Shown: positions 1 through 64,000 of the stretch, piece by piece
Position numbering within the stretch: the first letter of the stretch is position 1
How the letters are laid out: each line of letters opens with the position of its first letter
Origin: Deuterostichococcus epilithicus
Taxonomy: Eukaryota; Chlorophyta; Trebouxiophyceae; Prasiolales; Stichococcaceae
Direction of reading: 5' to 3'
NCBI GenBank assembly: GCA_033439295.1
Contig: JAVTLE010000014.1
Location: 4,030,001 to 4,094,000, forward strand
Length of the DNA stretch: 64,000 bases
Program-made: the position numbers and the translations under genes
The notes under the pieces: generated by a model
The model's input: the letters and a program-made list of their open reading frames with translations, nothing else
Database searches by the model: none
What the model was told of the DNA's origin: nothing

Positions 1-1088
1 CGCCGCCGCCGCGGCCGCCGCCTCCGTCATGGCACCCTACAGCCACCACATGATGGCGCCGCCCACGCTCGTGGCGCCGCAGACGGCAGGAAGAGGCAGC
101 AGTGGGGCCGGGTCGAGCGGTGAGGGCGGCGCGCCGGCCGCCGGCGTGTCGCCGGAGGCCGCAGTAGCAGCCGCGAATGCTGCGGCTGCCGCCGCGGCCG
201 CCGTGGTCATCAGCGCGCCCAGCTCTGCCGGCATCAGCATGGAGCAGGTCTGAATTCACACCAGTTCTCGAGGATTTCCTTGTGTCCTTGCTCACATCAC
301 ACCTTCACTGGACAATCGACGTCTCGACCCGCATTCCGTCACCAGGCAACCTGCGCAAGGTTGGACATTGTGCCTTGCAGCTGCGACGGCGCCAGGTGGG
401 TATACTGGAAGCTCAGCTTCAGGCACTGGGGCCGCTGCGCCCTGCGTCCCCCTCCGGCAGTGGCGCGGCCACCGCCGCGACGCCGCCGGGCGGCGCTGGC
501 ATGACCAGCCCGTCCTTCCCGCCGGCGCGCGCCGCAACTCCTTCCGGCCCGAGCGAGGCCGGCGCCGGCGCCGCACCCGCTGGCGACGGCGGCGCCGACN
601 CCGNCNTGGCCAGCGCCTTTGCTACGCAGCTGGGCGGCGAGGGCAGCGAGGCTTCCGGCGCGCCGGCATCGCTGACGACGGCCCTGGAGCACCTGCGCCG
701 CGCCAACAGCCGCAACAGCGAGCTGGCAGGGTCCTCCCTCGACAGCGCCCTGCGCCGCAGCGACAGCCGTGCAAGCGATGCGTCCTCCACCGCCTTTGGC
801 GGCGGCGGCAGCGCATTCGCCAGCAGCACCTTTGCCGGCGCGGCGCTGCCTGGCAGCAGCCCGCCGCNGCAGGGCCCGCCGGCGGCGGCCGTNCCGCCTG
901 CGACCGCAGCGCGGCAGCCCAGCAGCGCCGCCCCCGCAGAGCCGGCGGCACAGACCGCCATCCAGCCGGCGGCAGCAGCGTCAAGCGAGGCGGTGCCCGC
1001 TGAGCAGCAGCTGGCGGGCGAGACGGCAGAACAGGCGGAGCTGCGTCGACGCCGACTGAAGCGCTTTGGCTCGCAGGATGCGCCCTGA
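1..1088 (+). CDS. HRD1: HRD1/synoviolin-like ERAD E3 ubiquitin ligase, C-terminal part
   Basis: Only the last two exons are in the window: one open from the left edge to 247 and one from 381 to the stop at 1088, joined in phase 0 across a GT-AG intron. The first encodes a Met/Ala/Gly-rich segment. The second starts with a short helical stretch (LRRRQVGILEAQLQAL), continues as low-complexity Ala/Ser/Pro sequence and ends in AELRRRRLKRF plus a short tail. Animal HRD1 ends in a nearly identical AELRRRR motif, which is the main basis for the name. HRD1 is a multi-spanning ER membrane RING ligase that ubiquitinates misfolded proteins; the membrane and RING parts would lie left of the window. Several ambiguous bases near 600-606, 868 and 893 fall in the second exon and could hide small errors. 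Because only the tail is visible, another protein with the same C-terminal motif is possible. Confidence 0.6.
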
Positions 1089-1411
1089 AGGGGTGCAGCA
1101 TTGAAAGCTGGACGCGCATGCTCGGCATTGCTGGCCTGCTGTTCATCATGATGACTCGAGGCATTATGGACAGTCTTTGTCCACAGGAGATGTGTTTGTA
1201 CTAAGCATGAGGGATCGACACCGAGGTGACCAGCTTGGTGTCGCATGGGCAAGAGTATCAGCTGGGTTCGTGTTATGGGTACCTACGAGTGTCGTTGGCG
1301 GGGGATTTCAATTTGTAGACTATTACCTGCGGTGCTACATGCAATCCTTGCACCTCATGCCGTCAACGAGGGTTCCTCCTGCTCAGCTGCTCACGGCAAA
1401 CCTGAAGGTTC
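1089..1411. other. convergent intergenic region
   Basis: Lies between the stops of the HRD1-like gene and the HDDC2 gene and should hold both 3' untranslated regions. No coding similarity, RNA gene or repeat was recognised. Confidence 0.5.
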
Positions 1412-2688
1412 TCATGTCTTTCGTCGGCTGATGATCTCTGCTGCCCACTGCCGCCCCAGGTCCGTCCGCCATTTGCCCTTTGTGGACTCGAAGAACTCGT
1501 CCAGCTTGATGTCCTGCCGCCCCTCGTACTCCTGGGCTTGCAAGATCATCTCCAACTGCATAAGAACAAAGCACACCTTCACATCGATACCGCCGTATGC
1601 AATCATGCCAAAATGCATCACCAACCAGGTATGCGAGGAGCACGTGTGTTCGACTGATGGTTACGCGAGAACGGGACTCGCCTTGTCGAAGTCCTTGACG
1701 AGCTGCGCAGCAGGCGTCTTCCCCTCCTCATACTCCTGCCACAGCTGCTCGATCTGCTCGCCTGCACCGTCCGTGGTCGACACCCGTGACTGCTGTAGCC
1801 AGCCCAGCTAGACTGCTCCAAACCAGCAGGTGGCGTGCAAGACCAGCAAGAACAGCTGAGTGCACCGACCTGCCAGTACGGATGACCCCAGCATGTTGCG
1901 CATCTTCTGGATGGCGGCGCTCTCCAAGCTGTGCTTGTCCTCGTCGCTGACGCCGTCATGCGGCGTGATGTCCCCCACGATGGCTGCAGTTGTGAACTGC
2001 ACTCTTTAATGTGTCAAGATAACACAGGTGTGGCAGCATGCACTACTTAGGCTAGTGTCGACGCTAGTTTGCAGCACCTCACCTTCTGCCACATCATGCA
2101 CGATCGCTAGCTTGATGCACCTGTGCGCGCAGCAGCGAAGATGTAACAGAAGTACCCATGAGACGTGAACCATGACAGCTTGTTGATCGGACCAGGTTTT
2201 GACGCATGTGTTCAAGATGAATGTGCGGCAACTCACTGCATGGTCGTCTCCGCTTCGGCACCGCAGATCAGGCCCATCATGCTCATGCGGTACATGTGGT
2301 CGGAGATGCTTTCCGGCTGATCCACTCCCCGCTTCACCCACCCCGTCCGCTTTGTGCTCTGCAGTTGCACATTCTCATCCATGCCTGAATTTGAACTTGA
2401 CGCACCGCATTGGCGCCAATCGTTTGGTGCATGCACACAAGCCCTCTGGGGAGTCCTGACGATAAGTGTACTAGCAACCCTCATTGAAAGCTGGAAGTGG
2501 TCCTGATATATTTTCAGTTGCCATGCGCCCCCACTGCGGCGCACCTTCAGGTTGTGCAGCAGGGTGAGGAAGTCTATCGCCTTGGCAGGCTGCACGGTAG
2601 GTTCGTTCGACATGTTGATGTTGCGACTGTGGCTGCAGAACGCCCGCCGATGGCCAAGCTGTGCAGGACTCCGGAAGGAGCGCAGCAT
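1412..2688 (-). CDS. HDDC2: HDDC2-type HD-domain 5'-deoxynucleotidase
   Basis: Six exons (2688-2545, 2358-2237, 2120-2083, 1983-1870, 1761-1682, 1555-1412) join in phase to about 213 residues. The family removes phosphate from deoxynucleoside 5'-monophosphates with a divalent metal. The HD-fold ligands are visible in order: SDHMYRM, VHDVAE and, near the C-terminus, the DFDK-LEMILQA helix. The order and length match the roughly 200-residue human protein. The first ATG gives an N-terminal extension of about 28 residues, Arg/Ser-rich and lacking acidic residues, before the conserved start near MSNEP; it could be an organelle presequence, or translation may begin at the inner Met. Intron 5 starts with GC (AAG|GCGAGT) and is needed to keep the frame. 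The upstream region is shared with the divergent SDP1 gene. Confidence 0.88.
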
Positions 2689-3039
2689 GCACGCCGAAAC
2701 ACGTTGTATGTGCAATTTGGAGCTGCAGACAACAGTGGAGTGCGATACGATGGAACGCAGCAATCTCGAGGATGACAGATGTCAACAGTATGGGCAATCC
2801 TGCGGTGCAGCAACGTGCGCTCTCCTTAGAGTTGCATTGTACTTCGAACACGTGCTGCATTTACCGTACGCGCCCTTTTTATAAGGGTTTACTAGACAGA
2901 GCACGACTCCGAGCTGCAGCGACAGTTCTGACTGGATTTTCACACGACAGACCAACCCATACTGTCTTGGAGCAATGGGGCTCAGCGGGCTGTGCGCAGG
3001 CTGAGGGAGGTCACGAGGCAGCACAAAATTCCAGACAGG
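2689..3039. promoter_or_regulatory. shared upstream region of HDDC2 and SDP1
   Basis: About 350 bases separate two divergent start codons, so both promoters and 5' leaders must lie here. No TATA box or other element could be assigned with confidence. Confidence 0.4.
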
Positions 3040-6000
3040 ATGGGTCAGCACTCGGCCCTTGACGCGGCGCCAATGGGCAGGCGCCGCGCCTCGCCTGCAG
3101 CGTGCCGCGCTGGCAACAGCGGTTCGGACAGGCTGACGTCGTTCGTCCTCAACATCACGCTCTGGCGCCTCTTGAGCGTGGCGGGCAGCCCGCTGCGACA
3201 GATAGTGTCGTGGTACATATTCACGGGGCGCAGCTGCTGGGCGCTGGTGGTGGACCTGCAGCGGTGGCTGTGGCGGACGGTGGGCTGGCTGTCGGCGCCG
3301 CCCCGATCGGCGTCGCTGCAGCGCTTCGGACGCCCGCTGCTGGATGTGCGACGGTGGCACTATGGCTTCGGTGAGCGCCTGCGCCTGAAGACAGCATTTC
3401 ACAGACATCATGCGTGCTAAGAGGTTTCTGAAGGCGCCATGCACACAGGCTACCTGACCAGCAGCCGCCCATTTGAGCGGTGGGCAGAAGCTGGGCCGGG
3501 AGTCTGTTGCCGGAGTGCTGTGTCAGCACTTTGTCCTGGCGGATGCCCTCGGGACAAGGCCCCTCGCAACCGGCACGGCAGTCTTCCGCGTGAAGCTAGT
3601 TGGTCAGAGGGCTATCATGGGATGAGCATTGAGGCTAGGTTGACCTGGCCGACACTGCAGCAGCATTGACCTTGGATGGCGTTATCTGGTCGAAGCGAGG
3701 CGGGCAGACGCTCAGCCTCAGTCGAGGTTCACAGAAGGCATCAGCAGCAAGCTGCTTGACTATTTCAACGGCTACGCGGCCTGAAAGACTTCCCAGCAGC
3801 CATCAAAGCAAAATGCTCGAAGCCTTTCCGCCAACCTGTCCGTCTGGAGCCACGTGACCTGCTACCGGCCTGGCCGGCCTTGTCGAGACTGCTGCTTACC
3901 GTCGTCCTACGTGTTCCTGCCTTGCAGCCAGCATCGTGCTCGCATGCCTGGCGGCGGCGGCCACCAAGCGGGTGCGGGACGCAACAGACGAGGTGGCGGC
4001 CAAGCGGCGGGGCCTCAAGCGGGCCATGCGGCAGGCGCGCTGCTACGACGAGTTTGCCTTCGTGGCCGAGAAGCTGGAGGCGCTCAAGCGGCGCACGCCA
4101 GTGCTGGCGGCGGCAGAGGCGGCGAAGGAGCGGCGTCTGTATGACGCGCGCCTCCTGCGCGACCGCCTGCGCCACCTCAAGTGGGTCTTGATGTCTGGCC
4201 TGCATATTGCTGCATTGTTGAGACGTCAGCTGGGCTGCTGGGTGGGGGTGCATCACAACCTCAACCACGAAGAGGCGTCTTGGCGCTCGCCCAAGGACGC
4301 GTCCCAGGCGGTTGGCGTTTTTGCAGGCCATGCTACACAGCAACCTCTCGCAAGTCGTGCTGAGCTTCTCTTGTGATCGCTTTTCATGCGTAGCCGCCGT
4401 GCTGTCGCGCAGGTCGGTGCGAGCCAGCGGCGACCTGCGGCAGATGATGGACGCTGTGCGCTCAGACCTCATCCGCAACCTGGCAAACATGACCAACAGG
4501 TGCAGTGCTCCACAGGGCTTGGAGCATTCACTCGACGCCCTGCCCTGCCTGTGGCTCAGATTTGCTGGCGTAGAGAATGTCTGAGAGCCAGCTGTGCCCC
4601 CAGCTGCACACTGCAAGCGGGGAAGCTTGATGGAATGCAAGATGTAGATAGCTCTGTAGCGAAGTTTAACCGAATGGTGCTCATCGTGCTTGTGTGAACT
4701 GGAGGCTGCCCGCGATGACGCGCACATGAATGTTGCCTCACGCCAAGGTGACATGCACCCGCACCCCCACCCTCCGCAGGTCGCTGCACGAGGCGACGCC
4801 GCTGATGCCGCAGCTGATCCGCGACTACATCGGCGAGATGAAGTACCACCTGGAGCACCTGACGCGGCAGCCAGACCTTGCGCTGGACGAGAAGTTGCAC
4901 TTTCTGCGGGAGACGCGGCATACCTTTGGCCGCACCGCGCTGGTCCTGTCCGGCGGCGGCGCCCTCGGCGTCTTCCACCTGGTGTGTGGTCTGCCTGGAA
5001 GCCTTAGGGTGTAGGGTGTCGAGTTGGGCGGCATGGACAGTTGGTTCTCGGCGGGTGCAGCGATGCAGCTTCCCGTGATCGGCGGTGCCAGCCGCGGTGC
5101 ACTGCTGCTGGCTGCTGGCAGCAGCGCACTCCCTGGCAGTGCAGATGTGATATAGCCTCCTGTTCGAGTTGTTGATGCGGGAGATGGCAGCGTGGAGTGC
5201 ACAACCTGATCAGTTGCTCATCTGTGCGCAGGGTGTGGTGAAGGCGCTGTTCGAGAACGGGCTGCTGCCAAAGGTCCTGTCCGGCAGCAGTGTGGGCTCC
5301 ATCAGTGCGTTGCTCTGACAACCTTGCCGTCTGACATTTGCAGCAGTATTCAGCATTACATGTGTCTTTGGCACCAGCTGCTTTCAGTGGTGTGCTGCTC
5401 TTCGGTCTCCAACCCGCGCCTGCCATGCCAGAGTCCGCTGCCGGCATTGGCGACACCCCAAGTGCAGCCTGAAGCTGCACTTACTCCATTCCACATGACA
5501 GCATCGCTTGTGCCCCTGCAGTCTGCTCCATCATTGCAACGCGCGATGACGAGGAGCTGGCGGCGCTGTTCCAGGCCATGCACGAGGTGCGTCGCTGCTA
5601 TCCTTTCTGGAACCGCATTGAACCATTCCACTCATGTCTTGGCACCGCTGCAAGCTGGGGCGCGGACTACAGCCGTCAAATTGTCTCCTCTGGCATGTCT
5701 GTACTGGTCGATAGCTCGCTCACTGCGCTGGGGCGAACAGTGACCGTTCCCAACAGTCCCGCACGAAACGGACAAGGACGAGGTCTCGAGCTGATGTGTT
5801 TTCGTTTTCAGACAAAAGTGAGAATTCTGCGCCCCCCCGCAGGTGGACCTATCCTTCTTCAGCAACAGCACCTTCGGCCAGTTCGTGCGGCACATGCTGC
5901 TAAACGGCACGCTGCAGGACCATACAGTACTGCAGAAGCGGCTGCGCATCGTGCTGGAGGACGTCACCTTCCTGGACGCCTACAACAAGTCGGGTGCGTC

Positions 6001-8935
6001 ACACGGTCGTGTGCTGGTTCAGGTATTGCTCTGTGCTTTTGAGCGAAGTGGCTGTGCCTTTCGACCGCAATGACTGCTTTTTCAAGCTCCGGACGTCCTG
6101 GGGTTTGCCTTCTCTCTTGGGTGGAGCTGCAGTTTCGAGCCTTCGTGCCCCGTCCTCTGGAACCTCTGCACCGCTGGATCCGGAGCTGCAACCGTTTCAT
6201 CTCGCCCTTCGGTGCTCATGCGACCGCTGCCCGCCCCGCAGGCCGCATCCTGAACGTGGCGGTGTGCGCGGCGGACACCAACGAGCCGCCACGGCTGCTC
6301 AACTACCTGACGGCGCCCAATGTGGTGGTCTGGTCCGCGGTCGCCTGCTCCTCCGCATTCCCGGGCCTCTTCAAACCGCAGGACCTGCTGGCCAAGGACC
6401 ATGATGGCAACTTCGTGCGGTGCGTCGGAACTGAGCCTGCGCGGGCAATGTCCCGGAGCGGCACCCGGCTGCTGCATGACACTGCCCTGCCCTGCCCGTG
6501 CCCAGGAGCGTCAACCATAGGGCATCTGCTGGCACGCAGCAGGATTCAGGAACGCGCCTGTTGCAGATCAGAGGCGGCAGGCCATGGCGGTCGTGCTGCA
6601 TTCCTTTGCCGCCTTGGCAGCCAAAGCTGAGTGTACATCTTTCGTGTATTCGACCTGCAGCTTCATGGCGGAGGAGGTAGGGGAGGGCAAGCCCCGGCGG
6701 TGGCGCGACGGCAGCCTGGAGGAAGACCTGCCGATGCGCGGCCTGGCGGAGATGTTTAATGTCAACTACTTCATCTGCAGCCAGACCAACCCGCACATCG
6801 TCCCCGCGCTCAACATCAAGCGGCACCTCAACCGCACGTTCGCCGACCTGCTGGAGCATGAGTTCAAGCACCGGTGCGCTCCCGCGCTCGCCCTGTCCTT
6901 GTGCACGGCCCCTGTTGCCGTGGCTCAGACACAATTGCATTGCTGACATTGCTCTCAGGGCATGTCTGAAGGCATTTAGCATCGCACAGCAGCTGCAGCA
7001 GTTATGCTGCCGGATCGCCGTCTGGCCTCGAGCTCGTTCCGACGTTGTCCGCGTTGACTTTGCGTTCCATTTGCCGCCTGTCCGCAGGTGCCGGCAGCTG
7101 CACATGCTGCTGCCCAACTGGCTGCCGGGCTTCTGGCTCAAGGTCATCAGCCAGCCGTGGGAGGGCGACGTGACCATGGTGCTGCCGTCTATGGTGTGGC
7201 AGATCAAAAAGGCCATCTCCAACCCCTCCAAGGAGGAATTGTACGAGTCCCTCAAGCAGGCGCGCGGCAGAACTGGGTGCCCCATATGCATTGCCGAAAT
7301 GTTGTCTGCCTTACATGAATCAACTCCGCGGACTGGTAGATTCTTTTCACGCCAGGCTCGCCACTTGCCGTTGCCTGCTCCTCACTGCCGGGGCCCTGCT
7401 GGAGAGCAGCCACTGCCCTGATCTTGAGCGACGTCTGCGAGGGAGCTCAGACAGAGCACACATAGTGAGGCGCCTGTGTTCCCGCTCGTGCTACAGGGCG
7501 AGGCGGTGACGTGGCAGAAGCTGAGCGCCATCCAGGCGGCGTGCGGCATCGAGCTGACCTTCGACAGGTGCCTGGCCATGGTCAAGGCGGCGGAAGCCCT
7601 GGAGCGCGAGAGCAGCTCCCAGCTGGGCGCGTCGGGACGCCGCCCGCTCGGCGGCATGCGCTCCCGCATCCCCTCCTGGTCCTGCATGGCCACCGCCTGT
7701 GCGTCGCCCTTTCTTTCCACCATTCTCGAACATGAAAACCTTGTTTTCAGCTCTGTCTCGCCCTGCTCACTTAGCCAGCTCCTGAACCAGCTGCCGGTGC
7801 GTGCACCCGTCTGTCGCGCCGCCGACCAGCCTGCATTGTGTGCGATGCACTCTGTGTGTGTACACGTGAAATACTTCCAGCGGCAGCAGCCTGAGGCGTC
7901 CCGGGTGGCCTTCTGAACGCAGCGTCACTGCCGCGGGCTGTGTCGAGCGACTCGTTGGGCGGCGATGCCGAGGCAGCGGTGCAGCGAACGGCGGACCAGG
8001 CGGGCATGGCAGTGCACGACCCGCCAGCCGACGGCAGCGGCGGCGCGCGGCCCGACGGCGACAGCCACCCGGCCGGCGGCTACGGTGAGGATGCGAAGCA
8101 TCCTGCACTTGTCCCATTCATTGCATCTATTGCGATGCTGCACTGCTGGGTGATGGGCTTGACGACTTGTTCTCCTTGATTGAACCCTTGGCAGCAATTG
8201 CGCAGAAGCTCGCGGCATTGCATACTCCCTTCGTTTCGGAGGAGCCAGCTGGCAAAGAGAGGCGTCCCCGCTCCAGACCCTCAACTCTGAAGCCTGAACC
8301 CTGAACGCTGACACACTGCTGCGGCGCCTGCAGGCCACGCGTCGCACATCGCGCGCAGCAGCGCCCTGTCGATGGGCGTGCCGCGGGTGACCAGCCTTGA
8401 CAAGGTGGACGAGGGCTGCCACTGGTCCGGCTCCGCGCCCGACCTCACCAAGGCGCTGCGCACGCCCGCCGAGGTGGGCATTCAGAGGGACTGCTGCACT
8501 CAAAAAGAGGGACTGCTGTGCTCTGCGCCTGACGAAACGGAGTGCGGGTGCTGCGTCCACAACCCGGCAGGGAACAGCTGGTCTGCCCGGGCGATGGGGG
8601 TCAGCGCGGTTGCGGCTTTGTGGCCTCGAGTCCCTCCCAGGCGATGCGCAAGCTGTGCACACAGCTGGGAGTCAGGTGGCGGTGCCTTAGCAGACGCCGG
8701 CAGGGGGCCAGCTTTGGAGGTTGTGGCTCCTTACGAACTGTGTGTGCACTGGACCTCCAAGTCGTGTGTCCGAGCCTTTCGCGCCTCTCTTCAGGCGTAC
8801 CCGCCGCTGCCCTTCGACTGCTGCGACTCTTCAGTGTCCATCGGCGACCTGTGGGAGCCGGCGCCGCCCGCGCTCGGCGCCGGCCGCCCCTCCAATGCCG
8901 ACGCCCACTCTGGCATCGACTACTACGCCTGGTGA
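3040..8935 (+). CDS. SDP1: SDP1-type patatin-domain triacylglycerol lipase
   Basis: Fourteen exons (3040-3370, 3928-4180, 4413-4499, 4780-4981, 5232-5304, 5522-5586, 5843-5993, 6242-6419, 6661-6873, 7088-7259, 7497-7698, 7923-8084, 8334-8473, 8795-8935) join in phase to 789 residues, close to plant SDP1. SDP1 starts the breakdown of storage oil at the lipid droplet surface. The N-terminal region before the lipase domain has the hydrophobic and basic helices of the family. The patatin domain shows the oxyanion loop SGGGALG (about 280-288), the nucleophile motif GSSVGS (about 309) and the catalytic Asp in RWRDGS (about 463). Conserved family blocks such as [18 protein letters not shown] and WEGDV are present, and the C-terminal tail is a divergent Ser/Gly-rich region. 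The start is the first in-frame ATG. Intron 10 appears to use a GC donor (CAG|GCGCGC); no GT donor in the right phase lies close by. Confidence 0.93.
8484..8525. repeat. short tandem repeat in SDP1 intron 13
   Basis: The 13-base string AGAGGGACTGCTG occurs twice, about 21 bases apart, in the intron before the last SDP1 exon. No function is inferred. Confidence 0.6.
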
Positions 8936-9760
8936 GCGGCGGCGGCGGCGGCGCGACGGGCCTGCCGCGACGCTGGCGCGCAGCGCAAGCGGAGGCCAGG
9001 CGGCACTGGGGCAGCCGCAGCCCGGTATGCAGTCGAGCCACAGCAGTACCAGCCGCAGTAGTGTCGCCCAAAGCGGGCAGCGCCAAACAGTGACGGATGA
9101 GCAGTGTGACGTTGCTGCGAGCGTCAGCAGACGCACCGCGTCAGCAGCGCGGGCGCACGCCAGGCGCCGTCCCCGCGCCAGGAGCGGGGTTGCGCCCGGC
9201 AGGCTGCCCCTGCTTTGGTAAGCGGGCCCGGTGGCCGCCGCGCCGCCGGCTCACCCACCAAAAGCGGACCAGCCGATTTTGGACACATGCTCACACACCT
9301 GTGTCGGGGCGCCCAGCTTTGCTGGAGTTCGCCATGCAGCCATGCTAGGACCTCAGTGTTCAGGATTCGTTAGGGAGCTGGCAGTTCGCCCTGCAGGGGC
9401 GAGCCATTTTGTGTGAGTGTATTTCTTAGGGACGCGGGTACCACCCATCGGAGTGTGTGTCGTCCGCTTTTCCAGGCAAAGCGGCGCAGTATTGCTTTTT
9501 AGGACCCTCTCGTTGCGACAGCATGGCATGTTCGAGCGTGCGTCACGGCGAACAACTTGGCAACGGCGACGTACCCCTTCAGGACAGTTTTGGACACGAG
9601 CATTGCAGTTTTGGTCGACAGCCAGAGTGCCGCCCTTGCAGCGGTTTTTGAACATCGTGCACGTGCGCCGCTGTGTGTGGCGGCGCGCGTGAAGTCGCAA
9701 GTCGTGTTCCTATCGAATTGGCGTCTTTCTCACTGATTAAGCTCTACTTCCATCAGGATG
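8936..9760. other. SDP1 3' flank
   Basis: Follows the SDP1 stop. It begins GC-rich and low in complexity, then becomes mixed sequence. A TGTAA at 9785-9789 is the first clear candidate poly(A) signal on this strand, which would imply a long 3' untranslated region. No coding similarity was seen. Confidence 0.4.
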
Positions 9761-9769
9761 CATTCCAGG

Positions 9770-12600
9770 TTATCTTGGCTTCATTGTAATGGTGTGGTGC
9801 AGAGATGCGAGGAACAGTGTGGGTCTTTCGAACGGGGTAATTCTCCAACACAGCTGCAGTCGTTGGGAACACTTGTTCACTGCGATGGACATCCATCTCT
9901 GCAACTTGCTCCCCAAGTCCTCCGCCACCTGTGCCCCAAATTCAGTTGCCAGCTGATGCTCGGTTTCCGGCATGCCAAAATTGACGTCGCATGTTTATGA
10001 TGTACAGATAGTTACATGTGCCAACCTCCATGTCAGGGTCCTCCAGACCACTTTCACTGTCGGCAGCGCCAGCAGCTCCGCACGACTCCCAGCTTCACTG
10101 TGCGGAACTCTTTGCCCTCAGGACCTGCAGCGGGAGTGGCAGAATTCTCGAGTGGCAGTGCATGCATGCAATCAATGGCTCACTGTAGTGGCTGCACGGC
10201 CATGGTAGTACATGCGCCAAAGAACAGCAGCCTTACATGAGTCCACTGCGGATGCCGCCAAGCGCCGAAAGTCGTCACCATCATCAACACCCATAGACGA
10301 TTATATTGTGGACGTTAAGCTCAAGGAGCTCAGATTCACCTTTGCAAAGCATCACCATGCGCCAGCAGCTCAGCAATGGCCTCGGACACGAAGTCAGCGG
10401 TGCTGGGCTTGATGGCGGGACCGCCAGCAGCCGAGGCTTTCTTGAGCGCCAGCAAGCTGCCGTCGAGCGTTATGAGGAGTTTGCGCAGGCCCCGCCAGAC
10501 CTTGAGCCATTTACCTGCACATGGGCAAGTTCACCCTTCACAAGCATAATGCTCAGGTCCACTGCCCAATTCCCCTGCTGTCCAAAGGCATCGGCATGCA
10601 GATACGCACCCGCCTGGTCCGCCCCAAGGGTGTTCCTCATTGATGGCACGCGGACAACCACGGCAAACGAGTAGTTGAGAGTGCTGCGCACTAACTCACC
10701 TGGCGTTGTGCAGGGTTTCTCGCGCTGTGATGCTGGCCATCACCGGGGGCGGCTCGAAGGCCTTCGCCTGCTGTGTGGCAAGGTCTGTTGACCAGGCCGC
10801 CACAGCTGTGTTGAAGGAGCCCAAAGCGTCCTGCAGGTCAGAGCGCAGCGAACGCAGCGCGGCATGATCCTCCGGACTGCGATCGAGCCGGGTGTCGACA
10901 CCGTCCAGGCCGCCGGCCAGGTCGTATGTGGCTGCAGGGCATCAGCATGCTGCTGAGCGAGGCTCAACAAGCGGAGTCCCGCATCAGTACACGCTGCGCA
11001 GTCACCACAGCACTGGCGGACAGCAGCAACCCTGGAGTGCAGCGTGGTACCTGCCGCTTGGATCACCAGGTCTGTTCCGAAGTGAGTGTCCTCGGGTGAA
11101 GCTACGGACCCAAAACTTGCGGGTGCCTGCAGGACGGCAACCGGATTGTGGCCAGCACGTACACCGTGGCATATCGAGGCTTGACTGCGGAAGGCGGACA
11201 GGCATACGCAAGCTTAATCTGGATAGTAACCTGCTGCTGGACGCGGTCAGTGGACACTCCCACGTCTCGGTGCCACTGGTCACTGGAAACCACTGCTGGC
11301 GAGTCCTGGCTGTGGCGGCGAGCACGGCTCTGGCACGCTCCCGTGACCTGTATCGATGCCTGCATCGATGATAGGAGATAGCTGGTTCGCAGCCAGCCTG
11401 CTGTGGACATCCATCTGCTCAACATTGCGAGTTTGACAGCCGTTGCCTCAAAGGTGGCTTGTGTGCGGTGGCAATGCAAGAGTGCAAAACCAGTGTACGC
11501 CGTCCGTCAGCAGACAATGCCATGGTCGCAGCAGGGGAAGCAGGGCGATTGAGCAACAAGCACAGTAACTTACCTTGACAAAAGCATCGCCGGACTTCAG
11601 CAGCGCCAGGGTTGCGTCGTTGATGAACTTGGTGGTCCTCGCCTTGATGATAGGGCCGCTGGCAGCATCGCCCTCCACTGCTGCGGGCAAACCGTCCTTG
11701 ATGCAATGAAGCGCCCGGCACATCGAACGCCAGCTTTCCTTCCATCCCCCTGTGCTGAGTTTCACAGGTGCAAGTTACAGCACCAAGAGGGAAAAGAGAT
11801 GTGGACGCTTGGATCATTGTAAACACAGATGCCTGCGAATTTGCGTCCTGCGCGGCCAGACACATCCTCTGTATAAGCATGCACAGAGGTTACCTGACGT
11901 TTTGTGTTTCCAGGTCCGATAAGCCGACAACGGAATGGGCGGGGAATGCCACATGGCTTTGGCTCGCCCATTGCTGATGTCAGCCGTCCAGACACTCATT
12001 GCAGTGTAGAAACGTCCCAGCGTGTCCTTGATGTCCGCGGCGGCTGCCGCACATGCGGCTTGCTCTGTGCTGTCGGGTGCATCATGCTGGCGCTGCTGCT
12101 CATCGACCCCTCTATATAGGTATTGCACGCCTGCATGAGATGGAGCACAACACAAGCGAGGATTGAGACGAAGACGACATGGAGAAAGCAACTGATTTGG
12201 GAACACCTTAGTGACGTAGCTCACCTTTCGCAATCTCGTTCAAGTCCGCCATAAAGCATGCATCCCAGACGGACGGTCTGCTCCCAAAGATGAGCATTTG
12301 CGATTGCGCGTCCTGCGGGAGCTCGCAGGCTTTTCAGTCATCATGCAGCATCCTGCACTAGGCACCCCCGGACACTGGAGGGTCTGGACATTGCATCGCA
12401 GGAGAGTCTAAACGTCACAACATCTGGGGTGGAGCGGGAACCACCTGGGTGTGCGCATTCCCGTGAGCCCACGCGGTGCTACTGACGTGACGACCGGCTG
12501 CAGAGGTCCGGGAATTCACAGAAGCTGACGCTGTCACTGTCTGCAGCCTGCAGAGCAACCTGCCGAGGTTGGAAGAAGGTGGCACCGCACCGGCGCTGAG
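9770..12600 (-). CDS. unrecognised alpha-helical repeat protein, better preserved tandem copy (unit B)
   Basis: No known family was recognised. The best part is a run of exons at 12312-12225, 12130-11894 and 11749-11574 with good splice sites and continuous phase. They encode an LNEIAKG-containing segment, a helix around DIKDTLGRFYTAMSVW, and a block starting GGWKESWR with GPIIK and LLKSGDAF. A second, diverged set of the same exon types follows downstream: DTHFGTDLVIQ near 11100, DLQDALGSFNTAVAAW near 10850, and VWRGLRKLL with GPAIK and LLAHGDA at about 10514-10350. Two related exons with an RWMS motif lie near 11400 and 9900. An exon near 12570-12420 is shared with the upstream copy. The protein therefore seems to contain two repeats of one four-exon module. 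The true start and stop were not fixed, and one junction near 10700 does not keep phase, so the second module may be damaged or mis-spliced here. Confidence 0.45.
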
Positions 12601-12709
12601 ACTGCAGCGGCAGGTACCCTGCTTTACTGCCAAGGTCAGGCCAGTGCTGCAGAGCTGGCGCCCACCAGCAGCCGTCGCAACGCCATCCCTACAGCTGAGG
12701 CTGCACTCG

Positions 12710-12990
12710 CAACGTTTGCATATCAGTCAGTCAGATCAGTCAGTTTATAGATCAGGTACACTCGCATATCGGCAACTAGCCCGATACCCTCCCATGACGT
12801 TTCAGAGAAGGTGTCTACGCTCTCAAGCATGAGAAGATGCGTAAGATGAGGTATTGCGGTCCTGACGTCCTGTCGGTAGTTCCGTTGATGACGAGCTGGC
12901 ACACGTAACGAATGTCAGCCAGGCCGCCAGCTACACAGCCACATGATCAGTCTAGCCTACGTAGCTGCACATGATCAGTCTACATCTGGC
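12710..12990. repeat. short CAGT-rich and ATGATCAGTCTA repeats
   Basis: Around 12725-12750 the motif TCAGTCAG is repeated with variants. Near 12940-12985 the string CACATGATCAGTCTA occurs twice. The stretch lies between the two tandem gene copies and shows no coding similarity. Confidence 0.5.
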
Positions 12991-13199
12991 TTCATCGTGT
13001 CTTCGTCGTGTGTATTACACGTCCCTCTTGCGCCATGGTACCCTATGCAGCTTTGCATCAGGTACCACGGCGCTGTGCGAGACTGTAGGGTCCAAAACAC
13101 TACTCTGGGGCTGGGTGGAAAGATACGTATGCAGAGACATGCTACCGTCGTCGTTCTTAGGGTTTCTTGCCCTTAAGCGCTAGTGATTCCCAGCACCGC

Positions 13200-15530
13200 C
13201 AGCCAACTCTTTGGTTTGCCGCTGCGCAAAGCACATCTTGGACTGCAAGCAGATGCTCAACCAGCTGGTGCCCGGAATTTGGGTGGCTGCTGCTGCATTC
13301 GGCACATTGCATGCCAAGCTCCCATGCTTGGTTTCCATCACCAGCGGCGGCTGCCGCAGCTGTGGAGTCCCTTCACTTCAACTGGCGTCAAGCTCGGCCT
13401 CCAGGATCTGCAGCCAGAGTGGCACAGCTGGATCTTTCAGTTGACAGTTCCTGCTCGGGCTCGATGGCTGTCGGTGCCATTTGACGCATGGACAGCTGCT
13501 CCAGTGAAACAAAGGTGCTGGATGTCATTGCGGACGTTGTCAGCAGGCAGAGGTTGTCAGCGACTCAATGTACAGCAGCGTTGGCTGTGAGTCGAAAATA
13601 TGCAAGATCACCTTGGCAAAAGCATTGCCATGCGCCAGCAGTTGCGCAGTTGCCTCAGACATGCAGTCGGCAGTGCTGTCCTTTTGATGGCGGGATGGCC
13701 CGCTGCGGAGGGCTGCAGCGAGCGGCGGCAAGCTCCCGTCAATTGAGACCAGCAACCTGCGCAGGCTCCGCCAGACCCTGAGCCAGCCGCCTGTGCACAA
13801 GCAATTTCCAACGATCCTATCCCCGCAAAGCAGTACGAATCCCCGTGCTGACGCACAACCTACTTTAGGTTCATCCACCCCTGTTCCTGAACGGCAACAT
13901 GCAACATCACTGCACAAGAAGATAACGGTACGTGATGCTGAGCAGGATGGGCTGCAACCCAACTCACGTAGCGTCCTGCATGATTTTCGCGATTTTGTCG
14001 TATGCGTCGCCATACTGGGCGCAACCCAATCGCCTTTGCTTGCTGCGTGTCAAGGTCTGTAGCCCAGGCTTCCACTGCCGACCGTGTTGTAGAACCCCAA
14101 GGAGTTGCTCAGGTTCGGCCGCAGCAGCCTCAGGGAACTCTGGTCCTCCGGACTGCGGCTCTTGCTCAGCCAGCGCTCTAGGGCGTCCAGACGTTCGGCC
14201 AGAAGGACGGTTGCTGCAGGCGATTTGCATAACCCTGAGCGTGCTAGAGCAAGTGGATGCATGACTCTGCACTATAGCCTCAGCTGCCACCAGCAGCAGC
14301 GTGTGCAACCTGCTGAATGGCATGGCAGCAAACCATGACTGACACAGCAGCTGACCTGTTGCATGGGGCACAAGCTTTGATCCGAAAGCGGCGTCTTCAC
14401 AGTAGATGCTGTAGCCAAAGCCGAGGCTTGCTGCTGCCTGCAGTACCAAGTGGGCAGCCCAAAAGGTGAATGGCAGTACATGCTGGGTGGGTGTGAATCC
14501 ATGGCATGCAAGCAAGCTACCAACGACTATTCACCTGCTGGTGGGCACGCCCTGTGAGACAAGCGTCGCCGGATGCCAGTAGCTGCACTATCGCATCATC
14601 GATGAACGCGGCAGTCTTAGCCTTAAAGATAGGAGCTGCGGTAGCATTGCCCTCCACTGCTGCTGGCAGACTGTCCTGTATAAAACGCACGCCCGGCGCA
14701 TCAAACGCCAGCTCTCATGCCATCCGCCTGTGCATGGATTACACCAGCGCAGGTTACAGCACCAAGAGGAAATGGAGTGTGGAGACCTGGGACTGTTCTG
14801 CATCCACCCAACATGTTCAGCTTACGAGAAGTGCAGACTTTTTTTGCCCAATCAGACACAGGCTTTGCATAAGCATGCACAGAGCTCACGTGGCGTCTTG
14901 TGTTTCCGTGTCCTGAAGGGAGAACGTGGTATGGGCAGGCAATTCCACATCGATGGCTTTGGCACGCCCGGTGCCGATCTCAGTAGTCCAGACGCTCAGT
15001 GCCGTGTAGACGCGCCCCAGCCTGCCCTTGATGTCCGCAGCGGCGGCCTGCTCTTCGCCGCCACTTTCGTTATGCGCACGCTGCTGCATGTCGATGCCCA
15101 TATTCAGTTTCAGCGAGCCTGCACAGAATGAAGCTCGGAGGTCAGTGAAATTTGCCTGGGAGAGATGACATGAAGCCGCTGAAAGTTTTGACAAACTACA
15201 CGGCACGCTCACCATTGCCGATCTCATTCAAACTCGGAGCCAAAGTCTGAATCCGCGCCTGACGGTCCACTGTCAAACGCCAGTCCATGTGACTGCGCGT
15301 CCTGCGGGCGCAGACAGCCTGTTCGGGTCGGCTTGCAACTGCCTACCAGTCGGCACAGTTGAAAAGTAGAACGCTGGAACCCTTTGCAGTGCCGGGGGAC
15401 AGCGGAAGACACATGGGTCTGCGCATTCTCGGAACCCCACGCTGTGCTATCGACGAGACTGTCGGCTGCAGAGGCCCGATCATGCACAGCAGACGATGCT
15501 GCGTCTGTATGCTGCCTGCAGCGCAAGCTG
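13200..15530 (-). pseudogene. decaying tandem copy of the helical repeat gene (unit A)
   Basis: The same exon series as unit B appears about 3.0-3.3 kb upstream on the same strand: a shared first exon near 15510-15390, LNEIGNG near 15220, DIKGRLGRVYTALSVW near 15030, GWHESWR then IQDSLPAAVEG near 14680, a GFGYSIY segment near 14420, SNSLGFYNTV then VEAWATDL near 14080, and VWRSLRRLL then a degenerate GPAIK block near 13720. Compared with unit B it is out of frame in at least four places: a one-base excess in the exon at 15220, a one-base loss in the exon at 14680, about four extra bases near 14070 and two extra bases near 13690. Exon positions and splice signals are still recognisable. It is most simply a duplicated gene losing function; base-calling errors could explain one or two of the shifts but hardly all. 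Confidence 0.5.
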
Positions 15531-15599
15531 CCGACAATGGAGGTGGAATGCAGTACTGCGCCACTGGGCCGGCACCAATCAAGTGCTTGCTCTGCTGCC

Positions 15600-16471
15600 A
15601 GGGCTAGGCCAGCACAGCAGAGCTGGCGTGTCGTCAGCAGCCGTCACAGCGCCATGCTAAGTAGTAGATTGCACACGCGAGCGAAAAAGCAGACTGCTGC
15701 GATCATCCCACGTACACAACTCGCAAGTGGCCCGAAACTCTCGCGTGGCGCTTCACTCCTGCAAAACATAAAACGTTGCGGACAGATCGTGAAAAGAGTG
15801 AACGGGCTGTCCAACGTCGATCTTACCTTCCTCCAGAGTGCTCTAGAGGCATTGCCGAATGCGAGTTGCGGAAATACGACTTATACGTCAGCGCCCCTGG
15901 GGCTGACTTGACCACACCTGCACCGTTAACGGCCGTGCAACGAGACTGCAGGGCTGCTGAGCACCGCCAATCTATGACCAGTGCACGGTCTCTTGCAGCT
16001 TTGTTGTAGACGAATCTCGCTGCACACCACCTGCTGAAACCGCTGAGTGTTTCGAAAGTCCTCCGTGCGACAGCCTGAAGTTCACCATGCAGAATAGTCT
16101 ACTCACTCTGCTTGATCTGGAGACAAACGTCTCAAACCACCCAAACACTGTGCGTCTGCCCCCAAAACGCCACACCGCGCGCATGCCAAGTTGCTGATCA
16201 GTCACTATGCGCGTCAAAAAATGGGTGGATGTGCTCCCTGACAGTATCCGACCTAGAGGAATAAGAATGACGGAGGCAGCAGTGCGGACACCAGTGCTCC
16301 GCAAGACGGTGCTGTGACTGCAGCCAACGACCCCGAGACCAGCTTGTGCTGGGTCCCGCGGCACCCAGCTGCAGCTACATCAACGCCAAGACGCTCTGGC
16401 GGGCTGGCCACTAGCAGACCAGCCCTGCCAGGCGCCGCGTGCTGAGTGTATGCGGCGTTCGCCCGCGGCGC
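15600..16471. other. intergenic region upstream of the tandem copies
   Basis: Lies between the end of the GT32-FkbM gene and the first recognisable exon of the decaying copy. It probably holds the 3' untranslated region of the former and the promoter of the latter. A possible small exon with a donor site near 15825 on the minus strand was seen but could not be joined to anything. Confidence 0.35.
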
Positions 16472-19400
16472 TCACGCGAGGCGGCCGGCCGCGTTGCCAG
16501 GCGACCGGTCTCGGCTGCTGAGCATCACGTCTGGGCCGCCTGCGGCATTCACGTCGGACAGCCGCTCGAGGGAGGGGCCGCCGCCGCCGGCGCTGCTGGC
16601 CCTGCTGCCTCTTCGCGCGCTCCCGCCGCCTTTCCTGGCCGCGGCGCCAGCGCTGCCGTCGCCGCCGGCGCCGGCCGGTGGCGCCTTGACGATGAACAGC
16701 AGGTTCTCTGGCTGGTCTCGCGGCACGCGCGCCGCGAGCGTGTCGAAGCCGTCGGGCTGCAGGCGGCACCAGGTCGGCTGCTTGAGCGCCTCCCGGCCCG
16801 CGAGCCCGATCGCACCCCTCGATCTGCGGGAGTAGCAGCCAGCACATCGAGGAAGCACTGCAAACTTGCAATGTCGGCTGAGGCCGGGGCACTGTTGCAG
16901 CTTGGGGCCAAACCAGCCCTCGCTGCAGCCTCCTGCGGCCTTGCTGCTTGCGCTCCAGCAGTAGTCATTTCACAGCGGGTGACCGGCTTCTTTGCAAATG
17001 TCAAATTTGCAGGCATCATCTGCCTTTGAGCCATTTCTCGTCCTCGGGTCGCCTTGAACCTACCAGCAGCAGGGCGACCTGGTAGTGTGTCACACATCCT
17101 GCGCCCGCACCTGATGGACTTTGTGATGTTGAGCCAGCGCTCGTCGCACACGCGCCCCGAGTGGCTGACGTCGGTGTACCCCCACGCCGCCATGCGCCGC
17201 AGCAGCCCGGCCGCAGTGCCGCCGCCGCCTGCCGCCATCTTCCCCGGATGCAACTCCACCAGCACCACGCCGGGCGCCTTGGCCTCTATCAGGCTCTGCG
17301 ATGCGCAGACGTGCTGTCCGGTCAGCTGTTTGCCCGACCCCAGCGATTAGGTCCCTTCCGCAGGACTGCAGCAACGAGCCTCAGCTCCATCGGCCACGCA
17401 CCTGCTGGGTCCCTGTCCTGACAGTTTCCTTACGCAAGGTGCACAACAGCTTGTTGAGGGTTGCTTCAGGCTGGACAAACGAGCACTCATGCAGCACAGA
17501 AGCGCTGGGCGAAACCAGTGAGGATGTGCACCTGCAGCCCGTCGAGGACGGCGTTCTCCCAGCCGGGCGCGCTGATGCGCACTGCCATGACGTCCGTGCC
17601 GGGCGGCACCAGGCTGGCCGCAGCCCGGCGGATGCCCGTGCGCGTGCACTGCCCCCCCGCCGCCGGCTCCCCCGCCTGCATAAAAGTGCACCGGACACAG
17701 GACGTCAAAAGTCAACAGCTTAAAGACAAGATGAAAACACAATGACCGGGGCAAGGCTCGCATGCCTCTGGCCATGCTACCACAAGTGAGCGTGGCACAT
17801 CTGCTCAGCTGAGCAGGTTCCACAGGCTCCCAACCACGGCACCTGCATCCTGGCGACCTCAAGTGACGCCAGCCCCATGAAACCCCTGTGAACACCCTGT
17901 CCATTACGAAGACTTGGAGAAAAGGTCAGAATTCGTGACGGCGCACCTCTGCAGTGGAGTAGCCGCGCGCGAGCGCGGTGTCGTGCACGCTGCCGCGCTC
18001 CAGGCAGACGGGCTGCCCGTCCGAAGCGCCTGCCGGTTGCCGGTGCAGCGTCACCAGTCTGTTGAAGCCGGTGAAAGCCAGGCTGGCCTCGAAGGGCTCA
18101 AGGCTGCGGGCGAGGGAGAGTGGGTATATATGAGAGGTCGACAGAGCAGCTCAACAGGGTGAAACCAAGGTCCCAATGGCCGTCAAGGAGTCGTCACACT
18201 GTGTGTGACCTTTGCCCTTCAATCAAGTATTCCTTGAAGAGCATGGTCACATACGATCACAACGATAGCAGACGAGGTGGCACAGCAGGGTCTTGCCAAT
18301 GCTGTTGTTGCATGAGTGAGCAGTGTTGTGCAAGACGGACGAAGGAGCCAGCACAGCATTTCGTCATCGGTGGCCCCAGAAGCAGCAGCAGCAGCAGCAG
18401 CAGCAAAGCCGCACCTGCGGGGGCTGGCCTCCATCGCAATGACGCGGTGACCGCGTGCCGCGGCTGCCAGGCTGAACAGGCCCTGCCCGGCCCCGATGTC
18501 GAGCAGCACCTGCAGCGAACCATGTCAATCAATCCTGTCAATCGTGGGGCAGGACAGGCGCGGTCGACCTCTGTTTCTCACGTCTGAGTCTGCCATGCCA
18601 GCCACGATGTCCAGCACATGCACAAGCCACTGAGCAGAGCTGCCGGCTCACAGCCACCAGCGCATCAACGAGGCCCCAGCGAGGGTGAGATTGGCGATGG
18701 CACATCGCGCCCTTGCGGCAAGTCGGCTAGCTAGCACAACGCAAGGGACCCGCGGACGTTATGATCAGGCCATAGAGCCATCGACTACGAAGACCTGACC
18801 CCAACCCACCTGCTGTTCTGCGCGACGGCCGCCGAGCGAGCCGATGAGCGCCTCCCCGACGCTGGGCCGCCGGTGCGGCTCCAGAGCTGGCTGCCAGCTG
18901 CCCCACGCGGTGAGCGTCGCTGCGACATCATCGCCCGCCTGCCGGTCGCCGGCGCCTTTCAGCGGCACCAGCATGCTGAAGGGGGGCGTCCACTCCACGG
19001 ACACCGGGTACAGGGAGACTGACGACTCCTTGATGACGTCCACCCCTGTCTCCTTCCCCTTCCTGTGGACGCGATGTCAAAAGTGTCATGAGTGCCAGGT
19101 GGAGAGAATGTGCCAGAGGATGTGTTAGGCCATGCAACCCACGGCTTGGAATCCATTCAGATTGCAAAGACGCACAAAGAGGAGCCTGCTCACCGCCGGT
19201 GCAGCCAGTCGCTGAAGCGGCGGGCGAGAGCGCCGACGCTGATGCGGCGCTTGCGCCAGCCGCCGCGCACCTTCCAGCTGCCCAGGAAGTGGTGCATCAC
19301 TCCGATGCGCGGGTCGTCAGGGAACAGGTTGTCCAGGCCCGCAGGGTGCGCCCCCCAGTGCACCTTTGGCAGGATGCGCACATGCCACGGGTCGTCCGCC

Positions 19401-22335
19401 TGCAGCAATGTTTCCGCTGTTGAATTGAGAGTCACAAAAGATTCTGTTTCTTCACGTGTACTTTGATTGTGTTGGACAGCTCCCGGCATCGACCGCTGTC
19501 ACACATCAGCAGCCGCCGACCTGTGGCGCTGATGGCGCGCGCAGCACGGGCATCGCTTTGCAGGAGAGGACATGGTGATTGGCCGCAGCAGGCATTCCAT
19601 CTGGCATCCACCCTGCATTGGCGCAGCAATCAGGTGTACGAGCCATCCCAACACCCATGATTGTGTAGCCCATCTGGTCGCGACTCGCCTTGCCGGGCGG
19701 GTGCGCGAGCGCGTGCTTGAGGATCACGTCCGTCCACACCCCCGGCCCCGTTCGCTCCAGGGTGTCCCGGTTGGTATTGTTGCTGAACACCGTGGTCGCG
19801 TGCCGCGCGATGTGGTCGCAGATCTCGCGCAGCGCAGGGTGCCCCGGCGCCCCGGCAAACACCCACTGAAGCACCTGCGGCGCGCCAGGCACAGCATGCG
19901 TCTGCCGGCGTTGGTGCAGCCACGCTTGGCGGCGGCACGCAGTTCCTGCCTCCCGTTTTCCTCCTCACAGCAACCCTCCCTCACGGCACCTGCTGCCACT
20001 TCCCAGTCTCACAGGAAGGCACCCCCCCGTAGCAGCGCGCCGCAGCTCCGCCCCGCCGCTGTGTCATGCGGCACCGGGACCCCCACCTGCCGGCTGCGGA
20101 CGTAGTGGCGCCGCTCCGCCTCGGCCGGCTGGTCGAATTCGTTCTCCCAGCCCGCCACCAGCGTGTCGCGTGGCGCGATCAGCTCGCTCATCGGTCGCCG
20201 GCACTCTGTGTCCAGGTCTGCATACACGCCGCCGAGGCGCAGCACCACCTGCAGGCGCCCAAATTACAGACCATGGCCTTCGTCGACTCAGCAGGCAGCG
20301 AAGGATGCGGCCGCAGCACCGCTTGGGGAGAGATATCGAAAGGGAGCATTGGAGGATGGACATCGCGATTGCTGCGGCAATGCTACCTGGTAAAACAGTT
20401 CAGACACCTGAAGCTTGGGGGTGGCAGGTCTTCCGCATGCTGCAATGCTGCACAGCATTGACTGTGGGCAGAGTTGCAGACGGTCGGGAGTTCAGCTCTG
20501 CAACTGTCACCGGATTGCGCCCAAGCTGAGCAGTGTCGCATCTGCATCCGCAGTGCTGCATGTAGATCCACAGAGGAGGCCTGGGAGTTGCGGCATTAGT
20601 GGACCTTCGCCAAAGTACTACATACCATGTAGCGGAAGAAGTCGGAGCGCTCGACGTGCTTCGGCAGCGCCCGGTAGGCTGCCAGGTACTCTGGAAACTC
20701 GCGGCCAACAAATTCCAGGCATGCCTCGTCGTCGTAGAAGCGGATCTCCCACCCGGGATTGAGCCGCCGCCAGCTCTGGCACCACACGCAGCAGCCCCAT
20801 GTTTGACCACTTTTTCCACCAAGGTTTGCAGCAAACTCCCTGCTACATGTCCTGTTGAGTCCTTGTGCAGGCAGGCAGTGCACCAACTCCAAAGGGCGCA
20901 TCAACGTCCAGACACCAGTGCTGTCAAAGTTGTCCCTGGAGCGAGCATGGCAGCGGAGGACCTGCGACGTCATGAACAGGAAACAGACAGCATAGCGTTC
21001 AGCATGCCAGCGAAAGACGAGCATGCTCACCTGCATGAAAGGGCGTACAGCCGGCGGCACCTTTGCCGACTTGTACGTCTGGTGTATGATAGCAGGTATG
21101 AGCTTTGGCGCCTCGTCCGGCGCATCTGCTCCGCCGCCACCACCGCCGCTCGCCAGCAGCGACGGCGCGCCCGAGATGATGTGTGGGCCGCCGCGCAGGC
21201 GGTAGATGTTGCGGATCTCATCGTATGCTGAGACTGTGGGCGGCAGCAGCTGCAGCTCCAGGGGCCCTGCGCATGTTGCCAGCGCACATTGGCATGGGTG
21301 TGAAACTGCACATCTGGCTGCAGCCCTCCAGCAGCACGAAGAGCAGCCTGTGCGGTAGCATGTTGCCGCCGCTTGACACAGCAGCCCCATTGTGCTTGGC
21401 CATCAAAGCTTGTTCCAGTGAGCTGTGGAGTTCAGCCGTGCAACGTGCCAATTGACAGCTCGACTCGAGCACAGCGCTTGCAGCCAGACCTCCCACCTGG
21501 TATCCTGTAGCAGAAGAAGAAGCCGCAGGAAGCCGCATGGAAGACTACCAGCGCCGCCACCATGCCCGCCAGCAGCTTGCACAACGCGCCGGTGGTGAGC
21601 CGGCACCTCCATGCCCGCCACGCCCGCCAGCCTCGCCACCGGGACTGCTGCGACGCGAGCCGGGCGGTGTTCTGTGGTCCCCGGCCTGATGTCCCCTGCT
21701 GCGCAGCAATATGCCTGATGTCAGCGGGGCCAACGACATGGACGGCCGCCGAGGGTGCCGCCCGGCCCCCAAAACTGCCACAATCTGCCCTCCCAGCCGC
21801 GGCAGCCTAGGTCAGCTGAATGACTTGCACTGGGCATCTGCCTCTACCGAGGCGAAGCGTCCTGCAAGTCGAGCGCAGAGCAGATCCACTTTCGAGTGCA
21901 GCTCTCTGGGGTGCTGCGGGAAGCCTAGGCGCGGGTGTATGTGGTTTAAGAGACCTTGGAACACATTTGCTGACGAGCTTGCGGTGGAAGAAGGCCCCAG
22001 TCAAACATCGGGAACACAGAGCTTTGAAATCGTCGACGGATTGCTTTCGTGCCCTCGGGTGTGGAAATTCCAAGGAGGTGCACCGGCTGCATGCAATGCG
22101 CTGTTTGTGCGTAGAACCGACCTGCGCAGCCAGAAGGCGTCACGTCTGCGGCAAGCTGCAGTAAGCAAATACTCACCGATGGGAGCGGCGGTCGGGCGAG
22201 GCTGGGAGCAGCGTGCAGCATCCAATGCCCCTTGTCAGGACTGCCGACGCAAGCTGCGAAGCCGGTCTCCTCATCCAGATCCGGCAGCGCGACCGACAGC
22301 AGGCGCTGGTAGCTGCTGCTCCTGGACAGGCTCAT
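16472..22335 (-). CDS. GT32 glycosyltransferase fused to FkbM-type methyltransferase
   Basis: Thirteen exons (22335-22177, 21698-21497, 21266-21031, 20775-20626, 20248-20087, 19874-19689, 19399-19194, 19062-18810, 18509-18415, 18103-17947, 17675-17532, 17295-17111, 16823-16472) join in phase to about 828 residues. A short N-terminal tail and a membrane anchor around residues 87-108 predict a type II Golgi protein. The GT32 (OCH1-like) part has IPAIIHQTYKS (about 173), NPGWEIRFYDD and the DXD motif in GGVYADLDTE (about 260). After residue 433 follows an FkbM-like SAM methyltransferase with VLLDIGAGQG (519-528), a paired acidic strand MEASP, and a VLVELHPG block before the C-terminus. A low-complexity tail ends the protein. 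The two halves are joined by a phase-2 intron between DWLHR and KGKETG. Intron 6 uses a GC donor (AAG|GCGAGT). Exon 1 is the least certain. A role in making and O-methylating a cell-surface or secreted glycan is inferred. Confidence 0.8.
18381..18405. repeat. AGC trinucleotide run in an intron
   Basis: About eight AGC units lie just downstream of exon 9 of the GT32-FkbM gene, in the intron. This is a simple repeat with no assigned role. Confidence 0.7.
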
Positions 22336-23436
22336 GCTCAAAGCCCGACGCTGCTCCGCGGCACAGCCGTGGGCAGGTCAGGAGCCCATTGTTCGGCCGG
22401 GCCCGCCGGCAGCGCCGAGACCGACCGCTGCCTGAACGCCGCGGCCGGCTACAGCTGTGTGGCTGGCTCGTACGCTCGAACTCACACGGTGGAGCACTGC
22501 GTCTCTGGCCGGCAGGGATGCGGATATGTGCGCGACGGTGCAGATCAACAGCAGTGAAGGATCGCGAGGCGACTGTTGTCTGTGCGCACGTCTGCTGCTG
22601 CTACACAATCGCGTCCAACTTGGGTGGGTTTCTGCACGACTTGGCGCGAACTCGAGGCGGAACTGGATCGCCACGTTCAACAGGAAGATCCTTTGCACAT
22701 TCGAACTGTCTCGCCAGACAGGACGTGTGGTGCCCACCCAGCCCTGGGCGCCAAATGGCCCACCCTGCTTCAGAGACTGCCGAGTGTTGAAGCAGGCAAG
22801 ATCGGGAGCATCAGGCGTAGCATCAGGAGGGTTTTGCGAATGTACGGAGGGGCGAAGGTGCAGCGAAGCCAGACTTTGTTGGCTCAAATTAGTTGCACAC
22901 CCCGCAGACCGCTGTTGCGCAAAAGGGGTCTGGTGGGACCCACGTATCGAATGCATACGATTGCGGCACAATGCAAGGACGAATATGTGTGTCTACGGGA
23001 AGGCCCATGACAGATTGCTGAACACATCAACACCCTTGCATGACACCCCCGGGCCACATGACGAGCAGCAAGATGTGTCCTTGAGTTCATGGGAGGCAAC
23101 GTCAGCATGCCCACTCCAACGTGACCCCGACCTCAGAGCCTGGAGCCGTTCTGTGCAAGGCACGTCTCCCCTGGATCGCGGTCGGCTCCCAAGCCTTCCC
23201 AGCCTCTGTGCCTGGCCGAGAGCTCATCACGCCTGCCCTGCCCGCGCGTACACAGCGAGGCATTTCGCACATTTCTCCTTCAAGTGTGTTTTGTTCGCCA
23301 GCAAGCAGACCTGTGCACCCTAGCCCTAGCACCCAGTCACCGGCAGCGCCCTGACACTTTCCATCCGCTGCCGGGTCCGCCGCAGCTGCCGCCACCCGAC
23401 GCCACCACCACCGCCTGCCGCCGCTGCCAGCGACAC
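22336..23436. other. intergenic region between CCR4 and the GT32-FkbM gene
   Basis: Should carry the 3' untranslated region of CCR4 and the promoter of the GT32-FkbM gene, both on the minus strand. Long open frames exist on both strands but show no recognisable domain, as expected for GC-rich DNA. Confidence 0.4.
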
Positions 23437-26400
23437 TCAGCCGCTGCCAGCGCCCTGGCGGTAATGGAACGCGGCCATGAGGGCGATGTGGTCGCTGCTC
23501 CAGGTGTCGTTGGGCAGCCCGGCAGAGGGCCGCGGCTTGACCTCTGCCTCCTCGGGCAGCTCCAGGAGCGCGCCCGGCGCCAGGGAATCCGCCGTGTACA
23601 GTAGGTAGTCCAGCGTGCCCTTGAAGTCGCGCGTGATGTTGGTGAACCTGCGTGACATGGAGACCCTTAGTACCCCTGTTTGACGAGCCTGTGAACCCTA
23701 TCACATGCACGTTTGTCCCATCACCGCCCGTCGCCTGATGGGCCGAGTCAGACTCAACACAGTGCACGCCAGAACGGCCCCTCGTCCTCCGCAGGCCAGA
23801 ACATCATGCTGGCGGCAGAATCTGCTGCCTCTGGGGCGGTACTGGACGGTACTGGATCCCAAGTCGCAGAGACAAGAGCAGCGAGCTTCGAGGAGCAGCG
23901 AGGGTCACTTGGGCTCCTGGTGCTTTGTGTCGCAGCGGCGACGCTGGCGCGCAAGCGCGGGCGCGTCAGAGCGCGAGGCGGGCGTCTCGCCAAGCGCCGC
24001 GTACGCGCTCGACAGCGGCAGCCCGTGATGCAGCTTGCTCGCCGGCCGCAGGATGCCCAACGGGTCCTGGCTCAGCTCCTGCGCAGCAACAGGATGGCAC
24101 GCTCTGATCGATGGAGCGAGAACTCGACCTTCCTGGCCCGCATCAGGCGACTTCAGCTGCGGCTCGCAAGAGGACGCCGGAGCGGCAGGATGTACCCTGC
24201 TCCTTGATCGCCAGCTGCATGAAGTACATGGTTCGAAACTTGCCAGCCTTGGGCTGATCTGCCGCTGGCAATGGTCAATACCATCTGAGAACAGACAGCC
24301 CTTGATTCTGCAGAGCGCTTCCAGAGGCCATCAGCCACACAGGCCATCAGTCCACCTTCTGCTGCCCAGCCCATCCCACGAAGGCTGCCCCACAGGCCAT
24401 CAGCCTCCCATCTGCTGCCCAACCCACGCCACAAAGCTGCCAGACTTCAGGGGGACCCCCCTCACCGGATGACCGGCCTCCACCGAGTGCTTGACCAGCA
24501 GCGAGTGCGCCGCGGAGCCAGGCACGCTGTTGAAGTCGCCGGCGACCAGCATGGGGATGTCCGCGCTCGCCGCAATCTTCTCCAGCCCCTTCACCAGCGT
24601 GTGCACCTGTAACAGTGACACAGTGATATGTGGAATGCATGCTGTCCTCGAAACTACACCCTATAATGCTGCTGGGTCTGCTGGGTGACATGGAAGCACA
24701 GCGGCGGCAGCTTAGCATCGTGAGGCTGCGGCCGGGGGTGTGCATGACGCGGACAGACGCACGAGGCCAGCGTGCCACACCTGCAGCAGGCCAGCTGCCT
24801 ACAAGGCGCAGCAATGCACGCACCTGCCACAGCTTCACGTCGTTGAGCTCCGGGTTGGCGTGGATGTGCGTGTTGGCGATGCAGATGAGCTGCCGGCGTG
24901 CGCCACCGCCGCCGCCGCCCTGCGGCGGCTCCAGCGCCTCCAGCACCGCGATCAGCGCCACATTGTCCTGTGACAGCACACCGACAGCTCGGGTGCTTGC
25001 GCCTGGATCACGGGTGCAACCCCCCCTTCACAGACGGCCGCCTCCCGCTTCCGACACCCCGATCAGCGCCACCTCGTCCCGTTGCACGGCCGCTGCCCTG
25101 CAGCGGACCCGGCGGACGCCGGAGGCAGGAGCTTCATGCACGCATCTGTGCGCGAGCACCGTCCAGCAGCACCCATGCCAGGGCTGCCCCCTCGTGCGGT
25201 GCCCCCCTGCTCGTGCGATTCTGATGCTCCCCTGGCAGCAGCTCATACGACGTGGCTCAAGGTGCCCGCGCGCGCACCTTCAGCAGGCGGTTTAGGGCTG
25301 CCTTCTTCTGGTCGGCCGCGATGTTGTCCGACAGCGACAGCGCCGCCTTGTTGAACTCCACCTGTGTTAGGGTTTTAAATCAAGTGTCATCTTCACGATC
25401 ATGCCATGGGGCACGGTTTGGGGGACACTGCTGTGAGCTTGCGCCTCGCCTGCCACGCCTGCTTGCGACGCACGACCGAGCAGCAGCTGTACTCAACATG
25501 TGAGTTCGACTGCCAGTGCTGGGCTGCAGCAGGCGCCCACCTCATACTTTTTGACCAGGGAGAAGCGCGACCGCTTGAAGAACGTGGCGCAGCCGTCGAT
25601 CGCGTATGCATTGTTCGTGTACACCTGCCCAGACACAGCGCCATGGACATGAGGTTGAATCCGAACATCTGCTCTCATCACCTGCTGATTTAGGGTTCTC
25701 AAGCTCCAAAAACGAAAACGTGAATTTCAGGCTTTCCTTCCAAACAACCCCCTAAACCAGCAGCTTCAAGGGCAGCAGCATTACAAGAGACAGCAGCAGA
25801 AGACAGCACGCCTCGCCGGTCTTCTTCTTGAAGATGGCGGTGTAGCCCGCCTTGCCCAGCTCCGGCGCCCAGAAGTCCGCAAAGTGAGTCGACTGCACCT
25901 GTGCCACAAGTGCAACACAACAGGTGTCAACCTCTTGTGATAGATCAGGCACTCGACAGAGATGAACTGCTGCTGGATGCCAGACATCCCAATCGGACGG
26001 GTGGTGACAGGCGAGAGATTGCTTGCGCGGTGGTGACGGCGCGTCACAGGCACGCACTTATGGACCCCGCATCCAAGCCTGAAGAACGGCCACACCTCCT
26101 GGAGGCACATGATGTCGGCAGAGTACGCCAGCAGCTCCTTCAGCAGGTTCTGCTTCCTGTACTGCCAGCCCAGCACCCACGGCGGGCAGTACGGGAACTG
26201 CTCCGCCTGCAGCAGCCACAAAAAACCCCGGTGGCAATGGCGGGCGGCCCAGAGCAGCCATGGAGCGCCAGATGCAAGTCGTCCTGCCGTATCTCCAGAC
26301 GCTTGCTCCTCAGCGATGACGCTCCAAGCACAGATGCAACCTTGCAAGACCTAAAGTGTTGACATACGCACGCACCGTGGCATACAGGTCGGCCAGCAGG

Positions 26401-27588
26401 TTGTAGGTGAGCAGCGTGAAGCGGCCGCCAGGCGCGAGCGGCGCGCCCTTTGGCGGCGGCAGCGGCACCATGGCCCTGCTGGGCGGCTGCGGCGCTGGCC
26501 GCACCCGCTCAGACCGCACGCTGAATGTGCGCCCCACCTGCAGAGGCGGAAATGGGTGATGATCAGCACAGTGTGTGTTTTGCCATCCCAAGGCGTCAAA
26601 CCCTGAGCCTGAGCGTCAGACAGCAGGTCTTTGCTGGCGTCAGGCCGCGAGACAGCTGCAGGGGACCGCGCCACAAGGCAGACTGTGATTCCGCTCTCAC
26701 TCGCACGCAGGAAAGCCTGTTAGCAGGCTCACCTCCCGGGCATAGCCGCCGTGAGTGTCACATGACACCACGTCCACCTTCAGCACCGAGCCGACGTCCT
26801 CCGCTTGCGGCGTGTACAGCCGCGTCTTGCCCACCTGTGAGATTTGATCAGCAACATGACTCGATGCTGAAGCGGGACTGTGACGACATGGGGGGTACAG
26901 TCTGTCAGTGGTCACGCAGCGAGCACCCACCTCGATCCAGGTCTCGCCGTTGTTGCTGAAGGTGTGCCCCGTCTTGAAGCTCTTGTCAGACTGGAAGCCA
27001 TTTTCACTGCCCGCAAAGCCTGCGCGCCCGCAACATACGCCATCAGGCGCTGCGCCATGCACTCACATGGCCCACGAGCTGGTCGAGGCCTCGCCGCTGC
27101 ATTGGTGGGTGACCTTGGAGTGCAGCCTGCATTGCTACGCTCATTGTGCCACAGCGACACCAAACTGGATGTTGCATCTCCAAGTGGTTGCTAGCACTGC
27201 ATGCAGCGAATCCGCCCGGCTCACCGTTGAAGCGACCAGACTGGCCGTGCAGCTCCTTGTGCAGGCCCCAGTGCCGCCGCAGGCAGTCGGTGGAGCAGTG
27301 GAACGACTTTCGCACGTCGACCTTTGCTCGCAGGCAGAGCACGCACTGCAGCGTTGCCTCCCGGTCACCGTGCACCCAGCAGACGGCGCCGCCCCGGTTG
27401 ACTACCGACCGATACCAGCGGAAGCGCAGGGCGAAGCGGGACTGTGAGTCCGACCCCTCCTCTGGCACATCCTCAGCTGAGCAGGTGGTTGTCGCGTCCG
27501 CCCGTCGGCACACGACGTAGGGCTCTACAGTCACGCCCTGAACTATCGCCTCTGAGGGGAGTCGTGCTGAAACGACTTGCAGCGCCAT
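23437..27588 (-). CDS. CCR4: CCR4-type poly(A) deadenylase
   Basis: Twelve exons (27588-27225, 27019-26931, 26834-26733, 26537-26376, 26206-26096, 25898-25812, 25624-25541, 25361-25278, 24967-24824, 24606-24466, 24078-23909, 23647-23437) join in phase to 582 residues. CCR4 is the Mg-dependent exonuclease of the CCR4-NOT complex that shortens mRNA poly(A) tails. The first 110 or so residues match plant CCR4a/b, including a Cys/His cluster resembling a MYND finger (CVLC, HCSTDC, HWGLH). The endonuclease/exonuclease/phosphatase domain shows LTYNLLAD, DIMCLQE, the NTHIHANPELNDVK strand, VAGDFNSVPGS, and the terminal SSDHIALMAAF. As in plants, no leucine-rich repeat domain is present. Intron 6 has a GC donor (GAG|GCGTGC). 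It shares its upstream region with the divergent TFIIS gene. Confidence 0.93.
24337..24441. repeat. 52-base tandem duplication in CCR4 intron 10
   Basis: Two adjacent copies begin with CACAGGCCATCAG and end with AGCTGCC or GGCTGCC, differing at a handful of positions. It lies wholly inside an intron. Confidence 0.65.
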
Positions 27589-28207
27589 TTGTGCCCAGAA
27601 CCGGGCGTCATTCCGTGCTCATTTCCCACTGAAATAGCTGTTTTGCACTGCTCCAACATTCCTGAGGGGAGTGCTGCCTGCAGTGGCCCCCGCTTGACAG
27701 TGGCTTACGCGAATGGACTGTCAGCGCAATGTCATAGAGTACGCATGCCCACTGCACGTCGCAGTGCGTCGCGATCGCTGGGGCCTGTTGCAAGTATAAA
27801 CCCTGAGCAAGCTCTCAGGACTCTCGTGCATGGAGCTGCACTTCCAGCGGGCAAATGCCTTGCAAGCAGCGTACTTTCGGAAGGATCGCAGTCTCAGCTA
27901 GAAGGAGCCGCAGCAAACATCTGGTGGCAAGCTTGCAACTTTGGCCTGCGCGCGATCCCGCTCATCGTCCGTCCACCAGTCATCGCGCAATCACCTCCTT
28001 TGTGCTGCAATCGAGCTTACTTCGTCAATCTGAACGTCTGATGGTGTTTGCCGGCGAATCTGACGCAATTTGAAACGTTGCACCACATTTTCGATTGGGC
28101 AACCTGTTCATGCCCCAAGCTACATTGCAGCCCAGTGGACGTCGGAGACCTGTGCTTGGTCGATCCGGGAAACACAGCTCAATCGGCCCCGCGGCAACTT
28201 CTGCAGC
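27589..28207. promoter_or_regulatory. shared upstream region of CCR4 and TFIIS
   Basis: About 620 bases between divergent starts of two genes for RNA metabolism. No specific element is assigned. Confidence 0.4.
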
Positions 28208-31200
28208 ATGTCGGATGCGGCGATGCAATCCTCCGCCGGCATCGGCGCCCCTGAGCTCGTCAAGGCGGTAGACGCAGCCATGAAGGCTGCGGGGGCCAAC
28301 GAGGCGGGCCGCGCGTGCGACAGCCTGAAGCACCTTGCCAAGCAGGAGGTCACGGCCGCGCTGCTGCTCAGCACGGGCGCCGGGAAAAAGGCAAGCTGCG
28401 GGACTTCCATCCGCTGCGGCAGCCCCTGCGGAGATGACCGAGGGGACGGTTGGCATGAGCAATCATAACACGTTCGCGTCGAAGTTGCTGCGGATGGAGC
28501 GTACGCAACCTCCGCCACCAATTCCCCGGCACATCACCGGCTCTGTATCAGACGGACCACCTCTATTTGAAGCAGTTTGTTGCCCGGTACAGATCAAGAA
28601 ACTGGCAAAGTCGGAGGATGCAGAAGTAGCCGCCGCTGCGGTGGTGGTGGTGGAGGCCTGGAAGGCTGCGGTTAAACGGGAACAGACCGTGAGCGGCGAC
28701 GGCCTGGCTCGCATGTCAGGTATGCATGTGTCAGTTTGCTGCAGGGTGAACTTGCTCACTTGGGCTCCGCCTTTGCGGAGGGCTGCATAACGAGTTCGTG
28801 TCTGGGCTTGTATGCTGGGGAACCGGCTCAGCCAGCAGCATGTACGCTGCACGACAATCAGCCAGCGGTGTGCAAATTTTCAGCAGCCTTTTCCCAATGC
28901 CTCACCCACGCAGGCGGCATGGGCCTGTCGCTGCGCACGGGGTCGCAGGACGCAGCGGCGGAGCCGGTTGCAACGCCTGGCAGCGGGCGCTCCGGGCACC
29001 CGCCCGCGACGCCAGCATCGCCGTCCGCCTACACCCCCCGCGGCAGCCGCCGCGCCTCCGGTTCCTGGGATGCAGGTCCGCTCAAAAAGCATTATTGCGC
29101 TGTCTGCATGGTGACCACTGGGGAGGAGGAGCGGCGTTCGTCGGGCAGCATGTAGCTGTGTATGTCCGCAGAGGGGGGACGGCCCATATTCCGTTCGCAG
29201 GACATTTTGAACATCGGCGTCAGCACGCACTTCGTGTCAGTGTCCTGGCCTCAGCCTCGTTCAGCACGGCAAAGCCACGCAGATCATCGCCGTCGTCGTG
29301 CCTCTGCGCAGCGGCAGCGGCAGAAGCGGCTGCGGCGCGGCCGCCGGTGGATCTGGTGCAGCAGGAAGCAGACAAGGCCGAGGCGCGGGCGGCGATAGCA
29401 AAGACGGGGGTGCAGGCGCGCGACAAAATGCGGGAGCTGCTCGCAGAGGCGCTGGCTATGGCGATGCCCGACGTGGTGAGCACTGTTTCTATTCTGCTTC
29501 AAGCATCACAATCTTCCTCCGATGCTCGTGGTGAACAGATTGGGGGCTGATTTAGGAGCTGATGACGCCGTTTTGCCTCCTGGCGGCATGTCGATGCGCT
29601 GCAGGCTGGTTGCGATGGCTGGCACCTCGCATCAGCGCTGCTGTAGGGGCATTGATGTCAGCACTATTGAATGTGAACATAAGAGAGCCTGCAAGCATTG
29701 TGGCGCTATGTCACGCTTAACCTCCTCCCACCTCATCGTAGCCCAAAGGTGGCGAATGATCCGGGCCGACGCTACTCGCCTGCGGCAGCGCAGCAATGCC
29801 AGTTGACGTGCAGGAACAAGGAAATGTGCATGAGACAGTTTGCTCAACACATTGTCGCACCCTTCGCAGCCTGACAGCGAGCAGGCGCGGAGACGGGCGA
29901 CTTGCAGTCGGCGCTGCTCGCCTGAGGCGGCGGCGTGGCGCTGCCATGCGAGCTCTACAACCCAAAACGCCGCAGCAGCCCGGACGGCGCCTCGTATCAA
30001 CCCATTTCCTCTGCTCCCTGCAGCCCGGTGGCCAGCCCGCGGCGGTGGCGGGCGACGTGGAGTCTGCGCTGCTCAAGTGGGGCGGCGGCGTGACGCCAAA
30101 GTACAAGGCCCGATTCAGGACGCTGTCCTTCAACCTGAAGGACGCGAACAACCCGGACCTGCGGCGCCGGGTGCTGTGCGGCGAGGTGCCGCCCGAGGTG
30201 AGGGGCTGGGCAGGCGGTCGAACCGCGAGTTGTCAGACGTGTATGCCACATCCCTGCTCGTGTGGTCTGGAACCCTGCCCGCGGCCGCCGGCTCAGCCCC
30301 CGGCGGGCTGCCGGGCACGCTCCGGACGGCTGCGCCGATGCTGGTGTCAGTCGCTTAGGCGCTCGCTGCCCCTGCCAATGGGACAGGCAGCTGCAGTTAT
30401 TCTTCTGCCTGACCAGGATCGAAACATCTGAAAACTTGTTGTATCCCCTGCTCATTGTTTCAGGCGCTGCTGGAAACAAAGCATGGGGAACATGGCGTCC
30501 CGCATAAACCACGTTTTTGGTACAGAACCTTTCGCAGAATGTTGCCTCATCTCGCAACACGCAGGCGCTGCTGGACATGAGCACGGAGGACATGGCGTCA
30601 GACGCGCGCAAGACGGAGAACGCCAAGATCCGGGAGCACGCGCTGTGGGACGCCGAGCGGGGCCCCAACAAAAAAGCCACCACCGACCAGTTCCAATGTG
30701 GCCGCTGCCGGCAGCGCAAGTGCACCTACTACGTGCGTGCTGAATGCCGTTTTTGTCGTGATGTGATCAATGGCCTGTCCCCTCCGCATTTTCTGTTGAC
30801 TCCGATGCAAGCTGCACTGCAGCTGCATCCAGACTGGACGCCTGATGTCTTGTCAGGCATTTGCACGTGAATGACGGTGCATTTTGATGCCTGCAGCAAA
30901 TGCAAACGAGATCGGCTGATGAGGTGAGCTCCTTTGTGGCTTGGTCGGCGCTGAAGTCATGCTGCCAGATTGTGCAATACTGCCGATCTGTCCGTGCCAG
31001 CCAGCCTGTGACTGCCTGTATGCTTAGCATGTGTCAAGTGGTGCCTCACAGCTGACTCTTGTGTCGTGTCCGCATGCCGATGACAGCCGGTGCGCATGCT
31101 GCCAGATTGTGCAATGATGCGAAGCTGTCCGTGTCAGCCAGCCTGTGACTAACTGTATGCTTACAATGATGCCAATCTGTCCGTGCCAGCCAGCCTGTGA

Positions 31201-31451
31201 CTGCCTGTATGCTTAGCAGTGTCAAGTGGTGCCCATAGCTGACTCTTGTGTCGTGTTTTTTTTTCAAGATGACCACTTTTGTGGTAAGTACTTTGTGCCT
31301 CTTTCTGGGTGCATTTCTCAGAGCATGTCTCTTGCATGTCTCTGCAAAACCCAACGCCCCTGCCGTGTTGCATCATGCCGTCCAAACTAATACCGTCCAT
31401 TGCTCTGCGCAGAGCTGCCTCAACTGCGACAACCGCTGGAAGTTCAGCTGA
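28208..31451 (+). CDS. TFIIS: trans. elongation factor TFIIS
   Basis: Nine exons (28208-28390, 28593-28719, 28914-29075, 29312-29475, 30024-30197, 30565-30732, 30897-30923, 31269-31283, 31413-31451) join in phase to 352 residues. TFIIS rescues backtracked RNA polymerase II by stimulating transcript cleavage. The N-terminal LW domain (about 1-100) contains IKKLAKSEDAEV and VVEAWK. A Pro/Ser-rich linker follows, then the polymerase-binding central domain with KYKARFRTLSFNLKD and NPDLRRRVL. The C-terminal zinc ribbon has FQCGRCRQRKCTYY, the acidic hairpin QTRSADE that enters the polymerase active site, and CLNCDNRWKF. Exon 8 is only 15 bases. The Pro that usually follows the hairpin acids is absent in this model. 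Intron 1 has a GC donor (AAG|GCAAGC). Confidence 0.93.
30958..31256. repeat. direct repeats inside TFIIS intron 7
   Basis: A segment reading roughly GCTGCCAGATTGTGCAAT, then CTGTCCGTGCCAGCCAGC and TGTATGCTTA, occurs at 30958-31026 and 31096-31162. A shortened third copy is at 31168-31214. A second block (GTCAAGTGGTGCC through TTGTGTCGTG) occurs at about 31032-31069 and 31219-31256. Most of the intron before the 15-base exon is thus made of internal duplications. Confidence 0.75.
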
Positions 31452-32096
31452 GTGGCGGATCAATCAGATATGTTGCGGGCGGTGCGCAGGCTTATGGCCA
31501 TTGCCGATCCTAGAGCAGTAGATAGATCCGACCGTGCAAAGTGGTTTTGAAGGCCGATAGGACAGGGGTTCAGGCAGATTACTGCAGGTTGGTTGGATTG
31601 TTGCGTGGCCTGCACGTTGTGCTCTGCGCCGACAACAGTGTCTGCAGCTGTCAGTTTGTCTGTGTCCAGATGTTTTTCATCAGGAATGAAGGTGGTCCTG
31701 TAAATTTGGCCTCGCATGCCCATGGCCTGCTTGACTGCAAATCACCTGTGCACCGCAACTGGACGCTGCACATGACAGCTATAAATATGCTTGCTCAGGG
31801 CAGCATACCTATTGTAGATTTGCAGCATCCTGACAGAGCCTCTCCTGGATTCACAGTGCCTGAGCGATGTTACTTATATGATATTTGGCTACAAGCAAGT
31901 GCAATACTGCGACACCGACATCAGGCGAGCCACTGAGGCCAGTCTGCGGTGTTAGTTCACCGCCTTGCAGTGGGCCAAGTGTCACCACGCTCTGTGAGTA
32001 GGCACTCGAAGCCGGGTCTCAACTGCACCCTGCAGCCCGCCGCGGCGCCACTGAGACACTAAAACTCTGAATAGTGCAACTCTCAGAGCGCACGCC
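31452..32096. other. convergent intergenic region TFIIS / TyrRS
   Basis: Holds the two 3' ends. A plus-strand frame at 31541-31936 has no recognisable motif and is not called. Confidence 0.45.
31699..31703 (+). terminator. candidate TGTAA poly(A) signal of TFIIS
   Basis: TGTAA, the signal commonly used by green algae, about 250 bases after the TFIIS stop. No transcript evidence is available. Confidence 0.4.
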
Positions 32097-35000
32097 TTAA
32101 ATCACGCGTAGGACCAGCTTATTCTTCTTGCCAGCAGCCAGCAGCAGCAGCCGGCCGTCTATGAGGTCCGCCTCCGCAACGATCGCGGCCTCGCCATCCA
32201 CTTTGGCATTGTTTACCCGCAGGCCGCCGCCCTGCGGTGCACCGTGAAGGGTCTCGCTGGGTCCGCATGGCAGGACCCACATCATTCCAGTCACTGGCCC
32301 AAGCAGCTGTGTGACCTGTCCGAAGCCAGCGAGTTAGGCTTCGACAAGCAACCGGTGGGTCCGCAGAGCCACCGCTGCCCGACCACGGCTGCATGCATCA
32401 TTAACCGGACGTTGGGCGCGGCCACAATGCACAGGGACTGGCGCAGGCTGTGGGCCTACGCGCACGGGCCGCGCAGCAGCCTTGCAACTGCATCAAAACC
32501 TTGACAGGATGTCAGGGTTTGTCCCAAGCGGCGTGCCTTTATGAGGCGCCGCGCGGCGCCCTTGCTGGGCTGCATGCCCGTGGCCACAGCAACGTCCACC
32601 ACGGTGGCGCCCACGACGCTGGCGCGCGGCAGCGTCGCCGATGGCGCCTCCTCGGCAATGGCCGCCAGCGCCGCGGCGTCCAGCGCGGTGTCCGCCCCCG
32701 GCTTCAACGCCTGCGGTAGCGAACAGCGGCGGTCGAGGGCGTGCTGCCTCTGTGTGACCAGAATGCAGCACGGGCATGATGTGCGAACCTTTGCGGGGGC
32801 ATAGTTCTCACCAGCGCGTGCCGCTGCCCGGCGCAGCATATTTTCCGCAGCGCTGTGCCTCGAGCTCCAGGTCCTGGCATACAGTGTAGAGTGCAGAGCC
32901 AAGCATCTCCGGCAGAGAAGGCTGTGACGACCAGGTTCAATACTTTCATGCTGCACGGCAGCTGCTAGGTGTAGGATGGACACACATCGCCCGGGCCGGC
33001 ATGCGGCCGCAACGGCTCTGCACAACGACAGCCGGATCACCTGCGTCGCTGCCAGCGCCTGCTGCAGGCCCTCCTCGCCGTGCACAAAACAGGTGACCTC
33101 CTCGGCCAGGCGCCGCTGCGCTGCGCCGGCGCCGCCAGGCCCCGCCGCCTCCGCCTCAATAGCGGCGATCTCCTCCAGCGGTAGGAAGGTCAGCATGCGC
33201 AGGAACTTGCCGGCCTCCGCGTCCGCCACGTTGGTCAGCAGGTGCTGGTAGAACTTGAAGGGTGACAGCTTGTCTGCATCACGACGGATGACCCCGGTGT
33301 GCAGATGTCAACAGGCGGTCGCGGCATCAACCCGGCAGATGCACGTCTGCAGCCACGAAGAACAACGATGCCCCCCTCCCCCTGGGCAGGTGCCTATGCC
33401 TGTGCCTGTGCCTATGCTCCTATCAAAGTATAGGGGGCAGCGATTTTCGGCATCTGGTGTGGTGTCCGCACCGGCGGACAGCCACACGGCGCCGTCCTCG
33501 GACTTGCCGAACTTGCGGCCGTCGGCTTTGGTCAGCAGCGGGAAGGTGAGGCCGAAGCAGACCTCCTTCTCCTCGCCTCCTTCCACCTTCCGCAGCAGCT
33601 CCGTGCCTGCACCCGATTCCAAGTGTTCGAGCATCAGGCGAATGGTCAGCAGCACACTGGTTCTGTGATCAGCCCAACAGGCACAAGGCAGCACAGGAGG
33701 ACGTTTCAACGAACAGGCTGTGTGTACCTGCTGTGAGGGACTGTCGACATTCAGAGGTGCATGTCTTGAGCGCACCCGGCTTTGCAGCAAGACGGCACTT
33801 GGGAGGGCACTAGGGATGGCCTACCTGCAGTGATGTTGCCCCACTGGTCGCTGCCGCCGGTCTGCACCCGCACGCCGTGCCGCCGGTACAGGTGCACAAA
33901 GTCGGCGCCCTGCCTGCAATTTGTACGACAGCGAACCTGACAGCGAGCACTGCGCGAATATCATGCCGTCTAAGGTTTCCCATGCGGCGCTGCATATGCG
34001 CTGTGCCACGCCGGTTGCTGCTTCGCACTTCTCGGCAGGATGGCGGCAGCCAGCTGAGGAAGGGATTCCCTGCGGGCAGACTTGGGTGAGAAGAGGGCGC
34101 GCAGGAGGTGTGCAGCAGGACTCACAGGAGCTGGTAGCAGAACTCTGTGAAGCTGATGCCCTGCGGCGACTCCAGCCGCGTCTTGACGGAGTCCTTGGCC
34201 AGCATGGTGCCCACGCGCGCAAAGCGGCCCGTGTCCCGCAGAAAGGTCATCAGGTTCATGTCGCCGTACCAATCCTGAGCGATGTGGTTTACAAATGAGG
34301 ATGGATAGGAATTGTCAGCAATGCGGATGTGAACATGCTTGCAGACTGAGGTACTGACCCCAGCTAATCCGACTCGGGCGACATGCACGCGTCGCAGCGC
34401 AGGATGCGCGATGCTCTGGAACGAGTCGAGCTGCCGTCAGCAAGCCCCCACCAGGTTGTTGACGAGCGTGACGGGGGCGGCCCCGGTGCCAGGCGCCCGC
34501 GCGGCCGGCTGCGACAGCAGGCGTTGCAGGATGGCGCGGATGCCCTCCACATTGGCGGCAACCTCCGCCTCCGACAGAGCCGGCCGTTCGGCAGACTTGC
34601 CGGACGGGTCGCCGACCAGCCCTGTGGCGCCGCCCACCAGCGCCACCGGCTGGTGCCCGCACCTGCATGTGTTTGTGGGCGGGCGGCGGCTTGCAAGATT
34701 CGAGGGGGAGTTATATGCCTACAGCCATGCAGCAATATCTGCTGGATGCAGTGGGGCGTGTGTTGGCAGCATGCGTTCAGGCTAGGCGAGTTGCTGTGGT
34801 GAGCCTCCGCTGCACCGGTTGCCAAGGCAAGCACAGCACCGCCAGGTCTGGACGCAGGGGCCGTATAGCGCACTGTCCCTGATCCAGCGCCACACATGGA
34901 GCTGCACTGTTGCAACTTGACCAGCATCACCATGCCCATGCTGCAGGACGCTTCAGGCGCTGGCGGCCGGCTGCGGCACAGTGCTGCCACGTATCAAATT

Positions 35001-35791
35001 TGCTCACTGCTGGCTTCCCACATGAATCCCACAGAAAACTCACCGCTGGAACCAGGCAAGCACCAAGATGCCCAGGAGGTTGCCCAGGTGCAGGCTGTCG
35101 GCGGTGGGGTCGAAGCCGCAGTAGATTTTGAGGCTGGCGCGCCCCGCCAGCTCCTCCAGCTCCGGGCTGGTCACGTCCGCCACGAGGCCCCGCTCCCGCA
35201 GCAGCGCGATCACATTCTGCTGGTCGCCGGCGCCTTCGGCCAGTGGGAAGGCATTGTGGAGACAAAGGCTCCGGGCTGGTCACGTCCGCCACCGAGCCTC
35301 GCTCCCGCAGCTGTACGATCACACTCTGCCGCGGCCCGGCGTCTGCGGCTGACGGAAAGGTGCAATGTGCATGGCAAAGCCGCACCATGGACACACCGGC
35401 GGGTGCTGCAGCATGGATGTCCGAGCGATTCATGCTCTGAAATGAACATGGCCAGTGCCATTCTAGGGGTTCGGTCACCTGGCGCATTGCTGGCGGCTGC
35501 TGCCGGCTCTGTGGCGGCGGCCGCCGACATGCTGCGGCACTCCCGCCACCTGCCGCCTCCCGCCGCCGTGCTGCTGTTCGCAGCCTTTGGCGGGCACATG
35601 CGGGAATGGTACAGGCCGCGGCATGCTCTTGAGTGATATTCAGGCTGGAGCGCATGTGCGTGCGATGATGCGGCGGTGCCCAGCTGTCGACAAGCACGCC
35701 ACGGCTGCCGGCGCAGAAGCGCTGGCGCAAGCCAGCGGCAAACGTGCGCGGCGCTTCCTCGAAGCAGAGCTATCCTCTGAGCCGGCAGCAT
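32097..35791 (-). CDS. organelle-type tyrosyl-tRNA synthetase
   Basis: Nine exons (35791-35479, 35233-35044, 34662-34452, 34274-34126, 33913-33825, 33606-33472, 33273-33041, 32710-32537, 32231-32097) join in phase to 542 residues. The enzyme charges tRNA-Tyr. It is of the bacterial class I type, with the HIGH-like HLGN in [10 protein letters not shown] (about 152), GGSDQWGN for substrate binding, the KMSKS-like KFGKS (about 350), and a C-terminal S4 RNA-binding domain containing [10 protein letters not shown]. The first exon gives about 100 residues rich in Arg, Ala and Ser, lacking in synthetase similarity and suited to mitochondrial and/or chloroplast targeting. Intron 8 has a GC donor (AAG|GCACGC). 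A partial second copy of the exon 2 start lies in intron 1. It shares its upstream region with the divergent ATP synthase delta gene. Confidence 0.92.
35159..35341. repeat. duplicated start of TyrRS exon 2
   Basis: A 74-base segment covering the first coding part of exon 2 (35159-35232) is repeated at 35269-35341, about 110 bases further upstream on the gene, with about ten to fifteen differences by eye. Both copies encode a LRERG...ADVTSPE motif on the minus strand. The upstream copy lies in intron 1 and breaks off just after that motif. Confidence 0.8.
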
Positions 35792-36308
35792 CTCAGCAAC
35801 AGCTGAACTGAGCGCAAAGCCCCTGCAGCCGCTGACGCGGCGGGTGCTCGGCCGGGCACTGGTGGGTTTTCCAGGCGGTCTCGACAAGCGGGATCGGCGA
35901 AATGGATGTACAATTCCGCAGTTACTAACAAATGATAATTGCAGGCCTCAATCGCGCAGGTGTCGACAACTTAACATTCCGACGAACCAGTTGCCAGCGT
36001 TGCGATCTGAATCTGGCAGAGAGGTGAACGCGTGCCCCAGAGCATGCACAGCGATGAAGGCGAGGTGGAAACAACTCTTTGCATATCAGGAATCTGGGAA
36101 ACAGGCGCGCTTTCGCTGGTCTTATTGTCTTGACCCATCTTTGGCGGGAGCGCCGGGGAGCCAAGCATTGCCACGGGCGCTTCCCGGCAAGAGCTTGGAT
36201 AAAGCGTGCTGCGAGCACATTTGCAAGCCGTCCGCACGCCGATCGCCAGCGCCGCGCCGTTCGCCGCTCACTGCAGCTGTTCTGATCATTCAACTGGACG
36301 GCGGCAGC
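35792..36308. promoter_or_regulatory. shared upstream region of TyrRS and ATP synthase delta
   Basis: About 520 bases between divergent start codons of two genes whose products act in organelles. No individual element was recognised. Confidence 0.4.
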
Positions 36309-38492
36309 ATGAACAGCGTCATGAGCAGCCACATGTCGGCTCGCTGCACAGCTGGGCGCCTCGTCCGCTCCTCCTTCCAGGGATCAGCCCTGCCGGCAGC
36401 AGCCCCAGCCACCTGCAGGCGGCAACGGCAGTGGACGCAGCGGAAGCAGACCGTGATGCAGGTCCGCTTCCGGTTCGCGCTCACGGAAGCCTCGCAACCT
36501 CCAGCGAGAGATGACTGCCGCCTGGCCACGTGAACGGCGCAACCAGCGCTTAGCGGCAGCAGCGGTTCCTCGGTGTCAGCCGAGATTGGATCGTGGATCA
36601 AGGCGCTGCCGCGCTGTAAGGCAGCCAGTGGGGGCTAGGGGCTCGCCTGCAGCAGCTTGAATTATACACGCCTGCCGGATTGCGTCTCATGGACGGGGTG
36701 GGGGTACAGAGCTAAGCTTGTATGGGTTGATGGCGAGATGTGAGGGGACTGCAGACGGACTCAGTCGCTGATTGTTTATCATGGGAGCGCGCTCCGCATC
36801 AGATCACCAGCTTGCAGCGGACCAAGCAGAGCCTGGCGCCTAGCAATCAACTTAGGGTTTGCCGGTCTGCAGCCCTGCTACCCCTTGCAGCACGTCTGTG
36901 CTCGGGGCTACGAGCTGCTGACATCACCCGCATTGTGCCATGCAGGCCGGCGCGGATGTGGTCGGTGCCTCATACGCCATCGCGCTGGTGGAGCTCGCAT
37001 CGGAGTCCGACGAGCTGGAGAAGGTGCACCAGGACATGGACGCCCTGGCTAGCGTGCTCGCCGAGAATGCCGACGTACGCCCCCGCTTACTTTCGTTTTG
37101 TTTCCTTCCTCCGCCCTCTTCCCGCAGACTCGGCTGACACCCAAGCTCTTGTGCTGACGCCCTGAAAGTGTAAAGGCCACCATCGTCGGAAGGTCGTGGC
37201 GCATCGGCCTTGCCAGGCACCTCCCACCTTCTTGTGACAGGCACCCAGATCCGATTTTGTATGCAACCTTGCTCGACAAGCCACAGCAGTCAACACATGT
37301 GGCCATCTGTGCTGGATGTGTGGGGCGCCGCCTTGCCGGACCGTTTCAAAGCTTCTGACTCCAAAGCAGGATGAGCTCAGTCAAAAGTGTGCGCATGGAT
37401 GCCGTGGGCGTCCAGCGCCCGCCACCGCGTCTCACCACTCGCCAGTGCTGGACCGGCAGGCAACCAAACAAGGGCAGGCAGTACAGCAGAGCACGCAAGG
37501 CGGAGGGCTGGCACTGTCGGAGATGTTCTTCACACATTAGCATCCGTGGCCCGTCTCCTCACGAACTGACCCCCGCCCACCACGCTGCCCCCGCACAGGT
37601 GAAGGACTACTTCTCCAACCCGGTGGTGCCGGACGAGGACAAGCGGGAGCTGCTGGAGAAGCTGTCCAAGGACACCGGGTTCAGCCAGAACACGCAGAAC
37701 TTCCTGGGGTTGCTGGTCCAGGCGCGCCGCTTCGACGTCGTCGACGAGATCGTGACCGCCTTCGAGAACGAGTACTGCAAAATCACAGACACCCAGGTGC
37801 GTGGCTGTCACCCCACATGCCCCGTTGTCGTGTCTTGATCCTGGTGTCAGCATTGCATCCAGTACTCTTGTCATTTCTGTGGGAAAGCGCGACCCTTGCA
37901 GTCTCAGCAGCCTGTGAAGGAGACAGTTGACATGGGAGAACCTGAAGGCAGCAGCGTCACTTGTGTTCTGCTGCTCGAGCGCTCTGCACCCATCAGGATG
38001 CTGCAACTACGTAGTGGAGCTGTTGGCAAGCACTCATGAGCTCTTCCGTGCGCAGGTGGCCACCCTCACCTCGGCTGTCAAGCTGGAGCAGGAGCAGCAG
38101 TTCCTGATCGCCAAGAAGCTGCAGGTGAGGCCAGTGAGGCTGGCTGTGCAGGTTCATCAAGCCGTCTGTTGCTGTGCACACCAAGTGACCCCGCGTGTGC
38201 TGCGCCATCACTCCTGCCTCCCGACTGCGGCGAGGGTCGTAGTCGAGTCTCCACGGCGCCTCTGTTGCCGAATTGCGCCCCTCACACTGCGACCCATGCG
38301 CCTCGATCTGATGCTGGTGTGTCTGCGCCCCTGCAGGAGCTCACTGGCAGCAAGAACATCAAGCTGAAGCCGCAGATCGACGAGAGCCTCATCGCCGGCT
38401 TCATCGTCGAGTACGGCTCCAGCCAGATCGACCTCAGCGTCAAGGGCCAGCTCAACAAGATCTCAAACGAGCTGGTGGAGGCCGCCGTTTGA
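36309..38492 (+). CDS. ATPD: chloroplast ATP synthase delta subunit, nuclear-encoded
   Basis: Five exons (36309-36461, 36946-37074, 37599-37796, 38056-38124, 38337-38492), all phase 0, give 234 residues. The delta subunit joins the F1 head of the thylakoid ATP synthase to the peripheral stalk. Exon 1 encodes a typical transit peptide: Ser, Ala, Arg and Gln-rich with no acidic residues. The mature part begins near GADVVGASYAIAL. Matches to the OSCP/delta family run throughout: VKDYFSNPVV, NFLGLLVQARRFD, TAVKLE-type helix SAVKLEQEQQ, and the C-terminal LTGSKNIKLKP and SQIDLSVKGQL. The chloroplast rather than the mitochondrial form is favoured by the closeness to plant AtpD. Confidence 0.93.
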
Positions 38493-38779
38493 GTGCCATC
38501 CTCCGACAGCTGAGCAGCGGGCCTGCAATCAGCTCGCAAGCAGCGCCGTAGTCGCCATGCCCGCTGCTTGTCGTGGCAGCCGAGGCTGCAGCAGCTCGCC
38601 TTCCAGTCGGCCAATGACATCTCGGTCAACAGAGCCCCTTCAGGATCGCAAAATGCCGAACGCGGCGGCGTTGTCACAGACTGTTTGCAGCGTGCTGACC
38701 GCCGCTCAGTTGATTGAGAAGTGTCAAGAATTTGTTCAACAGAGCTTGGAGACGTTATCACTAATAGACGTTGGACATC

Positions 38780-38784
38780 TGTAA
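38780..38784 (+). terminator. candidate TGTAA poly(A) signal of ATP synthase delta
   Basis: TGTAA about 290 bases after the stop codon, in a position suited to a poly(A) signal. Confidence 0.45.
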
Positions 38785-39568
38785 TGTGTTGGACAGCCGG
38801 TTGTGTGCACAAGTACATCCTCTACTTCTGACATTCCCACTGCCACGTCGGACCGGGACATGAGTCAGCGATGAGGACACAAAGGTGCGCTGTTCATCTC
38901 TCCAGTTTAGCGCAGGTCAAATGGGGTTTGATGGGGGGGACAATACTTATTTCTCGTGTTCCACATTATAGTTTTACGGCGGTGGGTTTGCATTCTTGAC
39001 ACAGTTGCGCTAATTATGCGGTCCTTCACCGCAACGCCGAGAGCTTAAGAGCCTGCCGGGCTCGCTGCAATTGGCTGCGGTTGTGCACACACCTCCAATC
39101 GGTGAGCCGAGCTTGACCTGCGGCTGGGCTGGTTTCCCTGATATGAACTGTCACGTTTCGCCGTGGCATACTGTGCAGAACACGTGCGCGTCTGTGTCAG
39201 CCGAGAGCCTGCTCGCGGATTCAGAACGCATTCACGATGTACTTCATGCTGCGCCGACAACGCAACGGGCCTTGAGGCCCATGCCCGCACCTTGCTGGCG
39301 ACTTGATGGCAGGCCTTGCCCCTGCCCTGCAGAAGGAGGATACAGCAGCACTGAGGCGCTGCCCTGTTCCTTCCAGGCCACATTGAAGCTCTGGTGACGT
39401 CCAATCGTCTCTGCTGCAAGACATCTCTGCCCAGTCGCCGCCGCCAGCCGCCGCAGCGCAGCTGCTGCCTTCCCGGCAGTGGGCAGGTGAACTCGCACGC
39501 GTGGCGCGCTGGAGCTCCTGGAGGTCGACGGCCGCCGCTTCTGGCTGCTGCAGCAACAGGGCGGCACC
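38785..39568. other. region upstream of the WD40 gene
   Basis: Contains the promoter of the WD40 gene and perhaps its unmodelled first exon. A long antisense open frame crosses this stretch and the first WD40 exon but matches nothing. Confidence 0.35.
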
Positions 39569-42431
39569 ATGCGCTTCCGCTCGACGCTGGAAGACGATGG
39601 GCAGACCCCGGGGGCGTGCAGCTTCAGCGGCGATGCCCACTTTGGCACGCTGCGCGGCAGCACCTACGACCGGCCGTCGACCATCCAGCATTGGCAGCTG
39701 CGAGACCTGCTGCAGTGTGTGGAGGACGACGCCGGCGGGCAGCAGCTGTTCACGGTGTGCGGACGCCGCACCTACCGCTTTGACGTCCAGACCGAGCAGG
39801 TGCGAGGCCAGTTCTCTGCCTGTCCCTGCTGCCTGCTTGCCGATGCTACACATTCGAGGGGTCTTTTCGATCAGCCTGCTGGCAAACAAGGCCCAAGGAG
39901 GCCCTGGCTCAGGTACTGGCTTGAATAGGTGGCACTGCGCAGATTGATGGTCGGCTTTGCCATTCCCTCTAGAGACAGCTCCTCTACCATCTGCTTCAGC
40001 CAAATGTGTTCTGGCGGCAGGCGGCCGTGGTGCAGGAGCTCATGTTCTCGCCGTCGTCCATGACTGTGGGCGAGGGCTTCATCGCTGCCGGCGGCACCAG
40101 CAGCCAGGTGAGAGTCCGATTGCCGAGCCGCAATATTTCCTGCCTCGTGCGCCCGCTGTGACAATGCTTGTGCATCAGACGGTCCTGTGCTTGATCAGGG
40201 GCTCAGCCTCCCGGTGAGGCCCGCTGATGCATCATTCGGGCGCGCAAGCCGATGACGAATGCGTGTGCGCTTCACTTGGCTTCCCATACGCAACCCCATG
40301 CTCGTTCATGCATGCGCAGCTGGACGTCCGCAGCCTGGACGGCACATTCTCCTTCAAGGGCAGTGTTGGTGGCAGCGTCAACAATGCAATGCACATCTCC
40401 AAGGACCAGACCGGTGCGAGATCTCTCCCAAGCTGCCTAGTCACTGGGTGGCAGCAGGTCATGCAGTTGGCAGCGGGCCGCACAGAGTTTGTCGCAATGC
40501 CTCATCCCTGTGCTGCGCAGCCAAAGCTGACGAGGCTTGTTCCGCCCGTCTGCAGGCAAGGCGCAGCTGTTCTGCTGCAACAACGACCGCACCATCAAGG
40601 TGAGGCGACAGCAGCAGCAGCAGCCGTGACCGTTCAGCACAGGCTTAGGAGGGTGCCGCCCTGCTAACCTGTTCACGTGCTCCTGTCGAGATCTGCTGAG
40701 ATGCAAGCGAACACCCCAGATGTCATTAGGCATCTGCTTTATGCGTTTCATTCCACCTTGCCGCAGGTGTACAGCCTGCCGGCCATGGAGCGGGCGGCGG
40801 TCATCCCCACAGAAACGCCCATCAACTATGCGGCCCTCAGCCCCGACTCCCGCCAGCTGGCGGCCGTGGGCGACCACCCCCAGCTGTGAGTCGCCTGGCT
40901 GCCTGGCTGCTTACATCCCTCCCCCGCGCCCCTTCCTCCCACAGGCCGAGCCTCATGTCTTCCGGCGCTGCCTGGCGGTCCGGAGCAGATTGCTCTCGCC
41001 CCCTGAGCCCTCTGTAGCTCCTCAGATGAGGCTGCGTCCTTCCCTGTCGCTGATGATTTCCATGTCGCTGACCTTTCGAGAACGAAAGCGTAAGAACGAA
41101 AACGCAAGTTGGCGGGTTGCACTAGTGCTGACGGCGCTCCTCTGCTCGGCGCAGGTACTTCTTCCGTGCGGCGCCGGCGGGATGGCTGCCGCACGGCGCC
41201 TGGCGCGCGGGCCGCGACGCCGGCATGTGCTGCGCCTGGTCCCCCGGCGGCGACCTGCTGGCCGCGGCCTTCCAGGACGGTCTCGTCGCGCTGTGGGACT
41301 CCCGCTCTGGCGACGTGAGCATCCCGCACCAGGCCCCCTGTGGTCTGCCCGTGGTAGCACGGGCTCTGCCTTTGATCAGGTCACTCTCCAGCCTCAGCTG
41401 GCCTTCCCTGTGTGCCAAGGCGGCCCGTTCTGGCCGGCCACGACGGTCCACTTCAGCAAGCACCAGCAGCGAAGACTCTCCACTCACTCTCTCCCCTGCG
41501 CCGCCGGCCCGCTGCTGAGGCGGCCCCCAGACAGCCCTCATTGAGCCAACGTCGTCCCCCTGCATGCAGGTCGCGGCGTCCCTGCGCACGTCCATGGCGG
41601 CGCGCTGCGTCAAGTTCGCGCCGGGCGTCGCTCACCTGCTGGCGGTGGCAGAGCACCAGGGGGCGGCCCACCTGGTGCGGTTCCGCAACAGCCTGAGAAC
41701 AGCATCTGTGGGCAGCATCTGTGGCGGCTGTGGTCGAAGAGCAGGAGGAGCCGAGGGCTCGACCCTGTGGACTGCACGACAGGAGGTAGATTTTCCAGAA
41801 TGGAACCGCAGTTCAGCCGCGGTGACTGTTGCTGATGCGATGGCTGTGTTGCTGAAGGCGCGCTACCGACCTTCGCAGGTGGACCTGCGCGCGGTGGAGT
41901 CGGTGCAGAGCATCGCGCTGGACCCGCCCGGCGGCCACCGGCACAATGTGTCCGGCCTCGCCTTCAGCCCCAGGGTGCGTGCCTCGTCGGGTCCTGGATC
42001 GGGGGTGTCTGCGGTCTTCGCTTTTGAGGGGGTGCAGACTCAGCCGCGATCGCACTGCGGAACGGCCGCATAAGCTTCAGGACGTGTCTCCATGGCCCCC
42101 GAACGGGGCCCTGCATATGCACCTTGCACCTCGGACCGAGCGTCCTGCGTCGGCTGCGTCCCCGCACATGTGCGCGGGCATGCTCACTGCACGACCTTCA
42201 GGCAGCAGCCCACACTCGGAGCTTCAACACTTCCCCCCGCCCGTCATGGGACTTGCAACCAGTCCTCCAGCAGGACCACCCTCGACCGTAGAATGCGTGT
42301 TGTGTTCACCCAGGCACGACCATGCTACGCAGGGCAAGGAGCTGTATATTGGGCTGGAGGAGGGCGGCATCTCGCGCTTTGACATTGACGTGCGCGCACG
42401 CCGCACCTTTGGCGGCGGCGGCCTGGCGTGA
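39569..42431 (+). CDS. WD40-repeat protein of the plant/fungal DUF2415-like type
   Basis: Nine exons (39569-39799, 40021-40107, 40320-40413, 40556-40599, 40767-40885, 41155-41314, 41570-41707, 41879-41974, 42333-42431) join in phase to 355 residues. The blades match an uncharacterised WD40 family known from plants and fission yeast (C2A9.03-like). Visible blocks are STIQHWQLRDLL, EGFIAAGGTSSQ, CCNNDRTIKVY, YAALSPDSRQLAAVGDHP, CAWSPGGDLLAAAFQDGLVA, and VSGLAFSP. The molecular role is unknown; such propellers bind other proteins. The start is uncertain: plant members carry a longer N-terminus, and an in-frame stop lies just upstream near 39488, so an upstream exon may exist. The extreme C-terminus is short and Gly-rich. 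Confidence 0.78.
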
Positions 42432-42443
42432 CCAGAGACCGCC

Positions 42444-42469
42444 CAGGGGCGCCCAGAGGGGCGCCCCTG
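42444..42469 (+). other. perfect inverted repeat in the WD40 3' region
   Basis: A 10-base stem (CAGGGGCGCC / GGCGCCCCTG) with a 6-base loop starts 13 bases after the WD40 stop codon. It could fold as a stable hairpin in the mRNA. Confidence 0.7.
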
Positions 42470-42916
42470 AACGAGGCGAAAAGTTTGGGGGGCACGATCC
42501 GGCTGCGGCCGATTGGTCAAAGGTTGCCGCCTGGCTGCAGCAGAGCCATGTTTGCTGTGGCCGGGGCATGGCGGCAGGCCGCACAGCGTGCCTCCGGCAC
42601 TGGCGGCACATGCTGCGGCACCAAAGCAGCAGCCGATAACCCCGCGCTTGCAGCGCGACGGCTGGCAGGGCGGAAATTGGTTGGCAATCATGGGGGTCTG
42701 GTGCTGACGAGGGGTTGGCGGGCGCCGGCAACAACAATCTTTCGAAGTGAGGTGCACATATGGTGTGCGTTTCAGGCAGTTCAAGGCTGCTGGCACCGGC
42801 GGCGCAAACCCGAAGTAAGGCTGGAACAGCGGCAGATGTCAGATGTGGCAGATGTTTGCAGGGAACCGCAGCAAATGAGCCCGAGGAACCCTTCACCACT
42901 GGGCCCTTAGTAGAGA

Positions 42917-42964
42917 ACAGTTGAGCATGGCAGTGCAGAAATAGTTGAGCATGGCAGTGCAGAA
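42917..42964. repeat. 24-base tandem duplication
   Basis: Two adjacent copies of a 24-base unit containing GTTGAGCATGGCAGTGCAGA, differing at one base, in the convergent region between the WD40 and F-box genes. Confidence 0.8.
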
Positions 42965-43448
42965 CGAAGACAATGCAGGTACAGAGGCGACTTTGTGGAA
43001 ACATTGGAGCATGTCGTAGCGCGTAGAGAGCAGAGGTCAGCGAACAGGCACAACGGTGCCTCAGATATCTCTAGGCAAGAGTGCATCGTTTCGTGTTGGA
43101 TCGGGGTGCCTCCCTTCAGCAGTCTAGTGACATAAGGTTTACCTACATGATGCTTGCAACGGGCTGCTGTACTCTTGGCGCCAATACGATTGTGCATGTA
43201 CTAGTGAAAGTCCGACGCAGGGGTGAGCAGATTACGGTTGCTGCGATCTAGGTACCTACCGTCTACAACTACGGCACCTATAGATCTTGAAAAACGCGAG
43301 CCTAGTCAAATGACACCATGAGTCACTAATAGCATCGTCGATAGTATCATCGATAGTATCGTCCAGTCCAAACCTTTCGCACGGCAGCAGAGGCGCCAGT
43401 TGGGCACCATGCATGAAGCGGCAGTTTCGTCATGGGCCACCCCTTTGC
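42965..43448. other. convergent intergenic region WD40 / F-box
   Basis: Holds 3' ends of both genes. Around 43330-43372 there is a palindrome-rich stretch in which CGATAGTATC recurs. No coding similarity was seen. Confidence 0.4.
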
Positions 43449-46097
43449 TCACACATCGCTATCACTATCATCGCTATCACTAGGAGAATCATCGCTATCA
43501 CATTTCCTCAAGGGTGGTGGCATAATCGCGCAGGTCGGGAGAGCAGCATCCAGAGCACAGCAAGCTGTGAAGAAGTCGGCGTAGCGCGCATAACTGCGCC
43601 TGCAGGACTCTCGCAAGCCTTTGATATCTAGCCGGGTCAGCTGGTGCAGGCCATGGACCCTGGAAAAGCTTTCAACCTCAAATTCTCCCCTGATACAATA
43701 CACAACAAGGAAGCCAGCAAGTCAGCAGCGGTACTTGTGCGTATTGACGGCAGAAGTAGAGATCGCAATTATTCTTATGAAGCATGTCGACCCACTGTGA
43801 GGCAGCGTTTATTGTCGGAATCGTGTGAGCGCACCAGGTGCGTTGGTTGGTGAGGTTCAGCCTCCGCAGGGCGGTGAGCCGTGCAACCACAGGTGGAATG
43901 GCCTGTAGCCTGTTGATTGGCAGGCCCAGCTTTGTGACGGCCACCAGGGCACTCAGACAGTCTGGCACCGTGATTATGCTGCCGTGCGAGACACTCAGCT
44001 CCTGCACATCGCAGCAGTAGCCGGAATACCTCAGGTGGATATGCGCTTGATGTCAGCAACATTTCCTGAACCAGCCATGAGTGAGTTCGAGGTAATCAAG
44101 TTAAGACTGCCCAGCACGGTGACATCATTGCAGCATCATGTCACATCTACTGAGCTTAATGCCGCTTCCAAGGACCTCACCACGAGGGCTGTCAGCTGTG
44201 AGATGCTGTCTGGCACTGTCGGCAGCCTCGTACAGTCCAGCCGTGTCAGCGCAGGCAGGCGGCCAAACTCCCACCACCCAGGATCGGGCGGCCACATATC
44301 AAGGATTAAATCGAGGCTGCGCAGGGAGGTGGATGGGGCGATGTCGCCGACCCTGCTGTCAGGAAGCGGTGCGCCCGAGAAACTTACGGCCCGCAGCGCA
44401 GGACCCGCCAATGCGCCGTCCGCGAGCAGGGCCGGTTTCTGCGACCTCGACATTTTGGAGAGTCACATGACACTGTAGCTCAGCATTGATACAGGTGGGA
44501 TACTGACCATGTTCAAAAGTCCAGCAAGGGGGCCTCAACAGACAGTGCCCATCACTATGCAACTGGGTGAATTAGCCGCTGCCCCAGACGCTATGTTTGG
44601 ACTGCCCAATGCAGGAGACACACCGCCGCACCAAGTAGCTGTTGTTGCAGACCTCCAAAATATTCAGAAAGCTGAGTTCGGACAGTGCCGCAGGCACAAT
44701 ATCGACGTCACAGGCGAGCAGGTGCAGGCTGCTCAGTCTGCGCGAGTAGCACGCAGCAGCCGATTGAAGCGCCTGCTCAGTCATGCACAGCATGAGGATG
44801 GCAACAGGTCACGCACAACCATACATCGCCCAGTCTCAGCTTCGACATGTTGATGCACTGCAGTGTCATTCAGTGGCACCTTTGCAGGGTGACAACCTCG
44901 TCCAGTAGCCCTGGCAAGCCGCGCTGGTGGCACATCGCCAGACGCTCAAGCGCTGTGAGCTTTGATATGTCACCAGGCGAACAGACGTCAGAGTCTGCCA
45001 GCAACAGCTCGTCATCCGAGTCGCTGTCACTCGCATAGTCGTTGTCCCAGCTGCTGTCCTCCACCAGCAGGCTGTGCAGCTGCCTCAGATTGCAGCCTGC
45101 AAATGCGACACAGTGCCCGCACACAAGCCAGGAGATTGTCGCGTCATGGTCTGTTACATCAGACGACTGCTGTCGTCCAGCGTACATCCACGTGCTGCTT
45201 GTCATGGTGTGGCCACAGGGCCCCTCCCTTGAAGGACCGTCATGTCACCTGGAAGTCTGCAGCTATCCTGCACTGGTCAGTCTGGAGGTGCAAGCCCTGC
45301 AAGTTGATCTGCAGGCTCTGCGCAGCTGACGCAGACAGCAGCCGGAGCGGTGTCAATGGACTGCCGCCAGACAGGCGCAGCCGCAGGGGTGCAGCCCAAG
45401 TCCCGTCTTCGAGCAGCAGCTGCAGACCCGCCGTCAGCAGAGCCGCCATGTGGGGCCATGAGACTGTAAGAGGGAAGTCTGCGTCTGCTGGTAGCTCCAG
45501 TCCAGCGGACGTGTCTTCGGGCAGAGTGAAGCCAATGCTGAGGCGCTGCATGCCTGTGTGCGCATTGCACATGCTAGATACCTCATGGGACAGCCTGATG
45601 CGCATCGCACATTCCATTTGCCTTGGGACAGCCCACCACCACAGCATACATAGGTGTGTTGTCAATAGACTGCGCTTGCGCAGCAACCTAGCGCATCGCA
45701 ATGCAAAGCGATGTGCAACCTACTGGTACTCTGCCATACCTGCTGCTCGCTGCTTAAGCCATCGGAAGACGTGCAAGCTCGCGACTCTGCAGAGGCGCCA
45801 GCCGTTAGCACTATCAGGCAGGGACCCCCAGATACCATCCTGCGCACAGAACAGGACATGGCATTTCAGTCCTGCAGTCCTGCCCCTTCCACAAAAACTT
45901 CGTCTTCGTCAGGAGCGATTTTGATTCTCAGCCTGCGCCGGTCCTACCTGAGGGTGGGCGAGCGCATCTCTCAGCGCTTTGCACACTTGTGCCGTGTTGA
46001 TCTTGTCCACAAACTCGAGGTGGCGAAGCACCAGCGTCAGGCAGTCAGCATCCAGGTCCGCAAGAGATGAAGGAGTTTGAAGCGATCTGCGTGCCAT
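43449..46097 (-). CDS. F-box protein with leucine-rich segments
   Basis: Exon 1 (46097-45948) encodes an F-box: LDADCLTLVLRHLEF, then INTAQVCKALRDAL. F-box proteins link a substrate to the SCF ubiquitin ligase. Later minus-strand exons, at about 45581-45249, 45110-44893, 44800-44640, 44460-44140, 44080-43855 and 43710-43449, encode leucine-rich segments such as ISKLTALERLAM, LSELSFLNILEV, FGRLPALTRLDC, LSALVAVTKLGL and VARLTALRRLNL. The third of these also carries an Asp/Ser-rich insert (DYASDSDSDDE). The protein ends in an Asp/Ser tail (SDSDDSDSDV) coded by a short repetitive DNA run. Internal exon borders are approximate, and it was not shown that all segments belong to one transcript. The substrate is unknown. 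Confidence 0.6.
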
Positions 46098-46518
46098 GAT
46101 AGCACTCCGATGGTGCTCGCTGGCGTGCAAACGGGAAATATGTTGGTGGCGCGTTACGGCGATTGTTTTACCGCCAGTTTTCCCGCCATCTTCGATATTA
46201 ATTGCCTGCTGATTCATGCAACTGCCTGAGCGCACGCCTCAGAAGTGAGCAGAAGAGAGTTGATGATTTGTTCCGGTCTATCTGGTGAAGGGACCTTTGC
46301 AAATTCAAGCCGACTCGATATACTGAATGGGAAGCGCAATTCTTTGGAGTGGTCAGGTTACAACGAGCCGCATCACGGAACTCAGCAAGCAGAGACGACA
46401 GACTGCATTCATGGAGCCAAGCGAGGCGACTCGTTCCACCCCAAGTTCCTACACAGCAGACCCTCTCCTACGAGCCTGCCACCACCACCATCCATCCCAA
46501 CCGCCGCATCGGCCACGC
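46098..46518. other. region between RPS11 3' end and F-box start
   Basis: Contains the RPS11 3' untranslated region and the F-box gene promoter, both minus strand. A minus-strand TGTAA (plus-strand TTACA at 46358-46362) lies about 160 bases past the RPS11 stop and may be its poly(A) signal. Confidence 0.4.
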
Positions 46519-48536
46519 TCAGAAGCTGGCAAAGCCCTTCTTCGTGGCGCCCGCGGGGATCACACGCAGCACGTTGAAGCGCACCGTCTTGGACAGCGGG
46601 CTGCGAGTGCGTGATCAGCATCGTCAGAAAGAGGTGCATCGCCGAATCGCGGCAGGCAGGACACGTGAGCCATCAGGCAGCCCGCCAAGATGCGAGGCAA
46701 ACCATGATCGCTGGTGCAAAAGCGCAGAACGATACATGCTGTAAAGACCACGCACCGGCACTGGCCGATGATGACGGTGTCGCCGTCATTGACGCGGAAG
46801 CAGGGCGACACATGCGCCGCCACGTTGCTGTGCCGCTTCTCATACCTGCGCACATGACAATATGGTTTAATCCAATGACACATCACAGTACACATTTGAG
46901 GGCGCGAGCATCTGTGCCAGCTCTGTCTGTCACCACCTCCTGCGGCTGTTCCTGAGCCAGACGACATATGCACGGCATGTGCCGCTGAATTGAATCCGTA
47001 CCGCTGGTACTTCTTGATGAAGTGGAGGTAGTTTCGCCGCACGATGAGCGTCCGGTTCATCTTCGTCGACTTCACTGTGCCTGTCGTGACAGGGCAGCAC
47101 AGCTCTGTCATCAGGTTTCTGTAAGCAAGTGCTGCATGCCAACAACATGCCATCAAGAGGACATGATGGCATCTTTCAAAAAGTTCGACAGGGCGCAGAG
47201 CAGCGCTGTGAGAGATGTGCAGCTGCAGCGCACCCGAAAGGATACGGCCACGGATGGACACATTGCCGGTGAAGGGGCACTTGTGGTCGATGTAGGAGCC
47301 TGCACGTGTCAACAGAAGAACGGGTCAAGGACTCCTCCAGAGGCCCATTATGCAGACGATAAGTGGCTGCAAGGGTCGCTCCCGTCTTCCAGGGGAGCCG
47401 CACGCAACCTCCCACTGCTGCCCTGCTCTCCAGACCTTGTGTGCTGTTTCGTGGAAGGTTGGGTCTGTATTAGCGGCTGCCCTGTTTTGTGTTTGCTGCA
47501 ACAAAGCGCCAGCTACCATTGCGTGTCGTCACCCATGGCCATGCCCGGATGGCCTCAATTCCGACGCCGCAGCACCATACTGCCGCCGCAGCGCCATGCT
47601 GCCGCCGCAGCCGCTGCCGCTGCCGCGACCGTTGAAGCAGAACAACCAGGAATTCAGACCCGAACTCGGGGTTCTCGCCCGAGGCTCACCCTCGATCGCC
47701 TCCTTGGGCGTCTTGAAGCCGAGGCCCACGTTCTTGTAGAAGCGCGCGCCGCCCTTGCCGGGCGTCTTGCGCGCCGGCTTCTTCCAGCCGCCATTCACGC
47801 CCAGCTGCTTCTGGAACGCCTTCTCCGTCTGCGGCGGCGCAGTGAAGAATTGTGTCAGGCGCCTGCTGCACGCAGTGCGGCACACTACAGTCGGCTGCCG
47901 CAACCTGGACATGCCCCTACATGCTTGCATCCGGTGCTGCTGGCTGGCGCTGGGTCTGGCTGGCCAAAGATTTGCTATAGGAGGGCGAAGAAGCCCTGAG
48001 ACTAGACTAACAGCGGGTCCTACGCTTGCATCCACGCCGCCCAAGAACATTGCTGCTACCACTACACGGCTCCCCGGATTGCAGTCCCACCGATGTCTAT
48101 GCACATTATGATCTGGATAACCATGAAGGCCGTCCAGTCATGCTGCTGAGGTAATATCGTGCTGTAAGTACGAATACACTGCGCTGGAGCAATCTGCCTC
48201 CACAAGACTATGGACATCACATCTGACCGGCTGCCGCTGGCACGTGCTCAGCTAGCGGTCAGAGCCGATGAGCCCCTTGCGCTCATGGCAGGCTCTGTCC
48301 CCTGCGAGTATGGACCTCGCAAGGCCATCTCTGCAGCAGACTACATTCAGCTTGATGCGGTAGGGGCTGTTGAAACGGCCGATGCACGTTCGCGCATGAG
48401 GTTTGAGCGCCCATGACTTTGCTGTCCCTCCAGCAGGCTAGGCTGCCGCTGCTGCACTTCCCATCCACCTCCGTTTCAACCTCGACGGGGCGGCGCTGGA
48501 AGTTCCTCTTACCTGGTCACCGACGAGGGTCGCCAT
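46519..48536 (-). CDS. RPS11: cytosolic ribosomal protein S11 (uS17)
   Basis: Six exons (48536-48513, 47828-47690, 47299-47234, 47080-47002, 46845-46756, 46600-46519) join in phase to 159 residues, the usual eukaryotic length. Exon 1 is only eight codons (MATLVGDQ) and ends at a perfect GTAAGAG donor, so the start is far from the next exon. Conserved blocks are [86 protein letters not shown] and the C-terminal VIPAG. It is a component of the small subunit. It lies head to head with RPL26. Confidence 0.96.
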
Positions 48537-48758
48537 GGCTGCGCCCGCGCCTGTGCAGCAGGCGACCACCAGCCAGCTGTGCTTCGAACGCGAAAGAGGC
48601 CGGGCAAAAGCCGCCTCGCCAGACTTTGCTCGTGTTGGAAGTCAGTCGCTAAACTTAGAAAGCTGCGGGATTCTGCTCAAGACGGCGAAACTCTCTGTAC
48701 AAGGCCCTCTTTCGCGGCGTGTGGGTCAGCAGCAGAGGGCCCGGGGCCGCTTGTTACC
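48537..48758. promoter_or_regulatory. bidirectional promoter of RPS11 and RPL26
   Basis: Only 222 bases separate the start codons of two divergent ribosomal protein genes. Both 5' leaders must fit here, so common control is likely. The stretch has no TATA box. Confidence 0.6.
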
Positions 48759-50618
<1,860 letters not shown>

Positions 50619-50789
50619 ACCCCGCACACCTGGAGCTGTGTCTAAGCAATCAGTGGTGGCGGCGCTGACAGCGTCCCAAGGCAGCGACAGCACCCTTGAA
50701 GCTGCGTATCGTTCGAAGCAGCAGACTGGCAATGTGCTCGCAGCCCTTTCGGAATGCCCTGCTCCTCCACTGACGGCTCTGCTCGACGT

Positions 50790-50794
50790 TGTAA
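50790..50794 (+). terminator. candidate TGTAA poly(A) signal of RPL26
   Basis: TGTAA 172 bases after the RPL26 stop, the expected placement for a green algal signal. Confidence 0.45.
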
Positions 50795-51006
50795 CGGCAT
50801 GGAGTGCTGTGCATGGCCTCGCACTTGGACTAGAACCACCACTTCACTGTGTCTAACACAGTCCATGAGGTACACTCCTCTACGGGCTCCCAAACAGTTT
50901 AGCGAATCTGGCGCGGAAGACATTCCGTCCTGAACAATCTGCTCCTCTAGATGGCAAATACAAACTGCAGGCAGCGTTGTCCTGCAGCCTTGTTGCTGTA
51001 CCACCT

Positions 51007-54000
51007 TCAGCCCAGCATACGGCCGATGGCACCGATCAGGCCGCCTCCATTTTGCCGGGGCGGTGGATCTGCAGCAGTGCATTGTGATTAGGTAACGAGC
51101 GGCTCCTACCAGCAAGCAGATTTTCTCCCTCTTGGGTTGCCACGCACAGACGCCAGTGCAGCAGCCATGATGCAGTGCAACTCGCACCGTACCCCCTTCT
51201 CTGCACCGTTTTTGCCTTGGGCATCAGTCCCTGACCGGCCTCATCCTTCCTGTGACATTCTGCAGCCTTTTGCATCCTCGAACGAGCACACCGATGCACA
51301 ACACCCACCTGGGGCAGGCGTGCGCAGGAAGGCAAAGTAAGCATCATCCACTGCTTCCAAGTCCGCGGGCGGCGGCACCGGCTTGACGAGTGACACGGGG
51401 TCGCCCCTGCAGCGCCACGACCTCATTGATGGCATGTTTTGCTGCGCCTGGCATCAGTATATGGCATGCGCCGCTGTTGCAAGCCATATTGCAGGCTGGC
51501 GTCTGGGATATTGCTGCAGGTTGCAGCGTCACCAAGCTGCGCAAGCACAGCGCACAGACTGCCGCGCTCTCATGTCCACCATCACGCTCCCACGGGACAT
51601 GTCCTACCGCGCTGCACTCCAACGCACAGCCTGAAGAAGCGACCCATGGTGCCGCCGACACAGCAGCAGCAGCAGCAGCACAGCAGTCACCTGGAGACCT
51701 GGTCTGCTGAAGGAATGCGCTGAAGGTACACTGTATCGTTCTCTCGCTTGGCCGCTGCCAGGCTGGCGGCAACTGATGCGGAGGTTTCTGCAATGCGCTG
51801 CGGTAGCGCGGGGTCTACTTTCGCGCCACCGGCGGCGCGCTTTGCCGCATCCAGCTGCGCCGCTGCCGCCTATGACACAGACACCCGCATGGTCACGGCT
51901 TGACAAAGTCCTTCGTTGTACTACTGCTTCCTTTTTGTGCTGGAAGGTAACGTTTTTGGGCTACTTTGGGTTTGGACCTTCATGCTGCATGGAGGGTACC
52001 GCGCAGGGACAATAATTTGGCTTCAAGCATGCGATGGGTTTCACCCTGCAGTGCGGGACTGCCCCTGTCGAGATGCTGCAGTGAGACAGCGAGTATGAAA
52101 TGAAACAGAAGTGCACGGTGGAACAGTGTGTCCACGGGTTCTAAAGTTCGAACCTGGAGGCAGGCGATCTGTGTGCCACACTGGTCGTCGGCGGCGGCCG
52201 TCGCCGCCTGGTGCCGCCAAGCGTGACCGCCCAGCAGCGCGGCCTTTGCCACCAGGTGCGCCGCCATGGGCCGCCCCAGCGCCTTTGCGAGCGGCGCATT
52301 GTCTGGCTCCAGGCGCTTGCAGGCGTCCGCGTAGAGCACCTCCGCATGCCGCGCAATCCTGCCGGGAGATGTCTGCCTTGCAAATCTGTTTTGTTGAAGG
52401 AAATGTGGCGTGTCGCCGTCAGGCAGGCGAGGCAGGCTGGGGTCGACTTGGGGGAGTCGTCTGGGTGGCGCAGTGCCCCAGAAAGACACAAGCAATCAGA
52501 TGGGGGGAGGCCACTGATGGACAGGTGTGGACTGCACAGGTTCAATCTATCACAGTTTTTGGGCGTGATGCGTGCGCACCTGGCGAGCAGCGCCGGCGAC
52601 TTGTCATCGGCAGCCGCCTTGGTGTACGTCGCCTCCTGCGCCTGCACACACCAGTGCAATGTGTCTTTCCGAAGCCAGCTGCACCCTGCAGCCGAGCACT
52701 TGAGCGCCCTGGAAGCCGCGCAGCAAGGGCGACGAAGGGCATCTCCAACCTGCGCCGCGATGTGGTCAACAATTGCGTGAAATTGCATCAGCTGCTCCCT
52801 AAACTCGATGATCCACACCTGCGCAAGGCAGACCGCCGCCATGGCGGCGGTCGCGTCGGGCGCCAAGTCAAGCAAACCCTGGAAGTCCAGCCGCAGCGGC
52901 ACGTTGGTGTGCAGGTAGTCGAAGATGCCGGCCGCTTCCTGCAGCCAAGAATCGCAACAGAAGCAGATACTCAGTCACACTTGCTGCGCACAGTGCAAAA
53001 GACGCAACTGGCCGCGCAGGGCGAGTGCATCGTCACTTGGTCAACGGCTGGACATGTGGGGGTGCAGGTGCGGATGCCTTGCCGTGCCGAAGGTCGCCAG
53101 CGCATGGTCAACAGACGCGCGGCCACTGTCTAGCTCGCTGATGTGCACCTGCCGACATCAGCTGTCTGGAGCTGCGGAGCCTTCCTGATTTTCGTCAGTG
53201 GCATGAAACCCTACCTGGAAGCGGCGGGCGGCGCGCTTGCAGCCGGCGTCCGAGGCCAGGTCGGTGGCGGCGGCATCGGCCGACAGCGCCACGGCCAGGT
53301 TGAACAGCACGGCCGCCTTCTCGTATGCCACTGCGGTGCGCTCGTTGCGCTGGTCTGCGCGGCAGCATGTGGAAGTGTGCAACGCACGAGAATGCATCAG
53401 ACAAATGGAACCGAGCATTGACGCAGGGACTTCACGCGAATGACTAGTGTGGGCAGTCACATCTTACGAGACACCATGGCAGTGTCCCAGCCACCCAGTC
53501 AGTCGCTGCCGCCAGGACCTCCTCTGCAAGCCCACCTGAGAATGCATCGCTCTAGGCCCCACCTGAGAATGCGTCGTTCCAGGCGAATACCAGAGGCACG
53601 CCGCGCCGCTCCTGCCCCACTGGGAGCGCCGCCTCCAGCGCCGTTAGCAGCTTGTAGTATCTGCACAGCAACTGGACTAGTCGCGACCGGCGTCATGAAG
53701 TGCATGGGCTTGCTAAGTGTGTGCTCTGGGTATTTTGAGCACATTTTATCCGCAGGTGAGGTAAACATGAATTGCATTCCGCGTTTCATGGAACACTGCA
53801 CAAGGCATGCGCAGTGGGCAACACCGTCAGTGAGATGACCGTTGTTGAACGTGCAGGTTGACTGATGAGGCAGCGCACCTAATGACATTGTCCTGGACGG
53901 ATTCGACGGTCCCGAGCGGCTCTGCTATGAAGTCACGAAGACGGCAAGCTTCGGACACGACGTGCACGGCGCCCAAGGACTGATGAACGTGTGCGCCCTG

Positions 54001-54084
54001 GTTGGCCCGGAGCCAGCCCGCGATGGCGGCGCCGATGTCCAGGCGGCCCGTCCTTTTGCGCGGCACTGCCAGCATGGCTGCCAT
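51007..54084 (-). CDS. BRO1-domain protein (BROX/ALIX-like)
   Basis: Nine exons (54084-53879, 53660-53563, 53354-53215, 52938-52819, 52641-52580, 52358-52154, 51869-51691, 51406-51309, 51068-51007) join in phase to 389 residues, near the size of human BROX. BRO1 domains bind ESCRT-III (CHMP4/Snf7) and act in membrane remodelling and multivesicular body sorting. Family blocks are visible: RYYKLLTALEAALP, FAWNDAFS, AVAYEKAAVLFNLAVALS, CLAQAQEATYTKA, GRPMAAHLVAKAA, AAKRENDTVYLQ and DPVSLVKPVPPP. The protein is little more than the domain: no V domain or Pro-rich tail of ALIX follows. It ends in IGRMLG, without the CaaX box that anchors animal BROX. Exon 2 ends in a duplicated donor site. Confidence 0.88.
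51664..51690. repeat. CAG run in a BRO1 gene intron
   Basis: About seven CAG units directly next to the exon 7 donor, inside the intron on the minus strand. Confidence 0.7.
53531..53584. repeat. 27-base tandem duplication over a BRO1 splice donor
   Basis: Two head-to-tail copies of a 27-base unit starting CCCACCTGAGAATGC each carry the end of exon 2 and its GT donor on the minus strand. Keeping phase requires the first donor; the second would add an in-frame stop. Confidence 0.85.
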
Positions 54085-54882
54085 GGCGTCGGAGCTGGTG
54101 GCCGGCCGCTGACACAGGCGCAGCTGCCGTCTACTCGCGGCAGCTGGTACGCGCCGCTGTCAGATGTCAGCTATCGAACCACCACCATGTCCGCAGCGAA
54201 AGTGGCCGGAGATGGGTGCTTGGGGCACATCCACTCTGCGCAGCACGCCCCGCCAGTATGTTCAACACCTGTCAGACCCAGTCGCCAACATCCTGGTCTC
54301 TCGGTTGAATACACAGCAGGGATTGTTGCAAGGCGCTTGTGAACGGACACACTCAGAAATTCACGATCCTCCACTCCGACAGAACCGGTGCAAGTGCACA
54401 AACGTCATGAGAGCAGCTGGCCACGTATCATTGGTGCGAACCTTGCGAGCGTAGCCAATGTTCGCCAAGAAGTGTCCCAGATCCCAGCGTCGTGCTTGCT
54501 CTGTTGTGCTCTCTCGAAATTAACGACGTTTCAGAGACTGGACTGCGCTCAGAGATGATGCTGATATTGAAGGAGTACGCGGAGCAAAGCAAATTAGCCT
54601 CGGCGACTGGAGACTCCAGCTGCATGAGCAGAGGACCCCTTCATCACGGCACGTGCCATCAGCACACGACACTGAAAGGCTGCGATGTAGGGACGAATGT
54701 CAGTCACGTTCTGAGCACGGACCGCTGTGACGCCGTCATCCACAAGGGGCTGGTGGACTTGCCACACACCAGAGCTCAAACGTGAACGGGGACTCATCTA
54801 AACTAGCTGACGAAACGCGGCAGGCCTCTAGACAGGGGTTGAGGACCATCGTTCAGTTTGTTGGGTCGCTGTTGTTGAACCA
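54085..54882. promoter_or_regulatory. shared upstream region of the BRO1 and glutaredoxin genes
   Basis: About 800 bases between divergent starts. No clear element, repeat or other gene was found. Confidence 0.35.
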
Positions 54883-57777
54883 ATGGCCAAGCTGCAGGAC
54901 GTGAAGACGGTGCAGGAGTTCAATGCTGCCATCGCGAGCGGAGCGGCGGTGCGCCTCCGAAGACTGAACCTCATTTGAAACGCCTGACGTCAGAACACTA
55001 GCCAGAGCATCAATTCCATGCGAAAATGCATGATTGACACCCGCGTCCTGTCGCATGCAATGTGTCGGCGTGACCGTGTCAGTGAGTGAGCAATGGTGCC
55101 CGCACAGGTAGTGCACTTCTGGGCGCCCTGGTGTGAGCCGTGCAAGCACATGGACCAGGTTCTCGCGGCGCTGGCGGGGAACTGCCCGCCATCGACCCGC
55201 TTCCTGCGAGTGCGCACCTCATGCAGACGAGGCTCATGGTCGAATGCCCCTCCACATGTCGCATGCATATGCAATGCGTGCCCCAATGGTTTTGAATTCA
55301 TGGTCGCTGCACTGAGCGGCACGACGACGGGTAAGGCGAACAGGCCATGCGCAAACCCATCATGCTGGCGTCAGGTCGAAGCGGAGGAGGTGGATGACCT
55401 TGCGGAGCGGTATGACGTCTCCGCTGTGCCGCATTTCCTCATCTTCAAGGTGTGCTCTTCGTCGAGGTCTTGCAGCCCGCAAACGAAACTAGTTCTACAG
55501 TGTTCCTGCTGGCAGCTCCATCCAGTATGGAGCGCAATGGTTTGCTAAGCGCATGAGGGCATGTTTGTGTCTGATGCCGATGCACGTGACCTCTACTGCA
55601 GGATGGGAAGGTGGCGGCTGCAGTCGAGGGTGCAGACGCTGCGGCGCTTACCTCGACGGTGACGTCGCATATCGGCGGCGGCGGCGGCCCCGTGTACACC
55701 GGCGCATCTGCGGCGACTGCCGGCGCTCCCAGCTCGCAGCTGGGGGCGTCACCGCCGCCAGCGCAGCAGCCACCACCAGAGGCACAGGTTGCGGCTGGAG
55801 CGAGATCGCCTGCACGCATCGCTTCCTGTCATGCGCACCGCTCTGTCGTGGCTGCAAGTTCCATGTCAGGCTCCACACCAGGCAATGCAGCCTGACTCGA
55901 AGCACAGCTCAACTGACCCTGTACATTGATTCCGCATCGCAGGGCTCCATCCTGCATGCCAACGGGTGGCCCGCGTCGGAGCAGGGCAACGGCAACGCCG
56001 CGCTGACGGCGCGCATTGAGGCGCTGCTCAAGTCCGCGCCCATCCTGCTGTTCATGAAGGCAAGGAGCGCTGGGAGTCTGCTCAAATACTGCTGCAGCAT
56101 CGGTTCAGCATTGCTTGGGCTTCGTGTCTGATGTATAAATTCGTCGGAGGCATGACCCAAGCCTTCGGTGGAATTCTGAATCCCTCCTGGATTTCTCGGT
56201 CATTGTCCGCCGGCAAGGGACTGAGATTGAACTGTCATCTCCGAACTACGCTGGAATGTCAAACTCTGCAGGGCTCGCCGGACGCGCCGCGATGCGGCTT
56301 CAGCGCGCAGGTTGTGCAGGCGCTGCGGGCGACCGGCGCCGACTTCACGCACTTTGACATCCTGCAGGACACTGCCATCCGGGAGGGTCTGAAGGTGCCG
56401 CCGTGCATGTGCCCCTGAGCATCCAGCTGCCTGTCAAGGCGCAGAGTGTGGCGCAACGCCATTGCTTTGTGCCAGCGATCGTCTGCTGTGGTACCCTTTT
56501 TGTCACGCCCTGCTGCAGGCTTTACATGAGTCGTGGCTGGAGGAGAAGCATTGCTGACATCGGCGGCCACTTCCCTGACCTTGCCCTCCTTGCCAAACAT
56601 CCGCACCGTGCCACGCAGGTGCACTCGGAATGGCCGACGTACCCGCAGCTGTACGTGGACGGCGAGCTGCTTGGCGGCGCGGACATCGTGCTGGAGATGG
56701 CCGCCGACGGCGAGCTGAAGGAGGTACCCCTTTTGCGGACAACACCCCTTTCGTGGACGACTTGCTGACGGATGTCTGTGACGTATCTGCAAATCGCGGC
56801 ATCGTCCGTGACGATGCACTATGCGCTGCGGCAATGTTGCAGGTCGGCGGTGCTCTCTGTGCGTGCACATCAACAATGCCGGCAGGACATGCGATCTGCA
56901 GACGTCGCACAATTGCTCGTGTTGTCTTGTGCAGGCACTGAGCCAGGCGGCCAGCGCGCAGCAGAATGGCAGCGGTGACCTGCAGCGGCGGCTGCAGCAG
57001 CTGACGAACAGGTCGCCGGTCATGCTGTTCATCAAGGTGCGTCGTACAATGTCGATGGCAGCCCGGCGGGTTACAGCGGCAGAGCAATCTCTGCTCAAGG
57101 CCAACCCTCGGTAGCGGCCGGTCAGGTCCCTCAGACAACCACCAGTGGCATATCGATCGGAACAGGCATGCTTAGGCAGCTGTTGGTTGTCCGTCCGAGC
57201 AGCTTCTCCTCAGTGGCTGCACTCCAGTTGACGCACCAGCTGTTTGCCGCCTTCCGGCGCTTGTGCGGGAAGTCGGGCAACTCTTGCCTGCTTGTCCGAC
57301 AGTCATGCTGTACCTCTTAGAACAACGCGAAGTTGCCCTGCGTGCAGGGCTCGCGTGAGCAGCCATTCTGCCGCTTCAGCAAGGCGGCAGTGGCGGCGGT
57401 GCAGCAGATGGGCGTGGCTTTCGACACCTTCGACATATTCTCGGTGAGCGGCACCGGCTCTTGGAGGGTCCCATGAATTCACAGTAAGCGTACACAACAG
57501 CGGCAGCGGCTCATTCCGACAGCTTGCGTGTGGTTGCTTTGATAATGTCCACTCAGAGGCTGACTTTAAGGCGAGCCAAATACCTTTCGGTTTCCCCGGT
57601 TGAGCAGTGACTCGATCGTGCATTGCACAGGATGACGAGGTGAGGGAGGGGCTGAAGAAGTACTCCGACTGGCCGACGTATCCGCAGCTGTACGTCGGGG
57701 GCGAGCTGCTTGGCGGCGCGGACATCATTGCCGAAATGGCGGAATCCGGCGAACTCAAGGAGGCACTGTCCGCCTAA
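54883..57777 (+). CDS. GRXS17: multidomain monothiol glutaredoxin (Trx-Grx-Grx, GRXS17/PICOT-type)
   Basis: Ten exons (54883-54948, 55108-55209, 55375-55449, 55602-55787, 55943-56059, 56272-56394, 56619-56723, 56935-57036, 57348-57443, 57631-57777) join in phase to 372 residues. The family handles [2Fe-2S] clusters with glutathione in the cytosol and nucleus. The Trx-like domain (1-100) has a full WCEPC active site (W30-C34) and VEAEEV...AVPHFLIFK. After an Ala/Pro/Gln linker comes glutaredoxin domain 1 with CGFS (C190) and [18 protein letters not shown]. Domain 2 has the same frame but reads CRFS (C300-S303), followed by [18 protein letters not shown]. Two Grx domains match animal PICOT; land-plant GRXS17 usually has three. 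Intron 5 has a GC donor (AAG|GCAAGG). The donor of exon 4 (CAG|GTTGCG) is the weakest junction. Confidence 0.92.
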
Positions 57778-59000
57778 GGGGCCTGGCGCCATGGCTGCGG
57801 CTGCTGCTTGGATCAGGCGGCGCTGAAGTAGCGAGAGTATTGGCCCCCCGATGGCCTGTGCAGCTTGTCAAGCTCTGAAGCAGCTCATGCTTCAGCTCAT
57901 GTATCTGTCAAAGCGATATCCCGCGGGGCGTGCCTTAATGACGCATGCATGTACAACGGCGCAGAGCGCTGCAACAGCAGCTGCGCGCTGCCTCGCTGTG
58001 CTCGCCACAGGACACAGCGGCCTTGACCGACTCAGTAAGTGATGGCGTCAGCTCACATGGGCCATTACACATCCCATTCTTCCGGATGCATCGTTGCTCT
58101 TATCGTAGGGTTTTACGATGTCACACAACGCGCAACACGTCCTCGCCCGATTCATGACGTGACAGACACTTGCACGCCAGTTCGCCAGTACCGGCTGTTT
58201 GCAGATTTTTTGGAGCGAGAATCTGCACACCTCCCGCAACGGCAGGATAGCCAGCGCGCCCTCCTACGGTGCGCCCTTCACTCGCCACGGTCGCGAACCT
58301 CCTTCAACTCTCTCGCCCGGCCTTGGGCACCAACGGGCGCCGCAGGACAGCAAACATCAGCAGCCCATGACAGCAACTGGCTGACAGCGACCTGGCTCGC
58401 GAGCCCGCCTACGGAGGGGAAGGGACGCTGGCTGGCAGCTTGGCAATTCGCTGAGGGTCCACTTGGCAATCGCTTCACCAGCTTGCCACAAGGCACCGCA
58501 ACGGCAGCCTGGGCCTATTCATTCGCAGCAGAAGCAAGTGTGCGGGCTCGAGGCATCATAGATCTGTCGGCTGGGGTTGGACAGGTCACTGACCTGCAAG
58601 GGCAATTCCGTTCTCTTTCAGGAGACCTGGCACCCAGCCACCTTCTCGGCCTGTGTCTGCGGATGCTGTGCTGACTGGCTGTGCTACCTGCCTAAGCTGT
58701 CCAAGACGCGCGTGTCGCTGCCCTCCCTAAACTCGCTGACGTGCTCTTGGGGTCTATTGTGGTTTGTACGTACAGCAGTTGCTTCTTCTGGCTCCTGCCT
58801 CGACTGCAGTTCGTGGCGAGTCGAGCCAGCACTGTGACAAGCGTCCCAACGGACAGCTTATTTGCAGGTGGTCCTGCTGCAAAACTCGCCTTTAGACTGA
58901 AGTATGACATCCCCGATGTTTGCACTGAATCCTGGCTGTGATTTGTCTTACGCAGTGCCCGGTGTCAGTCAGTCCATACTCGCCATACATCTTTGCCGGC
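57778..59000. other. intergenic region glutaredoxin / A20-AN1
   Basis: About 1.2 kb with no supported gene. The longest plus-strand frame (58039-58674) shows no known motif and no good exon structure. It presumably contains the glutaredoxin 3' untranslated region and the next promoter. Confidence 0.4.
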
Positions 59001-60283
59001 ATGGACTCCAACACGCAGAAGGAGGCACCCATGCCGAAGCTCTGCGCAGCGGGCTGCGGTTTCTTTGCGTGCGTGTTCATCCTCCCCAGGGCATGAATTG
59101 GTCGCCGTGTACGGGCTGTCTTGCTTCGATTTGAATTTGCCATGCTCTACCGTGCCGTAATTCTGTCTACGCATGAGCATGCCTGAAAACTGCCCGGCTG
59201 CCACTGCTGCTGAGGATATTGGCCAATGTGTTGTCTGACCCTGGACATTGCGTTGACGCCAACTGAGTTGCCGACTTGCGTCTCGTCAACTGCAGCAACC
59301 CGCACCTCGACAACATGTGCTCCAAGTGCAACCGGGAGCACCAGGCGTCTGAGGCCACAGCCAACGCGATTGCCTCTACAGCAGCGCCGGCCATTGCCTC
59401 CGCCCAGGCCGGCGCCGTGCCAGCACAGCCGCCCGCACTCCAGCTGCCCGTACCGCAGCAGCAGCTTGCCGAGGTGCCAGCGCCCGCCCCGCCGCAGAGC
59501 CCGACGCTGCCGGCCTTCAAGTCGACGTCAGAGGCGCCCGCCACCTCGGCGGCGGAGCCGGCCCGGCAGCAGCCGCAGCAGCCGCTGTCGCCCAAGGTGC
59601 TGGAGGCGGTCACCGCTGCCGCCGCGGCTGCGGCGGCGGGCGACTTTCGCAGCCCGCAGCAGCAGGAGCAGCAGGCATCCGCTGCCGCGGCGGAGGACGC
59701 AGCGGAGGAGGGGCCGCCGCGCCGCGTGCAGCGCAACACCAACCGCTGCTTCAGCTGCAACAAGAAGGTGTACTTATTTGCGCTCTCTGCGCTTGCTGGT
59801 GGTGGCTGGTGGTGCTGCAACCTTATACGCACTGGCCTGCCGCCGCTGCCGCTCTGCACGTGTTGACGTCCACTGTGGAGATGATCTGCCGCTTTCAATG
59901 GGCTTGTGCTCATTGGTTGCTAACCTGCGAGTGCAGGTGGGGCTGACGGGGTTCAAGTGCCGCTGCGGCTTCGTCTTTTGCGGCCCGCACCGCATGGCAG
60001 AGGCCCACGAGTGCGATTTCGACTGGAAGAGCACCGGTGAGCCTTTGCCTGCCGTTCATCGTGTGCATCATCATCAACTCAGCCTGCATGACATGCGCTG
60101 AGAGCAATGCGCTGAGAGCAAAGGCTGCCTGCTGAGTCCCAACACCTCACCCCACCTCTAGTAACTACATTAAGTAGCCACTTAGCGGCCCGTTCTGACT
60201 TTAGCTGTTGAACGCGCGCAGGTCGCGAGAAGCTCGCCCAGAACAACCCCCTCATCACTGCGGACCGCGTCACCCGCTTCTGA
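59001..60283 (+). CDS. A20/AN1 zinc finger stress-associated protein
   Basis: Four exons (59001-59068, 59296-59767, 59937-60036, 60222-60283) join in phase to 233 residues. The N-terminal A20 finger is split by intron 1: LCAAGCGFFA joined to NPHLDNMCSKC. The C-terminal AN1 finger reads RCFSCNKK, VGLTGFKCRCGFVFCGPHRMAEAHEC and D-F-D, ending REKLAQNNPLI. Plant SAP proteins of this build act in stress tolerance, and some have ubiquitin ligase activity. The linker between the fingers is unusually long (about 130 residues) and rich in Ala, Pro and Gln, which explains the size above the usual 160-180 residues. Confidence 0.95.
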
Positions 60284-61018
60284 TTGAAGCCAGCGCACAG
60301 CGGTGTCTAGGGCGATGCCCGGCAATGACCAGAAAGTGGCAGACATGAAGGTTTGGGCTGCAAGCAGGTGCTTGCTTGCCCTAACATGCAGCGGACATGC
60401 CCCTGGTGTCGATGCGGCAAGAAAGCACATACAGCAAACACATAAGGCCATGTCACCTGCTTTGCGTCGTGCGGCAGTCCAGCGATTGTGCCGCCTCCTC
60501 GTGTATGGCAGATTAAACGGTCGCCCCGTCTTCTTTGGTTTTCATCGCCCTGTTTGCGGGCTTGTCTCTCAGATCTCTAGGTAGGTGGGAGAGGTGGATG
60601 GCCGCAATTTGTTTGGACCAGCCGTCGAGGGAAATCACCCCAAGACATTCGCCTTTGGAAGGACGTTGTGCCTCCATTCCTCGATGCCAGCCGCACTCCT
60701 CCTCATAATCGGCTTTATTACACAGCCCTTACTAGCAGGGAGCCAGTGCATCGACGAACACCGACAATGCTTGGAACGCCCCACCCCAGCATCCTAATTA
60801 CCTAGCAAGCTGTTGAACTACACACCCGCATGCACCTGCCAGCAGCGGTTTTCACTCGCAAGGGTCGGCCACGGCATGCACCAGAAAACGATATTGAAAG
60901 CTTGGCACTTGTATGTCTCTTGCTGCCACAAGGTTCCGATGCTTGACTTCTGCATGTTCAACGGCATGCCAGCCCTTCCTCGCAGTGACAGCCGCTTGCC
61001 CTGGGCAAAACCCACTGC
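60284..61018. other. convergent intergenic region A20-AN1 / PEX14
   Basis: Holds both 3' ends. A minus-strand TGTAA (TTACA at 60718-60722) lies about 300 bases past the PEX14 stop and may be its poly(A) signal. No gene was seen. Confidence 0.4.
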
Positions 61019-64000
61019 TCAAATGCCCACCTCCTCGGCTACCTCCGTGACGCTGTCCTCGGCCGGCGTGATTTCGTTGCTTACCGCCGGGTGCAGCTCA
61101 GCGCCAGACGCCGTCGATGCATCCGCCGCTGCATCGTCTGAGCGGCCCCCGTTTGCTGCGCCGCCGTCTGCCTCCCCGGTAGTGGGTGCGGTGTCCTTGC
61201 CGCCAGAGGGAGCCTCCTCTGCCGATGCGGAGGCAGCAGCAAGGGGAGGGCTGCCAGGCGCTGGTGTGTCGCGCCCGGGGCTGGGCGCCGCTGCCACGTC
61301 GCTGGCGGAGCCGCCGGCCGCCGCGGATGCGTCCTGCTGCTGCTGCTGCTGCTGCTGGGACGGCGGCGAGGTAGCGGGAGCAGCTGGACGGCGGCGCGGC
61401 AGCGGCACGCTGGGCTGCGGCACCGGCGGCGGCCGCCACGGTGCAGCCTGCAGCAACAACGATAACAGCTTCGAGCGAGTTCGTGCCAACTGTGTGTGAG
61501 CAGAGCAGGTCTTGTCGTGGCCTGATGGTGACCCCTGATGACGAAGAAAGCATACCCATGAGTGCAATTTCAGGAGTGCGGCCATGTCTCGACGACATCA
61601 CACACCTCCTCAGTGCCGGCTTCGGAGAGGGACGAGGCGACCGAAGATGCGTGGCCCGCCGGCTGCTGCTGCCAGGGCGCAGCCGACTGCTGCTGCTGCC
61701 AGGGTGCGGCCGCCGGCGCCTGCTGCGCAAAAGCGGGCGGCGTGTCTTGCGGCTGCGACTGCGGGCGCTCCCACGGCTGCGGGCAGATGTGGGAGCAGGG
61801 TCAGGAAACTGTGACAATCAGGTAGAGATAAAGGGGAGCCAGACCGCTGGACCTCGCCGCGGCTGGGTGGCTGCGCATCATTGGACGATCAGATGTCAGT
61901 TGCAGACACCATGACTTCATGACTCCAGCGCTGGGCTCCGAGACATCAGCTCATTCGGCGGCTGGATGCCGTGTCTCAAACGAGCCACTCTGCACGACAA
62001 ACATCCCAGCGACTGCTGCTGACGGACCAACCGACTGCACAGCGCGACACCTTAACGAGACGGTCGGCGGGGGGCAGCGTCACGCTGCCGCCGCCAGCTA
62101 CAGGCCGGCCCCACGCGTCCCGCTCCGCCGGCGCGCCTCTTGCATGCGCGTCAGGGGACGCCCGCCCCGGCGGCCCTGGCGGCGCGCCTACAGGGGGGGA
62201 CAGGGGGCTGGCATGAACGAGACGCTCAACCAGAGGACGGACATGTTCGACGAGGGGGGGCACACTTTGGGGCGGGGCGGCAGGCGCGAGGCGCTCGGCG
62301 GCGCCGCGGGGTCCGGCGGCGTGTCCACGATGTCTGTGCGGATGCCCGGCGGCGTGACGCCGGCCGCCAGCATCTCGAGGATGTCGTCGCGGCTGAGCTT
62401 TGCGCCGGCGTCGCTGGGCGTGGCGGCGTCTGAGGAGGGGGCAGGGGCGCATGATGCCACAGGGTGTGGTTCGTGTGATGCACGGGGTGCAGGCCTCGTC
62501 ACAACGAGCAGAGGCCTCCATGGATCGATGCATTTGAACAGCAGCGAGGAGAGCCACGCTCAAGCAGTGCAGAGGAGGTGGGGTCACACAGCAGTCGCGA
62601 TACCGTCGTGTCAGTGTGTACACTCACGACGTTGTCGCTTTCCAGACAGCGTCTTCTCTAAAAGGAAGACACACAACTCCCAGTCGGGCAGCATTCCAGT
62701 CGCACGAAAGACACACCTCCGGCAGGCGCCGCAAAGGCAGGGCGGCTGTCATACGCAGACGCTCCATTCATGGCCAAGCCGCCGTGCGCCGCGCCGTTGC
62801 CAGCGTCGCTGCCGCTGCCACCGCCGTCCTGTGCATACCCACGCCCTGCGCCGCAATGCATGACAGATCGAAAGTGTGCAGTGCCAAGTCGAACTGAGTA
62901 GCCGATGTTGAGCTTGTAGCTCCGAGAGGCCGCCGTGCACCTTATTTTTATGGTACATGCGCAAGCTCACACGTGTGAGTTGACACATCACTGGTGACAG
63001 CCACATCACTTGTGACAGCAAGGACTCGTTTGCAAGGGTTTGGTGATGATAAGGCACCTCTCCATCGTTGTATGTACAAGGCAACGTCAGCAAGGTAGTG
63101 CCTTGCATTAGAATGTTTCGCAGATTCCCCCATCCGTCCAGACTCCATACAGCCAAGGGGCAGCTGCTTCATGGACAGTGCCTGGTGCGAGAGTCCGGGC
63201 GCACCCTTGGAGGGGCTGGGAGACGCAACGCTGTTGCGCTGCGGCGTGCCGTACGTGGATGATGCCGGCGAATCGATCGGCGCTGGCGCCACGGCTGTGG
63301 CACTTAGCCTGCAGGCGGCACACGTCCCGACCACGATGGCTGCTTGCAGGTTTCGGGGGCGGTGGCAGCCCCACAGGGAGGACTGGACAGCTTGCCAGGC
63401 AGCTTGCATGCACCAAAGACTGGCTCGAGCAGGGCAATCCAGACGAGACCAAAGAACCTGGCTGCGGTCTCGCCCGTGCGACTGCGCCCCCGCAGGGTGC
63501 AGCGACAGCACGATGCAAGCAGGAACGGAGAGACACGCAGCACGGAAGCGAGGCAGATGCACTGGAAAACACAGGGCTCCCCGCACTCGTTGATGCGACT
63601 CGACGACGAAGGTGCGCAGCTCGGCGCTGCAACCATGGGGAGGACTTGTCGGAGATCACGATGATGGGGACGCGCACTCGTTGATGGACTCGACGAAGGC
63701 ACGCAGCTCGGCGCGGAGGTCGGACCGCACGTCCGCACGCAGCTCAGCGCGCAGCTTGGCGGCGTCGAGCACCTGCGGCGCTGCTTCCTGCTTCCGCCCC
63801 TCCTGCAGCTCCCTCACCGCCTCCTGCAGCGCCGCCATCGTCGCCTTCATCTCCTCCGTCTGTGCCTGCGCATGGGACAGGGCAGGAGCTTTCTCGAGGG
63901 GCATGCCAACACAACACACGCAGATCAGGAAAGGCGTATTCAGATGGACATGTGGCATTGCAGGAGGGCACAGGCAAGGCTGTGCAGCACGCAGGCGGCA
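61019..64000 (-). CDS. PEX14: peroxin-14 (PEX14), C-terminal part
   Basis: The gene enters from the right edge. Recognised exons are 63865-63678, one near 63260-63150, 62828-62717, 62429-62266, 61776-61606 and 61447-61019. PEX14 is the peroxisomal membrane docking protein for cargo receptor PEX5. The first exon is a strong coiled coil (Glu, Ala, Leu, Arg-rich, ending FVESINE), which in PEX14 follows the membrane segment. Next come Ser/Gly-rich stretches, then LSRDDILEMLAAGVTPPGI with D-x-PPDP and RLPPRPK joined to PWERP. This matches the conserved C-terminal block of plant PEX14 (roughly GEKPSNIREIND, PPNP, PWE). A Gln/Pro/Ala-rich tail with a run of eight Gln ends the protein. The N-terminal PEX5-binding domain lies outside the window. 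The exon near 63200 is the least certain. Confidence 0.78.
63583..63716. repeat. duplicated 3' end of a PEX14 coiled-coil exon with its donor
   Basis: A segment of about 43-47 bases covering the end of the coiled-coil exon and its GT donor (63674-63716) recurs at 63583-63629 in the next intron. Both contain GCACTCGTTGATG and GCAGCTCGGCGC. The intronic copy is preceded, in the sense of the gene, by an acceptor-like GGTTGCAG. Confidence 0.75.

Follow-up and report, generated by a model that had tools for sequence, protein, structure and literature searches.

A likely fusion of a GT32 glycosyltransferase with an FkbM-derived domain in the green alga Deuterostichococcus epilithicus

Introduction

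A single polypeptide that adds a sugar and then methylates it is already known from PBCV-1, a virus of chlorella-like algae, whose A064R protein combines two glycosyltransferase domains with a methyltransferase domain in one chain: it attaches two rhamnoses and methylates the last of them at O-2 (PMC9614988). As in the activity proposed below for an algal protein, A064R acts on an N-glycan sugar that it has itself added, and its methyltransferase is C-terminal. Unlike the algal protein, it is viral and 638 residues long, and its glycosyltransferase domains are of other kinds: D1 has a GT-A fold, which the authors compare with family 34, and D2 represents a new family (PMC9614988). For the A064R methyltransferase that paper gives matches to class I enzymes; FkbM is not mentioned in its main text.

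Green algae carry methylated mannoses on their N-glycans and methyl groups on their O-glycans, and none of the enzymes that methylate them had been characterised as far as the authors of a review knew in 2020 (PMC7773692). The N-glycans of Chlorella vulgaris carry terminal 3-O-methyl and 3,6-di-O-methyl mannose; according to the available text of the study, the responsible enzyme was still to be identified in 2019, and its authors named identification of the O-methyltransferase as a first requirement for glycoprotein production in this alga (PMC6344472). Among the matches listed from the later literature, no title or start of an abstract identifies the algal methylating enzyme, and it is not identified in the available text of papers from 2020 (PMC7140410) and 2024 (PMC11482596). 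GT32 and FkbM, the two families that meet in the gene described here, appear as separate families within one gene region in a paper on bacterial flagella, and an FkbM gene lies near sugar genes in Ostreococcus, as far as the available text of that paper goes (PMC5082852).

Gene structure

The gene lies on contig JAVTLE010000014.1 of Deuterostichococcus epilithicus, at positions 16472..22335 (minus strand) of the window, the whole 64-kb stretch of DNA that was analysed. Rebuilt from the DNA, its 13 exons join into 827 amino acids and a stop with all joins phase-compatible. The sequence-only reading that preceded this analysis had proposed 13 exons in one frame, running from a membrane anchor through a GT32 domain with a DXD motif into an FkbM-like domain, with phase 2 on both sides of the join 19194/19062, and in all of these respects the rebuilt model agrees with it. 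The features are as follows.

Exon 1, 22177..22335, minus strand: ATG at 22335 and N-terminus; weak coding score, 0.094
Exon 2, 21497..21695, minus strand: basic stretch, then hydrophobic anchor (residues about 90–115); lowest model-frame coding score of the 13, 0.065
Exon 3, 21031..21266, minus strand: stem and start of the GT32 domain (IIHQTYKS)
Exon 4, 20626..20775, minus strand: GT32 (SWRRLNPGWE ... RSDFFRYM), assigned from PF04488
Exon 5, 20087..20248, minus strand: GT32 core GGVYADLD with DXD, assigned from PF04488; both Asp match columns that are invariant in 57 prokaryotic GT32 ORFs
Exon 6, 19689..19874, minus strand: GT32; GC donor at 19689
Exon 7, 19194..19399, minus strand: end of GT32 (HHFLGSW)
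Intron 7, 19063..19193, minus strand: key join; if retained, TGA 19192-19190 ends a GT32 protein
Exon 8, 18810..19062, minus strand: linker and region ahead of methyltransferase motif I; coding score 0.315
Exon 9, 18415..18509, minus strand: SAM-binding motif LLDIGAGQG and acidic IAMEAS
Exon 10, 17947..18103, minus strand: FkbM-like domain
Exon 11, 17532..17675, minus strand: RISAPGWE in place of KIDVEGAE of the relatives
Exon 12, 17111..17295, minus strand: FkbM-like VLVELHP strand, then a helix
Exon 13, 16472..16823, minus strand: C-terminus with Gly/Ala/Ser-rich tail; stop at 16474-16472

Among the three forward frames, that of the model has the top coding score in all 13 exons. With the reverse frames included, the model frame is top in 12 exons and is outscored in exon 2 by a reverse frame that contains a stop. 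Exons 8–12 score 0.241–0.452, like GT32 exons 3–7 (0.270–0.433). Intron 7 is the shortest of the 12 introns at 131 nt, the remaining eleven spanning 212–481 nt. Donors are GT in 11 of 12 cases; the lone non-GT donor of the gene is the one at 19689, at the end of exon 6, where exonic AAG is followed by GCGAGT. Among the five neighbouring ORFs upstream and downstream of the gene, none has a Pfam match.

The anchor and the GT32 half

Of all 19-mers in the protein, the one that starts at residue 90, after a basic stretch, is the most hydrophobic. Type II Golgi anchors have this layout, which predicts a Golgi location. OCH1, an alpha-1,6-mannosyltransferase of the GT32 family, has a type II anchor; it is not known to have a methyltransferase domain. 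The algal protein shares the GT32 domain with OCH1-type enzymes: it matches PF04488 at E 2.2e-14 and 54.3 bits, above the gathering cut-off of 23, and its best solved relative is 9n3s_A, a chain of an initiation-specific alpha-1,6-mannosyltransferase (E 8.3e-15). Bacterial GT32 proteins also match it well, at up to 102 bits in tblastn, a score not directly comparable with that of phmmer.

The sequence GGVYADLD supplies the DXD within the family motif GG-x-Y-x-D-x-D. When 57 prokaryotic GT32 ORFs were aligned without the alga, nine columns were invariant, and the algal protein, added afterwards, agrees at eight of them, GG-Y-D-D included, the ninth (Trp) being Tyr. With its motif set nearly intact, this half looks like a working GT32, and the sugar that it would move may be a hexose, most likely mannose.

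The FkbM-derived half

The C-terminal half falls slightly short of the curated cut-offs of one FkbM model and well short of another. TIGR01444 (FkbM) is the best among the NCBIfam models listed, at E 4.2e-9 (next model, E 6.3e-6), and its 37.0 bits lie 0.7 bits under the cut-off of 37.7; PF05050 aligns over nearly its full length, yet reaches 13.2 bits against a cut-off of 22.7. We also built a custom FkbM profile from 14 prokaryotic sequences, comprising 8 annotated CDS and 6 ORFs. The C-terminal part scores 50.3 bits against this profile, with an alignment over its residues 85–258, and of 2000 shuffled sequences given to the same profile 704 were scored, the best at 6.3. FkbM ancestry is well supported despite the missed cut-offs, because of the TIGR01444 and PF05050 alignments and of the distance between 50.3 bits and the best shuffle.

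Motifs were compared with the same 14 sequences plus L001, the alga genome's own best FkbM match, 15 in total. In motif I (D-x-G-x-x-x-G), the algal protein has the same residues as 15 of 15 at the Asp, at both glycines and at the acidic residue that comes after the motif, and it also agrees with 15 of 15 at the Glu of G-x-E and at a late Glu. The second motif, K-I-D-x-E-G, is different. Its Asp (15/15) is Ser in the alga, its second acid (14 Glu and one Asp among the 15) is Pro and its Lys (14 of 15) is Arg; further upstream, the acid of an LD motif, present in 14 of 15, is Ala. The equivalent of K-I-D-x-E-G lies wholly within exon 11, so the replacement is not a splicing artefact. Judged from this alignment, the SAM-binding half of the domain is retained and the second motif is lost. 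Compared with the FkbM family as a whole, the algal domain aligns over nearly its entire length and keeps motif I together with the acidic residue and the late Glu, but lies under both curated cut-offs and has the D-x-E-G acids replaced. The SAM-binding FkbM-type domain of the sequence-only reading therefore stands as to its FkbM derivation and its intact SAM-binding motif, and needs amending as to the acid pair.

The acid pair is kept elsewhere. It is present in the solved FkbM structure 2py6 and at all six other FkbM-like places of the alga's own genome that were examined and cover the motif (L001, L002, L003, L004, L005 and L030), a count that leaves out C18:1965476, C16:64715 and L029 (match to the N-terminal part of the domain only).

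By eye, exon 8 resembles the bacterial region ahead of motif I, as a conserved FkbM N-lobe would. We do not make this assignment: a profile of that region, built from 14 relatives, left exon 8 unscored, whereas it scored 670 of 1000 shuffles of exon 8.

Other combinations of GT32 and FkbM

We searched the alga's own genome (46.8 Mb, 21 contigs) in six frames, a procedure that can miss short exons, and within that limit no second locus with fused GT32 and FkbM was found. The same genome has matches to light-harvesting proteins at 39 places (E <= 0.001), in keeping with a green alga. PF05050 matches five places at E <= 0.001 and TIGR01444 seven at E <= 0.1, this gene included, while PF04488 matches six at E <= 0.1, two of which are exons of this gene. 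Only one other contig, C18, has both kinds, about 1 Mb apart. Used as a query, the GT32 half gave four weak matches outside the window (E 0.011–0.446) and the methyltransferase half gave one (E 0.19). Two GT32 matches on C18, at C18:2981260 and C18:2984372 (L025 and L023), lie about 3 kb apart and are perhaps one gene or a tandem pair.

Single-protein queries with either half or the whole protein confirmed no close relative in viral contigs or prokaryote genomes, and the methyltransferase part found no relative among plasmids; GT32 relatives of the algal protein occur in 41 plasmid records and 44 phage records. We scanned GT32 loci for FkbM, taking from prokaryote genomes the best 80 of 122 confirmed loci and from viral contigs the best 80 of 241. 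All 160 contain a GT32 ORF. An FkbM match lies inside the GT32 ORF in one of these 80 prokaryote loci and in none of these 80 viral loci; an FkbM-like ORF anywhere in the locus, fusion included, is found in six and five of them, respectively.

Similar to the algal gene, locus L123 (proteobacterial MAG contig JAKANT010000242.1, 616-3018) has GT32 and FkbM in one ORF, with both domains above their Pfam cut-offs and FkbM also above the NCBIfam cut-off. Unlike in the alga, FkbM comes first and GT32 second, the ORF is uninterrupted and the canonical KLDVEG is kept. In other loci, with ORFs taken from stop to stop, a separate FkbM-like ORF comes after the GT32 ORF or overlaps its end: L129 (116 bits), L103 (19.6 bits, weak) and L194–L196 (17.6 bits, weak). 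The last three are IMG/VR viral contigs in which the end of the GT32 ORF is overlapped by a weakly FkbM-like ORF (L194:2741-4089, L195 and L196). A Pfam scan of four neighbour ORFs and nine large viral GT32 ORFs found PF05050 in four of the 13, which are not named individually.

GT32 is a frequent fusion partner: among the 25 of 58 families listed for 57 prokaryotic GT32 ORFs of at least 450 residues, Anp1 occurs in 28 ORFs and Glycos_transf_2 in 22. Large prokaryotic GT32 ORFs (L051–L130) are often fused to Anp1, to family-2 glycosyltransferase domains or to TPR repeats. The order GT32 then FkbM was not found elsewhere in the scanned prokaryote and viral GT32 loci or in the alga's own genome, and our literature search found no characterised fusion of GT32 and FkbM (Gly_transf_sug and Methyltransf_21). 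The earlier claim that no characterised protein has this order thus stands for this pair of families in the literature searched, but the chemistry of adding and methylating a sugar has its precedent in PBCV-1 A064R.

Activity of the C-terminal domain

The reading that we put forward, tentatively but as a real possibility, is that one gene encodes a type II Golgi protein whose GT32 domain adds a hexose and whose FkbM-derived domain O-methylates the same glycan end. With intron 7 spliced out, the product would be a Golgi membrane protein whose lumenal, OCH1-like GT32 would draw on a nucleotide sugar to place the hexose (mannose most likely) on a glycan. The C-terminal domain would bind SAM, as its retained motif suggests, and, although divergent, would most likely methylate the sugar as A064R does with rhamnose.

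Since the acid pair is Ser and Pro, methylation by this domain is uncertain, and the proposal of the sequence-only reading that one polypeptide could add a sugar and methylate it is not supported in the form given, the LD acid being Ala as well. The acid pair is presumably catalytic in FkbM enzymes; we found no literature source that proves this, so its loss lowers, without excluding, the chance of methyl transfer. A real fusion could instead carry at its C-terminus a non-catalytic relic of FkbM, a pseudo-methyltransferase serving in folding, SAM sensing, acceptor binding or the assembly of a Golgi complex, with GT32 as the sole enzyme. We regard this as somewhat unlikely. It would account for the replacement of an acid pair that is acidic in 15 of 15 sequences and of an LD acid found in 14 of 15, a pair moreover kept in 2py6, in the bacterial fusion L123 and at six of six other places of the alga's own genome; but the SAM-binding residues remain, the methyltransferase exons look coding and intact, and the catalytic role of the acid pair is itself presumed.

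One gene or two

An active fusion, the reading put forward above, also depends on the join between exons 7 and 8. Read-through of the donor at 19194 meets the in-frame TGA 19192-19190 at once, and the GT32 matches end ahead of it. For these reasons we took seriously that the locus may hold two tandem genes, a GT32 gene that ends at this TGA, followed by an FkbM-like gene whose start lies either just past it or, as an alternative, inside exon 7. An in-frame ATG, the first of exon 8, is available at 18974. In addition, there are four routes from an ATG to a GT donor in exon 7 or intron 7 whose intron, of about 60 nt or more, could lead into exon 8 in phase: two share one ATG in another frame of exon 7, one lies in the GT32 frame and one is a short leader. 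Separate GT32 and FkbM-like ORFs that neighbour or overlap each other, as in L129 and, weakly, in L103 and L194, show the corresponding arrangement in some bacterial and viral contigs. The donor and acceptor of intron 7 are themselves middling, each ranking 9 of 12 in a leave-one-out matrix.

Several observations argue against two genes. The TGA is merely 127 bp from exon 8, and the leader route (exon 19156-19143) needs an 80-nt intron, shorter than all 12 introns of the model (131–481 nt). Exon 8 is coding-like from its acceptor onwards: the 29 codons ahead of ATG 18974 score 0.35, a value that no intron window of that length reaches (n = 2348), in a comparison that is flattered because introns doubled as the score background. 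Among 404 exon windows the median is 0.418 and the lower 5% lies at 0.145. These 29 codons look translated, and therefore a start further upstream is needed. The poly(A) signal TGTAA is absent between 19194 and 16472, which is a weak argument because none is found near the gene's own end either.

On this evidence, two genes are decidedly unlikely. The fusion is likely and the join 19194/19062, which the sequence-only reading had singled out as key, is probably genuine, the coding-like stretch of exon 8 ahead of its first in-frame ATG being the evidence that it is used. Errors in part of the exon structure, for instance at the weak sites in exons 1 and 2 or around exon 4, would change the protein chiefly at its N-terminus and leave both domains; we consider them very unlikely: exons 1 and 2 have weak coding scores (0.094 and 0.065) and acceptor 20775 and donor 20626 are the lowest by splice matrix (-0.13 and -0.4), but joins 3/4 and 4/5 yield the GT32 profile as one stretch.

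Discussion

The likely fused protein of D. epilithicus may be regarded in its most specific form as a cellular, Golgi-resident counterpart of A064R, in which GT32 would cap a glycan with a hexose and the FkbM-derived domain would O-methylate it without the D-x-E-G acids. We consider this form unlikely. Weighing against an active fusion are the replaced acid pair and LD acid, the missed curated FkbM cut-offs, the change of the GT32 Trp to Tyr, the missing score of exon 8 under the profile of the stretch ahead of motif I, the middling sites of intron 7 and, in six-frame searches that can overlook short exons, the finding of no further fused locus in the genome.

An OCH1-like GT32 with an FkbM-derived tail would fit the gap in algal glycan O-methylation. 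If the protein is indeed a counterpart of A064R, it would supply one of the enzymes still missing from the account of how algal glycans become methylated. Should the methyltransferase domain be dead, the gene would still be informative, as a case in which a fused methyltransferase fold is kept without its usual acid motif. An anchored GT32 with an FkbM-like domain is a single candidate for green-algal glycan O-methylation, one that can be knocked out.
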